Positions 1-64,000 of a stretch of 64,000 nt of DNA are shown in pieces; the first letter of the stretch is position 1; every line of letters starts with the position of its first letter. A program made the translations under genes and the position numbers. The notes beneath the pieces were generated by a model. The model was not told where the DNA came from, made no database searches, and was given only the letters and a program-made list of their open reading frames with translations. The DNA comes from an uncultured bacterium (GTDB taxonomy: Bacteria > Bacillota_I > Bacilli_A > RFN20 > CAG-826), in contig CASDYC010000001.1 in NCBI GenBank assembly GCA_949285665.1, forward strand, positions 520,107 to 584,106, read 5' to 3'.

Positions 1-1628
1 ATTATATTTTTAAAATAAATATGTTTTATTCCAAGAGATTTAGCTACTTCATATTGCTCTTGATTGTTAACTTGAACTGATATTTCAATATCTTTAAATT
101 CATATTTATTAACTGTTATTTCTTTTGGCTGTATTTTAATAACTTCTTTTTTTAATCTTATATTATTTAGTTCGTTTATTATTTCTCTTTTTAATTCATT
201 TATAAATTTAACTGGAATAAAAATATTATCATCAATTTCTAAATCAATACTTCTAACTTTATATGGTGTATCATTAATTCTAGATAATAATTCAGTTATT
301 TTTTCTTTAGAAATATTATTAGTTTTAGCATCTTGAGTTATAAATGTTGAGGTTTTGCATAGTTTTTTATTTTCATATTTGCAAATTAAAGATATATATT
401 TATTCTTTCTTGCATAAAATATAAAATCAATATCACTTTTTTCATAATCAACATTTTTAAATCTAGTTTCTAAATTATCATAAAAATTAACATCTTTAAT
501 TTTGTATACTTTAGAATTTAATTCTACTTTTTCTTCGCAAGAAACTATGGCATATCTAGTTAATTTTTTTAGATTTTTAATTTGGATTTCTGTAAATTTA
601 TTAATATTTAAAATAACATCTTTAAATACATTATCATTTTGAATTCTAATTTGATCACCTTTATTTAAATCATCTATTAATTTAATCCATATTTTATTTT
701 TCTTAATTTTACTAACTTCCCCAATTTCATAACCAAAGTTATTTGGACGATCAATATTAGTTATGTCTTTTGAAGTATCACCTAACATAAAACCTTTAGT
801 ATATGTACGATTAAAAATATATTTTAAGTTTTGATTATTATTTGTTTTTTTATTTAATAAATCTCTATAAGTTTTACACACAACACTAACATAATCTTTA
901 TCTTTCATTCTTCCTTCAATTTTTAAAGAATCAACAAAAGATAAATCTTTTAAATAATTAGATGTATTTAAATCTTTCATTGATAATAAATAACCAGTTT
1001 TTATATTTTTATTATTATTTAAATCAACTAATGTATAAAGCTGTCTACAACAACCAGCACATCTTCCTCTATTTCCACTTCTATCTCCAATCATTGAAGA
1101 CATTAAACAATTCCCACTATAACAAACACATAATGCTCCATGAACAAATACTTCAACTTCTATATTTAATTTATCTTTTATATCTTTTATAACTTCAATA
1201 GGTGTTTCTCTTGCAAAAACAATTCTTTTTACATTTAAATCTTTAAATAATTTTACACCATAATAATCATCAACTCCAATTTGAGTAGATGCATGAGCTT
1301 CTAATGATAAATAGTTGTTTGTAATATAATAAAGAATAGCTAAATCTTGAAAAATTATTCCATCAACATAAATTTGTGCCAATCGATCAATTAAATTAAA
1401 AGCTTCTTGTAATTCATCATCATATAAAATTGTGTTTAATGTGACATAGATTTTAACTTTTCTTAAATGAGCATATTTAACTAATTCTTCTAATTCGTCT
1501 ATAGAAAAATTATTAGCATATGCTCTTGCAGAAAATTTATTTATTCCTAAATATATTGCATCAGCACCATTACTTATTGCTGCATAGAAAGCTTCTTTAT
1601 TTCCAGCTGGTAATAATAATTCACTCAT
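1..1628 (-). CDS. U32 peptidase-family protein (partial, C-terminus outside window)
   Basis: My translation from the ATG at 1628 begins MSELLLPAGNKEAFYAA and shows the features of the U32 family: the N-terminal LLPAG motif, EAHASTQIG, and the EVFVHGALCVCYSGNCLMSS region, followed by GNRGRCAGCCRQ with clustered cysteines. About 542 residues are in the window, which matches the long form that has an extra C-terminal domain. Long U32 proteins include RlhA, needed for hydroxylation of 23S rRNA C2501, and other members act in tRNA hydroxylation or as collagenase-like proteins. The clustered cysteines fit an iron-sulfur cluster. An RNA-modification role is inferred from the family; the exact paralogue cannot be fixed here. 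The ribosome-binding site is weak. Codon use matches the AT-rich host, unlike the island to its right. Confidence 0.85.
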   Translation of the reverse strand, partial: MSELLLPAGNKEAFYAAISNGADAIYLGINKFSARAYANNFSIDELEELVKYAHLRKVKIYVTLNTILYDDELQEAFNLIDRLAQIYVDGIIFQDLAILYYITNNYLSLEAHASTQIGVDDYYGVKLFKDLNVKRIVFARETPIEVIKDIKDKLNIEVEVFVHGALCVCYSGNCLMSSMIGDRSGNRGRCAGCCRQLYTLVDLNNNKNIKTGYLLSMKDLNTSNYLKDLSFVDSLKIEGRMKDKDYVSVVCKTYRDLLNKKTNNNQNLKYIFNRTYTKGFMLGDTSKDITNIDRPNNFGYEIGEVSKIKKNKIWIKLIDDLNKGDQIRIQNDNVFKDVILNINKFTEIQIKNLKKLTRYAIVSCEEKVELNSKVYKIKDVNFYDNLETRFKNVDYEKSDIDFIFYARKNKYISLICKYENKKLCKTSTFITQDAKTNNISKEKITELLSRINDTPYKVRSIDLEIDDNIFIPVKFINELKREIINELNNIRLKKEVIKIQPKEITVNKYEFKDIEISVQVNNQEQYEVAKSLGIKHIYFKNI

Positions 1629-1681
1629 AGAAAAATTTTATCATATAGTTTTGTTTTTTATTAAATAACATTTAAGAAATT

Positions 1682-1709
1682 AAAAAATTGCTCAAATTAT
1701 CGAGCAATT
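1682..1709 (-). terminator. Rho-independent terminator (minus strand)
   Basis: Perfect 8-bp stem (1686-1693 with 1702-1709) and an 8-base loop. On the minus strand it is followed by a run of six T. It lies downstream of the island operon and stops read-through into the U32 gene. Confidence 0.65.
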
Positions 1710-1791
1710 ATCTATAACTTTGATATATTATATCAAACCGTTGATTTTAACTGTCTTTGTGCTATCGTATAATACAAAACGACACCCCTAC

Positions 1792-1809
1792 TTGAATATT
1801 CTAACGCTT
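1792..1809. repeat. Left flanking repeat of GC-richer island
   Basis: TTGAATATTCTAACGCTT here matches TTGAATATTCTAGTGCTT at 4920-4937 in 16 of 18 positions, in direct orientation. The pair brackets the GC-richer island. It may be a trace of the event that inserted the island, but no integrase is present. Confidence 0.4.
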
Positions 1810-1818
1810 CAGACCAAG

Positions 1819-1843
1819 AAAAAAGGAGCCATCATCTAGCTCC
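1819..1843 (-). terminator. Terminator overlapping the end of the small island gene
   Basis: GGAGC/GCTCC stem (1825-1829 with 1839-1843), followed on the minus strand by six T (1824-1819). The hairpin covers the last codons and stop of the small gene ending at 1832. With the hairpin at 1686-1709 it forms a double stop for the operon. Confidence 0.7.
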
Positions 1844-2038
1844 ATCAAGAAGTTTTTTCATAGTTTCTTTTATCTTCTTTTTACCTCTAGCAAGGACCTT
1901 GAAGTTGCTTATATCAACAAGCTCAAGGCTACCCTTACCATTTATCGTTATTCGGTACTTCTCATCAATCTTGTTATATAAGGACTTTGTTTCCTCGCTA
2001 AGGCTACTAAGCTTTTCCTCTAGTTTTTCTAATGACAT
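1832..2038 (-). CDS. Small hypothetical protein, 68 aa
   Basis: I prefer the internal ATG at 2038 (MSLEKLEEKLSS) because a strong GAGGAGG Shine-Dalgarno sits 8 bases before it; the upstream ATG at 2068 has none. The protein is charged. Residues 1-30 look like a short coiled coil, the middle has a small beta-like stretch (ITINGKGSLELV), and the end is basic (ARGKKKIKETMKKLLDGAR). I do not recognise a family. It is the last gene of the island operon, ends on its own terminator, and shares the higher GC content of the island. A nucleic-acid or protein-binding accessory role is possible but unproven. Confidence 0.6.
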   Translation of the reverse strand: MSLEKLEEKLSSLSEETKSLYNKIDEKYRITINGKGSLELVDISNFKVLARGKKKIKETMKKLLDGAR

Positions 2039-2113
2039 AATCCATACCTCCTCGTGTATATCAATCACTCTTTGAGGCGGCTATATCAACTCAATTAACA
2101 ATAGTTTTGAAAC

Positions 2114-2680
2114 TTATTTTATTGATTTTATAACTTTGGCAGGCACGCCTACCGCGATGGTGTTACATGGTATATCTTTGTTGACAACAGCACCTGCACC
2201 GATGATTGCCCCATCACCGATATTGACACCCGGAAGTATCGTTGCGTGAGCGCCTATCCATACGTTCTTCCCTATATGGATTGGTTTGAATATCATAGAA
2301 CCTCTTTTGTCATGGTCCATATCGTGGTTGATTGTCGCAAACACGACTTGGTGACCTATCAGCGTACTGTCACCGATGTAGATTCCGCCTTGGTCCTGAA
2401 AGCAACATCCGGAGTTAATGAAGACATTCTTTCCAAGATGGAGATTCATCCCAAAATCGGTATATATCGCTGGAAATATCTTCAATGTTTCATTCACCTT
2501 TTCTTGAGTCAATTCTCTCATCAATTCTTGTATCTCGTTTTGCAAAAGAAACTTGTTGTTTATCTCACTTACTATTTTTTGTGCACGATAGGAAGATTCA
2601 TCCATGAAACGCTGCGCTTCGCTATCACTATCAACATATCCTTTTTCACATACTAATTTTAAATATTCTTCTCTATTCAT
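2114..2680 (-). CDS. Sugar O-acetyltransferase (maltose/galactoside type, hexapeptide repeat)
   Basis: 188 aa from the ATG at 2680, which has GGAG nine bases upstream, inside the end of the preceding gene. Longer starts read backwards through that gene and are rejected. The N-terminal helical cap has the LacA/Maa pattern. It is followed by left-handed beta-helix hexapeptide repeats (IHIGKNVWIGAHATILPGV, IGDGAIIGAGAVV), the TINHD segment carrying the likely catalytic His, and the typical ending VGVPAKVIKSI. The family moves an acetyl group from acetyl-CoA to a sugar hydroxyl in the cytoplasm. It sits in the putative MerR-controlled operon, suggesting detoxification or salvage duty. The physiological acceptor is unknown. 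Base composition is foreign to the host. Confidence 0.88.
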   Translation of the reverse strand: MNREEYLKLVCEKGYVDSDSEAQRFMDESSYRAQKIVSEINNKFLLQNEIQELMRELTQEKVNETLKIFPAIYTDFGMNLHLGKNVFINSGCCFQDQGGIYIGDSTLIGHQVVFATINHDMDHDKRGSMIFKPIHIGKNVWIGAHATILPGVNIGDGAIIGAGAVVNKDIPCNTIAVGVPAKVIKSIK

Positions 2681-2688
2681 TATTTTTG

Positions 2689-3189
2689 TCACTCCAATAA
2701 GGTAAAGGTCGCTACGACATCGTCGTCTCCTAATGCCTCTTCCCAATAAGTCAAATCATCAACATGGCCAAGCATCGTATAACTCCAGGTGTTTGATCCA
2801 TAGAACATCACGATTTGGTTTCCTTGATAAAGAACGATATCCCCTGGCTTCGTCGTGATACGAGTATTATCGGTTGTCAAGCTTCTTCCCAAAGGACCGA
2901 CTTTCTCAAAACCACCATAATCCTCGAAATTGATTGTTATCTGTTCGTTTCTTGCCATTTCGACAAGTTCGTGCGAGGCATCGTTTTCTTCTAGTGTCAC
3001 ATCGAATTCATAATCTTTAATCTCAAGTTTTAACTTCATTTCGTTTTCATCCTCATTTGATTCATTCTCACTTTCCTGATTTTCGTTTGTTGAACTTCCG
3101 GTTTCATTAGTAGTTGGTCGAGTGCTGTTGCAAGAGCTCAAACATGCTGCAAACAAAAAGATTGGCAATATCAAAAGTGTAACTTTCAT
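2689..3189 (-). CDS. Cyclophilin-like fold lipoprotein
   Basis: 166 aa. A lipoprotein signal peptide ends in LSSC (Cys20), followed by a Ser/Asn/Glu-rich linker to about residue 50. The rest matches the bacterial cyclophilin-like domain: LVEMARNEQITINFEDYGGFEKVGPLGRSL, then GDIVLYQGNQIVMFYGSNTWSYTMLG. The family is related to cyclophilins, but a ligand and isomerase activity are unproven for this subgroup. Such genes often sit with MerR regulators, hydrolases and reductases in Firmicutes. The stop overlaps the ribosome-binding site of the acetyltransferase, so the two are translated as one operon. It should be tethered to the outer face of the membrane. Confidence 0.8.
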   Translation of the reverse strand: MKVTLLILPIFLFAACLSSCNSTRPTTNETGSSTNENQESENESNEDENEMKLKLEIKDYEFDVTLEENDASHELVEMARNEQITINFEDYGGFEKVGPLGRSLTTDNTRITTKPGDIVLYQGNQIVMFYGSNTWSYTMLGHVDDLTYWEEALGDDDVVATFTLLE

Positions 3190-3210
3190 ATTATATCATT
3201 CCTGATACAC

Positions 3211-4216
3211 TTATTTTAAATTAGTTCTAAGGAAGCTCACGATCTTATCGAATGGTATGATGTCCAGGTTGTCGTAAAGGTCCGTATGAACCGCACCAAG
3301 AATAATTAATAACTCTTTATTCTCTGGATTCGGATTTCCCTTCATCATGTTCTCAAAGGCCTCTTTTCCCATATAGCAGGAATGGGCTTTTTCGCCATGA
3401 ATAATTAAGACTGCCGAGCGTATTTCATTCGTATATTGAAGAATAGGCGCATTCAAGAAAGACATCGTCCCGATAAGATTCCATCCATCCGTAGAATTAA
3501 GCGAACGAGGATGATAGGCACGTCCTTTATAGTATTCACTATATTCTTTGACATAAAAAGGAACTTCGTTAGGTACTGGTAAAGGAATACAACCTCCCGC
3601 TCTACCATAATCACCACTTCCATAGATTTTTGTTCTTAGATTACTATAAGTGTCTCTTATTTTATGACGCTCTACCTCGCTGTCGTTTTGATCAAAATAC
3701 CCTTTTGCGGCAATCTTTTGCGGCAATCCTACTCATGTCATACATTGTAGAGACTATCGTTACTTTTATTCTCGTGTCGATGCTTGCAGTATTCAAAGCC
3801 AATCCTCCCCAACCGCATATGCCGATGATTCCGATGCGATCAGGATCTGCTTTCCCATATGTCGATAAGAAATCTACGGCTGCTTGAAAATCTTCAGTGT
3901 TGATATCGGGCGATGCGTTATAACGAGGATAACCACCACTTTCACCAGTGTATGAAGGGTCAAATGCAAGCGTGATGAATCCTCTTTTTGCCATCTCCAT
4001 CGCATATAATCCGCTGGCTTGTTCTTTAACCGCACCGAATGGACCACACACTGCTAATGCAGGTAATTTATCTTCGTTAATGTTTTTAGGCGAATATAAA
4101 TCACCAACCAAATCAATACCGAATCTGTTGTGGAATACGACTTTCTCATGGTTTACATTCTCATCCAACTTGAAAGTCTTGTCCCACTCTTGTTCCAAAA
4201 CAACGTTTTTATTCAT
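3211..4216 (-). pseudogene. Alpha/beta hydrolase (dienelactone-hydrolase-like), frameshifted
   Basis: Two frames together make one hydrolase. Residues 1-163 are read from the ATG at 4216 (AGTGAGG upstream) and contain the nucleophile elbow GICGWGG (Cys nucleophile). The C-terminal part, starting near 3726 in another frame, holds IIHGEKAHS and the catalytic-His segment GAVHTDLYD. The break is a 13-bp tandem duplication of TTTTGCGGCAATC at 3703-3715 and 3716-3728. Removing one copy restores an uninterrupted MYDMSRIAAKGYFDQND. The upstream frame runs only a few residues past the repeat. As assembled, the enzyme lacks its acid and His residues and should be inactive. It is first in the island operon, directly behind the MerR-type promoter. 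Confidence 0.85.
3703..3728. repeat. 13-bp tandem duplication causing the hydrolase frameshift
   Basis: TTTTGCGGCAATC occurs twice with no gap. Thirteen is not a multiple of three, so the second copy shifts the frame. Perfect identity suggests a recent slippage event, or an assembly artefact. Confidence 0.9.
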
Positions 4217-4256
4217 AATTTTTCCTCACTTTCTAGTCACTTGATGTGCTAATATA

Positions 4257-4287
4257 TTTATAAACCCTAAACTTAACTTTAGGTCAA
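4257..4287 (-). promoter_or_regulatory. MerR-type promoter with 19-bp spacer and operator
   Basis: On the minus strand TTGACC (4287-4282) and TATAAA (4262-4257) are separated by 19 bp, the overlong spacing typical of promoters that a MerR protein must twist to activate. An inverted repeat, CCTAAA (4266-4271) and TTTAGG (4278-4283), fills the spacer. It drives the hydrolase operon and lies just upstream of the divergent merR-like gene. This is strong positional support for MerR control. Confidence 0.8.
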
Positions 4288-4310
4288 TACATAAAAAGGA
4301 GAAATTTAAA

Positions 4311-4753
4311 ATGACATATACGATCGGTGAGATTTCCAAAAGATTCAACATCTCAATATCCACTATCCGTTATTATGACAAGGAAGGTTTACTTCCCGAC
4401 ATCAAACGAGATAACGGCATAAAAAATTTAGCGATCAAGACGTGGAAACTATATTCATAATCGAATGTCTCAAGAAGACAAATGTCGAGTTGAAGAACAT
4501 AAAACGTTTTATCATGATGGTCAAGCAAGGCGATTCTACTATCGATGAAAGGCTTAATTTCTTCAAAGAACAAAAAGAAAAGACGTTGAACCAAATCAAA
4601 GTGCTTAAGAAAGCCCTCGAGATGCTCGAATACAAGGAATGGTACTATACGAAGGCCAAGGAACTTGGATCGACAATAGAACTTGAAAACAATATCGATT
4701 CATATAGACCAAAAGAAATTAAAGAGCTCTATGAATTGGCTCATAAACAATAA
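4311..4753 (+). pseudogene. MerR-family transcriptional regulator, frameshifted
   Basis: The ATG at 4311 has AAGGAG upstream. The N-terminus TIGEISKRFNISISTIRYYDKEGLL is the MerR helix-turn-helix and wing. After the run of six A at 4421-4426 the frame ends within about a dozen codons. One added A would give KKFSDQDVETIFIIECLKK and join the second half (frame of 4442-4753), which holds the long dimerisation helix (TLNQIKVLKKALEMLEYKEWYYTKA). The full protein would be about 147 aa, a normal MerR length. No metal-binding cysteine pattern is evident, so an aldehyde/stress-type (AdhR-like) sensor is more likely than a metal sensor. It may be a real pseudogene or a homopolymer error. Confidence 0.85.
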
Positions 4754-4921
4754 TATTTGGAAGCAAAAATCCTACAAAACCCATATATTTTTTGAAAAAC
4801 CGCGAATTCCAAAATATTTATCCCGTATTTTTCGTGAGTCCCCTTGCTCGGTACCCCAAGGACTATTTAAGACCTACCAGGTGAGGTTTAAGGCGCCATT
4901 ATTTATATTTTTCGCTAAGTT
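4754..4921. other. Intergenic end of the island
   Basis: No convincing gene. It contains an imperfect hairpin (AGTCC near 4837 with GGACT near 4863). Composition falls back from GC-richer to AT-rich across this stretch, marking the right side of the island. Confidence 0.4.
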
Positions 4922-4955
4922 GAATATTCTAGTGCTTGGAAGCCCTAGAATATTC
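4922..4955. repeat. Long hairpin at right island edge
   Basis: GAATATTCTAG (4922-4932) pairs with CTAGAATATTC (4945-4955), and GCTT (4934-4937) pairs with AAGC (4940-4943). That leaves one mismatch and a two-base loop. Its left arm is the copy of the repeat seen at 1792-1809. Confidence 0.6.
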
Positions 4956-4958
4956 ATT

Positions 4959-5144
4959 CTAGTAGCCTAACGTTTTTCTAGTAGGGTTATTGTTCGTCTA
5001 GTAGGACTAAAATTAGAAAATCCGTAGTTTCGAGCAAATTTATATCTGCTAGAAAAACGCAACATAATAAAAAATGCCTGATTTCTCGGACAAATATCGC
5101 TAATTTTGACACCATTTAATTGTTTCAAAATGTTAGTTATAAGA
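4959..5144 (-). repeat. tRNA-trailing repeat element, copy A
   Basis: Homologous to 14072-14253. Both copies run from the 3' end of a tRNA gene (Ser here, Lys there) for about 185 bp. They share a GAAA-loop hairpin about 53 bases past the tRNA, a CTGCTAG/CTAG motif, and three CTAGTAG-like units at 4959, 4978 and 4998, spaced 19-20 bp. The function is unknown; the part nearest the tRNA works as a trailer and terminator. Confidence 0.65.
5069..5092 (-). terminator. GAAA-loop terminator of the Met-Ile2-Ser tRNA operon
   Basis: On the minus strand a stem (5092-5086 with 5081-5075, one mismatch and one G-U pair) is capped by GAAA and followed by a T-rich run. The equivalent hairpin at 14185-14200 has compensating base changes. 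Confidence 0.65.
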
Positions 5145-5235
5145 TGGCGGAGGTTTAGAGATTCGAACTCTAGCGGGACTTGCATCCCCTATCGGTTTTC
5201 AAGACCGACCCCTTCAACCACTTGGGTAAACCTCC
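5145..5235 (-). tRNA. tRNA-Ser (UGA)
   Basis: The minus strand folds into a cloverleaf: acceptor GGAGGTT with encoded CCA, anticodon loop CTTGAAA (anticodon UGA), and the long variable arm typical of tRNA-Ser. It is 91 bases with CCA, and last of three tRNAs transcribed leftwards. Confidence 0.95.
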
Positions 5236-5243
5236 ACTTTAAT

Positions 5244-5320
5244 TGGTGGACCAACCAGGACTTGAACCCGGAACCAACCCGTTATGAGCGGGGAGCTCTA
5301 ACCAATTGCGCTATTGGTCC
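5244..5320 (-). tRNA. tRNA-Ile2 (CAU, lysidine type)
   Basis: 77 bases with encoded CCA. The anticodon loop CTCATAA and acceptor GGACC/GGTCC match the Ile2 class, in which C34 is converted to lysidine by TilS to read AUA, rather than elongator Met. It lies between tRNA-Met and tRNA-Ser. Confidence 0.85.
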
Positions 5321-5329
5321 ATAAATCAC

Positions 5330-5406
5330 TGGTGGCTGCGGGGGGGATCGAACCCTCGACCTATCGGATATGAGCCGATCGCTCTAACCAGCTGGGCTAC
5401 GCAGCC
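5330..5406 (-). tRNA. tRNA-Met (CAU, elongator)
   Basis: 77 bases with encoded CCA. The anticodon loop is CTCATAT and the acceptor GGCTGCG is fully paired, so it lacks the 1-72 mismatch of the initiator. First of the three-gene tRNA operon. Confidence 0.85.
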
Positions 5407-5470
5407 TTAAAGTGCTTTAATATTATAAATTATTGAATATATTATGTCAAACTAGTTATTAACATTATCT

Positions 5471-5504
5471 TATAATTGACATGTTGTCGTTATAAATGTA
5501 ATAT
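5471..5504 (+). promoter_or_regulatory. Promoter of the TetR-family gene, probably leaderless
   Basis: TTGACA (5476-5481), 17-bp spacer, TAATAT (5499-5504). The ATG at 5511 lies seven bases past the -10 box with no ribosome-binding site, so the mRNA probably starts at or next to the start codon. An imperfect inverted repeat (GACA-TGT-TGTC) overlaps the -35 box and could be an autoregulatory operator. Confidence 0.65.
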
Positions 5505-5510
5505 TTATTT

Positions 5511-6149
5511 ATGGAACTAAAAAAATTTCAACGAGCAAGAACCTCATTTCAATTAAATTCAAGAATTGATGAGATATTAAATTCTTGCGAAAATATTTAT
5601 TTAAAAACAGATTTTACAAATATTACAATTCAATTAATTTCTGAAAAAACAACTATTAGAAGAACAGCGATTTATAAATATTTTCAAAATAAAGAAGAAA
5701 TTCTTTTAGAAGTTTTAAAAAAACATATCGAACTTTTGAAAGAAGAATTTAATGATGAAGAATTAATAAAAAATAAAGAAGGTTTTTCAAATAATTTTAT
5801 TAAAATTTTTGAAAATCACTTAATTATTTTAAAAATTATGGGTGTAAATTTAGCCGAAATCGAAAGACAAGTTAGAGTCGAAAAGTTAATTGAATTTAAG
5901 AAAACTTTTAAAGAATTTCATGATAAATTTATTGATATTTTAAAAGACATATATCCAAATAATTCAAACAAAGATTATGAAAACGTTTATATTTTATTAT
6001 TAACGCTAATGCATGGATATTATCCTTTAACAAATCCAACAATAAAGCAAATTGAAGCGATGGAAAAAACAAATTCTCTAATTAATTGTAATTTAGATGA
6101 GTTATTAAAATTATCAATTCCATTAATTTTTAATATACTAAAAAATTAA
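5511..6149 (+). CDS. TetR/AcrR-family transcriptional regulator
   Basis: 212 aa. Residues about 7-60 form the TetR DNA-binding domain: RARTSFQLNSRIDEILNSC opens the first helix, and TIQLISEKTTIRRTAIYKYF is the helix-turn-helix with the usual YKYFQNKEEIL boundary. The rest is an all-helical ligand-binding and dimerisation domain, variable as usual; I cannot name a ligand. The KxRT-type N-terminus is common in Firmicute members. A 22-bp perfect palindrome between this gene and the next (6190-6211) sits inside a promoter and is the likely binding site. The regulator is therefore probably a repressor of the downstream lipoprotein gene. Confidence 0.85.
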   Translation: MELKKFQRARTSFQLNSRIDEILNSCENIYLKTDFTNITIQLISEKTTIRRTAIYKYFQNKEEILLEVLKKHIELLKEEFNDEELIKNKEGFSNNFIKIFENHLIILKIMGVNLAEIERQVRVEKLIEFKKTFKEFHDKFIDILKDIYPNNSNKDYENVYILLLTLMHGYYPLTNPTIKQIEAMEKTNSLINCNLDELLKLSIPLIFNILKN

Positions 6150-6184
6150 AATACATTTTATTTTAATTTTAGTATTAATTTTTA

Positions 6185-6213
6185 TTGAAAATATTATTAA
6201 TTAATAATATTCT
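6185..6213 (+). promoter_or_regulatory. Lipoprotein promoter with 22-bp palindromic operator
   Basis: TTGAAA (6185-6190), 17-bp spacer, TATTCT (6208-6213). A perfect 22-bp palindrome (6190-6211, half-site AATATTATTAA) fills the spacer and overlaps the -10 box, the arrangement expected for repression by a dimeric TetR protein. Confidence 0.6.
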
Positions 6214-6239
6214 AATCAAGGTTAAAAGGAGTCTTTTAT

Positions 6240-8636
6240 ATGAAAACACAAAAATTATTAACTTTAAGTTTGCTAGTTATTATTTCATTAACATCTTGTA
6301 ATAATAATGATGATGATATTACAAGTTCAAATAATACTACAACAACTACTTCAACCTCTACAACTACTTCAACCAGTAATACAACAAGTGATATTATCGA
6401 TTTAAGAGGCGATTTAGTTAATGTTTTAAAAGAGAATAATTTATCATATAAATCAACTCTAACTGAAACTATTAAAACTCAAGCAACTGGAAATACTTAC
6501 AAAACTTCATATAATTTGGCTGGACATATTTCAAGTAATAGATATTATTTGCAAATTGAAGATAATTTCATTTATGACTTTTTTAAAGATAGTTTAGGAA
6601 GAGCCGTTGTTAAAAAATTAGATCCAATAACAAACGAAACAAAAGATACATTTACTTCAAGTATTGCCATAATGTTTGATGCACAATTTAAAAATCCATT
6701 GACTAGTATTGAAAAAGAAGATTTAAATGTAATAGATTCAAACACAATCTCATATAAATTAAATAAAGACGATGGAATTCAAATTGGAAGAATGTTTGCA
6801 AATGAAGATTTTGAATTTGAAGATACTAGTTTTATTTTTGATGATAATAAAAACTTAACAAATATTGAATTTTCATATTCAGTTGAAGGTTATGATTTAA
6901 TTTATGGAAATAATACTACTACTTATACTCTAAATCTTAACTTAGTATCAATAGAAGAATTAAATTTACCAAATCCAGAGCCTAAAAAAGAAACTGAAAA
7001 CTCTGCAAAACTTAATGATTTTTTAAAATTATTACAAAATGGTAATTATTCATTTATAAGTAAAGCAACTTCTGATAATTATTTATTACACACTTATAAT
7101 GGTAAACTAAATTCAAATGGATATATGATTACATATTCATCAGCTGGTTTAGATGATGAAGTTTTTGGCTATATGCAAGATGAAAATCAAATAATTCCAG
7201 TTAATTTAGTTAATAATGAATTAGTACAAACTACATTTCCATTAGATGGAAATGTTAGTCAATTTAAAACTTTATTTAATTATAATTCTAATGTCTTTTC
7301 TTATTTAAATGGAATATATAATTTAGAAAAAGGAATTGGATTATATGACCAAATTAAAAATATGTTAGTTGAAGCAAGTATTCCAGATCATGAAGAAATT
7401 GCAATTATTGATGGTTCATTTAATTTAGTATTAAATTCAAATAATACACTAACTTATACATTTACATCTAGTTTTGATGTTGGAGAAAGTGAACCATTAA
7501 TTGTCAATTATGAAACAACTATATATGATATAAATAATACTAATTTAGATTATACACTAGAAGATGTAATAACTCTTCCACTTGGTGCAAGTAATTGGTC
7601 AGAAGTAGAAAATGCTAGCGAATTATTAAATCATTATAAAATTAATCAAAACATACTACCTTTTTATAATCCAAACTTAGAGGGATATTGGATTTCAAGT
7701 GGTTTAGATGTTGAATATCCAAATTTAAGTATTGTTTTAAAAAATTCAAATGACTATACAAAAGTTATGGAATATTATAAAGAAAATTTAGTCAACTTAG
7801 GTTGGCAAAATTATGATAATGGAGCTAGTGAAGAATTAATTTACTTATACAAAGATGAAGAAAATAATCTTAAATATAAAATTGAATTAATATCTAGTAG
7901 TACTTCTTTTGCAATTTATTTTTATGAAGCTCAAGTATTAAAATCAAATGTCATTGAATTTATTAAAAATAACTTTAAAGATAATGTTAATTATACAATT
8001 ATTGGAGAATTAAACTCATATCTAACACAAGTTAATATCTCTAGTGATGGAAGTATTATTCCAATTGATGGAGCAAAGGTAGAAAAAAGAAATAATGCTA
8101 ATTTTACATTAAAATACACAAATGATGCAGCATATTTAGCATGTGATGGAGTTTTTGGAGAATATTTATACATTAATAAAGAAGATATTGGATATGATAA
8201 ATATGAAAAATTAAATGATGAAGAAAAATTTAATTTAATAGACTCAAATAATTCTAAAAAATATTATGATATTGGGGCATTATATACCTTAACAAGACTT
8301 GCTAATACGGATGAAGATGGATATGATTATCAATTAATTGATAATAATTTAAATAAAATATATACAACACATTATTGGCCAATTTATATTCTTGAATCAT
8401 TTATTAGTGATTTTGGATTATCATTTGGAGGATATTCTATTAACTTCATGGATGCAACAATAATATTAAATGAAGATAATACACTAGATATTATTAGTAT
8501 ATGTAAAACTCAAGCTTCATATTTTAAAGAAACAATTAATGATGAAGTTAAATATTATACAGGATATCAAGAAATTACATATCATGTTCAAGATATAAAT
8601 AATACTCAAATCGATACAAGCCAATTATTAAAATAA
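6240..8636 (+). CDS. Large surface lipoprotein, paralogue of 10424-12850
   Basis: 798 aa. The signal peptide ends with LTSC (Cys20), followed by an acidic stretch and a Thr/Ser linker to about residue 55. The mature part has no family I recognise. It contains a repeated plan of beta-rich units of roughly 200 residues, such as LNDFLKLLQNGNYSF and LLNHYKINQNILPFYN. It is clearly related to the 808-aa lipoprotein at 10424: SNWSEVENASELLNHYKI corresponds to TSWDDVTNAVDILNDFDL, and KENLVNLGWQNYDN to QNLLKEKGWNSADN. AAAGGAG precedes the ATG. The protein should be anchored outside the cell. A binding or structural role is a guess. Control by the neighbouring TetR protein is likely. Confidence 0.8.
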   Translation: MKTQKLLTLSLLVIISLTSCNNNDDDITSSNNTTTTTSTSTTTSTSNTTSDIIDLRGDLVNVLKENNLSYKSTLTETIKTQATGNTYKTSYNLAGHISSNRYYLQIEDNFIYDFFKDSLGRAVVKKLDPITNETKDTFTSSIAIMFDAQFKNPLTSIEKEDLNVIDSNTISYKLNKDDGIQIGRMFANEDFEFEDTSFIFDDNKNLTNIEFSYSVEGYDLIYGNNTTTYTLNLNLVSIEELNLPNPEPKKETENSAKLNDFLKLLQNGNYSFISKATSDNYLLHTYNGKLNSNGYMITYSSAGLDDEVFGYMQDENQIIPVNLVNNELVQTTFPLDGNVSQFKTLFNYNSNVFSYLNGIYNLEKGIGLYDQIKNMLVEASIPDHEEIAIIDGSFNLVLNSNNTLTYTFTSSFDVGESEPLIVNYETTIYDINNTNLDYTLEDVITLPLGASNWSEVENASELLNHYKINQNILPFYNPNLEGYWISSGLDVEYPNLSIVLKNSNDYTKVMEYYKENLVNLGWQNYDNGASEELIYLYKDEENNLKYKIELISSSTSFAIYFYEAQVLKSNVIEFIKNNFKDNVNYTIIGELNSYLTQVNISSDGSIIPIDGAKVEKRNNANFTLKYTNDAAYLACDGVFGEYLYINKEDIGYDKYEKLNDEEKFNLIDSNNSKKYYDIGALYTLTRLANTDEDGYDYQLIDNNLNKIYTTHYWPIYILESFISDFGLSFGGYSINFMDATIILNEDNTLDIISICKTQASYFKETINDEVKYYTGYQEITYHVQDINNTQIDTSQLLK

Positions 8637-8704
8637 TTAAAAAAATATTAATGATTTATAATTTTCATTTTTAAAAAACGCTGCAAAACTTAATTATTTT
8701 TATC

Positions 8705-9463
8705 TCAATTAGTATTTTGACTAATTAATTTTTGTTGTTTTTCTGCTTTTATCCAAGTTATTAAACTATAAGTATTTATAACTATATAAACACAATTTAA
8801 TACAATATATAAAATTCCAGAGTTAGAACTTTCTGGACTCATAAAATTAAGACTCCAAATTACCGCATTTGTTGATGAATAAAAAGTCCAAAATAACCAC
8901 TGCCAAGTAATTCCTGCCGAAGTTAAAAAGACAGCAACAATTGCAAATGATGTAGCCATCGCATTTAAATAAGGTAGATTTGAATTTAATAAGGATAATA
9001 CATAACCATAAACACCGGTAATTAATGGAACAAAAATAACAATTAAAATAACCATTAATTTTGTTAATTTATTAATTTTAAAATCTGATGAATCACTACT
9101 ATTTTCGTCTATATTTTCATTATTATTCTTTTTCTTAAATATTTTATCTTTTATATAATATTTATAAATTGTATATAAATAAATTGGTAAATTTATACAA
9201 GTATTCAATATGCCTTCGCCATATTGAACTTGTATAAATGCAAAAGTACCATATAAAATTACATAAATTGCATATACAAAAAAAGCATATTTTTTTCTTT
9301 TGCAATTTAGTGCAGCAGAAACTAAACCAAAAATAACAGATATAATTTCTAACCACCATGAATTATAAACAATTGATAACGTAACAAGTAAAATTAAACT
9401 ACCTAAAACAAAAATCCATTCATATAATTTAAAAATATTAATTACTTTTTTTATAAACTTCAT
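8705..9463 (-). CDS. pnuC: PnuC-family nicotinamide riboside (vitamin) transporter
   Basis: 252 aa with seven to eight predicted membrane segments. The PnuC signature appears as WWLEIISVIFGLVSAAL and, near the end, the aromatic TWQWLFWTFYSSTNAVIW region that lines the substrate site in the family. PnuC proteins let nicotinamide riboside diffuse in, trapped by phosphorylation inside. Relatives (PnuT, PnuX) carry thiamine or riboflavin, so the vitamin is not certain. A hydrophilic loop of about 30 residues (KKKNNNENIDENSSDSSD) in the middle is longer than usual. It converges with the lipoprotein gene on its right-hand strand partner. I see no riboswitch in the short upstream region. The role fits an organism that relies on salvage. 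Confidence 0.85.
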   Translation of the reverse strand: MKFIKKVINIFKLYEWIFVLGSLILLVTLSIVYNSWWLEIISVIFGLVSAALNCKRKKYAFFVYAIYVILYGTFAFIQVQYGEGILNTCINLPIYLYTIYKYYIKDKIFKKKNNNENIDENSSDSSDFKINKLTKLMVILIVIFVPLITGVYGYVLSLLNSNLPYLNAMATSFAIVAVFLTSAGITWQWLFWTFYSSTNAVIWSLNFMSPESSNSGILYIVLNCVYIVINTYSLITWIKAEKQQKLISQNTN

Positions 9464-9500
9464 ACATAAATATTATATTAAATTAAAAAGACTTAATTAA

Positions 9501-9533
9501 TAAAAAACAGAATAAAATTGATTTTATTCTGTT
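9501..9533 (-). terminator. Strong terminator after the PH-like gene
   Basis: Perfect 12-bp stem (9506-9517 with 9522-9533), loop TTGA, followed on the minus strand by a T run. Confidence 0.85.
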
Positions 9534-9567
9534 ATTATTTTATTAATTATTTAAATATTAATTATTT

Positions 9568-10266
9568 CTAGTGTTTTTTTGAGTATTCATCCATCATTTT
9601 TTCATATTTTTCAATATATTCAGATGCATCTTTATAATCTTTAATTTCTATTAAATTATCATGAGCTTTTTTAATAAGCTCATAAGTCATTTCATTATCA
9701 ATAAATCCATAATATAAATTATCTTTATAAATTTTTTCTTTTTCATTTATTTCTTGTAATTCGTTATCGGATTTTCTTAATTTATTAATACTATCATCAT
9801 CTAATGACACGCTTAAATTATTTGTATAAATCAATTTTCTAATTGTATATGAAATATTTTCAACATTTTCCATAAACCAAAACATACAAAATTTAGATGA
9901 TGAAGTACCAACTCTAATAAATCCTAACCAATTCCAAGATGATGAAATTGCAGAGATTTCTTTAATTGGTAAACATCTTTTGAAAACAAATGATTTAAAT
10001 ATTATTTCATTTTTTCCAATATAAATTTCTTTAACATTATTTATTAATGCAGCAATGAGTAACACTAAACCAACCGCTATTAATATTCCACCAATTACTT
10101 TTAATTCTTCTCTATATCTCATTGCAAATCCGACAATAAGTACAAAAAATCCGATAGTTATTAAAAGAACTGGGATTACAATAAATATTGTCTTCCATCC
10201 GACGCCAACTTTAAAAGTTGTAACTTCTGAATTATCTTTATTATCTGAAATTTTATAAACTGACAT
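9568..10266 (-). CDS. Membrane protein with PH-like domain
   Basis: 232 aa. The ATG at 10266 has GGAGG eight bases upstream. Residues about 1-25 are cytoplasmic. Two membrane helices follow (about 27-48 and 58-80), then a bacterial PH-like beta-sandwich (KEIYIGKNEIIFKSFVFKRCLPIKEISAISSSWNWLG), a pattern common in YdbS/YdbT-type proteins. A charged helical C-terminal region (about 150-232) follows. The function of the family is poorly known. The gene is divergent from the large lipoprotein at 10424 and ends on its own terminator. Confidence 0.65.
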   Translation of the reverse strand: MSVYKISDNKDNSEVTTFKVGVGWKTIFIVIPVLLITIGFFVLIVGFAMRYREELKVIGGILIAVGLVLLIAALINNVKEIYIGKNEIIFKSFVFKRCLPIKEISAISSSWNWLGFIRVGTSSSKFCMFWFMENVENISYTIRKLIYTNNLSVSLDDDSINKLRKSDNELQEINEKEKIYKDNLYYGFIDNEMTYELIKKAHDNLIEIKDYKDASEYIEKYEKMMDEYSKKH

Positions 10267-10365
10267 AAAAGACCTCCAACTTTCATTATTATAAACTATT
10301 TATTATTTTCTTTTTAATTAATTAATCAAATATTAAAAAAATTTTGGTAAATTTTAATATAATCA

Positions 10366-10394
10366 TTGTATTAGTAAAGAAAGTATTTTATATT
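10366..10394 (+). promoter_or_regulatory. Promoter of second large lipoprotein
   Basis: TTGTAT (10366-10371), 17-bp spacer, TATATT (10389-10394), about 30 bases before the ATG, with AGGAGGG as ribosome-binding site. Confidence 0.55.
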
Positions 10395-10423
10395 AAAAGA
10401 GAATATTTTTTAGGAGGGCAAAA

Positions 10424-12850
10424 ATGAAAAAATTAATATTTCCATTAATTGGAATGTTGACATTCTCACTTGCATCTTGTAATAACGATCAAACAAGTAA
10501 TACAACAACAAGTACAACAACAAGTACAACTACTACAACTACTACAACTACTACTACAACAACTAGTCAAACAGATGAAAATAGTATTAAACAAGCAATT
10601 TTAGAAAGTTTAAATAAAGATGAAATTGTCTTTAGTGGAAGTCTTAAAATACTTCAAAAAGATACAGCTGGACTTGTAACAGCAAATGTTACTCATCAAA
10701 TTGACTGTTTAATTTCAAGCGATCATTATTTTAATAAAGAAACAGGTGATTTAACTTATTATGTGACATCAATTTATAAAGATAAAGATGGTGAAACAAT
10801 TCAAAAATCAGTTGATCCTGAAACTCTAGAAGTTAGTGAAACTAAAGTTGGAGCAAATAATAAAGCTTATGTCTTTGATGAATATTTAAAAAATCCAATT
10901 AAAGATTTAACAAAAGATAATATTGAATTAGATGTTGCAAATAAAAAAGCAACTATTAATTTAGAAGTTAATTCTGAAGTTGCAAGACAACTTGGTTTCT
11001 TATTAACTTATTATACAAATATTTATCTAGACACGATTGAAATTTCTTATTCAATTAATAATGATGTATTAGAAATTACAGATATTTTACTTTCTAATAA
11101 AAAAGCATTAGAACAAAATAAAAAAGAAGATCAAATTTCTTTAGATATTAAATTCTCAAGCAGACAAGATTTACAAATATTTGAAGTTGGAGAAGATTTA
11201 ACTAGCGATAAAAGTGCTGAACTTGAAGATTTATTTAACAAATTGAGTGAAGCAAATTACACTGCAAACTTCACACAAACAATGCAAATGGGTGGAGTTG
11301 CAGAAATTGTTCAAACTGAAAATGAATTACTACAAATTAATGAAGACGGTATCTTAACAATTTCAAACGATGATCCAAGTCAAGTTTATGGTTATTTAAC
11401 AAAAACTCCAACAACATTAAGTGAGGTTTCACCAAGTGAAACAGAAGAAGGAAAACTTCAAGAAACTCAAGTTATTGAAGGTAGTTATAAAGATTATGTA
11501 ATGCCATTTTCATATGAATCTTCATTATTTTATTTTGATGAAGACACTTCTTCTTTTAATTTACCAGCTGGAATGGGCTTATATGGACAAGAATTTAACG
11601 TATTAAGACCAGAATCATTTTATTATCGTCCAATGGTTGTTGATGATGGTTCATTTTCAATAACATTTAATGATGATGATACATATACATTTAATTATTC
11701 AGAAACATTTGTATATCAATCTGTATCAGTTCAACTTTTAAATACAATTGTTGTCTCAGATGTTGGAAGTACAACTCTTAAATATTCATTTGATGATGTT
11801 ATTTTACTTCCAAGTGTAACATCATGGGATGATGTTACAAATGCTGTTGATATTTTAAATGATTTTGATTTATACGATGTCTTACCATTTATGAGTGTAG
11901 ATGGAGCTACATGGAAAGCAACAAAATCTCAATTTGCTAGTGCTCCATATTTTAATTTAGTATTCGATGATACTAGTGTTGCTGATAAAGTTTTAGAAGA
12001 TTATCAAAACTTATTAAAAGAAAAAGGTTGGAATTCAGCTGATAACCGTAGATTTACATACCAATTAGAAAATTGTATTGCTAATATTGATGTATTCTTA
12101 TCAACAAATAAATCTCAAATGACAATTACATTTGTTGATCCAACTTATCCTTCTACAAATACCGAATTAGATACTTATTTAAAAGAAGAATTTAATGATT
12201 CTACTTATAACTATACTCTTGATATGAAATTAGTTGAAATATCTACTCCACTTGATTCAAATGGAAACTTAGATTTAAATAAACAAGTAAAAACTACCTT
12301 AATGACTGGTAAACAAGTTTATACAAATGATGCAGCATTAATTAATTATGAAACTTTAAACGAAGGTGATTTTAAAGAATTATATGTAAATTATGATGAA
12401 CATAACGTTCAATTTGTATATAATCCTGATACAAGTATTTACGAACCAGTTGGACTTGGCACTTATTTCCATTATGATTTAATGCTAATGCCACTTGAAA
12501 AAGCATTTGCAACTACAAGTCATGGAAATACTAAAGTTGAAGGTACTGACAATCAATTTATTACTACTGCTCCAGATACTTTAAGATCAATTGCTACTAG
12601 TGCTTTTTATTCTCTTCCTGAATTTAATTATAAAAATGGCGAAGCATTAATTACTCTTGATCAAGATAATAAAGCATTTACAATTGATATGACATTAAAT
12701 AAAGAAATATTAAGAGATGAAAATGGTAATAAATCAGAGCACTACTTTGTTTATCATTTAAAAGTTAGCAATATCGGAACAACAACTCTTGATTATGAAT
12801 CATTAATTCCAGAAGATTTTGATTTCTGGACTTGGGCTCAATCTTATTAG
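10424..12850 (+). CDS. Large surface lipoprotein, paralogue of 6240-8636
   Basis: 808 aa. The signal peptide ends with LASC (Cys19), then an almost pure Thr linker (residues about 25-47). The mature region shares architecture and several sequence blocks with the 798-aa lipoprotein at 6240. It contains two or three internal units with a LEDLFNKLSEANY / ILNDFDLYDVLPF plan and beta-rich stretches, but no named domain. AGGAGGG precedes the ATG. Unlike its paralogue it has no palindrome in its promoter, so the two may be expressed under different conditions. It should be lipid-anchored on the cell surface. Function unknown. A strong terminator follows. Confidence 0.8.
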   Translation: MKKLIFPLIGMLTFSLASCNNDQTSNTTTSTTTSTTTTTTTTTTTTTSQTDENSIKQAILESLNKDEIVFSGSLKILQKDTAGLVTANVTHQIDCLISSDHYFNKETGDLTYYVTSIYKDKDGETIQKSVDPETLEVSETKVGANNKAYVFDEYLKNPIKDLTKDNIELDVANKKATINLEVNSEVARQLGFLLTYYTNIYLDTIEISYSINNDVLEITDILLSNKKALEQNKKEDQISLDIKFSSRQDLQIFEVGEDLTSDKSAELEDLFNKLSEANYTANFTQTMQMGGVAEIVQTENELLQINEDGILTISNDDPSQVYGYLTKTPTTLSEVSPSETEEGKLQETQVIEGSYKDYVMPFSYESSLFYFDEDTSSFNLPAGMGLYGQEFNVLRPESFYYRPMVVDDGSFSITFNDDDTYTFNYSETFVYQSVSVQLLNTIVVSDVGSTTLKYSFDDVILLPSVTSWDDVTNAVDILNDFDLYDVLPFMSVDGATWKATKSQFASAPYFNLVFDDTSVADKVLEDYQNLLKEKGWNSADNRRFTYQLENCIANIDVFLSTNKSQMTITFVDPTYPSTNTELDTYLKEEFNDSTYNYTLDMKLVEISTPLDSNGNLDLNKQVKTTLMTGKQVYTNDAALINYETLNEGDFKELYVNYDEHNVQFVYNPDTSIYEPVGLGTYFHYDLMLMPLEKAFATTSHGNTKVEGTDNQFITTAPDTLRSIATSAFYSLPEFNYKNGEALITLDQDNKAFTIDMTLNKEILRDENGNKSEHYFVYHLKVSNIGTTTLDYESLIPEDFDFWTWAQSY

Positions 12851-12876
12851 TCTTTAGTAAATTAATTGAATAAAAG

Positions 12877-12909
12877 AAAAGATATTTCTATGAAAGAAAT
12901 ATCTTTTTT
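12877..12909 (+). terminator. Terminator of the 808-aa lipoprotein gene
   Basis: 12-bp stem (12877-12888 with 12896-12907), 7-base loop, then T residues on the plus strand. Confidence 0.85.
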
Positions 12910-13010
12910 ATTAATTAAATAATTACAAATTATTAACATTTTATATTTATTATTTATTTAAAATATTCTGGTCTTTATCAATCGCATGAAAGCGTAAATA
13001 TCAATCATTA

Positions 13011-13388
13011 TCATTTTTCATGATCGATTACCCATTGCAAAAGGTCATCATAATCAACTTCACCGGCTGCTGTTTTTAGGAAAACTGAAGCCAGTTCATC
13101 TTGTGTATAAAAAAGTGAAATTCCGTTCAATGCAAGAAACACAAGCATTGTATGTGCAGCGATTCTCTTGTTGCCATCTAAGAAAGGGCGATTTTGAACA
13201 AGGCCACAAGCTAGACGAGCCGCTTTCTGTTGTATTGATTGAAATAGTTCGGTTGAATCAAAGGTTTGGAATGGGGCTGCAATAGCCGAATCTAAAAGTC
13301 CCTCATCCCGCAAACCATCCAAACCCCCTGTTTCCACAATCAAAGTATGGTGCATAGCAATAATTTGTTGTTTAGAAAGAACAATCAC
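13011..13388 (-). CDS. doc: Death-on-curing (Doc/Fic-fold) toxin with altered active-site motif
   Basis: 125 aa from a GTG start at 13388 that overlaps the antitoxin stop (GTGA). The chain matches the Doc family throughout: TGGLDGLRDEGLLDSAIAAPFQTF near the start and FLDGNKRIAAHTMLVFLALNG in the middle. Doc toxins phosphorylate EF-Tu and stop translation. The Fic motif normally reads H-P-F-x-D-G-N-K-R or H-x-F-x-D-A-N-K-R. Here it reads NRPFLDGNKR, so the catalytic His is Arg67 (codon CGC at 13190-13188, one base from CAC). The other motif residues remain. The toxin may be inactive or attenuated. GC content is higher than in the neighbours, as expected for a mobile toxin-antitoxin module. Confidence 0.9.
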   Translation of the reverse strand: MIVLSKQQIIAMHHTLIVETGGLDGLRDEGLLDSAIAAPFQTFDSTELFQSIQQKAARLACGLVQNRPFLDGNKRIAAHTMLVFLALNGISLFYTQDELASVFLKTAAGEVDYDDLLQWVIDHEK

Positions 13389-13642
13389 TTCGCTAGCTCC
13401 TTATAAGCTATTATATTTTTTTCAATGAGGTTCTTGGAAAGTTTTTCTACGGAACTATCTGTTGCCGTCTGAATCGTAGTTCCTGTACGCTTGACCTCAA
13501 ATGGGATACGTTGTTCACGAACAGCTTGCTTTGCAAACATTGTAATGGCAGAACTAAAAGAAAGTCCAAGATCTCTAAACAATTCATCAGCTTGAGTTTT
13601 AAGTTTCTTATCAATTCGAATCGTAACATTGATGTTAGCCAT
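13385..13642 (-). CDS. RelB/DinJ-family antitoxin
   Basis: 85 aa. I chose the ATG at 13642 (MANINVTIRIDKKLK) because AGGAGGT lies ideally before it; the longer frame upstream is non-coding. MANINVTIRIDKKLKTQADELFRDLGLSFSSAITMF is the ribbon-helix-helix DNA-binding domain of RelB/DinJ proteins. The basic C-terminal part (EQRIPFEVKR onwards) would wrap the toxin. RelB-type antitoxins usually pair with RelE/YafQ toxins but are also found next to Doc-type toxins, as here. The four-base overlap implies coupled translation. A TATAAT box at 13678-13673 on the minus strand lies upstream. The pair should repress its own promoter. Confidence 0.88.
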   Translation of the reverse strand: MANINVTIRIDKKLKTQADELFRDLGLSFSSAITMFAKQAVREQRIPFEVKRTGTTIQTATDSSVEKLSKNLIEKNIIAYKELAK

Positions 13643-13770
13643 AATAATACCTCCTATTTGAATTACGCCTACATTATACAGCAAAACGAATGAAAAATAA
13701 ATCGTTTTAAGTAATATTATGTGCAATTTATTTGCAATACCATGAATAATATAAATTTTTCTATATTTAT

Positions 13771-14037
13771 TTAACAACCTCCCCGATATCCACTTTTGCT
13801 TTCGCTAATACGTTTTATAAATTCATTATTTCTTAAATACATTATATTATTATCAATTACCTTATCGCTAATACCGATTAAAACGAGTAGCTCAATTTAG
13901 TAATATTAAGATTATGTCTCATTTCAGAATGTATTCTTTCTCTAGTTGAATTTAAACCATGTTTTCTTGTAGCTGAAGTTTTATCACCAACTTCTATTAT
14001 AAATTTAGATTTATTAAATAATTGGTAACAAATCAAT
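13771..14037 (-). pseudogene. Decayed gene remnant with winged-helix-like end
   Basis: This otherwise empty stretch still reads like protein on the minus strand in two frames. About 14037-13893 gives FNKSKFIIEVGDKTSATRKH and further residues to a stop. From about 13895 another frame gives VLIGISDKVIDNNIMYLRNN and then FIKRISESKSGYRGGC, with a stop at 13771. The second piece resembles the C-terminal winged helix of AAA/AlbA-type or Fic proteins (IS..VI..NI..L....FIKRI...K.GY). The parent gene cannot be named with confidence. It lies between the toxin-antitoxin pair and the tRNA-Lys repeat. Confidence 0.4.
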
Positions 14038-14071
14038 ATTAAAAGTAAATAAAATGACAGGTATCATTTCT

Positions 14072-14253
14072 CTAGTAGGATATCGTTTATCTAATAGGTT
14101 TTCATTTTTCTAGTAGAACTAATTTTTGAAAATTCAGCAGTTTGAACCCAATTTTATCAACTAGGAAAACGTCAAAAATAAAAAACTCGATTTCTCGAGT
14201 AAATATTGTTCACTTGTATACCATTACTTTATATCAAATTATTAACTATACAA
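14072..14253 (-). repeat. tRNA-trailing repeat element, copy B
   Basis: Diverged copy of 4959-5144, ending directly at the 3' end of tRNA-Lys. Units CTAGTAG/CTAATAG at 14072, 14091 and 14110 are spaced 19 bp. In the 37 bases next to the tRNA, 26 match copy A with no gaps. The part between the units and the tRNA contains the terminator. Confidence 0.65.
14179..14200 (-). terminator. GAAA-loop terminator of tRNA-Lys
   Basis: On the minus strand ACTCGA (14200-14195), GAAA, TCGAGT (14190-14185), then a T run. It lies 53 bases past the tRNA, the same distance as in copy A. Confidence 0.8.
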
Positions 14254-14329
14254 TGGTCCGCCCTTAGAGAATCGAACTCTAGACCCACTGATTAAGAGTC
14301 AGTTGCTCTGCCAGCTGAGCTAAGGGCGG
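14254..14329 (-). tRNA. tRNA-Lys (CUU)
   Basis: 76 bases with encoded CCA. Acceptor CCGCCCT/AGGGCGG, TTCGA T-loop, anticodon loop CTCTTAA (anticodon CUU). It stands alone, downstream of the solute-binding gene on the same strand. Confidence 0.95.
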
Positions 14330-14334
14330 ATAAA

Positions 14335-14360
14335 TTAAGACTTGCATTTGCAAGTCTTAA
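14335..14360 (-). terminator. Hairpin closing the nuclease/ABC operon
   Basis: 12-bp perfect stem (14335-14346 with 14349-14360), two-base loop, 35 bases past the last gene. It lacks a clear T run on the minus strand, so it may be a processing site between the operon and tRNA-Lys rather than a true terminator. Confidence 0.55.
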
Positions 14361-14394
14361 TATTCTATAAAATTTTAATTAAATAATCAATTTA

Positions 14395-15891
14395 TTAAAG
14401 TGCGTTATTTTTAGCTTTTTCAAACCAACCATTAATAACTTCATCACTTGGTTCTCCACCTTTATAAGATAAAGCATCAATAGCAAGACCTGCTGCTGCT
14501 TCTCTTAATTTAGAAGATTTACCAGAATTTGAAGCATAAGCAGGAGCTGTAAAGTACATATCATTTTCAGAATATGATGCAACAACTTCTGCAGCTCTAT
14601 TAACAATATAATCAGTTGTTCCTTTTTCAGCAGTTGTATCAGCAATTAATTCTTTATAAGCAGCATTATCATAAACTGATTTTCTAAATGGTAAATAAGA
14701 AGTATTTAAAGCCCATGTAACAGCATTTTCTTTATTTGAAATAAATTTAAACCATTTCCATGTAGCTTCATTTTCTTCTTCACCTCTATCAAGAATACAA
14801 ATAGAAGCACCTTGAGAAATAACTTTCTTATCTTGTCCTTCAGCTTGTGGAATTGGAGCAACACCGATTTCAAAATCACTTGTTTTTAACCAACCAGCGC
14901 CAGCTGTTGAGTTAATATTTAATAAACATTGTCGAGAAAATAATAATTCACTTGTATAAATATCACCAGTTGAACCCATCGTAGCAAGGTAATGCTTTTG
15001 AGCTTGAATTGATAAGTCTTTGACAAATTGTTTTGCATCACTAGAATCAAATAATGTAGCGGTTCCAACACCATCTTTAATTTCTGAATATGGAACTCCA
15101 TATTGTTCTGACATTGTGATATATAAGTTATCATCGCTTTCCCAATCCATTAAACTATAATAATCAGTTGCGCCTTCAGCTTCATATTTATCTGTTCTTA
15201 ACCATTTTTCTTCTTCTGGTAAACCTTCATCATGTTTAGTTATTGCTGGTCCTAGCTTGTTAAAAATTTCTTCCCAAGTCAAATTATTCATATATTTTTC
15301 ATCAAGAGGTCGACCATTATTAATAGAAGGATCAATTCCTGTTAAATCCATACCAATCATAACATCGGCATTATAATACATGACTTCAGTTGATGAATAA
15401 TAAGGAAGAGAAAATGTTCCTTCTTCAACATAATTGCTACCAGTTTCAAAACCGATATAATCTTCTAATTCTTCTTGACTTAATGCTAATTCTGGATCGC
15501 TGCTATTAATATATTCTTCCATATTAACAACAATACCAGGTTTATTAAACATAAAGTTTGCAACATTATCTGGATATGCTTGAACCATATTTGGATAATT
15601 ATCTGCAGCAAATCCTTGAATAACAGTATCAGCTAATTCATTATAGTTTCCTTCATCTCTTGGTGTTAAAATAACATCAATATCAGCATTTTGTGCTTCA
15701 AATGCTCTTTCAAAACCTTCTAATACTGTTTGAGTTTCATCATTTTTTCTATACCAATACTCAACTCTAATTTTTTGATTATCATTTGTTGTGGTTGTAG
15801 TAGTTGATCCACTTGTTGTATTGTTATCACAACTTGAAAGAGAAAAAACAACACCTAATAAGGCAACAACGCTTAAAAAATTCTTTTTCAT
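14395..15891 (-). CDS. ABC transporter solute-binding lipoprotein 1
   Basis: 498 aa from the ATG at 15891, which follows GGAGGG. The signal peptide ends LSSC (Cys21), then a short Thr linker. The mature protein is a type 1 (sugar-like) extracellular solute-binding protein: a KIRVEYWYRKNDE first strand, DRGEEENEATWKWFKFI, and the C-terminal alanine-rich helix (LREAAAGLAIDAL). It belongs with the two other binding proteins upstream: all share phrases such as YPDNVANFM / YPDHVASYM, YYSSTEVMYYNADV and the YGVPY.. block. It is last in the operon, separated from its two relatives by both nucleases and the zinc-ribbon gene. Similar proteins bind sugars or glycerol phosphates; given the neighbours, a nucleoside or oligonucleotide ligand is worth considering. 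Confidence 0.85.
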   Translation of the reverse strand: MKKNFLSVVALLGVVFSLSSCDNNTTSGSTTTTTTNDNQKIRVEYWYRKNDETQTVLEGFERAFEAQNADIDVILTPRDEGNYNELADTVIQGFAADNYPNMVQAYPDNVANFMFNKPGIVVNMEEYINSSDPELALSQEELEDYIGFETGSNYVEEGTFSLPYYSSTEVMYYNADVMIGMDLTGIDPSINNGRPLDEKYMNNLTWEEIFNKLGPAITKHDEGLPEEEKWLRTDKYEAEGATDYYSLMDWESDDNLYITMSEQYGVPYSEIKDGVGTATLFDSSDAKQFVKDLSIQAQKHYLATMGSTGDIYTSELLFSRQCLLNINSTAGAGWLKTSDFEIGVAPIPQAEGQDKKVISQGASICILDRGEEENEATWKWFKFISNKENAVTWALNTSYLPFRKSVYDNAAYKELIADTTAEKGTTDYIVNRAAEVVASYSENDMYFTAPAYASNSGKSSKLREAAAGLAIDALSYKGGEPSDEVINGWFEKAKNNAL

Positions 15892-15945
15892 TATACCCTC
15901 CGAAATTTTATAAATATACAAGTTAAATAATAAAATAATTAATTA

Positions 15946-16440
15946 TTATTTAACGCAAGATTCTTGAACAAATGTATTATTTTGGATGTCTTTAACAACA
16001 TTTTGATAAGTATTTTTAGCTATTACTCCACGAATTAATAAACAACTTCCAAAAATTGCTAAAATTAATCCAACAGAAATTAATACACAAAAAACAATAA
16101 ATTCGACTCTTGTTGTATCTAAAGTATGATTCTTTTGTAAATCAAAAGATAATGCAAAAAACATTAAGCCTATTGCCGCCAAAATTATGCCAATGACTAA
16201 ACTACACAAACCGGAATTTATATCATATCTAGCTTTGTGAATTTTACCGTGTGCAACTTGATTTAAAGACTTCATTTCCTCTTGACTTAATTTGTCGTGA
16301 ATGATCTTTCCACAAGTTGGACATTGATAAGCAACTTTAATTTGTTTATTTGAATCAAAGTCCGAACTAAGACTAGCTTGTTCTTCAAGTCTTGCCTTAC
16401 CAATATTTTTTACTTTATAACCACAATTTGGACAAAACAT
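15946..16440 (-). CDS. Zinc-ribbon membrane protein
   Basis: 164 aa. It opens with MFCPNCGYKVKNIG, and a second CPTCGK knuckle lies at about residue 40, together making a zinc ribbon. Two membrane helices follow (about 78-98 and 114-136). The short C-terminal tail ends with a lone Cys. I know no specific function. Such zinc-ribbon/two-helix proteins are common and poorly studied in Firmicutes. It lies between a binding protein and the lamin-tail nuclease on the same strand, with short gaps, so it is probably co-transcribed with the uptake system. Confidence 0.65.
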   Translation of the reverse strand: MFCPNCGYKVKNIGKARLEEQASLSSDFDSNKQIKVAYQCPTCGKIIHDKLSQEEMKSLNQVAHGKIHKARYDINSGLCSLVIGIILAAIGLMFFALSFDLQKNHTLDTTRVEFIVFCVLISVGLILAIFGSCLLIRGVIAKNTYQNVVKDIQNNTFVQESCVK

Positions 16441-16478
16441 AAGTGTCTCCTTTACTTAAATATTATATCAAAAAATGA

Positions 16479-17762
16479 TTAATTATTATAATCAAAATTT
16501 GGATCTACTTCTCCATGAACTTTTATACCTTTTTCTTCAGCAATTCTTAAAGCATAATCGACAAAAAATGAATAATTAATTCCTTTATAATTCATCTCAT
16601 TATAAACTTCTGTTCCAGATTTAAATGCGTAACCATCTCTTATAGTTTCATAATTTAATAATCGATAATCTTCTAAACTTGGATTAACTTTATCACTATA
16701 CCAAACTAAGCCTAAAACTCTACCAAAAGTTTCATGAACTGGAGAGCCAATACATGATTGTACTATGATTGAAGTGGCATTTCTTAGTTTTTGATTATTA
16801 TAATCTTTTGCAGCATAGCCCCAAGGTTCTGCTTTAATATAATCAAGCTCTCCTCCATGGTCAACTTCTGGTGTATTAATAAATAAATATCTTGTTGAAT
16901 ATGAACCAGATCCACTATCTAAATTTGCTTCACTTGGATAATAAAAATAAGTTGTATCTCCATCACCAAGAGATTCAATAGTTGTTTCAAAAAATCCACC
17001 TAATGAATTTAATCCATCACTAAAAGATAAATTAGCATATTTTTCTTCTAATTTTGGACCTTCTAATAATTCATTTTTACTAAGTGGCAAGTCTAAGTTT
17101 CCTAAATAGTCAGCAACACCTTCTGATAAACAATAATAATTCATGTAATCAAATTTAGTAATTGAATATAAAGATTCTTCATTTCTAATTGGATTCCCAT
17201 ATAAGAATTGTTTATCATAAAATCTTTCATTGCCTAATATATCGACTAGTTCATTAGTCTGTTTATTTATAATTCGATAACATCTATTTTTATTTAATAT
17301 ATCATTAGTTAATTGTAAATTTACATTAACTTTATTTTTTGCAATAAATGAATTATTTGCAATTACAAATACCTCATTATTATTTAAAAAACCTTGCAGA
17401 TCTAAACTATTTTCTACTTCCATAGATTTAATTATTTCAAGTTTATAATTACTTAAATCTATAACACTATTAGAAGTATTTGCAATTTCAATAGCTACAT
17501 CATATACTTTACTACCTTTATATAATTCAGATATAAATATTTGATTTTCAACTTCATCATTTACAATTATTTGACTTGTTTGACTAGTTGTATTTGAAGT
17601 TGTTGAAGTTGTCAAGCTTGTAGTGGTATTTATTTGTGAATTAGTATTTGTAGAATTAGATGTAGTTAGACTACTAGTATCATTACCACATGAAAAAAGC
17701 AAAAAGAGAAAAGTGAAAGAAAGGAAAATAATTTTTTTACTCTTTTTGCTTTTATTAATCAT
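16479..17762 (-). CDS. Surface lipoprotein with lamin-tail domain and thermonuclease domain
   Basis: 427 aa. A basic N-terminus and signal peptide end at LLFSC (Cys25), then a Ser/Thr/Asn linker to about residue 65. Residues about 70-180 form a lamin-tail-like Ig fold (IFISELYKGSKVYDVAIEI, VIDLSNYKLEI), found in many secreted nucleases. Residues about 265-400 are a staphylococcal-nuclease-like domain: GDGDTTYF, TRYLFINTPE and FGRVLGLVWY carry Arg291, Glu299 and Arg348, matching the catalytic R35, E43 and R87 of SNase. The predicted activity is Ca2+-dependent cleavage of DNA or RNA at the cell surface. It is directly downstream of a second nuclease lipoprotein in the transporter operon. Confidence 0.9.
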   Translation of the reverse strand: MINKSKKSKKIIFLSFTFLFLLFSCGNDTSSLTTSNSTNTNSQINTTTSLTTSTTSNTTSQTSQIIVNDEVENQIFISELYKGSKVYDVAIEIANTSNSVIDLSNYKLEIIKSMEVENSLDLQGFLNNNEVFVIANNSFIAKNKVNVNLQLTNDILNKNRCYRIINKQTNELVDILGNERFYDKQFLYGNPIRNEESLYSITKFDYMNYYCLSEGVADYLGNLDLPLSKNELLEGPKLEEKYANLSFSDGLNSLGGFFETTIESLGDGDTTYFYYPSEANLDSGSGSYSTRYLFINTPEVDHGGELDYIKAEPWGYAAKDYNNQKLRNATSIIVQSCIGSPVHETFGRVLGLVWYSDKVNPSLEDYRLLNYETIRDGYAFKSGTEVYNEMNYKGINYSFFVDYALRIAEEKGIKVHGEVDPNFDYNN

Positions 17763-17788
17763 AACTTTTTTATATCTTTTAATTTGTT

Positions 17789-19300
17789 TTAAGCAGCAAA
17801 TTCAAAATCAGCATTTGAACCAACAGTAATAATATAGTTAGTTCTACCATTATAAATATAGAATGAATATGCACCAGTAATAATTAATTTTTTACCAACA
17901 AACCAGGAATAATCAGTAATTAATTCACCATCATCAGTTCTATAATCAAATGGTACTGAAATATTAAATGAATAAGAATCATCTCTTCCAGTTACATATA
18001 ATGTATAACCGTTTTCTCCTGGATTATCATTATTATAACCACCAGTTGGAACTAAAGCGCCATCACTTAATCCACCAATTCTTACAACTTGATATAAATA
18101 ATCATAGTAAGAACCATTTGTATGATCTAAGTCTTGTCTTGCTACATCATAGACATGTCTTTCATTTTCTGTTCCAACAACATCTTTTGCATATGCAAGA
18201 ACTTCTGATTCTTCTTCTGATCCAAAGGAAACAATTGGAAGTGTAACATTTGTCATTTGTAAACCATGAGCTGAGGTTGCTGTTATTGTACCTTTAAAAT
18301 TAACTCTATTATTAATTGTTCGATACATAGCAGGAGAGTTATATCCTAAGAAGATTGGAAGCGAATACCATTTTCCATCATCTTTATCATATTGTTGAAT
18401 ATAAACAGTATTATCAGCATAATGAGCAACTGTTCCTTCGATTGCAACATTTCGATATTGGAATGAAAATACATTATTACCTTCCTCATCAACTGATTCT
18501 GGATCAATTCCATTATCTAATAAATATAAATATTCATCTAAAATACTCTTTACAGGAGTTGGAGTAAATGCACTATTTGGGAATAAAACATCAACTTCAT
18601 CACTATAAATGTGTAATTTAAATTTTTGAGCTTGTAAACATGCATCTCTAAATACTGGAGTTAAATATGCAAGTCTTTCATCATTTGCGTCTTTATCTGG
18701 TGAGAAACCTTCTTGAACCATTAATAAATTTAAACAATATAATTGATCAAATGGCGCATCTTTAACAGTTTCATTAATCCAAACAACACCAAGATATCTA
18801 ATACCTGTGGAGTCATGTTGAGGAATGTCATAATTAACAGATGGAATAGATAAGACTATTGTTCCATTTTCTTGGGCAGCCATTAATCTTTCTCTACAAT
18901 AATTTTTAGCTGGAATTCCCCATTCTTGAATATCACCAGTTGATTCTGGTGTATCAATTCCATAAAATCTAACTTTAATTGTTGTATCATCACCAACTCT
19001 TGATTTAAAGTGAGCAGTATCTCCATCAATACAAGATTGAACACCACTTGCTAAATCAACTTGAGCAATACCATCTTCAAAGAAACCATTTGATTTTGTA
19101 TAATCAAGTCTTAACATATTTTCTGGAAGATGAGCATAATCAATAAATGGACCTAGATCGGTGGTTGTAGTTGTTGTAGTAGTTGTGGTTGTTTGGGTAG
19201 TAGTTGTATTACTACTTGTTTCTTCTGTATTACAAGCAACTAAACTTAAAGATAATACAGTAAATAATAGTAATGAAGCTAATTTTAATTTTCTCTTCAT
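17789..19300 (-). CDS. Surface lipoprotein thermonuclease with OB-like C-terminal region
   Basis: 503 aa. The signal peptide ends LVAC (Cys23), then a Thr-only stretch (about 32-47). Residues about 85-260 are a thermonuclease domain: CIDGDTAHF, VRFYGIDTPES and GIRYLGVVW supply Asp94, Arg111, Glu119 and Arg168, so the catalytic set is complete. Residues about 285-500 hold two beta-barrel-like segments (VAIEGTVAHYADNTVYIQQY; GTITATSAHGLQMTNV) that look like OB-folds. This is the arrangement of the B. subtilis wall nuclease YhcR. It probably degrades extracellular DNA/RNA next to the importer. The gap to the lamin-tail nuclease is about 26 bases, implying one transcript. Confidence 0.9.
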   Translation of the reverse strand: MKRKLKLASLLLFTVLSLSLVACNTEETSSNTTTTQTTTTTTTTTTTDLGPFIDYAHLPENMLRLDYTKSNGFFEDGIAQVDLASGVQSCIDGDTAHFKSRVGDDTTIKVRFYGIDTPESTGDIQEWGIPAKNYCRERLMAAQENGTIVLSIPSVNYDIPQHDSTGIRYLGVVWINETVKDAPFDQLYCLNLLMVQEGFSPDKDANDERLAYLTPVFRDACLQAQKFKLHIYSDEVDVLFPNSAFTPTPVKSILDEYLYLLDNGIDPESVDEEGNNVFSFQYRNVAIEGTVAHYADNTVYIQQYDKDDGKWYSLPIFLGYNSPAMYRTINNRVNFKGTITATSAHGLQMTNVTLPIVSFGSEEESEVLAYAKDVVGTENERHVYDVARQDLDHTNGSYYDYLYQVVRIGGLSDGALVPTGGYNNDNPGENGYTLYVTGRDDSYSFNISVPFDYRTDDGELITDYSWFVGKKLIITGAYSFYIYNGRTNYIITVGSNADFEFAA

Positions 19301-19334
19301 AAGTAATTCTCCTTTATAGACTTAATTTTATTTA

Positions 19335-20825
19335 TTATAAGGAAGCTTTAGCTTGGTTTTCAGCTTCTTCAAATAATTCATCAATTGTTTTTCCACCAGC
19401 TTTTACTTGTGAAAATCTACCAACAATACCTTCAACAGCAGTTCGAGCAACATCACTACCTTTAAAAATTGGAAGGTTGTAATATGCTCCATTAATATCG
19501 TTAATAACACATTTTGCAGTCTTAACTAATAATTCTGAATCATATTCTAGATATGCTTGATATTTTGCAGAATAAATAGCAGATTCTCTAACAGGAACAT
19601 AACCTTCACTTGATAACGCCAATCTAACATTGTTTTCTGGATTTAATAAATATTTAATAAATCTAAAAGCATAATTTATTCTTTCTTGGTCAACTTGGGC
19701 ACCGCCATGTCCTTCATTTGACATGATACAAAGAGTAATACCTTGAGAAACATATAAACTATCTTCTTCGTTTTCTGCAGCACTTGGAATCTTATAAACA
19801 CCAACACCTTCAATAGAACTAGCACCTAAATCGTTATAACCAACACCACCTGAAGAGCCTAAAGTAATTAATACTTTACCTTCTTTAAAGGCGTTTGATC
19901 CATAGTCTCCGCCGTTATTTCCTTTTGTTGTAAAATAGCCTTTGTTATAACAATCATAAAATTCATTAACCATTTCTTTTGCTTGAGGGTTATTGAATAA
20001 AACTTTTGTATCAGGAGTATCTCCATCTCCTAAATATGGAATTCTTCTTTGCATTGATTGAGTAATAAAGAAATTAGAATCACTATCAATCCAAAGTGGA
20101 GTTTCTAAATCAGCTGGAAGACCTTTGATGCTATCTTTATTTTCGACGATGTATTTACAAATATCCATTAATTCATCCCAAGTCATGTTAGCTAAGTCGT
20201 CTTTTTGGATTGGTCTATCTCGACCAAAAGTTTGACCTAAAACATAATCTTGGTTTACAACCATAACTTCACTAGATTTTAAAAATGGCAAAGAATAAAC
20301 ACCTTCTTGAGCATAATTTGTTCCTTCTTGATAATATGCTTGAACAAAATCATCTACTCCATAATTATCATCTAATTCTTCAATAGTTTCTTTTGTAAAA
20401 CCAATTTTTTCATCATTAATTAATGGTAAAAGATTAACAACACTACCAGGTTTATCTGCCATATAACTTGCAACATGATCTGGGTATGCAATGGCAATTG
20501 TTGGATAGTTTCCAGTACTTAAACCTTGAGTAATTTTATCTTTAATTCCATCATAATTTCCTTGGTTATTAATACTAAAATTAATTTTTCGACCTTCATT
20601 TTCATAAATAATTTCTTCAAAATCGTCGGCCAATTTAGCGATATTTTCTTCAATGCCTTTACCAGTTGTGGTCCAAAATTCAATATCTAAAGCATCACCT
20701 GGAACATATGAAGTTTGAGAATTATTGCTTGTTCCACTTAATGTATCATCTCTATTGTTACAAGAAGCAAGTGTAGTAGTCAACAACATACAACTTGCAA
20801 GTAACATCATCTTTTTAAGTCTCAT
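19335..20825 (-). CDS. ABC transporter solute-binding lipoprotein 2
   Basis: 496 aa. The signal peptide ends LASC (Cys22). The linker is short, without the Thr run of its relatives. The mature part is a type 1 solute-binding protein: ALDIEFWTTTGKGIEENIAK, NYPTIAIAYPDHVASYMADKP, and PVRESAIYSAKYQAYL near the end. It shares a common ancestor with binding proteins 1 and 3 in this operon, but the three are well diverged, pointing to distinct ligands or partners rather than a recent duplication. A large inverted repeat separates it from binding protein 3 upstream. A ribosome-binding site (GGAGG) is present before the ATG. Confidence 0.88.
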   Translation of the reverse strand: MRLKKMMLLASCMLLTTTLASCNNRDDTLSGTSNNSQTSYVPGDALDIEFWTTTGKGIEENIAKLADDFEEIIYENEGRKINFSINNQGNYDGIKDKITQGLSTGNYPTIAIAYPDHVASYMADKPGSVVNLLPLINDEKIGFTKETIEELDDNYGVDDFVQAYYQEGTNYAQEGVYSLPFLKSSEVMVVNQDYVLGQTFGRDRPIQKDDLANMTWDELMDICKYIVENKDSIKGLPADLETPLWIDSDSNFFITQSMQRRIPYLGDGDTPDTKVLFNNPQAKEMVNEFYDCYNKGYFTTKGNNGGDYGSNAFKEGKVLITLGSSGGVGYNDLGASSIEGVGVYKIPSAAENEEDSLYVSQGITLCIMSNEGHGGAQVDQERINYAFRFIKYLLNPENNVRLALSSEGYVPVRESAIYSAKYQAYLEYDSELLVKTAKCVINDINGAYYNLPIFKGSDVARTAVEGIVGRFSQVKAGGKTIDELFEEAENQAKASL

Positions 20826-20847
20826 AATTTTTCCTCCAATTATTATA

Positions 20848-20880
20848 ATGAAACTCCAAAATTTAATTTTGGAGTTTCAT
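20848..20880. repeat. 33-bp intercistronic inverted repeat
   Basis: Two perfect 16-bp arms (20848-20863 and 20865-20880) around one central base, between binding protein 3 and binding protein 2. There is no T run on the minus strand, so it is more likely an mRNA stability or partial-termination hairpin than a full terminator. Confidence 0.7.
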
Positions 20881-20908
20881 ATTTATATTTATATTTTATT
20901 AAATTTAA

Positions 20909-22486
20909 TTAACCAGCTATTGCAATTTCGTATTGTTCATCAATGATATCTTTAACAAAACCTGCGACATCATCTCCAGCTTGGCTACTTCTAGCACCTA
21001 AGCAAATTTGATTAACAACACCTTGAACAGCATTTCTTGAATCACTTGATCTATCAAATACAGGAGAAGTAAATGAACTATTTGCTAATTCATCAGTTTT
21101 TTCAAATGTAATAGCACCAATATATCCTTTATCAGAATGATCTGGATAACTTTCTGGATCATAAATTGCTAAATATAGATCACTATTAGCAACACATTTT
21201 CTAATTGGGAAATATCCACTATTGCCAGACCATGATAAATTGTTAACTGGTTCGGTAATAAATTTATAGAATAACCAGCAAGCTAAGTTTTCAGTTTCAT
21301 TTCCTCTATCTAAAACAACAAAGCTTGGTCCTTGTGAAATAGTTTTCTTAGCAACGCCTAATCCAACTTCAGCTTGTGGAATCATTGCACAACCTACTTC
21401 AACATTTTGAGTTGCAATATGTGAATAACCAGCTGTTGAAGAAATTGTAAATAAGATACTGCCTTCTTGAAATAATGAGCTTGTAAATGTTTGTCCGACT
21501 GATTCTGGAGTTACAATATAACCTTTTTCACACCAGTCATAAATCATTTCACCCAATTCATAGCCTTCTTCACTCTTCCAAAGAAGTTCACCTTTATTTG
21601 TATGACCTTCGGAAATTTTTGTATAATCAATTCCATATTGTTCGCATAATGTAATAAAGAAGTTAGCACCAGAGTCATAGCCTAAAATAGCATGTCTATC
21701 TGTTTGTTCACTTGTTAATAAACCGGCTCTTCCAGCAGCTTTTTCATCTTTATCATATTTTAATAAAGCAGGACATAATTTATTAAAGAATTCATCCCAT
21801 GTAATATTTTCAATATCAGAGGCTTGAAGAGGTCTATCATAACCATCAAGAGTTCTACCTAAAATCTTTGTATTGTAATACATTAATTCACTAGATTTTG
21901 CAAAAGGGACACTATATAAACCACCTTCTTGTGGTCCATTATAATTATAGCCTTCTTGTAAATAGCCTTCATAAATATCAGATCTATCGAATTCATCCCA
22001 ACCATATTCTGGATTATCTGCATATTGTTTAAGATTAACTGGTAATCTATAATCAAAATAATCAGCAACGTGATCTGGATAGCAATATGCCATATTTGGA
22101 TAGTTACCTGTACTTGCACCGGTTGTAATTTGTTCTTTTAAAGAATCATAATTTCCACTTTGTGGAGTATGTTTAACAGTAACATTTGGTTCTAATTCTT
22201 CAAAAGCTTTAACCATTTGTTCCATCCAAGGTTGTTTATCTTTACCCATTGTAGTCCAAACTTCAATTGTTGTAGGTTCTGTAATATAACCACCTTTATA
22301 ATCTAATGCAGGTATAGTTGTATGAACATTACCATTTGAAGTAGTTGTAGTTGTAGTAGATGTTGTTTGAGTTGTATTAGTAGATGAATTATTACCTGGA
22401 TTTGAAGTATCATCTCTATTACATGAAGCTAAACTTGTTATCATTACTAATCCGACGAGTAATGATAATGATTTGTTAAATTTCAT
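20909..22486 (-). CDS. ABC transporter solute-binding lipoprotein 3
   Basis: 525 aa. The signal peptide ends LASC (Cys22), then a Ser/Thr/Asn linker to about residue 50. Type 1 solute-binding fold: TTIEVWTTMGKDKQPWMEQM, GNYPNMAYCYPDHVADYFDY, FAKSSELMYYNTKILGRT, and a C-terminal helix region. It is first of the three binding proteins and directly follows the permease genes, so it is probably the core partner of the importer. GGAG precedes the start. The ligand is unknown. Relatives bind sugars or glycerol-3-phosphate; the operon context suggests products of nuclease action. Confidence 0.88.
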   Translation of the reverse strand: MKFNKSLSLLVGLVMITSLASCNRDDTSNPGNNSSTNTTQTTSTTTTTTSNGNVHTTIPALDYKGGYITEPTTIEVWTTMGKDKQPWMEQMVKAFEELEPNVTVKHTPQSGNYDSLKEQITTGASTGNYPNMAYCYPDHVADYFDYRLPVNLKQYADNPEYGWDEFDRSDIYEGYLQEGYNYNGPQEGGLYSVPFAKSSELMYYNTKILGRTLDGYDRPLQASDIENITWDEFFNKLCPALLKYDKDEKAAGRAGLLTSEQTDRHAILGYDSGANFFITLCEQYGIDYTKISEGHTNKGELLWKSEEGYELGEMIYDWCEKGYIVTPESVGQTFTSSLFQEGSILFTISSTAGYSHIATQNVEVGCAMIPQAEVGLGVAKKTISQGPSFVVLDRGNETENLACWLFYKFITEPVNNLSWSGNSGYFPIRKCVANSDLYLAIYDPESYPDHSDKGYIGAITFEKTDELANSSFTSPVFDRSSDSRNAVQGVVNQICLGARSSQAGDDVAGFVKDIIDEQYEIAIAG

Positions 22487-22550
22487 AAACTCCTCCCTAT
22501 TTTTTATATTATTAACTTGTTATATCTTACAAGATAATAAACTAAATAAA

Positions 22551-23576
22551 TTAACCTTTAATGCCAGCTCTTCCAACACCTTTCATAATGTATTTTCTGA
22601 AAAATACAAATAATAAGAATAATGGGACGGTAACAATAACTGTAGCTGCCATTTGATAACCATAAAGTGGGTTACCTTCAATATCGGTAAAACTTGAACT
22701 TCTTAAACCATTGGAAATAAGTCTAAATTCTGTTTTATTTGCGACTAAGTTTGGCCAGACATATGAGTTCCAAGTTCCCATAAACTTTAAAATTGTAATT
22801 GAAATTAAAGTTGGAGAAGCAAGAGGAACCATAACTTTCCATAAGAAATTCCAATCTGATTTACCATCAACTTTACTTGCTAAATATAATTCATTTGGAA
22901 TTTGTCTAAAATTCTCTCTTAACAAATAGATATAGAAAACACTAACCCAAAATGGAACAATCATTGCTAAATAAGCATCCATTAAATCAGCATCTAATCC
23001 AACCCATCCAAAACTTGCAACGGTAATATAGTTTGAAATAACCATCATCTCTCCAGGTATCATCATAGTAGCTAAAAAGATCATGAATAAACTATTCTTA
23101 CCAGCAAAGTTTAATCTAGCAAATGCAAATGCGGCAAATATTGTTGTAATTAATGTTCCAAGAGTGGAAAATATTGCAACAACAATTGTATTAACCATAT
23201 AAGTTGTAAAATCAAATGTTCTAAATACTTCAATATAGTTTTCCCACATAACAACAGTTGGGAAGAATGTTTGAGTTGAAGCTCTAATTTCATCATTTGA
23301 TTTTAATGATGTAATAATCATCCAATAAAATGGAAAGACAACAATTAAAGCAAGAAAAACAATTATTACATAAAGTAATATTGTTGATAATATCTTCATT
23401 ATTTTCTCACTTCTTTGAAGAGATTTTACACTTCTTCTTCCTTCTTTTATTGTTAAAGATACATCACTTATTAAAGATCCTGGTTTGGCAAAATTAATAT
23501 ATAAACCAGCTAAATCTTTATTATCTTCATTTTGGAAGCTAACTTTCATATTTTGATTAACAGAATTTTCTAACAT
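22551..23576 (-). CDS. ABC importer permease, MalG/UgpE type
   Basis: 341 aa with six membrane helices after a cytoplasmic N-terminal extension of about 60 residues that is unusually long. The ATPase-docking EAA loop reads ELYLASKVDGKSDWNFLWKV, then MVPLASP, close to the consensus. MalG-type permeases pair with a MalF-type partner to form the channel. In mycoplasmas the equivalent gene is annotated ugpE. It follows the MalF-type gene with a 14-base gap. Substrate not determined. Confidence 0.9.
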   Translation of the reverse strand: MLENSVNQNMKVSFQNEDNKDLAGLYINFAKPGSLISDVSLTIKEGRRSVKSLQRSEKIMKILSTILLYVIIVFLALIVVFPFYWMIITSLKSNDEIRASTQTFFPTVVMWENYIEVFRTFDFTTYMVNTIVVAIFSTLGTLITTIFAAFAFARLNFAGKNSLFMIFLATMMIPGEMMVISNYITVASFGWVGLDADLMDAYLAMIVPFWVSVFYIYLLRENFRQIPNELYLASKVDGKSDWNFLWKVMVPLASPTLISITILKFMGTWNSYVWPNLVANKTEFRLISNGLRSSSFTDIEGNPLYGYQMAATVIVTVPLFLLFVFFRKYIMKGVGRAGIKG

Positions 23577-23590
23577 AAGTTAACTCCTTT

Positions 23591-24781
23591 CTAATAATGG
23601 ACTCTTCTTTTGCTTACCGCAAATTGAAGAGCTGTAAATAAGAGAATTAATAAGAACAATAATACAGCGGCTGCGGCTGCATAATGAACTTTATTATCTT
23701 TCATACGATCATAGACATAATAAACAACTGTATATAAAGAATAATCTCCATCGGCAGTTCCTGGATTATTAAACATACCAACAATGCTTGAATATTCTTT
23801 AAATCCACCAATAAATGATGTAATCATGATATATAAAATTTGAGGTGATAATAATGGAACGGTAATTCTAGTTAATACTTTATATTTTGGTGTAGCATCG
23901 ATTTGAGCAGCTTGATAATATTGTTTATCAATACCTTGTAAACCACTTAAGAAAACTAAAATCTTAAATGGCAAGCTACTCCAAACAATATAAATACAAA
24001 GAGGAAGCATCGCATCCCATCTAGCGGCACCTTTAATCCAATCTTTATCAAGTCCAAATATCCAGTTTATAACACCATTTCGGTCAAAAATAACTGCAAA
24101 AACCATACCAACTGCGATTGTATTTGTAACATATGGTAAAAAGAATATGGTTTGTAATATTTTTTGGAACCATTTTAGTGAATTTAAACCAACTGAAATT
24201 AATAAGGCTATAACAATTGAAACTGGAACTGTTATAAAACAGATTATAAGAGTATTTGGAATTGCGTAATCTATAACCCTATGCTCATAACCACCATTAA
24301 TTTCAGTTAAACCTAAAATAAATCCATAATTATCCAATGTAAAACCATTATATGTTCTTAAAACATAGTTATAGTCTTTCATAAATGATATAAAAAATGT
24401 ATCAATTAAAGGATATATTAAAAATACAGCCATTAAAACTAAAACAGGTGCTAAATATAACCAAGCTTTCCAGTTATTTTTAGCATCGTCGTCTTTTACA
24501 TTTTTTAATCCATTATAATTATAAACATAATCCTTATTTCTTCTTGAAACAACAACAACATTAAAATCATCTTTTAAAGAATCAACATATTCTTCTTTTT
24601 CTTTATCTAGTGTCTTGTTTGTTTCAATAATATTTTTTAAATATTCGTTTTCGACTTCAAGTGCTTTAATTTGTTCGTCGTTTAAAGAACTTGTTTCTTT
24701 TGATTCAAGTTTTTGATTATTTATTAAAATTTTTGACTCAAGTTTTTCAAACTTATTTACTTCGATATTTGAATTATCCAT
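23591..24781 (-). CDS. ABC importer permease, MalF/UgpA type
   Basis: 396 aa. The first 95 or so residues are cytoplasmic and coiled-coil-like (EVENEYLKNIIETNKTLDKE), not found in standard UgpA. Six membrane helices follow, and the EAA loop YYQAAQIDATPKYKVLTRIT has Asp-Ala in place of the usual Asp-Gly. The start overlaps the ATPase stop by one base (TAATG), so translation is coupled and 1:1 synthesis is likely. With the next gene it forms the membrane channel of the importer. The long N-terminal extension may contact the large insert of the ATPase, but this is speculation. Confidence 0.9.
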   Translation of the reverse strand: MDNSNIEVNKFEKLESKILINNQKLESKETSSLNDEQIKALEVENEYLKNIIETNKTLDKEKEEYVDSLKDDFNVVVVSRRNKDYVYNYNGLKNVKDDDAKNNWKAWLYLAPVLVLMAVFLIYPLIDTFFISFMKDYNYVLRTYNGFTLDNYGFILGLTEINGGYEHRVIDYAIPNTLIICFITVPVSIVIALLISVGLNSLKWFQKILQTIFFLPYVTNTIAVGMVFAVIFDRNGVINWIFGLDKDWIKGAARWDAMLPLCIYIVWSSLPFKILVFLSGLQGIDKQYYQAAQIDATPKYKVLTRITVPLLSPQILYIMITSFIGGFKEYSSIVGMFNNPGTADGDYSLYTVVYYVYDRMKDNKVHYAAAAAVLLFLLILLFTALQFAVSKRRVHY

Positions 24782-26601
24782 TATAAATAAATCCTCTCTT
24801 GAGTTTGATAATCAAAAACAAACATTTTATTTTCTTTAACTTTTAATTTAATTTTTCCAAGTTTTACATCATTTTCAGAATTAATAATAACCTTAAATGA
24901 TGGTTTTAAGCAGTATTCACTCTTACAAACAACTGATAAATCTCTACCTAAAACTTCAATAATTTCAGCATCGCAAGTTAATTTTTCACTAGATTTATCA
25001 ACGTGTAAATTAAATCCTTCAGGTCTTATTGCAACATAAACTTTTTTATCTTCAAGTTTTTTATTTGTTTTATAAATTAAATCATCTCCAATATAAATTC
25101 CATTATCTTTAATATAACCTTCAAAAACATTAATTGGAGGGGTACCTAAGAATTGAGCAACAAATAAGTTTTTAGGATTATTATAAACTTCTTGTGGTTT
25201 ATCTTTTTGTTGTTCTTCACCAAGTTTCATAACAACAATTTCATCAGAAATTGACATTGCTTCTTCTTGGTCGTGAGTAACAAATACAGTTGTAATTCCG
25301 GTATTTTTTTGAATACGTTTAATTTCTTCTCTTGTTTGAAGTCTTAAACGAGCATCTAAGTTACTTAATGGTTCGTCAAGAAGTAAAACTTTTGGTCTTT
25401 TAACTAAAGCTCTTGCAATTGCAACTCTTTGTTGTTGACCACCAGATAATTGACTTGGTTTTCTTTGTAAATATTCATCAATTTGAACAAGTTTTGCAAC
25501 TTCATAAACAATTTCTTTTCTTTCGAGTTTATTTAATTTTCGATATGAGTATGCAACTGTTCTTTCGTCTTTTAAATTAGCTACATTTAATCCGTCATTG
25601 ATTGATTTAATTAAGTTATCTAAAACCATTTTTGTAGCATGTTTAATTTTGAAAAATCCACTTAAAACAGTCTTTTCTTCATTAAAATAAATTTTTAAAT
25701 CCATATTTTGAACTTTTGATGTTTTAAATAAATACTTAATAAATTTTTCACTTCTAATTCTTAATGATTCTTTTTCATCAAGTTGAGGATTGTTTAAAAC
25801 TGGGATTAAATCTTCATTTTTAATTCCATTAATTTCAAATCTAATAGTTGAATCAAATAAAGCTTCACTTGATAATGTACTTGATTCATTTAATAAAACA
25901 TAATTTTTAATTCTTGATAAATTTTCTTTAAATGATTCATATATTTTCTTTGAAATATTTAATAATTTAACATCGACTTTTAAAACCCCGTGTAATTTTT
26001 TATTATTAATTTCTTCATTTAAAGCGGTATATTCTTCTTTAAGAGATTTATCAGTCAACATTTTATCTTTTAAAGCTTCAAGTTTTTCTAATAAAGCTTC
26101 ATCTGAATCTTTTAAATTTAATTCATATTTAATTGAATTATGATAAATTGCAAGTTTTTTAATAAGAGTTGAAATTGAAGAAATAATTCCTTTATAAACG
26201 TCTTTTTCATTTAAATCAAATGAAATATTAATATCAAAATCAAAAAACTCAACTAAAGGAACTTCAACTTTAAGATTAGTTAATGGGAATTCAACATTTT
26301 TATAAATGGTCATGTGTGGATATAAAGCATAGTTTTGGAAAACTAAACCAATACCTCTTTTTTCAGGTGATAAGTTAGTAACTTCTTCATCTCCAAACCA
26401 AATTTCACCACTTGTTGGATTTAAAAGACCAGCAATCATATAAAGAGTTGTTGATTTTCCACATCCAGAAGGACCAAGTAAACCAACTAGTTTACCATCA
26501 GGAATTACAATATCTAAATCATTAACCGCAACCGTATCACGGATATGTTTAGATGGATTACCTGGGAAAATTTTTGTTAAATTTTTTAATCGAATTTCCA
26601 T
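24781..26601 (-). CDS. ABC importer ATPase (MsmK/UgpC type) with about 240-residue insertion
   Basis: 606 aa, versus about 370 in ordinary MsmK/UgpC proteins. Walker [10 protein letters not shown] (43-51) and Q-loop Gln89 are normal. Then, at about residues 113-355, a helical, charged segment of unknown fold is inserted in the helical domain. The signature LSGGQQQR (385-392), Walker B VLLLDEP (405-411) and H-loop His443 follow, with a C-terminal TOBE-type regulatory domain (about 480-606). All ATPase residues are intact. As I recall, mycoplasma MG187/MPN134 proteins are likewise about 585 residues and lie beside a nuclease lipoprotein and two permeases, so this is probably the orthologous system. 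Confidence 0.92.
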
Positions 26602-26624
26602 AACTAGATGTCTCCTTATTATTT

Positions 26625-28778
26625 TTATTTACTTTCTTGAGCTTTTTTATTCTCTAATTCTTTTTTATCTTCACTTTTACTAAATGCAATTGCAACACCA
26701 GACGAATCTTCTTCGTTAACGCCTAATTTTAATTTTTCACGTTTAACTTTTTCCATATGATCTTTAATTGCAATATAGAATCTTCTAATAAAGTAACAAC
26801 ACATTAAGAATGCAACAATTGTAAATACAATAATTATAATATCCATTATATTCATAACTCTTGGAGTATTATTAAATAGTGTTACTCTAAAGCCAATAAT
26901 TATAAAGTCAGCAATCATTGTATAAGTACAAATTAAAGCATATAAACTTGTAATGAAGAATGATTTTGGTCTAACTCTTTTAAATTCATCATCTTTATAT
27001 TTATTTTTCATAAAGAAGAATAATCCAATATCTCCAAGAATAAATACAAGAGCATAAATTACTGAGAATAGTATAAATATAAGATTTAAATCAAATTGAT
27101 CTACTATAACACCATCTGAAACTTTATTACCATTTACATCATAAACTCCACCATATTGAGTTGATAAATAACCAAACTTAAATGTAATAGAAGAATTTGC
27201 AATAGTTGTATCAGATTCTTTTGAAGCAATTTCGTATTGTAATGTAATACCAAATATATCAATTGTTTTAATATTATTTAAGTCTTCTAAGCCTTCAAGG
27301 AAGAAATTAACACTATTTTTTCCTTCATAAATTTGAATTTTAGAAGATACTTTATTTCCAATATAATCCAAACTTCCATCGTTATAAATTACTCTAAAAT
27401 AACTTCCTTCCATTCTTTCTTCATTAAAGCTAGAAAATGAGAAATAAGTTCGATAGTAATACAAACCATTTTCAATATTTTCAAATACTTCATCTCCACC
27501 AGAGATTGAAAGACTTGGGAAGTAGAAATTATCATACATTTTCTTATAAGCTTCTTCGACTGTTAAATCTAAACCAAGTGATAAGCAATAAACTTCACCA
27601 AATTTAGAAATTGTTTGAGAAGTTATATTCATATAATCATTTGCATAATATTTTCTTGTTCCAATTTTACTTATTTCAATTTCATAATCATCAGAAAATC
27701 TTGGGAATACTTCATAAAAACTACCATTTGATAACTCATCAATAAAGAATACATTAACTAATTCAATTTTAGCAATATCAGATTCTTGAGTTTGATATGG
27801 TAATTGAACATCACAAACTGAATTTATAGAACTTGCATAATTAATACCTAAACTTGCAGTTATTCCAACACCAGTTTGTCTTTGTAAATTACCTTCGTAT
27901 TGTTCTCCAGAATTTAGAGTAACTCTTAATTTTGCTGGTCGATAATTAGCTTCATCATAATAACCGACTGTATATATAATTTGATCTTCTTCATTTTCTC
28001 CAACTAAACTTAAATCTAATTTAACAGTTATTGAATAAGAATAAGAGAAATCACTAATTGATGTTCTTGTAACTTCAACGCTTAATAATTGATCCGTTAC
28101 TTCTTGACTTGGAGTTTCATAATATTCATCAGTTTCAAAAATAAATTCATCATTATAATTGACATCTTCTCCGACTACTAATTCTTCTTCACCTTCTGGA
28201 ACATTAAGACTTGAAACATTTGTATAAATATCGTGCAATTTATAAGAAGCAACGGCATAATTTTCTTTAAAATTATTATAAATTATGTCACTTCTTGACA
28301 ATAATCTAATTGAAGTCTCTCCTTCTTTTGGCTCAGTTTCAAAAGATAGGGTTTGATATTGAGGTTCAACTTCTAAAGTAATTAATTGAGGATCTTTTTC
28401 TTCTGTATTTATGTTTACAGTTTCAATTTCTAAAGTCATTTTTCCAGTTTCTTTATCACCAAAATAAAAAACTGGGGCGATTCCAAAACTTGAGTCTTCA
28501 TCACCTTCATAGTTAACAGTGATCTCAATTGCTAAATCACCATTTTCATGATAGTCAATTCTAGTTGTTCGAATATTTAAATATTCTTCATAAAATTGAT
28601 CTAATAATGATTCATCATCAAAAATAGATTTATCATTTTGTTGCGCTAAATTATTTTGTGTTTTTAATTCTTGAACATTATTTTGTTGATAAGAGCCGTC
28701 TAAACTAGGAGCATTATAAGAAAATGCTGCCAAGCTTATTCCCATCGCAAATAATGCAGTTAGTACTTTCTTCTTCAC
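26625..28778 (-). CDS. Exported membrane-anchored protein, 717 aa, first gene of the ABC/nuclease operon
   Basis: A GTG start at 28778 gives a signal sequence ([21 protein letters not shown]). About 540 extracellular, beta-rich residues follow, with repeated phrases such as YYETPSQEV and [18 protein letters not shown]. Four membrane helices (about 560-680) and a charged cytoplasmic tail finish the protein. No named domain is recognised. It is followed by the ATPase after 23 bases and has its own promoter at 28800-28828. The position suggests an outer scaffold or receptor that works with the importer. Mycoplasma counterparts are not known to me. Confidence 0.7.
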
Positions 28779-28799
28779 AACTTTTACCAGCCTATAAAT

Positions 28800-28828
28800 A
28801 TTATAATGTTTTAAAAAAAGTATAACAA
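28800..28828 (-). promoter_or_regulatory. Promoter of the ABC/nuclease operon
   Basis: On the minus strand TTGTTA (28828-28823), 17-bp spacer, TATAAT (28805-28800), about 22 bases before the GTG start. A small hairpin (28839-28855) separates it from the RDD genes. Confidence 0.65.
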
Positions 28829-28858
28829 TATTAATCTATATTACTTCGTAATATTTTC

Positions 28859-29875
28859 TTATCGAAGTCTGAAATCAACACCATTTTTCGAGTTAATTTC
28901 ATCTAGAACAATTTCATCTAATGAATTATAAATTTTATACATTGAAGTATCGACTAATTGAAAATGCATAATATAATCGTGAAGACATTGTTTATTTTTA
29001 GTAAAAAATATCATATTAAAAGAAATAATTATTGGAATTAAAAATGTAAAAATAGATAAAATTACTTCTAAAAATAAAAATATTAAAAATCTTAAAAAAT
29101 ATTGTTTATTTGAAACGTTTAATAAATTTTTATTGACTACTCCAATTTTAAAAACCAATTTTCCAATTGTTTTTTTTCCTTTATTAAAAATTAATGGAAT
29201 AAATAAATAAGTTATAAAACAAGATAAAATTAATGGAATTGGAATTTCAATAATTACAATAATTCTAGTTAAAAATAACATTGCATCATTATAACCATTA
29301 ACATAACTTAAATATGCTCTACAAGTTTCATTAATATATGGAATAAAAAATTCTTTTGCAACTGTTTCATAATTACCTTTTGGCATATATGAAATTTGAT
29401 TAGTTGTTTCATCAATGTAATACACTTCTTTTCCATCAATTTTGATATTTAATCTAAATTCATTGAAATCTTCTTTTAATTCTAAACCTTTTTCATAATT
29501 TTCTTCGAGCATAAAATTAATAAATCCATCATGAGAATTAGTTCCTAAAATTGAATCAGTTAACGTTGATAATACATAATAACTAGTATATTGATCAAAA
29601 TTTGTTTCATAATAATCAGAAATTAATCGATATTGCTTACTTTTTCCATTTAGTCCATCTTCTGGAACATAAATACACGAATTTTGATGTACATTTTCAA
29701 TAATTAAGTCATTTTCTTGATAGCCAGGTGTAACTTTTTCAATTTGATCAGAAATTATAAAAAAGATTAAGAATATTAAACAGAAAATTAAAAAATCTAA
29801 TAATGCCGAAAAAATTCTTTTTGAAGTTTGTGGTCTTTCATATTCAATTGAATATTTAGCTCTATTTACTTCCAT
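28859..29875 (-). CDS. RDD-family membrane protein 1
   Basis: 338 aa. TSKRIFSALLDFLIFCLIF is the first RDD helix with its Arg and Asp. About 160 residues outside the membrane follow, then three more helices with the KTIGKLVFKIGVVN motif and a C-terminal LHDYIMHFQLVD ending of the HDxxxxTxVV type. RDD proteins act in ion exchange or transport, but most are uncharacterised. The large loop between helices 1 and 2 is much longer than in typical 150-200-aa members. The start lies inside the end of the preceding paralogue (14-base overlap). Confidence 0.8.
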   Translation of the reverse strand: MEVNRAKYSIEYERPQTSKRIFSALLDFLIFCLIFLIFFIISDQIEKVTPGYQENDLIIENVHQNSCIYVPEDGLNGKSKQYRLISDYYETNFDQYTSYYVLSTLTDSILGTNSHDGFINFMLEENYEKGLELKEDFNEFRLNIKIDGKEVYYIDETTNQISYMPKGNYETVAKEFFIPYINETCRAYLSYVNGYNDAMLFLTRIIVIIEIPIPLILSCFITYLFIPLIFNKGKKTIGKLVFKIGVVNKNLLNVSNKQYFLRFLIFLFLEVILSIFTFLIPIIISFNMIFFTKNKQCLHDYIMHFQLVDTSMYKIYNSLDEIVLDEINSKNGVDFRLR

Positions 29876-31019
29876 GTTGCTCCTTATAAATTAAAAGTTC
29901 ATCACTTGCTTTTGTATCAATAACTATCATATTAAAAAATAATTCCTTAATTGACTTATTATATGAATTTCCCAAAGCAATACACAAATTAATTAAGCAA
30001 TAAATAACTGATACTATACTAAAAATTAATAAGACTGTTAATGAAAATATCTTACTAAATCCTAAAGAAATAAATGGAATGAAAACTAACATCGAAAAAT
30101 TTTCAATCATATTTAAAAAGAATAAAAATAAGACATTTCTTTTTTTAATAAAATAATTTGTTTTTAAATCAAAATATTCAATTTTTAGTATCATTTTTGT
30201 TAAAGTTCTTGATTTTTTATCAATTAAAGGAATTATTAAATACATCACAATACAAGATATAAAAAATGAAATAAAAGAACAAACTGTATACATATAATCA
30301 AAAGAATTATTAATCATATTTATTTGATTATTGCAATTTATATAAGTTTGATTTGTTTTTGCAAACTCAGTAATTATATTTGCATAATTATAATTAAAAA
30401 TATTAGATTTAAATAATTCCAAATCAGCTTCACCTTGTTTTGACATACTAGAATATTCATCAAAATAAGCTTTAAATTCATCTTTATATTCATCTTTTAA
30501 TACTAAATCATAACTATCGCTTTCTTTAAAAAACTTAATTTGATTTGGATCATTACTTGTATTATTAAATAGATTATAAATATATTTTTTAGCTTCTTGA
30601 TTATCATATTTTTTAAAATAATATGTAGAAATTACATCAAATTCATTAATATTTTGATATTTATTATTATCTTCGTCTTTAAAGGTGTAATATTCTACAA
30701 ATTTATCACAAGTATATGATGAATTGGTATTATAATCGTATTTGGAATCTTCATTTTCATAAAATAATAAATCATTTTCATATAATGTATCCATGATTCT
30801 TAATTGATTTGCATCAATTTCTTTAATTTTTTCATTATATGAAGTAGTTATACTTGCAAGTGGCATAATAGCAACTTCATATAACAAAACGCTTAAAATA
30901 AAAGTGATAAAAAAATCACCTAAAAAAGCAAGTATTCTTCTTGTTAATTTGCAAGGTGAGATAATAAATTCATCTTTTGAATTATTATTTTCTGCAATAT
31001 TATTATTTTTTTCTTCCAT
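29862..31019 (-). CDS. RDD-family membrane protein 2
   Basis: 385 aa. LTRRILAFLGDFFITFILSV is the first RDD helix. A loop of about 200 residues follows (DTLYENDLLFYENEDSKYDY onwards), then helices with SRTLTKMILKIEYFDLK. It is the most diverged of the four: the terminal HD motif is missing, replaced by KELFFNMIVIDTK. It overlaps both neighbours by 14-17 bases, so translation of all four is coupled. No substrate can be named. Confidence 0.75.
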   Translation of the reverse strand: MEEKNNNIAENNNSKDEFIISPCKLTRRILAFLGDFFITFILSVLLYEVAIMPLASITTSYNEKIKEIDANQLRIMDTLYENDLLFYENEDSKYDYNTNSSYTCDKFVEYYTFKDEDNNKYQNINEFDVISTYYFKKYDNQEAKKYIYNLFNNTSNDPNQIKFFKESDSYDLVLKDEYKDEFKAYFDEYSSMSKQGEADLELFKSNIFNYNYANIITEFAKTNQTYINCNNQINMINNSFDYMYTVCSFISFFISCIVMYLIIPLIDKKSRTLTKMILKIEYFDLKTNYFIKKRNVLFLFFLNMIENFSMLVFIPFISLGFSKIFSLTVLLIFSIVSVIYCLINLCIALGNSYNKSIKELFFNMIVIDTKASDELLIYKEQHGSK

Positions 31020-32112
31020 CTAAATCACTCTTATTAGTTTCAAACGTTTTAGCTGATTTTAGTTTTTCAGTATATGATAGCTCATCATTTCTTGTTTCTT
31101 TTTCAAGTTCGGGATATTTTTCAAAAAATCTTAATTCTTCGTTTTCATCTTTAAAAATATAACTATCTTTTACATTAACAACTTTACTTTTTACAACATA
31201 ATCAAAGATATCACGTTGATCTTTTGATAAAAATAAAACAAAAATATCTAAAATTATTGGAACAATCATAAAAATAATAATTGAATAAATATTTAAAAAA
31301 TATAATCCTAATACTAAAAATGGAGAATAAATAAAATATCTAAGAAATACTTGATATTTTTTAATTTTAAAGCCGGTTTTATTATTAATTAATCCAACAT
31401 TAAATAATTTTGAAATAGGTGTCTCACCATTTTTAAAAAATAACGGAATAATCATAAAATAAATTACAAACGATATAACTCCAGAAATTGTATATGAAAT
31501 GATATTTAAATTATTTACATAATCTTTATTTGTTTTGTAATTATTTATATTTAATTGATATAAAATATTTTCACAAATTGCCAATTTAGAATACGTTTCT
31601 TGTTGATAAAATAATTTTTCATCTTTATCTAAATCACTATCAACTGTTACTCCAATAATATCGTAGGCATAATTCCCATCATTTTGTTGAATATATTGAT
31701 AATATCCATCACTTGAAATATGATTATCATTAGTTGCTTCAAATGGTAAACCCAAAATTACAACATTAAAAAGATATTCAGTAGTATCAGATTGAATTAC
31801 ATCTTTATTTTCTAAATTATTATCATAATATTCAAAAACATCTTGTTTATAATCATCTAAAAAATTAAGAATGATATTTTGATAATAACTTTGATCTTTA
31901 TTTTTATCATAAGATATATTTAATTGATATCTATTAATTATTTCATTATTATCTTTTATTCCATTTACATAACTAGAATTATTTTGATAAATAGGATAAA
32001 AAGTTGAAAAATATAAAAGAATTGCTAATAAAATCGCAACTAAGAAATCTAACAATAAAATGGAAGCCTTTAAAATTGATAAAGGTTCACTAATTTTCAA
32101 GGATTTGTTCAT
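31003..32112 (-). CDS. RDD-family membrane protein 3
   Basis: I use the ATG at 32112 (MNKSLKISEPLSILKASILL) inside the end of the upstream paralogue, with AAGGA upstream; the longer frame to 32154 is less likely. 369 aa. The first RDD helix keeps the Asp (LLLDFLVAILL) but not the Arg. A loop of about 190 residues follows, then ETPISKLFNVGLINNKTGFK, and the end IFDYVVKSKVVNVKDS with a long charged tail. Same topology as its relatives. Confidence 0.75.
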   Translation of the reverse strand: MNKSLKISEPLSILKASILLLDFLVAILLAILLYFSTFYPIYQNNSSYVNGIKDNNEIINRYQLNISYDKNKDQSYYQNIILNFLDDYKQDVFEYYDNNLENKDVIQSDTTEYLFNVVILGLPFEATNDNHISSDGYYQYIQQNDGNYAYDIIGVTVDSDLDKDEKLFYQQETYSKLAICENILYQLNINNYKTNKDYVNNLNIISYTISGVISFVIYFMIIPLFFKNGETPISKLFNVGLINNKTGFKIKKYQVFLRYFIYSPFLVLGLYFLNIYSIIIFMIVPIILDIFVLFLSKDQRDIFDYVVKSKVVNVKDSYIFKDENEELRFFEKYPELEKETRNDELSYTEKLKSAKTFETNKSDLDGRKK

Positions 32113-33151
32113 TTGGATCGTAGTCCTTATGTGATTCTGCATAAATTTCTTCATCTTCTTTTGATTTAAACCATACAGAATTCACTTTATCAATAACAAC
32201 TGATTTACTAATAAAATCATGAATAGATTTTTTCTTTTTAGAGAAAACATATGTAACATAAGAAATTAAAAACATTCCACCAAAAGTTGCAATACTACCT
32301 AAAATTTCAACAATATAAAATGACAAAAATCTAATTAAATATTTATATTTTTTAAGTGAATATCCATCATCTGAAATAACTCCAATTTTAAAAATATATT
32401 TTCCAATTGTTTCGCCATTTTTTGAAAATAATGGAATTAAGAAATAAAAAATAAATGCTAAACCAAATGAAATTGGTAAAAGATAAACCAAAGTAATTCC
32501 AATAATCATGTTATTTTCTTGTAATAATGAAGCATTTATTGGCGAATTTGATATTTCGCTTTCTAAATTAGTAAATAAATTTTGATATAGATCTAAAGTT
32601 AATTGCACTTTTGAACTAGTTTTTTCATCAAAACCGGTAATGTAATATTTATTTTCTTCGTTTAATTCTAAACTTTTTATATTATTTGTTGATTTTTCTT
32701 CACTTGATGCGATATTTAAAATATTTTTCTTAATATAATCTAGAGAATAATTTGTATATCTAACATCATCACCATTTGCTTCTTGTCTTTTTTCTAAATA
32801 ATATCTAACAATTGAATCGGTGAAATTAACAGTGATAATTTCTTCTTTATTTGTTTCATCATTTTGAACTTTAACTTCAAATTCATTAAAATCTTCAAAA
32901 CTTTTAAAATTATCTTCATTAGCAAGACTTGAAATAGAATAAACTGCTTTATTAATTCCAACATAAAGACCAGTTTTTACATAATTATCCATTAAAATAC
33001 TTATATTATCATTATATTTTTCATCATCTAAAACTGCGTTATAGACGCCGCAAGGAAAAAATATAATAAATGTTAATGCTAAAAGAATAATAAAATCAAT
33101 TAATGCAGCTAACACTCTTTTAGACATTTTTGCTAATAAAATAACTTTCAT
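32090..33151 (-). CDS. RDD-family membrane protein 4 (first of the operon)
   Basis: 353 aa from the ATG at 33151; a shorter start at 33127 (MSKRVLAAL) is possible. MSKRVLAALIDFIILLALTF is a full RDD first helix. The loop spans about 170 residues, followed by GETIGKYIFKIGVISDDGYS and HDFISKSVVIDKV, the best-conserved RDD ending of the four. No ribosome-binding site is visible. The -10 box ends nine bases before the ATG, so a leaderless or near-leaderless mRNA is likely. Four such genes in overlapping order suggest a hetero-oligomer. Confidence 0.78.
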   Translation of the reverse strand: MKVILLAKMSKRVLAALIDFIILLALTFIIFFPCGVYNAVLDDEKYNDNISILMDNYVKTGLYVGINKAVYSISSLANEDNFKSFEDFNEFEVKVQNDETNKEEIITVNFTDSIVRYYLEKRQEANGDDVRYTNYSLDYIKKNILNIASSEEKSTNNIKSLELNEENKYYITGFDEKTSSKVQLTLDLYQNLFTNLESEISNSPINASLLQENNMIIGITLVYLLPISFGLAFIFYFLIPLFSKNGETIGKYIFKIGVISDDGYSLKKYKYLIRFLSFYIVEILGSIATFGGMFLISYVTYVFSKKKKSIHDFISKSVVIDKVNSVWFKSKEDEEIYAESHKDYDPNEQILEN

Positions 33152-33160
33152 AATAGTAAT

Positions 33161-33197
33161 ATTATAATTTTTATCTTTTATTTTTAAAAGATAAAAA
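33161..33197 (-). promoter_or_regulatory. RDD operon promoter with 12-bp inverted repeat
   Basis: TATAAT on the minus strand at 33166-33161. A perfect inverted repeat (33168-33179 with 33186-33197, half TTTTTATCTTTT, 6-base centre) lies immediately upstream where the -35 box should be. It could be an operator for an activator or repressor, or a hairpin on a longer transcript. Confidence 0.5.
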
Positions 33198-33253
33198 TAT
33201 TTCACAATATTAGTAAACTGTTAGTAATTTTGTTAAAAAAATACAAAATAAAT

Positions 33254-33284
33254 AAAAAAAGTCTGCATTTCGCAGACTTTTTTT
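33254..33284 (-). terminator. Terminator of the str operon (after tuf)
   Basis: GTCTGC/GCAGAC stem extended by A/T runs on both sides (33254-33266 with 33272-33284). T run on both strands, so it works in either direction. Confidence 0.92.
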
Positions 33285-33311
33285 GATTTATAAGGTTAAA
33301 TAACTATTAAA

Positions 33312-34496
33312 TTATTTAAGAATTTCGCTGACTGTACCAGCACCAACGGTTCTACCACCTTCTCTGATGGAGAATTTAGTACCTTTTTCAACAGCGATTG
33401 GGTGAATTAATTCAACTGTTAAGTTAACATTATCACCTGGCATAACCATTTGTACATCATCTGGAAGTGTGATGACACCAGTAATATCTGTAGTTCTGAA
33501 ATAGAATTGTGGTCTATAACCGTTTAAGAATGCTGTATGTCTTCCACCTTCTTCTTTAGTTAAAACATAGACAGATGCTGTAAATTTTGTATGTGGAACA
33601 ATTGAACCTGGTTTTGCTAAGACTTGACCCCTGACGACTTGGTCTCTGTTGATACCTCTTAATAAACAACCGACATTGTCACCAGCTTCTGCAAAATCAA
33701 GTAATTTTCTGAACATTTCAATACCAGTAACAACTGTTTTAACTGTAGGTTTAATACCAACGATTTCAACTTCATCGTTAAGTTTTAACATACCTCTTTC
33801 AACTCTACCAGTAACAACTGTACCTCTACCTGTAATTGTTAAGACGTCTTCAATTGCAAGTAAGAATGGTTTATCGTTATCTCTGACTGGATCTGGAATA
33901 TATTTATCAACAGCATCCATTAAATCAACGATTGATTTTTCGGCTTCAGGATTTCCTTCAAGAGCTAATTTAGCACTACCTCTAATGACAGGTACTTCAT
34001 CACCTGGGAAACCATAACTTGTTAATAAGTCTCTGACATCCATTTCGACTAAGTCAACTAATTCTGGATCATCAACTAAGTCAGTTTTATTTAAATAAAC
34101 AACAATGTATGGAACACCAACTTGTCTAGCAAGTAAGATGTGTTCTCTTGTTTGAGGCATAACACCATCAGTTGCAGCAACAACTAAGATAGCACCATCC
34201 ATTTGAGCAGCACCAGTAATCATGTTTTTGACATAGTCTGCGTGCCCTGGACAGTCGACGTGAGCGTAGTGTCTTTTTTCTGTTTGATATTCAATGTGAG
34301 CAGTATTAATTGTAATACCTCTAGCTTTTTCTTCTGGTGCAGAGTCAATTTGTGCATAATCAGTTGCAACAGCACCACCTTTTTTTGCAAGAACGTGAGT
34401 AATTGCAGCTGTTAATGTTGTTTTACCATGGTCAACGTGGCCAATAGTACCAATATTAACGTGGACTTTAGATCTATCAAATTTTTGTTTTGCCAT
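33312..34496 (-). CDS. tuf: Elongation factor Tu
   Basis: 394 aa, the usual bacterial length. GHVDHGKT (19-26), DCPGH (81-85) and NKTD (136-139) are the GTP-binding motifs. Domains 2 and 3 follow, ending with the conserved [17 protein letters not shown]-Tu delivers aminoacyl-tRNA to the ribosome. It is last in the rpsL-rpsG-fusA-tuf order, with its own promoter in the 96-base gap before it and AGGAGG ahead of the ATG. EF-Tu is the target of Doc toxins, relevant to the module at 13 kb. Confidence 0.99.
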
Positions 34497-34548
34497 TTTA
34501 ATTATCCTCCTAAGTTATAAAACATAATTAAATAACATACGTTATTTT

Positions 34549-34577
34549 ATAATATAGCAAATTAAGTTATTTATCAA
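34549..34577 (-). promoter_or_regulatory. Internal promoter for tuf
   Basis: TTGATA (34577-34572), 17-bp spacer, TATTAT (34554-34549) on the minus strand, in the fusA-tuf gap. It would give extra tuf transcription. Confidence 0.6.
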
Positions 34578-34592
34578 TTAAATTAAACAATT

Positions 34593-36668
34593 TTAATCAT
34601 TATTTATGCCAGATTTGGCAATAATCTTTTCAGAAATGAATTTTGGACATTCTCCGAAATGATCAAATTGCATTGTGTAGTTACCTCTTCCTTGAGTAAA
34701 TGATCTAAGATCAGTAACATAACCAAACATTTCAGCAAGTGGAACAAATGCTTCAATAATTTTTGCATTACCTCTTTGAGATTCACCAGTCATTTGACCT
34801 CTTCTCTTACTTAAATCACCTAAAACATCACCATAATATTGTTCTGGAATTGTAACTTCAACTTTCATGATTGGTTCTAATAAGACTGGTTGGCACTTTT
34901 TAGCAGCTTCTTTTAATGCCATACTAGCAGCAATTTTATAAGCAGCTTCACTAGAGTCAACTTCGTGGTAAGAACCATCAAATAATGTAGCTTTAATATC
35001 AATTGCAGGATAGCCAGCGACTAAACCTCTTTCCATTGCAGCAACTAAACCATCTTGAGTTGGCTTAATGTATTCTCTTGGAACAGCACCTCCAACAATT
35101 GCATCAACGAATTCAAATCCTTTTCCTGGGTTTGGTTCAAATCTAATCCAAACGTGACCATATTGACCTCTACCACCGGATTGTCTAATGTATTTACCTT
35201 CACATTCAGCTGCCTTTTTAATAGTTTCACGGTAACCGACTTGAGGTTGACCAACATTGACTTGGACATTAAATTCTCTTCTTAATCTATCAACAATAAT
35301 ATCTAAGTGTAATTCACCAACACCAGCAATAATAGTTTGACCAGTTTCATTATTTGTATGAACTTTGAATGTTGGATCTTCTTCAGCTAATTTAATTAAA
35401 GCGATAGACATTTTTTCTTGATCAGCTTTTGATTTTGGTTCAACAGCTTCTTCAATAACTGGTTCTGGGAATTCCATTTTTTCTAATACTAAATCGTAAT
35501 CTTCATCACATAAAGTATCACCAGTTGTTGTATTTTTAAGACCAACAATAGCACCAATATCACCAGAGTGAAGTTCACTAACTTCTTGACGGTGATTTGC
35601 GTGCATTAAGACGACTCTACCGATTCTTTCTTTAGCATTTTTAGTTGAATTTAAGACGTAACTTCCAGATTTTAAAGTACCTCTATAAACTCTAACATAT
35701 GTAAGTCTTCCAATATATGGATCGGTTGCAACTTTAAATGCTAAACATGCTAAGTGACCATTATCATCTGGATGACATTCTTCAATTTCACCGTTTGGTA
35801 AAGTTGCAGTTGTTGGTTTAATATCAAGTGGACTTGGAAGATAATCAATTACACCATCTAATAATAATTGAATACCTTTATTTTTATAAGCACTTCCAGC
35901 AAATACTGGGAAGAATTCACCTGTTAAAACAGCTTTTCTAATTGTTGATTTAATTTCATCAACACTAATTTCTTCGCCTTCAAGTACTTTTAACATAATA
36001 TCATCATCGAAGTTTGCAATAGCTTCTAATAATTTTTGTCTATATTCTTCGACTTTTGATTTATATTCTTCTGGAATTGGAATTTCGACAGGATCATGAG
36101 CTCCTGGTTCCCATGTGTAAGCTTTTAAACAAATTAAGTCAATAACACCTTTGAATTGAGATTCTAATCCAATTGGATATTGAACGGCAGCAGCATTAGC
36201 AGCTAATCTTTCATGTAATGAATTAACACACATTTCAAAGTCAGCACCAATAGCATCTAATTTATTTACAAATACAATACGTGGAACTCCGTATTTACTT
36301 CCTTGTCTCCAAACTGTTTCAGTTTGAGGTTCAACACCATTTTTACCATCTAAGACAGTAACAGCACCATCTAATACTCTTAAAGACCTTTCAACTTCAA
36401 CTGTAAAGTCAACGTGCCCAGGAGTATCAATAATATTGACTCTATTACCTTTCCAAAATGCAGTTGTAGCAGCAGATGTAATAGTAATACCTCTTTCTTG
36501 TTCTTGAACCATCCAGTCCATTGTAGCAGCACCTTCGTGTACTTCTCCAATTTTGTGGATTTTACCAGTAAAGAATAAAATTCTTTCGGTTGTAGTAGTT
36601 TTACCAGCATCAATGTGAGCCATGATACCGATATTTCTTGTATGAGCTAAATCGTATTCTCTAGCCAT
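34593..36668 (-). CDS. fusA: Elongation factor G
   Basis: 691 aa, standard length. AHIDAGKTT, the RGITI switch I, DTPGHVDF and NKLD are all intact, followed by domains II-V ending in [13 protein letters not shown] drives translocation of tRNAs on the ribosome and, with RRF, ribosome recycling. It sits between rpsG and tuf as in most bacteria. A second, divergent EF-G-like gene lies at 53358 and lacks several of these motifs, so this copy is the housekeeping one. Confidence 0.99.
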
Positions 36669-36674
36669 AATTAC

Positions 36675-37145
36675 CTACCATTTATAATGAGCATAAGCTT
36701 TATTAGCTTCAGCCATTTTGTGAGTATCTTCTCTCTTTTTAACTGATGCACCAGTACCTTTTGCAGCATCTAAGATTTCACCAGCTAATTTATCAACCAT
36801 TGTTTTTTCATTTCTTAGTCTTGCATAACTAACTAACCATCTTAATCCAAGAGTAACTTTTCTTTCTTGAGAAACTTCGATTGGTACTTGATAGTTAGCA
36901 CTGCCGATTCTTCTAACTTTTAATTCAACAGTTGGCATGATGTTATTAATTGCAGTTGCAAATACATCCATGGCTGGTTTTTGAGTTTCTTCTTCTACTT
37001 TTTTAAATGCATCATATAAAATAGTTTGAGCAATACCTCTTTTACCATCTAACATAATGTTATTGATTAATCTAGTAACTAATTTTGAGTTATAGATTGG
37101 ATCAGGTAAAACGTCTCTTTTAGCAACACTTCCTTTTCTTGGCAT
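36675..37145 (-). CDS. rpsG: 30S ribosomal protein S7
   Basis: 156 aa. [22 protein letters not shown] and the ending [18 protein letters not shown] are classic. S7 binds 16S rRNA at the head of the small subunit and starts its assembly. The gap to fusA is six bases. In E. coli S7 represses its own operon, but no such site can be identified here. Confidence 0.99.
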
Positions 37146-37161
37146 CTTTCTAACCTCCTAA

Positions 37162-37584
37162 TTAATTACTTGTTTCTTTTGGTTTTTTAGTACCATATAA
37201 AGAACGACCTTGTCTTCTTTTTTCAATTCCAGCACAATCTAATGTACCTCTAATAATATGGTATCTAACACCTGGAAGATCTTTAACTCTGCCACCTCTA
37301 ATTAAAACTGTAGAGTGTTCTTGTAGGTTGTGACCTTCTCCTCCAATGTATGCTGTAATTTCATAACCATTGGATAATTTGACTCTGGCGTATTTTCTTT
37401 GAGCTGAGTTTGGTTTTTTAGGAGTCATAACACCGACTCTGGTACAAACACCTCTTTTTTGGCCAGAACTTTGAATAGTTTCCTTTTTAGCTAAAGAATT
37501 CCATCTTTTTAATAAAGCTGGTGATTTTGATTTTTCAACACCTTTTTTTCTGGATTCTCTAACCAATTGATTAATTGTTGGCAT
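37162..37584 (-). CDS. rpsL: 30S ribosomal protein S12
   Basis: 140 aa from the ATG at 37584 ([14 protein letters not shown]); GGAG lies upstream and the longer frame is spurious. The decoding-centre loops TPKKPNS (residues 54-60) and [10 protein letters not shown] (97-106) have the wild-type Lys residues, so there is no sign of streptomycin-resistance mutations. First gene of the str operon. Confidence 0.99.
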
Positions 37585-37639
37585 ATCCATCTCCTTTACT
37601 TTACACAATACCGTGTGTATCAAATTCTTTTCAATAAAT

Positions 37640-37663
37640 AAGGACTTAACCTATAAAGTCCTT
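37640..37663 (-). promoter_or_regulatory. Hairpin in the str operon leader
   Basis: AAGGACTT (37640-37647) pairs with AAGTCCTT (37656-37663). It lies in the roughly 100-base leader between the promoter and rpsL. It may be an attenuator or a protein-binding site; there is no T run. Confidence 0.45.
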
Positions 37664-37689
37664 CATTCCGCTTTTTCAAACGCTTAATA

Positions 37690-37718
37690 ATAATACACAA
37701 TTCTAAAAAAATAATCAA
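37690..37718 (-). promoter_or_regulatory. str operon promoter
   Basis: TTGATT (37718-37713), 17-bp spacer, TATTAT (37695-37690) on the minus strand, about 105 bases before rpsL. Confidence 0.65.
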
Positions 37719-37736
37719 TTAAAAATTACAATTTTT

Positions 37737-38357
37737 TTATTTAATTAGTTTCTTTTTTAATTTTTGAATTGCTAAATTATAAATGCTAATAACAATTTTA
37801 TAACTTAATTTTAATTCATTTGAAATTTCTTTAAAACTTTTATCATCAAGACGCATTAATAAAACTTGTTTTTCACCAGAATTTAAGACTTCAGAATCAT
37901 TATTTAAAAAGATATCATAAATTTCTTTTTTAGAATACCAATCTCTAATATCTTCAGAACTTGCTAAAACATCACTAACTTGAAGTGTTGTTCCTTCAAT
38001 ATTTGATTCGATTGATATAGAATTTTTAAATATCTTATTACCATTTGTCATTGCAAAGCGGTGAAAATCAATAAATTTATTAGATATAAACCCTCGAAAA
38101 TATGACTCAAAATTCATATATTTTCGTTCAAGATTTAAAATAAATTCAACAATTACATTGTTAAAAAAATCATAAACCATATCTAGTGTATAATTGTAAT
38201 CTTTTAAAATTAAGTAATATTTATAAAGTATAAATTTTGCTACCTTATATAAATATAAGATAAGAGATTGTAAAGCTTCTTTATCACCGCGTCTTGCAGC
38301 ATCAATATAAACTTCTACATCTTTAATTGAAATTTCACTTACATTTTTTTCGTCAAT
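37737..38357 (-). CDS. SigH-like RNA polymerase sigma factor (start codon unclear)
   Basis: The first ATG (38180) would remove half of region 2, yet the open frame continues upstream as convincing protein: VEVYIDAARRGDKEALQSLI, a typical sigma N-terminus. Between the frame's opening (38390) and 38180 there is no ATG, GTG, TTG or CTG; ATT at 38357 and ATA at 38372 are the only plausible starts. One extra A in the run at 38343-38349 would bring a TTG into frame. Region 4 is clear: VLLMRLDDKSFKEISNELKL. In Bacillus sigH follows cysS, mrnC, rlmB and yacP; here the gene follows cysS, mgtC and rlmB, so it is probably the SigH equivalent. Confidence 0.75.
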   Translation of the reverse strand: MDEKNVSEISIKDVEVYIDAARRGDKEALQSLILYLYKVAKFILYKYYLILKDYNYTLDMVYDFFNNVIVEFILNLERKYMNFESYFRGFISNKFIDFHRFAMTNGNKIFKNSISIESNIEGTTLQVSDVLASSEDIRDWYSKKEIYDIFLNNDSEVLNSGEKQVLLMRLDDKSFKEISNELKLSYKIVISIYNLAIQKLKKKLIK

Positions 38358-38368
38358 TAACTTATTAT

Positions 38369-39097
38369 TTATGAGCTTTTTAATAATTTTTTACGATATA
38401 TGTCACTTACAATAATCGAACATGCATTGGATGCATTTAGTGAGTTAACATGACCTGACATTGGAATTTTTATAACAAAATCACAATTTTCTTTAACAAG
38501 ATGAGAAATTCCAAATCCCTCACTACCAATTACAAGGCAAATTTTATTTGCGTAATCGACGTCGAAATAATTTTCGCTCCCATCCATATCACTGGCATAA
38601 ATCCAATATCCTTTTTCCTTTAATTTTTTTATTGCTTGTGTTAAGTTTGCTACTTCAACACAGTCAACAAAATTTATAGCTCCAGTTGATACTTTAATGA
38701 CAGAAGGAGTTATCCCAACTTGATTATTCTTTTTAAACATTACCCCATCAATATTAAAAGCGTCACAAATTCTTAAAATTGCTCCCAGATTATGTGGATC
38801 TTCTAAATTGTCAAGAATAATAAGAACACTTGTTTCCTTATTTTTATTTTTATTTATAAAATCTTCTATACTTAATGTTTTATAATCAAAAACTTCAGCA
38901 AGTATCCCTTGATTTTTTCTATTACTTGAAAGTGAATTTATCCTCTCCTTTCTTAGAAATTCAATAGTTATACCCGCTTTTTTTATGGTGTTTAAAACAT
39001 TTTTGTTATTGAAAGTATCAGAGACAAAAACTTTTTTAACTCTATTTGCTTGAATTGCGAGCAACACTGGATTAATTCCGTATATATATTGTCCCAT
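38369..39097 (-). CDS. rlmB: 23S rRNA guanosine-2251 2'-O-methyltransferase RlmB
   Basis: 242 aa. N-terminal substrate-binding domain (YIYGINPVLLAI), then the SPOUT knot domain with LDNLEDPHNLGAILR, LVIGSEGFGIS and IPMSGHVNSLNASNA, the three SpoU motifs with the Asn, Glu and Ser/Asn that bind S-adenosylmethionine and rRNA. The neighbourhood cysS-rlmB-sigma is conserved in Firmicutes (yacO in Bacillus). Confidence 0.95.
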   Translation of the reverse strand: MGQYIYGINPVLLAIQANRVKKVFVSDTFNNKNVLNTIKKAGITIEFLRKERINSLSSNRKNQGILAEVFDYKTLSIEDFINKNKNKETSVLIILDNLEDPHNLGAILRICDAFNIDGVMFKKNNQVGITPSVIKVSTGAINFVDCVEVANLTQAIKKLKEKGYWIYASDMDGSENYFDVDYANKICLVIGSEGFGISHLVKENCDFVIKIPMSGHVNSLNASNACSIIVSDIYRKKLLKSS

Positions 39098-39161
39098 GAT
39101 GCAAAAATCTCCTTTAGATTAATAAAATTTCAAAATTATTTAGTCAAGATTAAATAATTTT

Positions 39162-39929
39162 CTAATATACCTTTATTGATAAAGGATAGACATATTCTGA
39201 TAGTTCTCTTACATAACTATCAAGAATTTTTTTATTCGTTCTTCCAAGTCTCACCATTATTCTTAATGAATCATTTTGTTTAAATTGAACAATACTTGTA
39301 TCGGTATTTTTTACAATAATGTTATTTCTTTCAGCAATTTCTATTATATCTTTATATATATTTTTACTATCAAGAGGCATTATTAAGACGATAATTGGAT
39401 TACTTCTATTTGCTAATTTTTCAAGTGGTACAAAACAAACTAAACAACAAATTCCTAAAATTGCACCAGTAATTCCAATAAATAAATTACCACTTCCACA
39501 AGCAAGACCAATACTCATTGAAAACCATAAAGTTGCAGCGGTTGTTAAACCTTTTACAGCAGTTCCAGTTTGAATAATTACCCCAGCTCCAAGAAAACCA
39601 ATACCACTTACAACTTGAGCTGCTAATCTCATTGTTTCCATATTGCTATCTTCTCGATAACCAATTGAATAAATTGAAACAATCATAATAATACAAGAAC
39701 CGAGTCCAACTAATAAATGAGTTCTAAGTCCAGCGTTATGACCTTGATATTCTCTTTCAAAACCAATAATTCCGACTAAAAGAATTGTTAAAATCATACC
39801 AATTAGGCATAATAAATAATTTCCCCAACCATTTCCACCAAATAAATTATTAAAATATTGAATAATAATTTTATCAATTGTTAAAACATCACCTGATCCA
39901 AATGTAGATAAAAAATTTAAAAATAACAT
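39162..39929 (-). CDS. MgtC/SapB-family membrane protein
   Basis: 255 aa. Five membrane helices with the family pattern: GIIGFEREYQGHNAGLRTHLLVGLGSC, then VSGIGFLGAGVI, GLTTAATLWFSMSIGLACG. A C-terminal ACT-like cytoplasmic domain follows (about 165-255). MgtC proteins are linked to growth at low magnesium and to control of the F1Fo ATPase in pathogens; the role in commensals is unclear. The ATG starts two bases before the cysS stop region, so the pair is coupled. In Bacillus this place between cysS and rlmB is held by mrnC, so the gene is an insertion into a conserved cluster. Confidence 0.9.
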   Translation of the reverse strand: MLFLNFLSTFGSGDVLTIDKIIIQYFNNLFGGNGWGNYLLCLIGMILTILLVGIIGFEREYQGHNAGLRTHLLVGLGSCIIMIVSIYSIGYREDSNMETMRLAAQVVSGIGFLGAGVIIQTGTAVKGLTTAATLWFSMSIGLACGSGNLFIGITGAILGICCLVCFVPLEKLANRSNPIIVLIMPLDSKNIYKDIIEIAERNNIIVKNTDTSIVQFKQNDSLRIMVRLGRTNKKILDSYVRELSEYVYPLSIKVY

Positions 39930-39930
39930 C

Positions 39931-41268
39931 TTATATTAGTTTCCTTTCAATAAGTTCTTTTCTAATTTCATCTGATTTAGCAAAATCTTTATTAGCTCTT
40001 GCTAAATTATAAGCTTTTAGTAATTCCTTATCTTCTTCTTCCAATATTATTATATCAAATCTTAAACCTAAAACATTTATCATTTTTAATAAATTATTGT
40101 GGTGGAAAATTAATGTTTGAATATCTTTATCTTTTTTTCTCAATTCTTGATTAATAATTTTTGTTTCATTAAATAATTCACTCATGGCATTTGAAATATT
40201 TAAATCATCACATAAATAATCAATGAATTTGCCAATGTTATATTGATCTTTACCTTTATAATCTATTTCATTAAATTGTAAAAATATTCTTACATCATTT
40301 AATGTTTTTTGAATTTTATTAATTTCATTTAAATTGTTTTCTAAAAGTTCATCACTTAATTTTAATGGTGCTCGATAATGACAATTTAGCAAGGTATATC
40401 TTACAAAAAGTCCACCATGTTTACTTATAAAATCTTTGGCATTTATAACGTTTCCAAGAGATTTTGACATCTTTTGATTATTTAAATCAATAAATCCATT
40501 ATACATCCAATAATTAGCAAGTTTTGTATTATAAGTTGCCTTACATTGAGCAATTTCATTTTCATGATGTGGGAATTTTAAATCAAAACCGCCACCATGA
40601 ATATCAATTAATTTTCCAAAAATCTTAGAAATCATAACAACACATTCAGTGTGCCATCCAGGTCTTCCTTTGCCCCATGGAGAGTCCCAAGTAATTCCTT
40701 TATCAGTTTTTTTCCATAAAACAAAATCAAAAGGATTTTCTTTATCTTCATTTTCTTTTATTCTTGAACCAGCAATTAAATCATCTGTTGTTACATTTGA
40801 TAATTCGCCATAATTTGAAATTGAATTAATTCTAAAATAAACATTATCATTTTTAAAATATGCATGATTTGTTTTAACTAAATTGTCAATGTATGAAATA
40901 ATATCTTCCATATATTCAGTAACTCTTGGATTTTGAGTTGCTTTTAAAACATTTAATTCATCCATTATTTTTAAATATTCTTTAATATAAAAATCAGTTA
41001 ATTCTTTTTCACTAATATTTCTTTCAATTGCCTTATTAATTATTTTGTCATCAACATCTGTAAAATTTGAAACATATTTTACATCATAACCTAAAAATAA
41101 AAATAATCTTCTTAATAAATCAAAAACAACTGCTGGTCGACAATTTCCAATGTGAGGATCACTATAAACTGTTGGCCCACAAACATATATTGAAACCTCT
41201 TTATCTTTTATTGGTTTAAAAACTTCTTTTTTATTTGATAATGAATTAAAAACTATAACATCTTTCAT
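39931..41268 (-). CDS. cysS: Cysteinyl-tRNA synthetase
   Basis: 445 aa. HIGN (39-42) and KMSKS (266-270) are the class I signatures. The zinc ligands Cys30, Cys209, His234 and Glu238 are visible in YVCGPTVY, HTECVVM and FPHHENE. The enzyme charges tRNA-Cys. The ending has the short helical C-terminal domain typical of Firmicutes. First of the cysS-mgtC-rlmB-sigma run. Confidence 0.98.
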   Translation of the reverse strand: MKDVIVFNSLSNKKEVFKPIKDKEVSIYVCGPTVYSDPHIGNCRPAVVFDLLRRLFLFLGYDVKYVSNFTDVDDKIINKAIERNISEKELTDFYIKEYLKIMDELNVLKATQNPRVTEYMEDIISYIDNLVKTNHAYFKNDNVYFRINSISNYGELSNVTTDDLIAGSRIKENEDKENPFDFVLWKKTDKGITWDSPWGKGRPGWHTECVVMISKIFGKLIDIHGGGFDLKFPHHENEIAQCKATYNTKLANYWMYNGFIDLNNQKMSKSLGNVINAKDFISKHGGLFVRYTLLNCHYRAPLKLSDELLENNLNEINKIQKTLNDVRIFLQFNEIDYKGKDQYNIGKFIDYLCDDLNISNAMSELFNETKIINQELRKKDKDIQTLIFHHNNLLKMINVLGLRFDIIILEEEDKELLKAYNLARANKDFAKSDEIRKELIERKLI

Positions 41269-41313
41269 AAAAATATTTTACCTTTCTTGTTTAAAAAACT
41301 CAACAAATCCTCA

Positions 41314-41979
41314 TTATTTTTTTAAAATTATATGCAAAAGTTCATTAAAATTAGAAATTAAGTATTTTGGTTTTTTATTTTTTATATCGGCATAATTTCC
41401 ATACCCATAATCACATATTGCACAATCAATTTTTAAATTATTTGCAAATTCTAAATCATAGATGCTATCACCAACATAAATTGATCTAGTTAAATCAATT
41501 TTTAATTCGTCAACAATTTTCATAAAATATGTTGTATTTGGTTTTGGCGGTAAACTTAAATTATTTCCGACAACTTTTAAAAATTTAATATTTTGAAATT
41601 TGTTAGAAACACACTTATTTAATATTTCTTCAGGTTTATTTGAATAAATAATTAAATTTATATTATTTTTTTCTAAGACTTTTAAAACTTCTAATACATT
41701 TTTATAAATAACAAAATTAGAAATTTGTTGTTTATAATATTCATCCATAAATAAATTATAAAGTGACAAATCTTTATCGTTTAATTCAAAAAAATTAAAA
41801 GCTCTTAAAAATAATCTTTTGGCACCACCACCAATAAGATTTTTTGTCTCATCTTTAGTAAATTCTTTATTAATATTCATTTTTTTAGCGGTAATATTAA
41901 GCGCTTTTTCAATTCCTGGCAATGTATCTGCTAAAGTTCCGTCAAAATCAAAAATGACATAATCATAGTTACTTTTCAT
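41314..41979 (-). CDS. HAD-family phosphatase (phosphoglycolate-phosphatase-like)
   Basis: 221 aa. DFDGTLADT (nucleophile Asp and acid/base Asp), an alpha-helical cap (about 20-90), IYSNK (motif II Ser) and GDSIYDLEFA (motif IV) place it in the Gph/YcaO-like group with a C1 cap. It may repair phosphoglycolate or hydrolyse other small phosphates. It faces typA across a divergent promoter region and precedes cysS. Confidence 0.88.
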   Translation of the reverse strand: MKSNYDYVIFDFDGTLADTLPGIEKALNITAKKMNINKEFTKDETKNLIGGGAKRLFLRAFNFFELNDKDLSLYNLFMDEYYKQQISNFVIYKNVLEVLKVLEKNNINLIIYSNKPEEILNKCVSNKFQNIKFLKVVGNNLSLPPKPNTTYFMKIVDELKIDLTRSIYVGDSIYDLEFANNLKIDCAICDYGYGNYADIKNKKPKYLISNFNELLHIILKK

Positions 41980-42072
41980 CCTATATATATTAATACATAT
42001 TAGTAATTTTTTATAATATAATTAACAAAAAATTAAACATTTTGTATTATAATATTAACGTTTGAGAAAATT

Positions 42073-43896
42073 ATGAATAGTAAAGATATTAGAAATATAG
42101 CAATTATTGCTCATGTCGACCATGGAAAAACAACATTAGTTAACCAGTTATTAAAATATGCTGGCGCTTTAAAAGATCAAAATTCTTCAATGGATTCAAA
42201 TCCAATTGAAAAAGAAAGAGGCATTACAATTCTTGCAAAAACAACCGGAATTGATTATAAAGGAAAAAGAATAAATATTCTTGATACTCCTGGACACGCT
42301 GATTTTGGTGGAGAAGTTGAAAGAATTATGCATATGGTTGATGGCTGTCTTTTATTAGTTGATGCTTTTGAAGGTACTATGCCACAAACTAGATTTGTAT
42401 TAAAAAAAGCGCTTGAAGCTCATGTTAAACCAGTTGTCATTATTAATAAAATTGATCGATTAAATGCCGACCCAGTTAAAGTTGTTGATGAAGTATTAGA
42501 ATTGTTTTTAGAACTTAATGCTCCTGAAGAATTTTTAGAATTTAAAGTCGCCTATACAAGTGCATTAAAAGGCACTTCTTCTCTTTCAAATCGACCAGAA
42601 GATCAAAAACCTGGAATGGATGCAATTTTTGATTTAATTATTAATGAAATTCCAGCACCTGATGTTGATGTTACAAAACAATTTCAAATGCAACCAGCAC
42701 TCTTAGATTACAATGATTTTGTTGGAAGAATTGGAATTGGAGTTATTAAGCAAGGCAAAGTTTCAATTAATGATTCAGTTACTTGTTTAAGATTAGATGG
42801 AAGTAAAAAACAGTTTAAAGTCTTAAAATTATTTGGATATTATGGATTAAATAGAATTGAAATTGATCACGCTGAAGCCGGTGAAATCGTTGCAATAGCT
42901 GGATTAGATGATATAAATGTTGGCGAAACAATTTGTGATAATAACAATCTTGTACCACTAACTCCACTTCACATTGATGAGCCAACCCTTCAAATGACCT
43001 TTGGTGTTAATTCTTCACCACTTTCTGGAAAAGACGGTAAATTTTTAACCGCCAGACAAATTGAAGAAAGATTAATGAAAGAAGTTCAAAAAGATGTTTC
43101 GTTGAAAGTTAAAAGAATCCCAAATTCTGAAACTTGGATTGTCTCTGGAAGAGGAGAACTTCACCTAGGCGTTTTAATTGAAAACATGAGAAGAGAAGGT
43201 TTTGAATTAGAAGTTTCAAAACCAGAAGTTATTATTAAAGAAATTGACGGAATTGAATGTGAACCTTACGAGGATTTAATTATTGAAATTCCAACTGATT
43301 ATCTTGGAAATATTATGGATGCTTTAGGCAATAGATCAGCTGAACTTATTAATATGGAATCAACTGAAACTATGACTAAATTAATTTATGTTATTCCATC
43401 AAGAGGATTAATTGGCTTTGTATCAAACTTTTTAACTCTTACAAAAGGTTATGGAATTATTTCTCATACATTTAGAGAATATCGTGAAGTTATAAAACAT
43501 GAAGTTGGCGAAAGACAAATTGGAGTTTTAGTTTCAACAAATCAAGGAACTGCTACTCCTTATGCTTTAGAACATGTTGACGATAGAGGAGTTCTATTTA
43601 TTTCAGCTGGAACTGAAGTATATGAAGGAATGATAGTTGGTGAAAATAAATATGATATTGATTTATCAGTCAATGTTACCGAAGCAAAAGCTTTAAATAA
43701 TATTAGATCATCAACAAAAGAAAATACGGTTGTTTTAAAAACTCCAAGAAAAATGTCTCTAGAAGCTTGTTTAGATTACATTAATCAAGATGAACTTGTT
43801 GAAATCACTCCAAAAACATATCGAATGAGAAAAAGAATTTTAAATACTGCTGAAAGAAAAAAATACGAATATAAAAAGAAAAATGGTTTGCTATAA
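42073..43896 (+). CDS. typA: Ribosome-associated GTPase TypA/BipA
   Basis: 607 aa, standard. [40 protein letters not shown] and NKIDR are the GTPase motifs. The rest matches domains II, III, V and the unique C-terminal domain (NIRSSTKENTVVLKTPR; MSLEACLDYI). TypA assists 50S assembly and growth in the cold. It is transcribed away from the HAD gene. A TATAAT at 42048-42053 precedes it. Its stop codon lies inside the loop of its terminator. Confidence 0.97.
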   Translation: MNSKDIRNIAIIAHVDHGKTTLVNQLLKYAGALKDQNSSMDSNPIEKERGITILAKTTGIDYKGKRINILDTPGHADFGGEVERIMHMVDGCLLLVDAFEGTMPQTRFVLKKALEAHVKPVVIINKIDRLNADPVKVVDEVLELFLELNAPEEFLEFKVAYTSALKGTSSLSNRPEDQKPGMDAIFDLIINEIPAPDVDVTKQFQMQPALLDYNDFVGRIGIGVIKQGKVSINDSVTCLRLDGSKKQFKVLKLFGYYGLNRIEIDHAEAGEIVAIAGLDDINVGETICDNNNLVPLTPLHIDEPTLQMTFGVNSSPLSGKDGKFLTARQIEERLMKEVQKDVSLKVKRIPNSETWIVSGRGELHLGVLIENMRREGFELEVSKPEVIIKEIDGIECEPYEDLIIEIPTDYLGNIMDALGNRSAELINMESTETMTKLIYVIPSRGLIGFVSNFLTLTKGYGIISHTFREYREVIKHEVGERQIGVLVSTNQGTATPYALEHVDDRGVLFISAGTEVYEGMIVGENKYDIDLSVNVTEAKALNNIRSSTKENTVVLKTPRKMSLEACLDYINQDELVEITPKTYRMRKRILNTAERKKYEYKKKNGLL

Positions 43897-43912
43897 AGCA
43901 AACCTTTTCTTT
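43885..43912 (+). terminator. Terminator overlapping the typA stop
   Basis: GGTTTGCT (43885-43892) and AGCAAACC (43897-43904) with the TAA stop in the 4-base loop, then TTTTCTTTT. Confidence 0.85.
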
Positions 43913-43945
43913 TCTTATAATATTAGTTATATTTATTTTTCTTTA

Positions 43946-44179
43946 TCAAAAGCCAAAGATACCTGTTTGAGCATAATTTATTGCACAAATTATTACTAGA
44001 GCTAAGCCAAAAAATATTAAAGCTCCGACAATATAAAGAATTGTAAATAATCTTTTTTCCTTTTTTTGCTTTTTGATAATATCTTGTTTTCGTTTTTCGT
44101 TTTCAGCTTTTTCCCTTAAAACAGGATTTATCGGTTTTTTTTCTTCTTTTTTTTCTTTATCTACTCTAATTACTGGCAT
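43946..44179 (-). CDS. Small membrane protein, 77 aa
   Basis: A highly charged Lys/Glu-rich N-terminal half (VDKEKKEEKKPINPVLREKA) and one membrane helix (about 45-66: FTILYIVGALIFFGLALVI). No family recognised. It follows the cardiolipin synthase gene by 30 bases and is probably in its operon. Confidence 0.6.
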   Translation of the reverse strand: MPVIRVDKEKKEEKKPINPVLREKAENEKRKQDIIKKQKKEKRLFTILYIVGALIFFGLALVIICAINYAQTGIFGF

Positions 44180-44209
44180 AGAAATATTTTATCAAATTTT
44201 TTAAATAAA

Positions 44210-45745
44210 TTAAAACATCGCAGAAAAACACTTTAATAAAGCCCACCAAATTTTCTTAAATATTCCAATTTTCAAAATTTGATCCTTATTATATAATTTT
44301 GAATTTCTAAACATATCTTCAAAATCTAATTTTATATCTTTAATACATTCATTATTAAAAAGTAAAATATTATTTTCATAGTGCAAAAACATACTTCTTA
44401 AATCTAAATTAATCGTACCAACAGTTGCAAATTTATCATCTGCTAAAAATGTTTTTGCATGATTAAATCCTGGAGTATAAATATAAATATCAATACCAGC
44501 TAGAATTAAGTTATAACAATTTGATTTTGTTAATTGATAAGTTATTTTTTTATCTGGAATTCCAGGAATTACAATTCTTACATCAACGCCTTTTCTTTTA
44601 GCGTTTATTAAAGAGTGTTGTAAAGATTCAGTTAAAATTAAATATGGAGTTGAGATATACAAATATTTTTTTGCTCCATTAATAATATTTAAATAAGTAT
44701 GTTCTGAAATTGATTCATAATCAAATGGAACATCTCCATAAGGAAGCACATAAGAATCTTGATTATTTAATTTTTTAAAATCATATTTAAATTTTGTAAA
44801 ATCTTCTTCTATTTTATTTACTAAATCCCAATTAGTTAAAAATAATTGAAGAAAACCATACGTTGCAGGACCTTCGACTCTTATACAATTATCTCTCCAA
44901 ATACCAAATCTAGTTTTTAAATTGACATATTCATCTGCTAAATTAATTCCACCTGTATAAGATATTTTTCCATCAATAATTAAAATTTTTCTATGATCTC
45001 GACAATTCATTTTTACATCAATAAATGGTAAATATCGATTAAAAACTTTGCATTTAATCCCACATTTTTCTAATTGTTTATTAAAAGAATATGGAACTTT
45101 ACTCATGCATCCAAAATCATCATAGAGAACTCTAACTTCAATACCACTTTTAACTTTTTGTTTTAAAATTTCAAAAATAGAATCCCAAAATTGACCATTT
45201 TCTATAATAAAATATTCCAAAAAGATGTATTTTTGAGCATTTTTTAAATCTTCTAACATGACTGGCCAGGCTTCTTGTCCTAATTTAAAATATTTAGTTT
45301 TATTTCCTAGATATGGGTATAGGTGATTTTTATTTACAATTACGTTTGCATATTGATATGCATCAATATCCATATTTTTAATTTGTTCTAAGTCATTTGT
45401 TTTTGTAGTATATTTGTTGATTAATTTATTATAACTTCCAATTTTTCTTCTTTGTCTTTTATTATCTCTTTTATTAGCAAATAATAAATAAAAAATAATA
45501 CCTGCAACTGGAATACAAGCAACTAAAAGCATCCAAGTAATTTTATAAGTATCATTTGCTTTGGAATTAATAATAAAAATTAATACAGGAATATTTAAAA
45601 CCCATGCAGCAATTAAATAATAAAAACCATATTCACTTGAAACAATTCCAACACATAAAACAACAATTATTGCAAGTTGAGATGATAACAATAATGCTAA
45701 TAAAAAAAATCTTGAAGTAATAAATGTTAGAAATCGTCTAAACAT
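44210..45745 (-). CDS. cls: Cardiolipin synthase (phospholipase D family)
   Basis: 511 aa. Two N-terminal membrane helix pairs, then two HKD motifs: HRKILIIDGKISYTGGINL and HAKTFLADDKFATVGTINL. Both active-site His/Lys/Asp sets are complete. The family joins two phosphatidylglycerols to make cardiolipin. The C-terminus ends in an amphipathic stretch (FKKIWWALLKCFSAMF). It is followed by the small membrane protein gene. Confidence 0.93.
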   Translation of the reverse strand: MFRRFLTFITSRFFLLALLLSSQLAIIVVLCVGIVSSEYGFYYLIAAWVLNIPVLIFIINSKANDTYKITWMLLVACIPVAGIIFYLLFANKRDNKRQRRKIGSYNKLINKYTTKTNDLEQIKNMDIDAYQYANVIVNKNHLYPYLGNKTKYFKLGQEAWPVMLEDLKNAQKYIFLEYFIIENGQFWDSIFEILKQKVKSGIEVRVLYDDFGCMSKVPYSFNKQLEKCGIKCKVFNRYLPFIDVKMNCRDHRKILIIDGKISYTGGINLADEYVNLKTRFGIWRDNCIRVEGPATYGFLQLFLTNWDLVNKIEEDFTKFKYDFKKLNNQDSYVLPYGDVPFDYESISEHTYLNIINGAKKYLYISTPYLILTESLQHSLINAKRKGVDVRIVIPGIPDKKITYQLTKSNCYNLILAGIDIYIYTPGFNHAKTFLADDKFATVGTINLDLRSMFLHYENNILLFNNECIKDIKLDFEDMFRNSKLYNKDQILKIGIFKKIWWALLKCFSAMF

Positions 45746-45757
45746 ATTAATATTTTA

Positions 45758-46399
45758 TCATTTTAGATATTTAAAAATATCCATTAAATTATCAATTACA
45801 TCATTATTTTTAGTTTCTAATACTTCTTTAGAATTATGACCTTTTGAAAATGAAATAATTTTAACTCCAATTTCTTTTGCAACTTCAATGTCATGAATGG
45901 TATCTCCAATATAAAGGCATTGATTTGGATCAATATTTTTATCCTTAAAGAAATTTAGAGCCATTTTAACTTTAGATTCAGCATATTTATTTTTTTGAGC
46001 TAATAAATAATCAAAATAATCTTCAATTTGGTAATATTTTAATTGTTTTTCAATCAATTTAATATAAGATGCCGTTAAAATAATTAATTTATAATTTTCT
46101 TTTTTTAACTTATTTAAGACATCTTTAACTTCTGGATATAATTTATTTTCTTTAAATCTTGAGGTGTAATAATCAATAAAATCATTAGCAACTAAGTCAT
46201 AATTAATTTTATTAAAATCAAAACCTAAACTTTCATAATATTTTCCGACTGGAAATGAAAATTTATCTAAATAATCTTTTAAGGAAATTTTATTATTTTT
46301 ATCGATGTATTTGTTATAGCAGAAATTTAAAGCGTCAAAAGAAATAATAACATCATCTAGTAATGTCCCATTAAAATCAAATATTATATATTTGTACAT
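45758..46399 (-). CDS. HAD-family hydrolase
   Basis: 213 aa. DFNGTLLDD (nucleophile Asp with the second Asp replaced by Asn), ILTAS (motif II), K at about 145, and GDTIHDIEVAKEIGV (motif IV). The second residue of motif I, normally the acid/base Asp two positions on, reads Asn, so catalysis may be phosphatase-poor or mutase-like. It is a distant paralogue of the HAD gene at 41314. 12 bases separate it from cls. Confidence 0.8.
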   Translation of the reverse strand: MYKYIIFDFNGTLLDDVIISFDALNFCYNKYIDKNNKISLKDYLDKFSFPVGKYYESLGFDFNKINYDLVANDFIDYYTSRFKENKLYPEVKDVLNKLKKENYKLIILTASYIKLIEKQLKYYQIEDYFDYLLAQKNKYAESKVKMALNFFKDKNIDPNQCLYIGDTIHDIEVAKEIGVKIISFSKGHNSKEVLETKNNDVIDNLMDIFKYLK

Positions 46400-46402
46400 A
46401 AA

Positions 46403-46657
46403 TTAAATTTTTCTAATCTTACCTTTTTTAGAATGAACTACAAATCCTCGCTCATTATTGTCAGTTAAATTTTTAACATATTCAATTGCTTCTTTTTGAG
46501 TGTTAAATAATTTAATAACCTTATCAGAACCTGCTAATTTAACTCGCCATTTATTTTTTTCTTTATCTTGAGAGATATGATATCTTCCAATTGGCTTTTT
46601 TTCTTCAGATACTTTGGATTTTAATTCACTAGGTTTTTTTGCTTTAACTTCTTCCAT
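46403..46657 (-). CDS. DUF2188-like small protein
   Basis: 84 aa. A charged N-terminal tail (EEVKAKKPSELKSKVSEEKK), then YHISQDKEKNKWRVKLAGSDKVIKLFNTQKEAIEYVKNL and a GGFVVH-like end, the pattern of DUF2188 (YdjC-like stress-type small proteins). Function unknown. Co-directional with the HAD gene, four-base gap. Confidence 0.75.
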   Translation of the reverse strand: MEEVKAKKPSELKSKVSEEKKPIGRYHISQDKEKNKWRVKLAGSDKVIKLFNTQKEAIEYVKNLTDNNERGFVVHSKKGKIRKI

Positions 46658-46726
46658 AAATTTCTCCTTTAAATAATTATATATTATTTTTCATTTTTCA
46701 TTAATAAAATACAAAAATTATTATAT

Positions 46727-46753
46727 AAAAAAGGCAAATCATTAAGATTTGCC
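46727..46753 (-). terminator. Terminator of the Ca2+ ATPase gene
   Basis: GGCAAATC (46733-46740) pairs with GATTTGCC (46746-46753). A T run follows on the minus strand. Confidence 0.9.
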
Positions 46754-46784
46754 ATATTTTTTTTAAAATTTTATGCTAATTAAT

Positions 46785-49646
46785 TTATAAACAATAACCA
46801 ACAATAATTAAGACAACAATTACTAATACAACAAAGATTCCGCATAAAACAAATACTTTATAAAATAATGAACCTTTAGAATGGTTTATAAAATATTTAA
46901 TTCCAACAATAATTTCATGAATTGCAAGTGGAATCATTGAAATTGCTGTTAATGCTAACCAATGTTGCCAGTCAATTGTTGTACAACCAAATACATTTGC
47001 GACTGCATCAATTTCAGTCATTGCAACTGTAAATCCAAAACCAATTATAAATGCTAAAACAAACCACCAATTCTTCTTTTGGAAGACATGGATAAATGAT
47101 TTATTGATATCAGACATTCCAAGCATATGGAATAATTGAGATAAGCCAAGAACGATAAATGCGCAAGTTTCAGATTGTAATAATAAATATTCATTATTAT
47201 TTAATACATTAATAATTGCATTTAAATCAAATCCTACTTCTAAAATTGGATGATACAAGAATGCTGCTAAGGTAATTAAACCAATAATTAAACCATAGAC
47301 AGCAAGAGTAAATATACCACCTCTAGCAAATAAACTTTCTTTTGGATCACGAGGTTTTTCGCTCATAATATTTGGATCTTTTGGATCACTACCTAAAGCA
47401 ATTGCAGGAATTGAATCAGTAATTAAATTAACAAATAAAATATGAATAGCAGCTAATGGAGTTGGAAGACCTAAACAAACGGCAATTAACATACATAAAA
47501 CTTCACCAATATTAGATGATAATAAGAATAAAACAGTCTTTCTAATATTTGAATAAATTCCTCTTCCTTCTTCAACTGCTTTTTCAATAGATGCAAAATT
47601 GTCATCATTTAAAACCATATCAGCTGCACCTTTTGCAACATCAGTACCAGTAATACCCATTGCAATTCCAATGTCAGCTGCCTTTAGACTTGGAGCATCA
47701 TTAACACCATCTCCAGTCATTGCTGCAATATTTCCATTTGCTTTAAAAGCTTTAACAATTGAGACTTTATTTTCTGGAGAAACACGAGCAAAAACTCTAC
47801 ATTCTTTGACTTTTTCTTGTAATTGTTCTGGTGTTAATTCATCAATTTCACTACCAGACATACATTGATTGATATTACTAACAATACCTAATTCCTTTGC
47901 AATTGCAAATGCAGTATCTTTATGGTCACCAGTAATCATAACTGTGACAATGCCAGCTCTTTTAAACTCTGCAACTGCGTGTTTTGCTTCTTTTCTTGGT
48001 GGATCAACCATTCCAACAATTCCATAGAAAATTAAATTCTTTTCTTCTAATTGTTCGCTATAAGAAATTGCAAGAGCTAAAACTCTAAGAGCATCAGAGG
48101 ACATTTTTTTAGATTCAACTAAAATTTCTTCAATATCAGCTTGATTAATATCTCTAATAACACCGTTATCATATATTTTATTAGTGTATTTTAAAATTTG
48201 ATCTAGTGCACCTTTTGTATAATTGACTTTACTTCCGTCTTGAGTTTCAACTTGAACTGACATCATTTTTCTAACAGAATCAAATGGAAGTTCGCCAGTT
48301 CTTGGATTTGTATTTTCTAAATCTTCTTTAAAATTACCTAAAAGATTTGAAAATTCAACTAATGCAACTTCGGTTGGATCACCATATGATTTGTCTCCAA
48401 CAATACTTGCATTTGAACATAATGACATACCTTTTGCAAGTTCTGTTAAAATATTTGAATTATATGAAGTAAATTTATCTAAAACATATTCTTTATGAAG
48501 TGTATATGCTTTAACAACAGTCATTTTATTTTGAGTTAATGTTCCAGTTTTATCGCTACAAACAACGGTGACTGCACCAAGAGTTTCAACTGAAGGTAAT
48601 TTTTTAACATTAACATTAACTTTTGACATTCTTGTAACACCAGTTGCTAAAACAATTGTAACAACGGCAGGTAAACCTTCTGGAACAGCAGCAACAGCTA
48701 ATGAAATAGCTGTAATAAACATTGTAATAATTGTATTTAATAGATCTTTATTTTGTAAATAAGATTGAATAACTGCAATTGCAAAGAAAATTACAACTAA
48801 TATAATAGCAATAATTCCTAAAAATTTAGACAAAGTTGCTAATTTCTTTTGAAGTGGAGTTGAATCATCTTCTTCATTTTGAAGCATGTTAGCAATTCTT
48901 CCAATTTCAGTATTCATTCCAGTTGCAACAACAATTGCTTCACCATGTCCATAAACAACTGGTGTTGACATAAAGGCATAATTTGCTTTATCACCTAATG
49001 GAACTTCACCTTCAAAAACTTTATCAGAATCTTTTTCAACTGGAGTTGATTCACCAGTTAAACTTGATTCATCTAATTTCATATTAACTGATTTTAATAA
49101 TCTAACATCCGCTGGAACTTGACTTCCTTCTTCTAAAATAACAATGTCACCAGGGACTAATTCAGCAGCTGGAATTGTAAGAATTTGACCATTTCTTCTA
49201 ACAACACTGGTTGGAGCGGTCATTTTTTTCAAAGCTTCAAGAGATTTTTCTGCTTTATGTTCTTGGAATGTTCCAATTGTACCATTTAATAAAACAACAA
49301 CTAAAATTACAATTGGTTCGATGTAGTCAATATTAGCAGTTGACCAACCAATTTGACCTGGGACTGAGGTATCAATAAATGAAACTAAAAATGAAATAAT
49401 AGCTGCAACAATTAAAATATAAATCATTGGATCATTTAATTGAGCAAAAAACATTCCAATAATTGTCTTTTTCTTTTTTTCGTTTAATTTATTTAAACCA
49501 TATTCTTGTCGTCTTTTAGAAACTTCTTGATCAGATAAACCAGTTTGTTCATCACTTTTGAAGTATTCTAAAACTTCTTTTTTGGATTTTGTTTCAAATT
49601 TAACGTCATCCTTTTTAAAATTCTGTAATGTGTTTTTCTTTTTCAT
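46785..49646 (-). CDS. P-type Ca2+-transporting ATPase (type II)
   Basis: 953 aa with ten membrane helices. LTGES (196-200), the PEGLP calcium-site helix (322-326), DKTGTLT with phosphorylated Asp365, the KGA nucleotide motif, and TGDGVND near the hinge are all present. It resembles SERCA/PMCA-type bacterial pumps, which export Ca2+. The final domain keeps the membrane residues NLITDSIPA and IHILFVN. A calcium pump fits with Ca2+-dependent surface nucleases but no link is proven. A 7-bp inverted repeat (49683-49697) lies upstream. Confidence 0.95.
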   Translation of the reverse strand: MKKKNTLQNFKKDDVKFETKSKKEVLEYFKSDEQTGLSDQEVSKRRQEYGLNKLNEKKKKTIIGMFFAQLNDPMIYILIVAAIISFLVSFIDTSVPGQIGWSTANIDYIEPIVILVVVLLNGTIGTFQEHKAEKSLEALKKMTAPTSVVRRNGQILTIPAAELVPGDIVILEEGSQVPADVRLLKSVNMKLDESSLTGESTPVEKDSDKVFEGEVPLGDKANYAFMSTPVVYGHGEAIVVATGMNTEIGRIANMLQNEEDDSTPLQKKLATLSKFLGIIAIILVVIFFAIAVIQSYLQNKDLLNTIITMFITAISLAVAAVPEGLPAVVTIVLATGVTRMSKVNVNVKKLPSVETLGAVTVVCSDKTGTLTQNKMTVVKAYTLHKEYVLDKFTSYNSNILTELAKGMSLCSNASIVGDKSYGDPTEVALVEFSNLLGNFKEDLENTNPRTGELPFDSVRKMMSVQVETQDGSKVNYTKGALDQILKYTNKIYDNGVIRDINQADIEEILVESKKMSSDALRVLALAISYSEQLEEKNLIFYGIVGMVDPPRKEAKHAVAEFKRAGIVTVMITGDHKDTAFAIAKELGIVSNINQCMSGSEIDELTPEQLQEKVKECRVFARVSPENKVSIVKAFKANGNIAAMTGDGVNDAPSLKAADIGIAMGITGTDVAKGAADMVLNDDNFASIEKAVEEGRGIYSNIRKTVLFLLSSNIGEVLCMLIAVCLGLPTPLAAIHILFVNLITDSIPAIALGSDPKDPNIMSEKPRDPKESLFARGGIFTLAVYGLIIGLITLAAFLYHPILEVGFDLNAIINVLNNNEYLLLQSETCAFIVLGLSQLFHMLGMSDINKSFIHVFQKKNWWFVLAFIIGFGFTVAMTEIDAVANVFGCTTIDWQHWLALTAISMIPLAIHEIIVGIKYFINHSKGSLFYKVFVLCGIFVVLVIVVLIIVGYCL

Positions 49647-49682
49647 TTAAACTCCTAATTTTTTGTTATAAAAATTCGTCAA

Positions 49683-49697
49683 AGTGAAAATTTCACT
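49683..49697 (-). promoter_or_regulatory. Inverted repeat upstream of the Ca2+ ATPase
   Basis: AGTGAAA and TTTCACT around one A, 37 bases before the ATG, near a TTGACG element. Possible operator; no regulator identified. Confidence 0.4.
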
Positions 49698-49764
49698 GCT
49701 TTTAAAGTATATCAAATATTAAATATAAAATCATTAAAAAGTAATTGTTTATTATTAAATAATT

Positions 49765-49796
49765 AAAAAAAGCACATCCAATTAATTGGATGTGCT
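49765..49796 (-). terminator. Terminator of feoAB
   Basis: 26-base perfect palindrome (49771-49796; stem AGCACATCC with AATTAATT as loop), followed by seven T on the minus strand. Confidence 0.92.
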
Positions 49797-49819
49797 AGAG
49801 AGATATTAGGAATTTATTT

Positions 49820-52465
49820 TTAAGAAATTATTTTTTCATTAGTTTTTTGTCTACGAAGATATTTGATTAAGTATTTAACTCCAAGAATTAATATTAACAT
49901 TCCAAGAATTGTTAAACCAAATTTGTAAACATTTATAAATATTGCACAAATAAATGCAATTAAGAACCATAACACAAGTGCAAATATAAAGTCTTTATTA
50001 TTTGATAATTCAGATTTTGCAGCACTAACAGCAGCCATACATGGAATACTTAATAAATTAAATACCATGAATGAGAATGTTGCGGTAGGATCTAATGCTA
50101 ATGCATCAATGATTCCAGTTTCACTTGAAAATCCAGCAGCAACACTAACTGAAGCAAGTGATGCAGGAACATTTTCTTTTGCAATTAATCCAGAGAAGCA
50201 AGCAATAATGAAATATCCACCTAATTGAACTGATTTTGCACCGGCTGCAATTTCACTTGCACTTCCGCCACCTAAATGTAAGATGTCGCCTGTTTGAGAA
50301 AGTGTTACGACATAATCTCCAAAACCAGTTGGATAGAAAATATATCTTACATAATTTGATAAAACGCCTAATATTGAATCTTCTATTGTATAAATTGAAG
50401 TTGCAGCTAATTCTGTACCTGGATCTGGAATATAATCAAAGTTAAATGTTAAATGTTGTAAAATCCAGATAACGACAATTGATGTTGTAATAATTGTAGC
50501 TGCTTTATAAATATAATGTTTTAATTTTTCCCAAAGATGGACGCCGATTGATTTTGGTCTTGGGAAGTGATAATCAGGAAGTTCCATTAAAAATGGACTA
50601 GCTTTTGGTTTATATTTTGTAAGTTTTAATAAGATTGCAACTAAGAATGCAACAACAATTCCAATTAAATATATTCCAAAAATAATTAATGATCCATAAG
50701 CTCCAGCAAACAAAACTGCTGCAAAAGCTAACCAAATTTCTAATTTTGCTCCACAAGAGAAGAATGGTGTCAACATTATTGTTACTTTTCTTTCTCTTTC
50801 AGTTTCAAGAGATTTTGTTGCATAAATTCCAGGAACTGCACATCCAAAACACATAATTAATGGCATAAATGCTTTACCTGATAGACCTAATTTTCTAAAT
50901 GCTCGATCCATTATAAATGCTGCTCTTGCCATATATCCAGAATCTTCTAAAATAGTAATAAATAAGAACAAGACCATAATTTGAGGAACAAATGATAATA
51001 CCATTGAAAGTCCATTCCAAAGTCCATCTAAAATTAAACTATCAAGCCACTGCCATTCAGCATTTAGTCCTTGCGTCGCATATCCAAGTCCCAAAGCTAC
51101 ACCGGATACATCACCTGTTAAATTTTCAACAATTACTTGTAGCATAGTTCCAGGACAATTTATTCCAGAGCCAAATAAAACACCGAGCCACGCCTGTCCA
51201 ACTTCATTTCCAGCAACTGAATCTAATATGATGGTACCAAAGTTTTCGCTACTTCCAGTTGCAGCTTGAATTATTGCTCCTAAATATAAGAAGTCATCTC
51301 CAAAAGTTAAATGGAAGACTAAGAACATAATTACAATGAAAATTGGTATACCCCAAATTTTAGAAGTCAAAACTGAATCAATTTTTTCTGAAATAGAAGT
51401 ATTTTTCCAAATATATTTCTTTTGTATTTTTAATTTTTCATTAATATTTTTTAAATATTGTTCTTTTTCTTTTTTAACTTTTAAAATTTCAAATTTTTTA
51501 ACTTCTAAATTTAAATTTTTATTAGTTTTTATATCTTTAATTCGTTTTTTGAATTTTTTAAGTTTATCTTTCTTCTCATCAAGCATTTTTTGATATGAAG
51601 TTCTTTCTTTTCTAATTTCATCTTCATATTCAATAGTTGCTAATTTTTTATCATCCAATTTACGAACAATGATTTTATCAATATTGCTGGTAATAAATCG
51701 ATATCTTGCATCAGCAACTTTTCCTTGAAAATCACCATCAAAAATATCTAATGGTTCTTTATCTCTGATTTCTTTAATTTGTTTTTCTACATCTGGATGA
51801 AATTTAACTTCTTCTTCATCTCCTTCTAATAATTTAACAGCATGATATGAAAGAGAAGTAATTTCACTATTTTGTTTTGATAAAATTTCACAAGATTTTT
51901 TATATAAATCAGATAAAGAAGAATCATTTTCAATGACGCTTTTACCTTTTCTACGATTTAGCGATGCTTTATAAGCAATTAACATTAATTCATCAATATT
52001 AGTATTTCTTAATGCTGAAATTGCAATAACAGGAACGCCCAATAATTTTGACAACTTCTCTGTATCAATTTCAATTCCTTTTTTATATGCAGCATCAATC
52101 ATATTTAATGCAACAACAACTGGAACATCAATTTCTAAGACTTGAGTTGTTAAATATAAATTTCTTTCTAAATTTGTTGCATCGACAATATTTATACAAA
52201 CATCTGGATGCTCATCAATTAAAAAGTTTCTTGAAACTATTTCTTCTGGTGAATATGGACTTAAAGAATAAATACCTGGTAAATCTACCACTGTTACTTT
52301 TAAATTTTCAACACCGGTTTCATTATTTTTATAATGATATATACCTTCTTTTTTCTCAACTGTTACTCCAGGCCAGTTCCCAACCTGAGCATTTGATCCG
52401 GTTAAAGCATTAAATAATGTGGTTTTACCGCTATTTTGATTTCCAATTAACGCAAACTTAATCAT
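49820..52465 (-). CDS. feoB: Ferrous iron transporter FeoB with coiled-coil insertion
   Basis: 881 aa. G-protein motifs: GNQNSGKTTLFNALTG (8-23), DLPGIYSLSPYSPEE (61-75) and NMID (121-124). A helical GDI domain follows. Between about residues 270 and 355 a Lys/Glu-rich coiled coil is inserted before SEKIDSVLTSKIWGIPIF, the junction that starts the membrane part; ordinary FeoB has only a few residues there. The two Gate regions (FSCGAKLEIWLAFAAVLF and GLIAKENVPAS) are intact. FeoB brings in Fe2+. feoA overlaps by four bases (ATGA). A terminator follows. Confidence 0.95.
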   Translation of the reverse strand: MIKFALIGNQNSGKTTLFNALTGSNAQVGNWPGVTVEKKEGIYHYKNNETGVENLKVTVVDLPGIYSLSPYSPEEIVSRNFLIDEHPDVCINIVDATNLERNLYLTTQVLEIDVPVVVALNMIDAAYKKGIEIDTEKLSKLLGVPVIAISALRNTNIDELMLIAYKASLNRRKGKSVIENDSSLSDLYKKSCEILSKQNSEITSLSYHAVKLLEGDEEEVKFHPDVEKQIKEIRDKEPLDIFDGDFQGKVADARYRFITSNIDKIIVRKLDDKKLATIEYEDEIRKERTSYQKMLDEKKDKLKKFKKRIKDIKTNKNLNLEVKKFEILKVKKEKEQYLKNINEKLKIQKKYIWKNTSISEKIDSVLTSKIWGIPIFIVIMFLVFHLTFGDDFLYLGAIIQAATGSSENFGTIILDSVAGNEVGQAWLGVLFGSGINCPGTMLQVIVENLTGDVSGVALGLGYATQGLNAEWQWLDSLILDGLWNGLSMVLSFVPQIMVLFLFITILEDSGYMARAAFIMDRAFRKLGLSGKAFMPLIMCFGCAVPGIYATKSLETERERKVTIMLTPFFSCGAKLEIWLAFAAVLFAGAYGSLIIFGIYLIGIVVAFLVAILLKLTKYKPKASPFLMELPDYHFPRPKSIGVHLWEKLKHYIYKAATIITTSIVVIWILQHLTFNFDYIPDPGTELAATSIYTIEDSILGVLSNYVRYIFYPTGFGDYVVTLSQTGDILHLGGGSASEIAAGAKSVQLGGYFIIACFSGLIAKENVPASLASVSVAAGFSSETGIIDALALDPTATFSFMVFNLLSIPCMAAVSAAKSELSNNKDFIFALVLWFLIAFICAIFINVYKFGLTILGMLILILGVKYLIKYLRRQKTNEKIIS

Positions 52466-52695
52466 TCGGCTACCTCCACAATTATTTCTTTAGCTTCTTT
52501 TTTTGTTAGTGATAAATCATAACCCCTCAGTTTAATTTGAATAGGATCACCAAGTGGTGCAACCTTTTTAAAAAGAATTTTTACACCAGGAGTTATTCCC
52601 ATGTCATAAAATCTTCTTCTTATGGCACCTAAGGTTATTACTTTTTTTACCACTGCTTCTTGATTTACTTTCAATTTGTCTAAAGTAATTTCCAT
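52462..52695 (-). CDS. feoA: Ferrous iron transport protein A
   Basis: 77 aa from the ATG at 52695 (MEITLDKLKVNQEAVVKKV), with GGAG upstream; longer starts overlap the operator. The SH3-like fold pattern is clear: RRRFYDMGITPGVKILFKKVAPLGDPIQIKLRGYDLSL. FeoA assists FeoB. The stop overlaps the feoB start in ATGA. Confidence 0.95.
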   Translation of the reverse strand: MEITLDKLKVNQEAVVKKVITLGAIRRRFYDMGITPGVKILFKKVAPLGDPIQIKLRGYDLSLTKKEAKEIIVEVAE

Positions 52696-52713
52696 AATTT
52701 TCTCCAATCCTTT

Positions 52714-52745
52714 GTTAGTATATACTAACCAATATAATAAGTCAA
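52714..52745 (-). promoter_or_regulatory. feoAB promoter with 16-bp palindromic operator
   Basis: TTGACT (52745-52740), 17-bp spacer, TATACT (52722-52717) on the minus strand. GTTAGTATATACTAAC (52714-52729) is a perfect palindrome covering the -10 box. This is the expected shape for iron-dependent repression by a DtxR-like or Fur protein. The motif is closer to the TTAG..CTAA pattern of the DtxR group. Confidence 0.75.
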
Positions 52746-52813
52746 TTTTCTTTTTTAATTTTTTTATATTTTTACTATAATAGAAAAAGAAATGAGGTAA
52801 ATTAAAAATTTTT

Positions 52814-53356
52814 ATGAAAGTATTGACAATAATTGCAAATAGATTTGAAGATTTAGAATTAATTGGAACAGTTGCTTTATTAAGAAGAGCTGGAATTAAT
52901 GTTGACATTGCAACAATTAATAAAGATAAAACTGCAACTGGTAATTACTTAACAAAATTAGATAACTTATTATATTTAAATGATGTGGATTATAAAAAAT
53001 ATGATATGGTATTTTTACCAGGTGGTCCTGAATGGGTTGAAATTTCTCAAAGTGATAAAGTTATAGAAATAATTAAATATTTTATGGATAATAATTTATA
53101 TTTTGCTGCAATTTGTGCTGCTCCAACCATTTTAGGAAAACTTGGTTATTTGAAAAATAAAAAGTACACTTGTTTTACTTCAATGAATGAAGATTTCCAA
53201 GGTACTTTTATTGATCAATATTGTGTAAGAGATAACAATTTAGTTACTGGAAGAAGTCCAGCCGCTGTAATTGATTTTGCTTTGTTAATTATTGAAACTT
53301 TACTTGGAAGTAAAGTTGCAGAAAATATTAAACAAAACATCTATTACTATAAATAA
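52814..53356 (+). CDS. DJ-1/PfpI-family protein
   Basis: 180 aa. A ThiJ-type fold: VLTIIANRFEDLELIGTVALL, MVFLPGGPEW, FAAICAAPTILGKLG with the nucleophile Cys, and NLVTGRSPAAVIDFALLI. The DJ-1 group contains deglycases, chaperones and amidases; the exact activity is uncertain. It lies divergently opposite feoAB, and a TATAAT (52776-52781) precedes it. Confidence 0.92.
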   Translation: MKVLTIIANRFEDLELIGTVALLRRAGINVDIATINKDKTATGNYLTKLDNLLYLNDVDYKKYDMVFLPGGPEWVEISQSDKVIEIIKYFMDNNLYFAAICAAPTILGKLGYLKNKKYTCFTSMNEDFQGTFIDQYCVRDNNLVTGRSPAAVIDFALLIIETLLGSKVAENIKQNIYYYK

Positions 53357-53357
53357 T

Positions 53358-55421
53358 TTATTTTTCTTCCTTATTTAATAAAGAATTTTCCTTAATAACT
53401 TTTTCAACTAAATATTGAGGTACTTCTTCGTATTCATAAAATTCTCGATTATAGAATCCGCTACCTTGAGTAAGTGATTTTAATCTATTTATATAATCAA
53501 GAGTTTCACTTTCTGGGATTAAAGCTTCAATTTCAGTAATTCCGTGATCAGTTTCATCTGTTCCCATAACTTTTGCTCTTCTTGAACTTAAATCACTTAA
53601 AATATCTCCTAAATATTGGTTATCAACATTAACTTTAATTTTTAATATTGGCTCTAAAATTGTAGGATTACATTTCATGTAAGCATCTTTAAATGCAAGA
53701 ATTGCAGCCATTTTGAAAGCTAATTCGTTACTATCAACTGGATGATATTTTCCATCAAATAAAACACCTTTCACTCCAATTACTGGGAAACCAGCTAATA
53801 ATCCTTGTTTTAATGCTTCGAAGAATCCTTTTTCAACAGCTGGGAAATAATTTTTAGGTACAGCTCCACCAAAGATTTCTTCATCAAATTGATTTTCTTG
53901 ACTTGGTTCAAATCTCATTGAGACAACACCATAAAATCCACTACCGCCAGATTGTTTAATATAACGACCTTGACCTTCAGCAGTTTTTCTAATTGATTCA
54001 CGATAACAAATTTTTGGAGCAAATGTATTTAATTCAATTTGGAAATTATTTTTTAATTTTTCAAAAACAAATTGTAAATGAGTTTCACTTAATCCGCCAA
54101 TTAATAATTGTTTTGTTTCTTCGTTTCTTCTAACTTCTAAGCATGGATCTTCTTTTTTAAGTTTATTTAAAGCAGGAGTAAATTTATCTTCATCTTTTTT
54201 AGATTTTAATTCGATTGCTTTAAAGCAAACTGCTGTCGGATATTTAACTGGTTTATAAACAATATGATTATTTTTATCTGATAATGTAAAACCAGTTGCT
54301 AAATTATCTAATTTACCAACTGCGACAATATCTCCCGCAAATACTTCATCAATATTTATTTGTTTTTTGCCACAAAGATAAAATAATGATGAAATTTTTA
54401 CATTTTCTTTAATATTTGGACAATAGACTTCATCACCTAATTTTAATTTTCCACTACAAATTTTAAGAATACTAATACTTCCTAAATATGGATCAACTAA
54501 AGTTTTAAATACGTAAGCACTAAATGGTTCACTAGAAACAGTTTTTCTTGTAACAACTTTTTCTTGATCGTCTAATCCTTCATAAGGTTTTAAATCATCT
54601 GGACTTGGTAAATAATCAATTAACATTTCTAAAATTGTATGCAAACCGATGTTTTTTGCAGCACTTCCACAAATTACTGGATATAATTCAGCATTTAAAA
54701 CAGCTTTTCTTAATCCAGTAGAAATTTCTTCATTAGTTAATGGTTCACCAGAGAAGAATTTATCAAGTAATGCATCGTCTGTTAACGCAACTCTTTCTCT
54801 GATCATATTATTTAATTCAAAAACTTTTGCTTTTTTATCTTCATAAATTTCGCCATCTACACATTTTGTTCCATCAAAAATTCTAGCTTTTAATGTAATT
54901 AAATTAACAAAACCATCAAATTTATCTTCATGACCTAATGGATATGTAAATGGAACTGCATCTTTACCTAATTTTTCTTGGATATCGGATAATAAATCTT
55001 CAAAATTTATATTTTCTTTATCCATTTTATTAACATATATTAATGTTGGAATACCTTTTTTTCTTAATAAATTAAAATGTTTAATTGTTTCAATTTGGAC
55101 TTTATTTGGTGCACTAATTACTAAAATTGCACCTTTAATTACTTGTGTAACACCAAGAGCTTCATAAATAAAATCATCATTTCCAGGGATATCAATTAAA
55201 TTAAATCTATAACCTTCATATTCTAAAGGTACAATTGCACTAGAAGTTGATGATAATCTATTTTTTTCTTCTTGTAAGTAATCACTAATAGTATTTTTTC
55301 TTTCAACACTACCTTTTTCTGTATTATATACGACACTGTATAGTGATTCACACATTGTTGTTTTACCACTACCTTGGTGTCCTAATACAGCTACATTTCT
55401 GATTTTTTTACCGTATTCCAT
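53358..55421 (-). CDS. EF-G-like GTPase paralogue with altered motifs
   Basis: 687 aa. The domain order is that of EF-G, but the motifs differ from fusA. G1 is GHQGSGKT (14-21), the switch I segment reads EEKNRLSSTSS in place of RGITI, and the G3 box is DIPGN (77-81) in place of DTPGH, so the catalytic His is Asn81. NKMD is intact. Such EF-G-like paralogues are common in Firmicutes with various names and unsettled roles; most read DTPGY there, so this one is further changed. It may bind GTP but hydrolyse it slowly. Confidence 0.88.
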   Translation of the reverse strand: MEYGKKIRNVAVLGHQGSGKTTMCESLYSVVYNTEKGSVERKNTISDYLQEEKNRLSSTSSAIVPLEYEGYRFNLIDIPGNDDFIYEALGVTQVIKGAILVISAPNKVQIETIKHFNLLRKKGIPTLIYVNKMDKENINFEDLLSDIQEKLGKDAVPFTYPLGHEDKFDGFVNLITLKARIFDGTKCVDGEIYEDKKAKVFELNNMIRERVALTDDALLDKFFSGEPLTNEEISTGLRKAVLNAELYPVICGSAAKNIGLHTILEMLIDYLPSPDDLKPYEGLDDQEKVVTRKTVSSEPFSAYVFKTLVDPYLGSISILKICSGKLKLGDEVYCPNIKENVKISSLFYLCGKKQINIDEVFAGDIVAVGKLDNLATGFTLSDKNNHIVYKPVKYPTAVCFKAIELKSKKDEDKFTPALNKLKKEDPCLEVRRNEETKQLLIGGLSETHLQFVFEKLKNNFQIELNTFAPKICYRESIRKTAEGQGRYIKQSGGSGFYGVVSMRFEPSQENQFDEEIFGGAVPKNYFPAVEKGFFEALKQGLLAGFPVIGVKGVLFDGKYHPVDSNELAFKMAAILAFKDAYMKCNPTILEPILKIKVNVDNQYLGDILSDLSSRRAKVMGTDETDHGITEIEALIPESETLDYINRLKSLTQGSGFYNREFYEYEEVPQYLVEKVIKENSLLNKEEK

Positions 55422-55510
55422 ATCTTTTAAATTCTCCTTATTTGATATAAATATATGTTGGATTTGATAATATTTTATATTAAAAATAGAATAAATAAAA
55501 CAAATTAATA

Positions 55511-55834
55511 TTATTTTAATTTAATATAATACGTTGACTTACCAATACCTTCTTTTTTTATTTCACCTAAATCACACAAGTTTTTTAAATTTCTTTCAAT
55601 AATTGTTGAAGAAATTGATGATATAAGTTCAAGAATATCTCTTTTTGTAAATTTCCCTAGTTTAAAATTAACAGCCATTCTTACAGCATCAAGGCTAGTT
55701 TTTTTATTAAATACCAATTCCACTCTTTCTTCAAAGTCATTATATGCACTAACAATTGTACTTAATATATATTTTACAAAAGGTGTTGCATCATTTTTGT
55801 TTTCATACCATCCAATTTGGGGAGATAAAATCAA
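55511..55834 (-). pseudogene. Truncated Fic-family protein (C-terminal end)
   Basis: The frame starts at a TTG and has a stop just upstream. The remaining 107 aa match the end of Fic proteins: WYENKNDATPFVKYILSTIVSAY, then a winged helix FTKRDILELISSISSTIIERNLKNLCDLGEIKKEGIGKSTYY. The catalytic HxFxxGNGR part is absent. The upstream 170 bases contain no recoverable rest of the gene. This is a remnant of a gene once about 300-350 aa long. Confidence 0.75.
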
Positions 55835-56003
55835 TTCTTGTAATTATATGGCTTTAAAACTTCTATATTTATTTTTATTTTAAATAAAATTTTAATATTC
55901 TTAAAGATCATTAATTTTCATCATTTTTAATATTTATGCAATAAAAAACCCTTTTAATTTATCTAATTTTTAGACAAAATTCAAGGGGAATGAATAAATA
56001 AAA

Positions 56004-56080
56004 TGGTGCCGTCTAACGGAATCGAACCATCAACCTACTGATTACAAATCAGTTGCTCTGCCAGATTGAGCTAAGACGGC
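56004..56080 (-). tRNA. tRNA-Thr (UGU)
   Basis: 77 bases with CCA. Anticodon loop TTTGTAA, acceptor GCCGTCT/AGACGGC. Last in a four-gene tRNA run on the minus strand. Confidence 0.95.
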
Positions 56081-56085
56081 ATATA

Positions 56086-56160
56086 TGGTGGATGTTATAG
56101 GGATTGGACCTATGACCTCTTCCGTGTGAAGGAAGCGCTCTCCCACTGAGCTAAACATCC
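56086..56160 (-). tRNA. tRNA-Val (CAC)
   Basis: 75 bases with CCA. Anticodon loop TTCACAC, acceptor GGATGTT. A separate CAC-anticodon Val tRNA in an AT-rich genome is a little unusual, since UAC alone can read all four codons. Confidence 0.93.
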
Positions 56161-56207
56161 TTTTCAGTTTTGGTCAATAATGTTTACAATCCATATAATT
56201 TATTAAA

Positions 56208-56284
56208 TGGTCCGGATGACTGGATTTGAACCAGCGGCCTTCAGTTCCCAAAACTGACGCGATACCAAGCTACGCTACATCCGG
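56208..56284 (-). tRNA. tRNA-Pro (UGG)
   Basis: 77 bases with CCA. Anticodon loop TTTGGGA, acceptor CCGGATG/CATCCGG. Confidence 0.94.
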
Positions 56285-56287
56285 AAA

Positions 56288-56364
56288 TGGTGCGTCTTAG
56301 TAGACTTGAACTACCGACCTCGTCCTTATCAGGGACGCGCTCTAACCAACTGAGCTAAAGACGC
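56288..56364 (-). tRNA. tRNA-Ile (GAU)
   Basis: 77 bases with CCA. Anticodon loop CTGATAA, acceptor GCGTCTT/AAGACGC. First of the four-gene run; partner of the Ile2 tRNA at 5244. Confidence 0.95.
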
Positions 56365-56423
56365 ATAAAAATAAGCGCTTAATAATAATACTACCTTTAT
56401 AAAAATATTTCAAGAATTTTATG

Positions 56424-56459
56424 AAAAGAAGCTGACCTTTGTAAAAGCCAGCTTCTTTT
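56424..56459 (-). terminator. Terminator of rplM-rpsI
   Basis: AAAAGAAGCTG (56424-56434) pairs with CAGCTTCTTTT (56449-56459), 14-base loop. T residues close the stem on either strand. Confidence 0.8.
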
Positions 56460-56472
56460 TCTTGTATAGAAA

Positions 56473-56871
56473 TTATCTCTTTGAGAATTGTGGAGCTCTT
56501 CTTGCTTTCTTTAAGCCGTATTTCTTTCTTTCTACAGCTCTTGGATCTCTTGTGAGCATTCCATTTACTTTTAAAGTCTTTCTATCAACACCAGCTTCTA
56601 ATAAAGCTTTTGCAATACCTAATCTGATAGCACCTGCTTGTCCGGCAAAACCGCCACCTTTAACATGACAAACGATATCGAATTTATCTTGTGTATCTGT
56701 TAAAGTTAATGGTTGTTTTAAATCTAAAACTAATGTTGCTTGAGGCATATATTCATTAACATCTTTATCATTTACAATAATTGAACCTTTTCCAGGTTTT
56801 ACATAAACTCTAGCAATAGATGTTTTTCTTCTGCCAGTACCATAATAAACTGCATCATTTTTACTAGCCAT
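56473..56871 (-). CDS. rpsI: 30S ribosomal protein S9
   Basis: 132 aa. [21 protein letters not shown] and the ending RRAPQFSKR, whose terminal Lys-Arg reaches the P-site tRNA, identify it. The start overlaps the stop of rplM by one base. The rplM-rpsI pair is universal in bacteria. Confidence 0.99.
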
Positions 56872-57326
56872 TATTTTTTACCTCCGACATATTTAAATTC
56901 ATAAGCAACAGGTTTTTGTGCTTCGTGTTTGTGATTTTCATCAGCATATACAAATAATTTTTTATAAATTTGTCTGCCTAATCTTCCTTTTGGAAGCATT
57001 CCCCAAACAGCTCTTTCAACCATTTCTTCTGGATAAGAAGTAATCATTTCTTTTGCACTTCTTGTTCTTAATCCACCAGCAAAACCGGAAACATTATAGT
57101 AATTTTTATTTTCTAATTTGTGTCCTGATAAGTGAACTTGTTTAGCATTAATAATAATTACATAATCTCCACAGTCAACATTTGGTGTATAACTTGGTTT
57201 ATTTTTTCCCATTAATAAAATAGCAACTTCACTTGCTAATCTACCAAGAGGAATATCTTTTGCATCAACAACATACCATGTTCTTGATACGTCTTTCTTT
57301 GTTAAAATACTTGTTTGTCTTAACAT
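56871..57326 (-). CDS. rplM: 50S ribosomal protein L13
   Basis: 151 aa. [41 protein letters not shown] and [20 protein letters not shown] are diagnostic. GGAGATAA precedes the ATG. The leader contains a conserved-looking fold and the gene has its own promoter. Confidence 0.99.
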
Positions 57327-57345
57327 AACTTATCTCCTTTAATAG

Positions 57346-57390
57346 CTATAGTCTTGTATTCTTACCGGGAATTCAATACCTAAACTATAA
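57346..57390 (-). ncRNA. Candidate L13 leader element
   Basis: On the minus strand TTATAGTTT (57390-57382) can pair with AGACTATAG (57354-57346), enclosing a small CCGG-containing loop, directly before the rplM ribosome-binding site. Firmicutes carry an autoregulatory L13 leader in this place. I infer the family from position and shape only. Confidence 0.5.
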
Positions 57391-57401
57391 GGCCGAATAA
57401 T

Positions 57402-57431
57402 ATTATAATATAAAATATTATAAAAATTCAA
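57402..57431 (-). promoter_or_regulatory. rplM-rpsI promoter
   Basis: TTGAAT (57431-57426), 18-bp spacer, TATAAT (57407-57402) on the minus strand. Confidence 0.6.
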
Positions 57432-57439
57432 TGTTTTAT

Positions 57440-58216
57440 TTAAAGTCTTGTTTCGTGAGATATTTTTTGATTATATGTGTATTTAATTTGACCAGAAATT
57501 TCTCCACTATAGGTTTGACCACTTGTAATATTTATTTCACTTATATCTCCGCTCGAAGTTATTGAAATTACATTGCCATATTTGTCATAAATTGCTTCAT
57601 AATCAATCATTACTTCACCAAAAATTTCAATATTTTCACTTTTTGAATACGTTAGTGTTATTTGATTGCTTTTAATTTCATAACTTAAATTTTGAAATAA
57701 TGAATAATCGAGGTTTTTTAAGCTTATTGATTCATATAAATTAAAATCTTCATTAACTAAATTAAATGCATCATCATCGCTTAATTCTTGAGTTTGTTTT
57801 TCATCATTATAAATCAAATCTAAAACGTAATCTTTATCTTGATCTTTTCTTAATTCTGAGAAAAATTTTGTAGAATCTAAAATACTTCCAGCAGTTTCTT
57901 CTTGATATCTATATAAATCATCTTTATTTGAAATATCGGCCAAAAGTTTGCCTTTTAATTCATATTTATTAGAAAATATTGAGGATTCGCTAGAGATTTT
58001 GATATTTGTTGTGGTATTTTGTTGTAAAGAAAATACATCAATTGATGGTAAATTTGATATATAATTTTCTAAATTTTTTTCATTATTTGTATTTGTATTA
58101 TTACTAGTTGTTGTTTTTTCAAAATATGTATTTGATGAGTTTTTTAAATAACCATCATTTGAACAAGATGTTAATAAAGTAATTAATGATACTAATAATA
58201 ACTTCGAACCTTTCAT
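57440..58216 (-). CDS. Hypothetical lipoprotein, 258 aa
   Basis: The signal peptide ends LLTSC (Cys18), followed by an Asn/Thr/Ser linker to about residue 50. The rest is beta-rich with repeated phrases such as SSIFSNKYELKGKLLADIS and NITSGQTYSGEISGQIKYTY. No named family. It ends just before the rplM promoter and is transcribed the same way. It has the look of the lipoproteins elsewhere in the window but no traceable homology. Confidence 0.65.
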   Translation of the reverse strand: MKGSKLLLVSLITLLTSCSNDGYLKNSSNTYFEKTTTSNNTNTNNEKNLENYISNLPSIDVFSLQQNTTTNIKISSESSIFSNKYELKGKLLADISNKDDLYRYQEETAGSILDSTKFFSELRKDQDKDYVLDLIYNDEKQTQELSDDDAFNLVNEDFNLYESISLKNLDYSLFQNLSYEIKSNQITLTYSKSENIEIFGEVMIDYEAIYDKYGNVISITSSGDISEINITSGQTYSGEISGQIKYTYNQKISHETRL

Positions 58217-58266
58217 ATATTTATTATATTATTTAAATAATATTAATAAAATATTAAATTAATTAA

Positions 58267-58998
58267 CTAAACTAAATATAACTTAACAATATCTTTATTA
58301 TATTCAATTTCAATTTCATAATTTGTAATATTATAATAAACTTCTTCTTCATCTCCACTTCCAATTGGAGACCAAACTTCTAATGTTAATGTTTTTAAAA
58401 GACCATTATTATAAAATTCAACATCTCCACCAATATAATAATCATCTATACTAAAATTTTCAAATTCGATTGTGACAAAATCATTTTTCTTATAATAAAG
58501 AATTCTTTCATCTTCTTTAATAATACTTTCAAAATCTTTAATTGAAATAAAATAATTTTCAAAATTTAAATTTTCTTCTATAAATGATTTTGTTTCATCA
58601 ATTGTGTTAAATGTTTTTGTTTCTGAAAAATTTTCACCTAAAAATACGCTAATTCCATCATCTGTAATTTTAGTTTCTAATCCTTGATAAATGCTTGGAA
58701 CTGTTATACTACCACTTGGATAAATTACATCCATTTTATTATCATAACCAACATAAAAACTATTTAAATCATCACTTAAATCATAAACTAGTCTTTCAGT
58801 TATCTTGACAATTGGACTATTTCCTTTTCCTTGAATTTGTCTATTACTATTAAATGTAAAAGTGTTAATATTAGAAAAATCATATGATAATTTATCTTTA
58901 AAACTTAGTATCTCTTTATAAGTCATTAAATTAACATTTCCACAAGAAAATAACGAAGGTATTAATGTTAACAAAAATAGCACTTTACTTTTCTTCAT
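58267..58998 (-). CDS. Hypothetical lipoprotein, 243 aa
   Basis: The signal peptide ends SLFSC (Cys19). There is no Thr-rich linker. The mature part has RLVYDLSDDLNSFYVGYDNKMD and an extended beta-sandwich-like pattern ending IEIEYNKDIVKLYLV. It resembles the 258-aa lipoprotein only loosely. The start overlaps the glycosyltransferase end by 14 bases, so the two are co-translated. Function unknown; perhaps a partner of the envelope glycosyltransferase. Confidence 0.65.
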   Translation of the reverse strand: MKKSKVLFLLTLIPSLFSCGNVNLMTYKEILSFKDKLSYDFSNINTFTFNSNRQIQGKGNSPIVKITERLVYDLSDDLNSFYVGYDNKMDVIYPSGSITVPSIYQGLETKITDDGISVFLGENFSETKTFNTIDETKSFIEENLNFENYFISIKDFESIIKEDERILYYKKNDFVTIEFENFSIDDYYIGGDVEFYNNGLLKTLTLEVWSPIGSGDEEEVYYNITNYEIEIEYNKDIVKLYLV

Positions 58999-59935
58999 CT
59001 AAATCTTCCTTAATAAAATAAAGTGGTCTTCTTTTTGTTTCAATATAATTTTTACCTAAATAATTTCCAATTGTTCCTAAACAATATAATAAAACACCAG
59101 CTACAAAAACAATTACAGAGATTATAATTGATAAATCAAAATATCTAAACCCAACAAAAATTGGACAAAAAATAAGTGATAATAAACCACCGAGTAAAAA
59201 TATATAGGATAAAAATTTAATAAATTGTAATGGTTTTAAACTAAATGAAGTTATTCCATCATTTGCAAGGGTAAACATCTTTTTTAAATTATATTTTGAT
59301 TTACCAGCTTTTCTTTCAAGTCGTTCATAATATACTTTCGTTGAATTAAAACCAATTTGAGGAATAATGCCTCTTAAAAATAAATTTCTTTCATCATACA
59401 TTCTTAAACATTTAAGAGCTTTTTTAGATAAAAGCCTAAAATCTGCATGATTAAAGATAAGCTCAACTCCCATTAATTTTAAAAATTTATAATAAGCTTC
59501 AGCAGTAAATTTCTTTAAAAAGCTATCTTTTTTTCTTGAACTTCTAACACCATAAACAACATCGAATCCTTTATGATATTCTTTAACCATTTCAATTATT
59601 GCGTTTGGATCATCTTGTAAATCAGCATCAATTGAAATACTTATATCAGCGTTATCATCAAGAGCTTTAAAAAGTCCTGCAACTAAGGCTTTTTGATGGC
59701 CTTCGTTTCTTGAAAGAGAAATTCCTTTAACATATTTATTTTCTTTATTAGCATCTTTTATAATTTGCCATGTATTATCTTTGGATCCATCATCAACAAA
59801 TAATATTTTAGATTCAGAACTTACTAAAGATTCACTAACCATTTTATCTAAAATATTCGTTAATGTTTTAATACAATCATCTAATACTTCTTTTTCATTA
59901 AAAGCAGGTACTACTAAATATAATACTTCATTCAT
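58985..59935 (-). CDS. Family 2 glycosyltransferase (GtrB/DPM1-like)
   Basis: 316 aa. VVPAFNEKEVLDDCIKTL, ILFVDDGSKDNTW and ISIDADLQDDP give the GT-A fold with its metal-binding Asp pair. FNHADFRLLSKKALKCL is typical of undecaprenyl/dolichol-phosphate sugar transferases. Two C-terminal membrane helices (about 230-255, 265-290) anchor it. It probably transfers a sugar to a lipid phosphate for envelope glycans. It overlaps the next upstream gene by four bases. Confidence 0.93.
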   Translation of the reverse strand: MNEVLYLVVPAFNEKEVLDDCIKTLTNILDKMVSESLVSSESKILFVDDGSKDNTWQIIKDANKENKYVKGISLSRNEGHQKALVAGLFKALDDNADISISIDADLQDDPNAIIEMVKEYHKGFDVVYGVRSSRKKDSFLKKFTAEAYYKFLKLMGVELIFNHADFRLLSKKALKCLRMYDERNLFLRGIIPQIGFNSTKVYYERLERKAGKSKYNLKKMFTLANDGITSFSLKPLQFIKFLSYIFLLGGLLSLIFCPIFVGFRYFDLSIIISVIVFVAGVLLYCLGTIGNYLGKNYIETKRRPLYFIKEDLDEEK

Positions 59936-60726
59936 AATATACCTAAAATCTCCTTTAAAGCATAACTTACGCCATCTTCATCAACTGATTTAGTTATAAA
60001 TTTTGCAACACTTTTAACTTCATCAATTGAATTTCCCATTGCAATACCATTGTAATTTTTAATCATATTAATATCGTTTCCAGCATCACCAAATGTATAA
60101 ATATTTTCATCTTTTATATTTAAATATTTTGCTAAAAATTTAACACCAGAACTTTTATCTACATTTTTTGGAGCAAATTCTAGAAAATATCTATTTGATG
60201 CAACGATATTAAAATTATCGATAATATTTTTTGGTAATACTAAGTTTTTAAAATAATTTTGAATCTTTGAAAAACACATGACTTTATCAATTAAAATATC
60301 ATCATCATCATCCATATTAAATTTTAAAGGTTCCATATTATTTGATTCACATTCAAAATCAATCAATCCATCTTCTTTAAAATAACCAATATAATCATCT
60401 TTATAACAAAAAGTAACGACATTTTTATCGTTAGCCATAAAATTATAAATAAGTTTGTAATCTTTTAGTTTTAGATTTTCTTTAAATAATATTTTTCCAA
60501 AAAAATCACAAACTGTTGATCCATTTGTACAGATGATATATTTTTTATCGTCAAAATCTTTTATTTTGTTAAAAAACTTCTTAATACCAAAAAAGCTTCT
60601 TCCAGAAGCAATAGCTACATAATTGTTTTTTTCTAATAATTTAGACAAGCACAAAACACTTGTGGAACTTATTTTTTGTTCTTTGTTCACAAGTGTTCCA
60701 TCAATGTCAAATACAAATAAATTCAT
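59932..60726 (-). CDS. Cof-type HAD-family phosphatase
   Basis: 264 aa. FDIDGTLVNKEQKIS (motif I with both Asp), ASGRSFFGI, a C2-type cap, then FGDAGNDINMIKNYNGIAMGNS (motif IV). Cof-type enzymes hydrolyse sugar phosphates, pyridoxal phosphate or flavin nucleotides. It ends in ATGA overlap with the glycosyltransferase, so they share an operon. The TGA stop is one of the direct signs that UGA is a stop here. Confidence 0.93.
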   Translation of the reverse strand: MNLFVFDIDGTLVNKEQKISSTSVLCLSKLLEKNNYVAIASGRSFFGIKKFFNKIKDFDDKKYIICTNGSTVCDFFGKILFKENLKLKDYKLIYNFMANDKNVVTFCYKDDYIGYFKEDGLIDFECESNNMEPLKFNMDDDDDILIDKVMCFSKIQNYFKNLVLPKNIIDNFNIVASNRYFLEFAPKNVDKSSGVKFLAKYLNIKDENIYTFGDAGNDINMIKNYNGIAMGNSIDEVKSVAKFITKSVDEDGVSYALKEILGIL

Positions 60727-60734
60727 TAAGCCTA

Positions 60735-60968
60735 TTAAGCAGCAAAAATTCTAATTTTGTTACTTAAGATTTCAGTAACTAAGTCGCAAACCCAAAGAAT
60801 AGCGTTACCAATGCCAGTTACTAAACCAAGAATTCCAACAACTAATGTGACAACATTGTGAGTTTCAACGAATCTAAAAATTCTATAGACGCCACCAATG
60901 ATCCAGCCAAAAAAGATTTGTAAAATGATTTTTAATAACCAAGGTAAACTTTCATATGCTTTTGTCAT
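60735..60968 (-). CDS. Small membrane protein, 77 aa
   Basis: Two membrane helices (about 10-28 and 38-60) with GGVYRIFRFVETHNVVTLVVG and GIGNAILWVCDLVTEIL. The sequence looks like a small conserved Firmicute membrane family, but I cannot name it. A good ribosome-binding site (GGAGG) precedes it, and a YebC-family gene lies upstream. Confidence 0.7.
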   Translation of the reverse strand: MTKAYESLPWLLKIILQIFFGWIIGGVYRIFRFVETHNVVTLVVGILGLVTGIGNAILWVCDLVTEILSNKIRIFAA

Positions 60969-61004
60969 ATTAATTCCTCCATTTATAGTATTATACTATA
61001 AAAA

Positions 61005-61712
61005 TTATAATTCTACATTATGATAAACTTCTTGGACGTCTTCAACTTCATCTAATGCATCTAATAAGTGTTGGAATTTTTCTTTATCTTCGCCTTCTAA
61101 AGTAATTTTTTCATTTGGTAAAAATGTCACTTCAGCTGTTTCAAAATCATTGATTCCAATGCCATTTAATTCTTCTTTTGCTTTTGTAAAGCTACTTGGA
61201 TCAACAATTACTTCTATATATCCATCAGCATAAGTAATTTCTTTAACATCAACATCGCCTAAAATTAATGTTTCTTCAACTTTATCTCTTAATGCTTCAT
61301 CACCTTTAAAATCTAATACTCCAGCTTGAGTAAAGTTATAAATAACACTACCTAAATGTCCACCTTTTCTTGTAATAGCAGTTCTAACATTAACTAAAGC
61401 ACGGTTAACATTATCTGTCAACGTATCAACAATTAAATATGAGCCTCCAGGTCCAAAAGCTTCATATCTTCCAGCGATATAACTTGTAGCTTCTCCACCT
61501 TGTGCTTTTTTAATTGCTCTTTCAATAACGTCTTTTGGACAAGATTTTCTATATTTTTCAATAGCACTTCTTAATGCTAAATTACTATCAGGATCAGGGA
61601 CACCACTCTTTGCTGCCATATAGATTTCTTTTGATGCTCTCATATACATAGCACTTTTTTTAGCAGCACTTGCAGCCATTGCAGCGGCTCTAACTTCAAA
61701 ATGTCTTCCCAT
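61005..61712 (-). CDS. YebC/PmpR-family protein
   Basis: 235 aa from the ATG at 61712 (MGRHFEVRAAAMAASAAKKS), with GGAGG nine bases before it. The family motif GRYEAFGPGGSYLIVDTLTDNVNRA is clear, and the three-domain organisation is complete. YebC proteins were described as DNA-binding regulators. Recent work links the Firmicute members to relief of ribosome stalling at proline runs. This version is the shorter YeeN-like type. Confidence 0.95.
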   Translation of the reverse strand: MGRHFEVRAAAMAASAAKKSAMYMRASKEIYMAAKSGVPDPDSNLALRSAIEKYRKSCPKDVIERAIKKAQGGEATSYIAGRYEAFGPGGSYLIVDTLTDNVNRALVNVRTAITRKGGHLGSVIYNFTQAGVLDFKGDEALRDKVEETLILGDVDVKEITYADGYIEVIVDPSSFTKAKEELNGIGINDFETAEVTFLPNEKITLEGEDKEKFQHLLDALDEVEDVQEVYHNVEL

Positions 61713-61775
61713 AAATATATCCTCCAAAACATTAATATTATAATACAAAGTATTATATTAAAAATTAATTATTTA

Positions 61776-62636
61776 TTATTTTGTTAAATTATTGCATTTA
61801 TTGTAATGAATTTTGCATCTATTTTTGTATTTTGAGTTACTTGTTAATATCAAATTATTAACATTATTTACAAAAATATAACCGCTTCTTGGATTTTTAA
61901 TACTTTCGATATCTCCGATTAATTTTGCTTTTACATTAGAATATTCAAAAGCTAAATCAGCATCAATCATCTCGCAATTTATCAACTTTAAATTTTTACA
62001 ATAACAAAATGGTTGTGTACCAATTATTTTGCAATTAATAAATGTCAAATTATTGGAATACCATGCTAAATATTCTCCTTTTATAACACAATTTTTAATA
62101 ACAGCATTTTTACAATGCCAAAAACAATCTTTTGTATCAAGATTTGAATTAACTATTTTGATATTTTTAGTGTATTGAAAAGAATATTTTCCTTGAAAAG
62201 TTAAATTAGAAATTTGAATATTTTTTGATTCTAAAAATGCATATTCACTAATTAGAGAGCAATTATTTATTTCAATATTTTTACTTTTCCACAAAAATTC
62301 TGGCGAATTAATTTTTGTATTTAATATTTGAATATTACTACATTCTCTAATTGCTTTAATTCCATCAATTAGTGTGTCTTTTATTTTTATATTTTTTGTA
62401 TACCATAAACTGGCTCTACAATTTATTGTTAAATTACAATTTTTTATATCAATATTTAAGTTATGCCAAAAAGGATATCTAAGATCAATTAAACAATTTT
62501 CTAAACTAATATTTTTAGATTCTTTTAAAGGAGATTCTCCATCTGCTTTACCTTGGAATTTACAATTAATTAATTTTAAGTTATTTGATTTATATAATTC
62601 TCGTTCGTTTTGGTATATTTTATCATTAATTGTCAT
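61776..62636 (-). CDS. DUF3737-family right-handed beta-helix protein
   Basis: 286 aa. A repeated short unit with N..I.NC.I or similar every 20-22 residues, such as NISLENCLIDLRYPFWHN, NIKIKDTLIDG and NLTFINCKIIGTQPFCYC, builds a pectate-lyase-like beta helix. GESPLKE near the start is the DUF3737 signature. No secretion signal, so cytoplasmic. Function unknown. GAGGTG precedes the ATG. Confidence 0.85.
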   Translation of the reverse strand: MTINDKIYQNERELYKSNNLKLINCKFQGKADGESPLKESKNISLENCLIDLRYPFWHNLNIDIKNCNLTINCRASLWYTKNIKIKDTLIDGIKAIRECSNIQILNTKINSPEFLWKSKNIEINNCSLISEYAFLESKNIQISNLTFQGKYSFQYTKNIKIVNSNLDTKDCFWHCKNAVIKNCVIKGEYLAWYSNNLTFINCKIIGTQPFCYCKNLKLINCEMIDADLAFEYSNVKAKLIGDIESIKNPRSGYIFVNNVNNLILTSNSKYKNRCKIHYNKCNNLTK

Positions 62637-62704
62637 ACCGTCACCTCACAATTATTATAATTTTTAAATCTTATTTTTTAAAGAATAGTGATAATTTATT
62701 ATTT

Positions 62705-62737
62705 AAAAAAATGAAAATGTCGCCATTTTCATTTTTT
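62705..62737 (-). terminator. Terminator of the hydrogenase gene
   Basis: ATGAAAATG (62711-62719) pairs with CATTTTCAT (62724-62732), loop TCGC, extended by A/T runs on both sides. Confidence 0.88.
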
Positions 62738-62762
62738 AAAATTAAATAATTTATTATGTTAT

Positions 62763-64000
62763 TTATTCTTGATTCAAATCTCTATATTTTTCTCTATGGA
62801 AATTATAAGTTGTATGTAATAACTTATGAGCTTTTGGAGATCCATATTCACCTAGATATGTTTTATAAAGTGTAATAATATCAGGATTTAAATGACTTCT
62901 TCTAACTTTTTTACCTTTATCTATATCATAGAGAACTTTTGCTCTTTTTTGAATATATGTATCTTGAATATTATCATCTTCATTTGGTAAAAATAATGGA
63001 AATACATAAGGTTGGCCGCCACCATTAATACATCCTCCAGGACAACCCATTACTTCGATAAAATCATATTTTGATTCACCATTTTTTATTTGTTCAAGCA
63101 ATATTTTTGCATTTTTCATGCCACTACACATTGCAAATGAATATTTTTGTCCATTAATTTTAAGTTCAGCTTCTTTAATTCCTTCTAAACCTCTACATGG
63201 ACTAAATTCAATTGGTTCTAATTCTTGATTAGTTAAAATATGATAAGCAGTTCTAATTGCAGCTTCCATAACTCCACCGGTTACGCCAAAAATTGCACCA
63301 GCTCCAGAGTATTCTCCAATTAAATCATCATCAAATTCTTCATCTGGTAATTTCTTCCACATAATACCAGCTCTTTTAATAAGTTCAGCCAATTCTCTTG
63401 TTGTTAAAACAATGTCAACATCTTTTAATCCATCAACTGAATTAGCTGGTCTTTCTTTTTCATATTTTTTAGCAGTACATGGCATGATTGAAACAACACA
63501 AATTTGGCTTCTGTCAATATTATGTTTTTCAGCATAATATGATTTAATAATTGCACCAACCATTTCATGAGGTGATTTACAGCTTGATAAATGAGGTAAT
63601 AAATTTGGATAATAATATTCAATATAATTAACCCAACCTGGAGAACATGACGTGATCATTGGACCAGGTCGATGAGAAATAATTCTTTGAACAAATTCAT
63701 TTGCTTCTTCTGTAATTGTTAAATCAGCTCCAAAATTAGTATCAAAAACACGATAAAATCCTAATCTATGCAAAGCTGCAACCATTTTTCCAGTACAATT
63801 TGTTCCAATTGGCTCGCCAAATTCTTCTCCAATTGCAGCTCTTACAGCTGGAGCGGTTTGAACAATTACATATTTTCCATCATTAAATGCTTTATCCAAT
63901 TTGTCAATTTCACTATGTTCCATTAAAGCTCCAGTTGGACAAACAAGTGTGCATTGCCCGCATTGAATACAAGGAACATCATTAAAGCTTCTATTTTCAC
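62763..64000 (-). CDS. hydA: [FeFe] hydrogenase, catalytic subunit (N-terminus outside window)
   Basis: The frame is open to the right edge. Before the internal Met at 63923 it reads CIQCGQCTLVCPTGAL, an iron-sulfur ferredoxin domain, so the gene continues beyond the window. The H-cluster motifs are ITSCSPGWVNYIE (L1), IMPCTAKKYE (L2) and EVMGCPGGCINGGGQP (L3). L1 has Ser in place of one of the two adjacent Cys of TSCCPGW. The final about 55 residues form the small-subunit-like tail. It produces or oxidises H2, probably with ferredoxin or NAD(P)H partners outside the window. A terminator follows. Confidence 0.95.
   Translation of the reverse strand, partial: ENRSFNDVPCIQCGQCTLVCPTGALMEHSEIDKLDKAFNDGKYVIVQTAPAVRAAIGEEFGEPIGTNCTGKMVAALHRLGFYRVFDTNFGADLTITEEANEFVQRIISHRPGPMITSCSPGWVNYIEYYYPNLLPHLSSCKSPHEMVGAIIKSYYAEKHNIDRSQICVVSIMPCTAKKYEKERPANSVDGLKDVDIVLTTRELAELIKRAGIMWKKLPDEEFDDDLIGEYSGAGAIFGVTGGVMEAAIRTAYHILTNQELEPIEFSPCRGLEGIKEAELKINGQKYSFAMCSGMKNAKILLEQIKNGESKYDFIEVMGCPGGCINGGGQPYVFPLFLPNEDDNIQDTYIQKRAKVLYDIDKGKKVRRSHLNPDIITLYKTYLGEYGSPKAHKLLHTTYNFHREKYRDLNQE

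What the first reader, a model, noticed from the sequence alone, without database searches (positions are those of the whole stretch)
4959..5144. A repeat that trails two different tRNA genes, with covarying terminator hairpin and 19-20-bp iterons
This copy follows tRNA-Ser; the other (14072-14253) follows tRNA-Lys. Both begin exactly at the tRNA 3' end. Both place a GAAA-capped hairpin 53 bases downstream, in which G5076-C5091 versus A14185-T14200 and C5078-G5089 versus T14187-A14198 are compensating pairs. Both end with three CTAGTAG units 19-20 bp apart. Homology continues more than 80 bp beyond the terminator, which simple terminators do not explain. It may be a tRNA-targeted element remnant with integrase-like arm sites, or a structured RNA.
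Basis: seen in the sequence. Interest (0 to 1): 0.62.

Follow-up and report, generated by a model that had tools for sequence, protein, structure and literature searches.

The report
tRNA-anchored mobile cassettes carrying defence genes
The repeat is one end of a family of small mobile DNA cassettes in uncultured gut Bacilli that carry no recombinase of their own, insert exactly at the 3' end of many different tRNA (and tmRNA) genes, stack in arrays and carry genes such as anti-phage and toxin-antitoxin genes between species, which suggests a shared insertion machinery nobody has identified yet.

Summary
The 180-bp repeat is the right end (RE) of a family of non-autonomous mobile cassettes. 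I recovered 133 distinct RE copies. Of 114 with an intact start and known upstream flank, 70 begin exactly at the CCA of a tRNA (17 anticodons) or tmRNA gene, 25 abut the left end (LE) of another cassette (tandem arrays), and many of the other 19 follow divergent LEs.

About 30 complete elements (0.14-9.6 kb) run from RE to a conserved LE. Most ends carry inverted CTAGTAG iterons; joined, the ends form an imperfect palindrome centred on CA. The tRNA-Ser copy belongs to a 3.4-kb element (window 5144-1752). The same cargo (97% identical) sits at tmRNA in another family and in a tandem array in another order. Sister species show the empty tmRNA site. Cargo includes restriction-modification, toxin-antitoxin, nucleases and transporters.

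No recombinase is common to the elements, and several host genomes have only XerC/XerD-type ones, so mobilisation is probably in trans by an unidentified enzyme. The element's GTATCAA motif lies at the same distance (16 nt) from CA as the tRNA T-loop TTCRA, suggesting target mimicry. Closest kinds: integron/CALIN cassettes, pdif modules, tRNA islands; none fits.

The parts
5145..5235 (-). tRNA-Ser(TGA), the anchor of element 1; its encoded CCA is the junction
   Evidence: ARAGORN
4957..5144 (-). Right end (RE) of element 1: TCTTATAACTAACATTTTGA core, hairpin 1 (5103-5131), terminator hairpin, inverted CTACTAG iterons
   Evidence: homologous to 133 copies
5076..5091 (-). GAAA-capped intrinsic terminator stem supplied by the element to the tRNA transcript
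4921..4956 (.). Inserted 36-bp palindromic MITE-like repeat (TGAATATTCTAG...CTAGAATATTCA) just inside RE, absent from the otherwise near-identical L081 copy
4442..4753 (+). Cargo: MerR-family regulator; full length (147 aa) in the L081 copy
3211..4216 (-). Cargo: alpha/beta hydrolase, split into two ORFs (3692-4216 and 3211-3726); intact 324 aa in the L081 copy
2689..3189 (-). Cargo: cyclophilin-like lipoprotein (PF18050)
2114..2746 (-). Cargo: hexapeptide acyltransferase, deleted or truncated in sister elements
1752..1792 (-). Left end (LE) of element 1: one surviving iteron AAGTAGGGGTGTCG and core GTATTATACGATAGCACAAAGACA (1 nt short of the consensus)
1678..1751 (-). Flank after LE with a terminator, probably the displaced native tRNA-Ser trailer
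14254..14329 (-). tRNA-Lys(CTT), the anchor of element 2
14058..14253 (-). RE of element 2 (terminator 14185-14200; iterons 14072, 14091, 14110)
13385..13777 (-). Cargo of element 2: RelB/DinJ-type antitoxin
   Evidence: shared with the element in L232, 84.8% over 735 bp
13011..13388 (-). Cargo of element 2: Fic/Doc toxin
12968..12992 (-). Possible degenerate LE of element 2 (TTTCATGCGATTGATAAAGACCA); uncertain

Best explanation
The repeat is the right end of a family of non-autonomous, site-specifically integrating cassettes. Each cassette is TCTTATAACTAACATTTTGATAC (RE) - terminator - inverted CTACTAG iterons - cargo - CTAGTAG iterons - GTATCAAAGCGATAGCACAAAGA-CA (LE). SHOWN: it sits exactly after the CA of the CCA of many different tRNA/tmRNA genes, always in the same orientation. 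It separates the tRNA from its native terminator and brings its own. It stacks in tandem (LE-CA|RE). The same cargo occurs at different tRNA genes, genera, families and orders. INFERRED: the cassette excises as a circle whose joint (GTATCAA-N16-CA-N16-TTGATAC) is a recombination site. A recombinase supplied in trans exchanges at CA. It accepts tRNA genes because the T-loop TTCRA lies 16 nt from the CA of CCA, just as GTATCAA does in LE. The iterons are accessory (arm-type) sites. NOT KNOWN: the recombinase and its class, and the vehicle between cells.
For: Copy contexts: of 114 RE with intact start and flank, 65 tRNA + 5 tmRNA, all 70 ending in CA at offset 0, 25 LE (24 CA), 19 other (15 CA). 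The 20-mer used to collect most contigs holds no CCA, so tRNA context was not selected for there. Complete elements and arrays. Movement: the window element is 97.0% identical over 2291 bp to one at tmRNA in a genome of another family (L081) and 97.4% to one in a tandem array in an Acholeplasmatales-labelled MAG (L189); other pairs of 94-99% sit at Lys/Trp, Ser/Met, Arg/Trp and Trp/Leu. Empty site: in G102 the DNA after LE is 80-82% identical and collinear with the DNA just after tmRNA CCA in sister species G103 and G097. A terminator-like hairpin follows 15 of 20 terminal LEs, against 31% of control windows. Patchy but highly conserved: 60 of 279 genomes of the order, and four species in another order of the class. 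Ends: LE and RE match at 18 of 25 positions around CA, 0 of 20000 shuffles. GTATYAA-N16-CA is kept in LE variants whose 16 bases differ. No cis recombinase.
Against: No recombinase was identified, so site-specific exchange is inferred from junctions only and no circular joint was observed in reads. The T-loop match is only TCRA (4 of 7 bases), so mimicry could be coincidence. Transfer by homologous recombination between conserved ends could explain part of the spread. Some copies (for example L152, L193) lie at sites with neither a tRNA nor an obvious LE.
Confidence: 0.84

Rival explanations
1. A structured trailer RNA: a conserved two-hairpin 3' trailer of stable RNAs used in tRNA/tmRNA processing or termination, inherited with the gene.
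For: Two hairpins are predicted in most full copies; the second is a GAAA-capped terminator; it follows tRNA and tmRNA.
Against: Only 60 of 279 genomes have it, at different tRNAs in different species. 25 of 114 scorable copies follow a cassette LE, not an RNA gene. It continues into iterons and shared cargo. Pair 21-35 of hairpin 1 is broken in 36 of 105 copies. Sister species have a different native terminator at the empty site.
Confidence: 0.04
2. DDE-type transposon (MITE-like) with 25-bp terminal inverted repeats and a 2-bp CA duplication, moved by a transposase in trans.
For: Imperfect TIRs, iterons at both ends as in Tn7/Tn402-like elements, no cis enzyme.
Against: The DDE target-site duplications I know of are 2 bp (TA) or 3-14 bp and copy the target; here LE almost always ends in its own (A)CA whatever the tRNA, which looks like exchange at CA. 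Targets also share a motif (T-loop) at the spacing of the element's own motif. DDE transposases were not surveyed genome-wide.
Confidence: 0.07
3. Cassettes mobilised by the host XerC/XerD, like pdif modules or IMEX.
For: Several carrier genomes have only two tyrosine recombinases, those typed being XerC/XerD-like, and some have no serine recombinase.
Against: The chromosomal dif was found (G000 ACTTCGTATAATGTTTATTATGTTAACT). The cassette joint does not resemble it when centred on CA (13 of 22, p = 0.12). Insertions are at tRNA genes.
Confidence: 0.08
4. Genomic islands or satellites whose own integrase was lost, integrated by a helper phage or ICE integrase (tyrosine or large serine).
For: tRNA 3' ends are classic integrase targets; iterons look like arm sites; large serine recombinases lie beside or inside four copies.
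Against: No tRNA 3' end is duplicated at the far junction beyond CA. The adjacent serine recombinases are only distantly related to one another. No match in phage, plasmid or viral collections. This is a variant of the best explanation rather than a full alternative.
Confidence: 0.3

Closest known systems
Integron gene cassettes and CALIN arrays (integrase-less attC arrays, PMC11389934)
   Same: Small cassettes without a recombinase, in same-orientation tandem arrays, diverse adaptive cargo, moved in trans
   Different: The anchor is any tRNA/tmRNA 3' end rather than attI; ends are about 80-250 bp with iterons rather than attC; no integron integrase among the carrier recombinases typed; cassettes often hold several genes with their own terminator
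pdif / dif modules of Acinetobacter plasmids (PMC6449649, PMC13141974)
   Same: Integrase-less modules with toxin-antitoxin and adaptive cargo moved by an enzyme in trans
   Different: pdif modules use 28-bp XerC/XerD sites on plasmids; here the joint is not dif-like and the sites are chromosomal tRNA genes
tRNA-integrated genomic islands, ICEs and prophages
   Same: Insertion at tRNA/tmRNA 3' ends that leaves the RNA gene intact
   Different: No integrase in cis, no duplicated tRNA 3' end, one end sequence used at 17 anticodons plus tmRNA
Tycheposons (seen here through PMC10872708)
   Same: Cargo elements next to tRNA genes in small streamlined genomes
   Different: Tycheposons carry a tyrosine recombinase and are 4-200 kb; these are mostly 1-9 kb without one
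Casposons and Tn7-like/CAST elements near tRNA genes
   Same: Recurrent tRNA-proximal insertion; repeated binding sites in Tn7-like ends
   Different: Junctions show only CA rather than 14-15-bp (casposon) or 5-bp (Tn7) duplications

Membership tests
Integron cassette / CALIN | Integron integrase in the genome | tested here: not met
   Of the tyrosine recombinases typed with NCBIfam (G000, G103, G154 two each; G109, G266, G269 one each), all score best to XerC/XerD and far below the integron-integrase cut-offs
Integron cassette / CALIN | attC sites | not tested
   No attC model was run; the ends are longer than typical attC and carry iterons
Integron cassette / CALIN | Tandem same-orientation array of integrase-less cassettes | tested here: met
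   25 of 114 RE copies abut an LE; arrays
pdif module (XerCD) | dif-like 28-bp sites at the ends | tested here: not met
   Best CA-centred match 13 of 22, p = 0.12
tRNA-targeted genomic island | Integrase gene in cis | tested here: not met
   Pfam scans of cargo of about 30 complete elements and a tyrosine/serine recombinase HMM scan find none common to the elements; the only recurrent one is an hsdS-linked recombinase
tRNA-targeted genomic island | Direct repeat of the tRNA 3' end at the far junction | tested here: not met
   LE ends in ACAAAGACA or a close variant whatever the tRNA; only CA is shared
tRNA-targeted genomic island | Insertion at tRNA/tmRNA 3' end leaving the RNA intact | tested here: met
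   70 copies at offset 0
Large serine integrase element | Serine integrase gene in the element | tested here: not met
   Absent from carrier genomes G000, G102, G109, G266, G269 and G031; the four cases near RE are only distantly related proteins
Large serine integrase element | 2-bp central dinucleotide in an imperfect palindrome of about 50 bp | tested here: met
   GTATCAA-N16-CA-N16-TTGATAC, 18 of 25 symmetric
IS110/IS1111 (bridge RNA) derivative | DEDD transposase in carrier genomes | tested here: not met
   PF01548 absent from all 13 carrier genomes searched
Casposon | 14-15-bp target duplication | tested here: not met
   Junctions
Casposon | Cas1 homologue | not tested
   No Cas1 search was made
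Tn7-like / CAST | 5-bp duplication and TnsB/TniA proteins | tested here: inconclusive
   No 5-bp duplication; transposition proteins not searched genome-wide
Known RNA family | Rfam match | tested here: not met
   Only tRNAs reach threshold in the window

The most novel reading that the evidence does not exclude
A cassette recombination system of a new kind: an unidentified recombinase treats the T-loop plus CCA of any tRNA or tmRNA gene as its attachment site, because that pair of features matches the spacing of its own half-site (GTATCAA-N16-CA). Every tRNA gene is then a potential landing platform for arrays of defence and stress cassettes shared across orders of gut Bacilli.
Probability: 0.35. 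Interest if true: 0.87.

Novelty: new variant of a known kind. Interest (0 to 1): 0.74.

Why it matters
It is a gene-exchange network not found in the literature searched here, in abundant but uncultured gut Bacilli. One pair of ends moves restriction-modification, toxin-antitoxin, nuclease, transporter and regulator cassettes between species, families and orders, using tRNA and tmRNA genes as landing sites while leaving the RNA intact. The ends give a simple search handle for new defence genes. The missing recombinase makes a clear testable question: which enzyme moves integrase-less cassettes, and can a tRNA T-loop serve as a generic attachment site? If that enzyme is real it could insert DNA downstream of almost any tRNA gene.

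Tried and rejected
(1) Structured RNA or shared terminator only: rejected as main reading. (2) The 267-aa tyrosine recombinase in G017 and G048 elements as the cassette integrase: rejected. It is in 15 of 279 genomes, usually beside hsdS of type I RM, so it reads as the hsdS-shuffling recombinase, i.e. cargo; in G031 it follows tmRNA without hsdS. (3) Large serine recombinases beside four copies: only distantly related to one another and absent from several carrier genomes, so not a common helper. (4) XerC/XerD: dif found, joint not dif-like. (5) IS110 bridge recombinase: absent from carriers. (6) Phage, plasmid or viral carriage: no hit, though these hosts are poorly represented. (7) Literature: no described match.

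Full report
OBSERVATION. The hairpin position, the two compensating pairs and the CTAGTAG spacing are correct. The Ser stem also has a C-A mismatch.

MORE COPIES. In this 1.03-Mb genome the first 80 bases recur after tRNA-Ser(GCT), after tmRNA and, truncated by an IS end, after tRNA-Met. A covariance model from four copies found strong matches in other genera and families: 60 of 279 genomes of the order and four species of one genus in another order of the class. An exact 20-mer that contains no CCA found 88 stretches among 84,980 GTDB species, labelled Acholeplasmatales, Bacilli, Firmicutes, named Candidatus genera or unclassified, with one Clostridia label. Viral, phage and plasmid collections gave nothing.

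WHERE THEY SIT. After pooling and removing duplicates there are 133 distinct copies. Of 114 with an intact start and enough flank, 65 follow a tRNA and 5 a tmRNA at offset 0, with 17 anticodons represented; 25 follow a second conserved sequence, LE, at offset 0; 19 have other contexts, many of them divergent LEs. All 70 RNA-gene contexts and 24 of 25 LE contexts end in CA.

THE ELEMENT. LE reads ...CTAGTAAGGGTTTCGTTTTGCTAGTAGGGGTGTCGTTTTGTATCAAAGCGATAGCACAAAGACA. RE to LE delimits about 30 complete elements of 0.14 to 9.6 kb. In the window the Ser element runs from 5144 to 1752, with a MerR regulator, a split hydrolase gene, a cyclophilin-like protein and a hexapeptide acyltransferase; its LE core lacks one base and a MITE-like repeat sits in RE, so this copy may be inactive. 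The Lys element carries a RelB/Doc pair whose sequence matches that in an element of another genome; its LE is degenerate or lost. Elsewhere cargo includes C5 methyltransferases (one type next to RE in at least seven elements), a MutH-fold (PF02976) protein beside a C5 methyltransferase, Eco57I-type and type I RM, Schlafen-AlbA proteins, RhuM, YhcG nuclease, DUF3990, an ABC importer and an Na/H exchanger.

MOBILITY. The window's Ser element is 97.0% identical over 2291 bp to an element at tmRNA in a genome of another family, and 97.4% to one in a tandem array in a MAG labelled Acholeplasmatales. Other cargo pairs of 94-99% sit at Lys/Trp, Ser/Met, Arg/Trp and Trp/Leu. In G102 a 1.9-kb element follows tmRNA; the DNA beyond its LE is 80-82% identical and collinear with the DNA directly after tmRNA CCA in two sister species that lack it, each with its own terminator there. 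A terminator-like hairpin follows 15 of 20 terminal LEs, against 31% of control windows.

MECHANISM. The two ends are imperfect inverted repeats around CA (18 of 25), and GTATYAA is kept 16 bases from CA even in LE variants whose intervening bases differ. In tRNAs the T-loop TTCRA is also 16 bases from the CA of CCA (64 of 65 tRNA contexts). The inference is that a recombinase acting on the LE-RE joint reads tRNA genes as equivalent half-sites. This explains the breadth of tRNA targets and the stacking, but the enzyme is unknown and the shared motif is short (TCRA).

WHO MOVES THEM. No enzyme is common to the elements. Carriers G109, G266, G269 and G154 have two tyrosine recombinases each, and G109, G266 and G269 no serine recombinase. 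Those typed with NCBIfam are XerC/XerD-like. The dif site does not resemble the joint. A 267-aa tyrosine recombinase in some elements travels mostly with hsdS. Serine recombinases beside four copies are only distantly related to one another. IS110 transposases are absent. I therefore infer a helper in trans (phage, plasmid, ICE or unrecognised enzyme). DDE and HUH families were not surveyed genome-wide.

RNA STRUCTURE. On 113 distinct copies the terminator pairs are mostly kept, with some two-sided change. In hairpin 1 most pairs hardly vary or change only to G-U, and one is broken in 36 of 105. That fits a terminator plus an inverted DNA motif better than a functional RNA.

COMPARISON. It works like integron/CALIN cassettes or pdif modules but fails their tested defining features (integron integrase; dif-like sites). 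It resembles tRNA islands but has no integrase and no duplicated tRNA end. Hence a new variant of a known kind, non-autonomous site-specific cassettes, with an unidentified recombination system. Statements about known families without a call number or paper identifier rest on general knowledge.

Noticed in passing
window 4921-4956; G000:C1:293083, C1:850768-851252, C4:23270-23750: A MITE-like family with TGAATATTCTAG...CTAGAATATTCA termini, from 36 bp to about 480 bp, several copies in this genome; one copy lies in the RE of the Ser element and a remnant abuts its LE.
   Followed up: partly
L004 193-283 (G000:C3): The tRNA-Met copy is interrupted after about 30 bases by the end of an IS carrying a small helix-turn-helix transposase ORF.
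   Followed up: no
L209 899-4838; L319 5645-9923; L324; L325: A 267-aa tyrosine recombinase linked to hsdS and inverted partial hsdS genes: probable phase-variable type I restriction systems, one inside a cassette.
   Followed up: partly
RE about 115 bases inside, e.g. window about 5027-5035 (minus) and L085 about 1617-1626: A palindrome resembling a tRNA T-arm (GGTTCGAACC or degenerate) is kept inside RE between oppositely oriented iterons.
   Followed up: no
L327 1500-1527 (G000:C1:184434-184459): The chromosomal dif (ACTTCGTATAATGTTTATTATGTTAACT) lies about 2 kb from xerD; similar sites lie within 2-5 kb of a Xer gene in G102, G266 and G269.
   Followed up: partly
L196, about 136 bp from strand position 7780 (minus): A minimal cassette with RE joined directly to LE and no cargo, in an array of Candidatus Avacholeplasma faecigallinarum.
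   Followed up: no
L297 7864-7920 (G031:C9): A divergent RE-like trailer after tmRNA (N17 then TGATACC, hairpin), suggesting further element subfamilies the model misses.
   Followed up: no
L136 5160-5197: RE preceded by only the last 14 nt of tRNA-Trp: another element seems to have integrated in the tRNA gene and displaced its 3' end together with the cassette.
   Followed up: no
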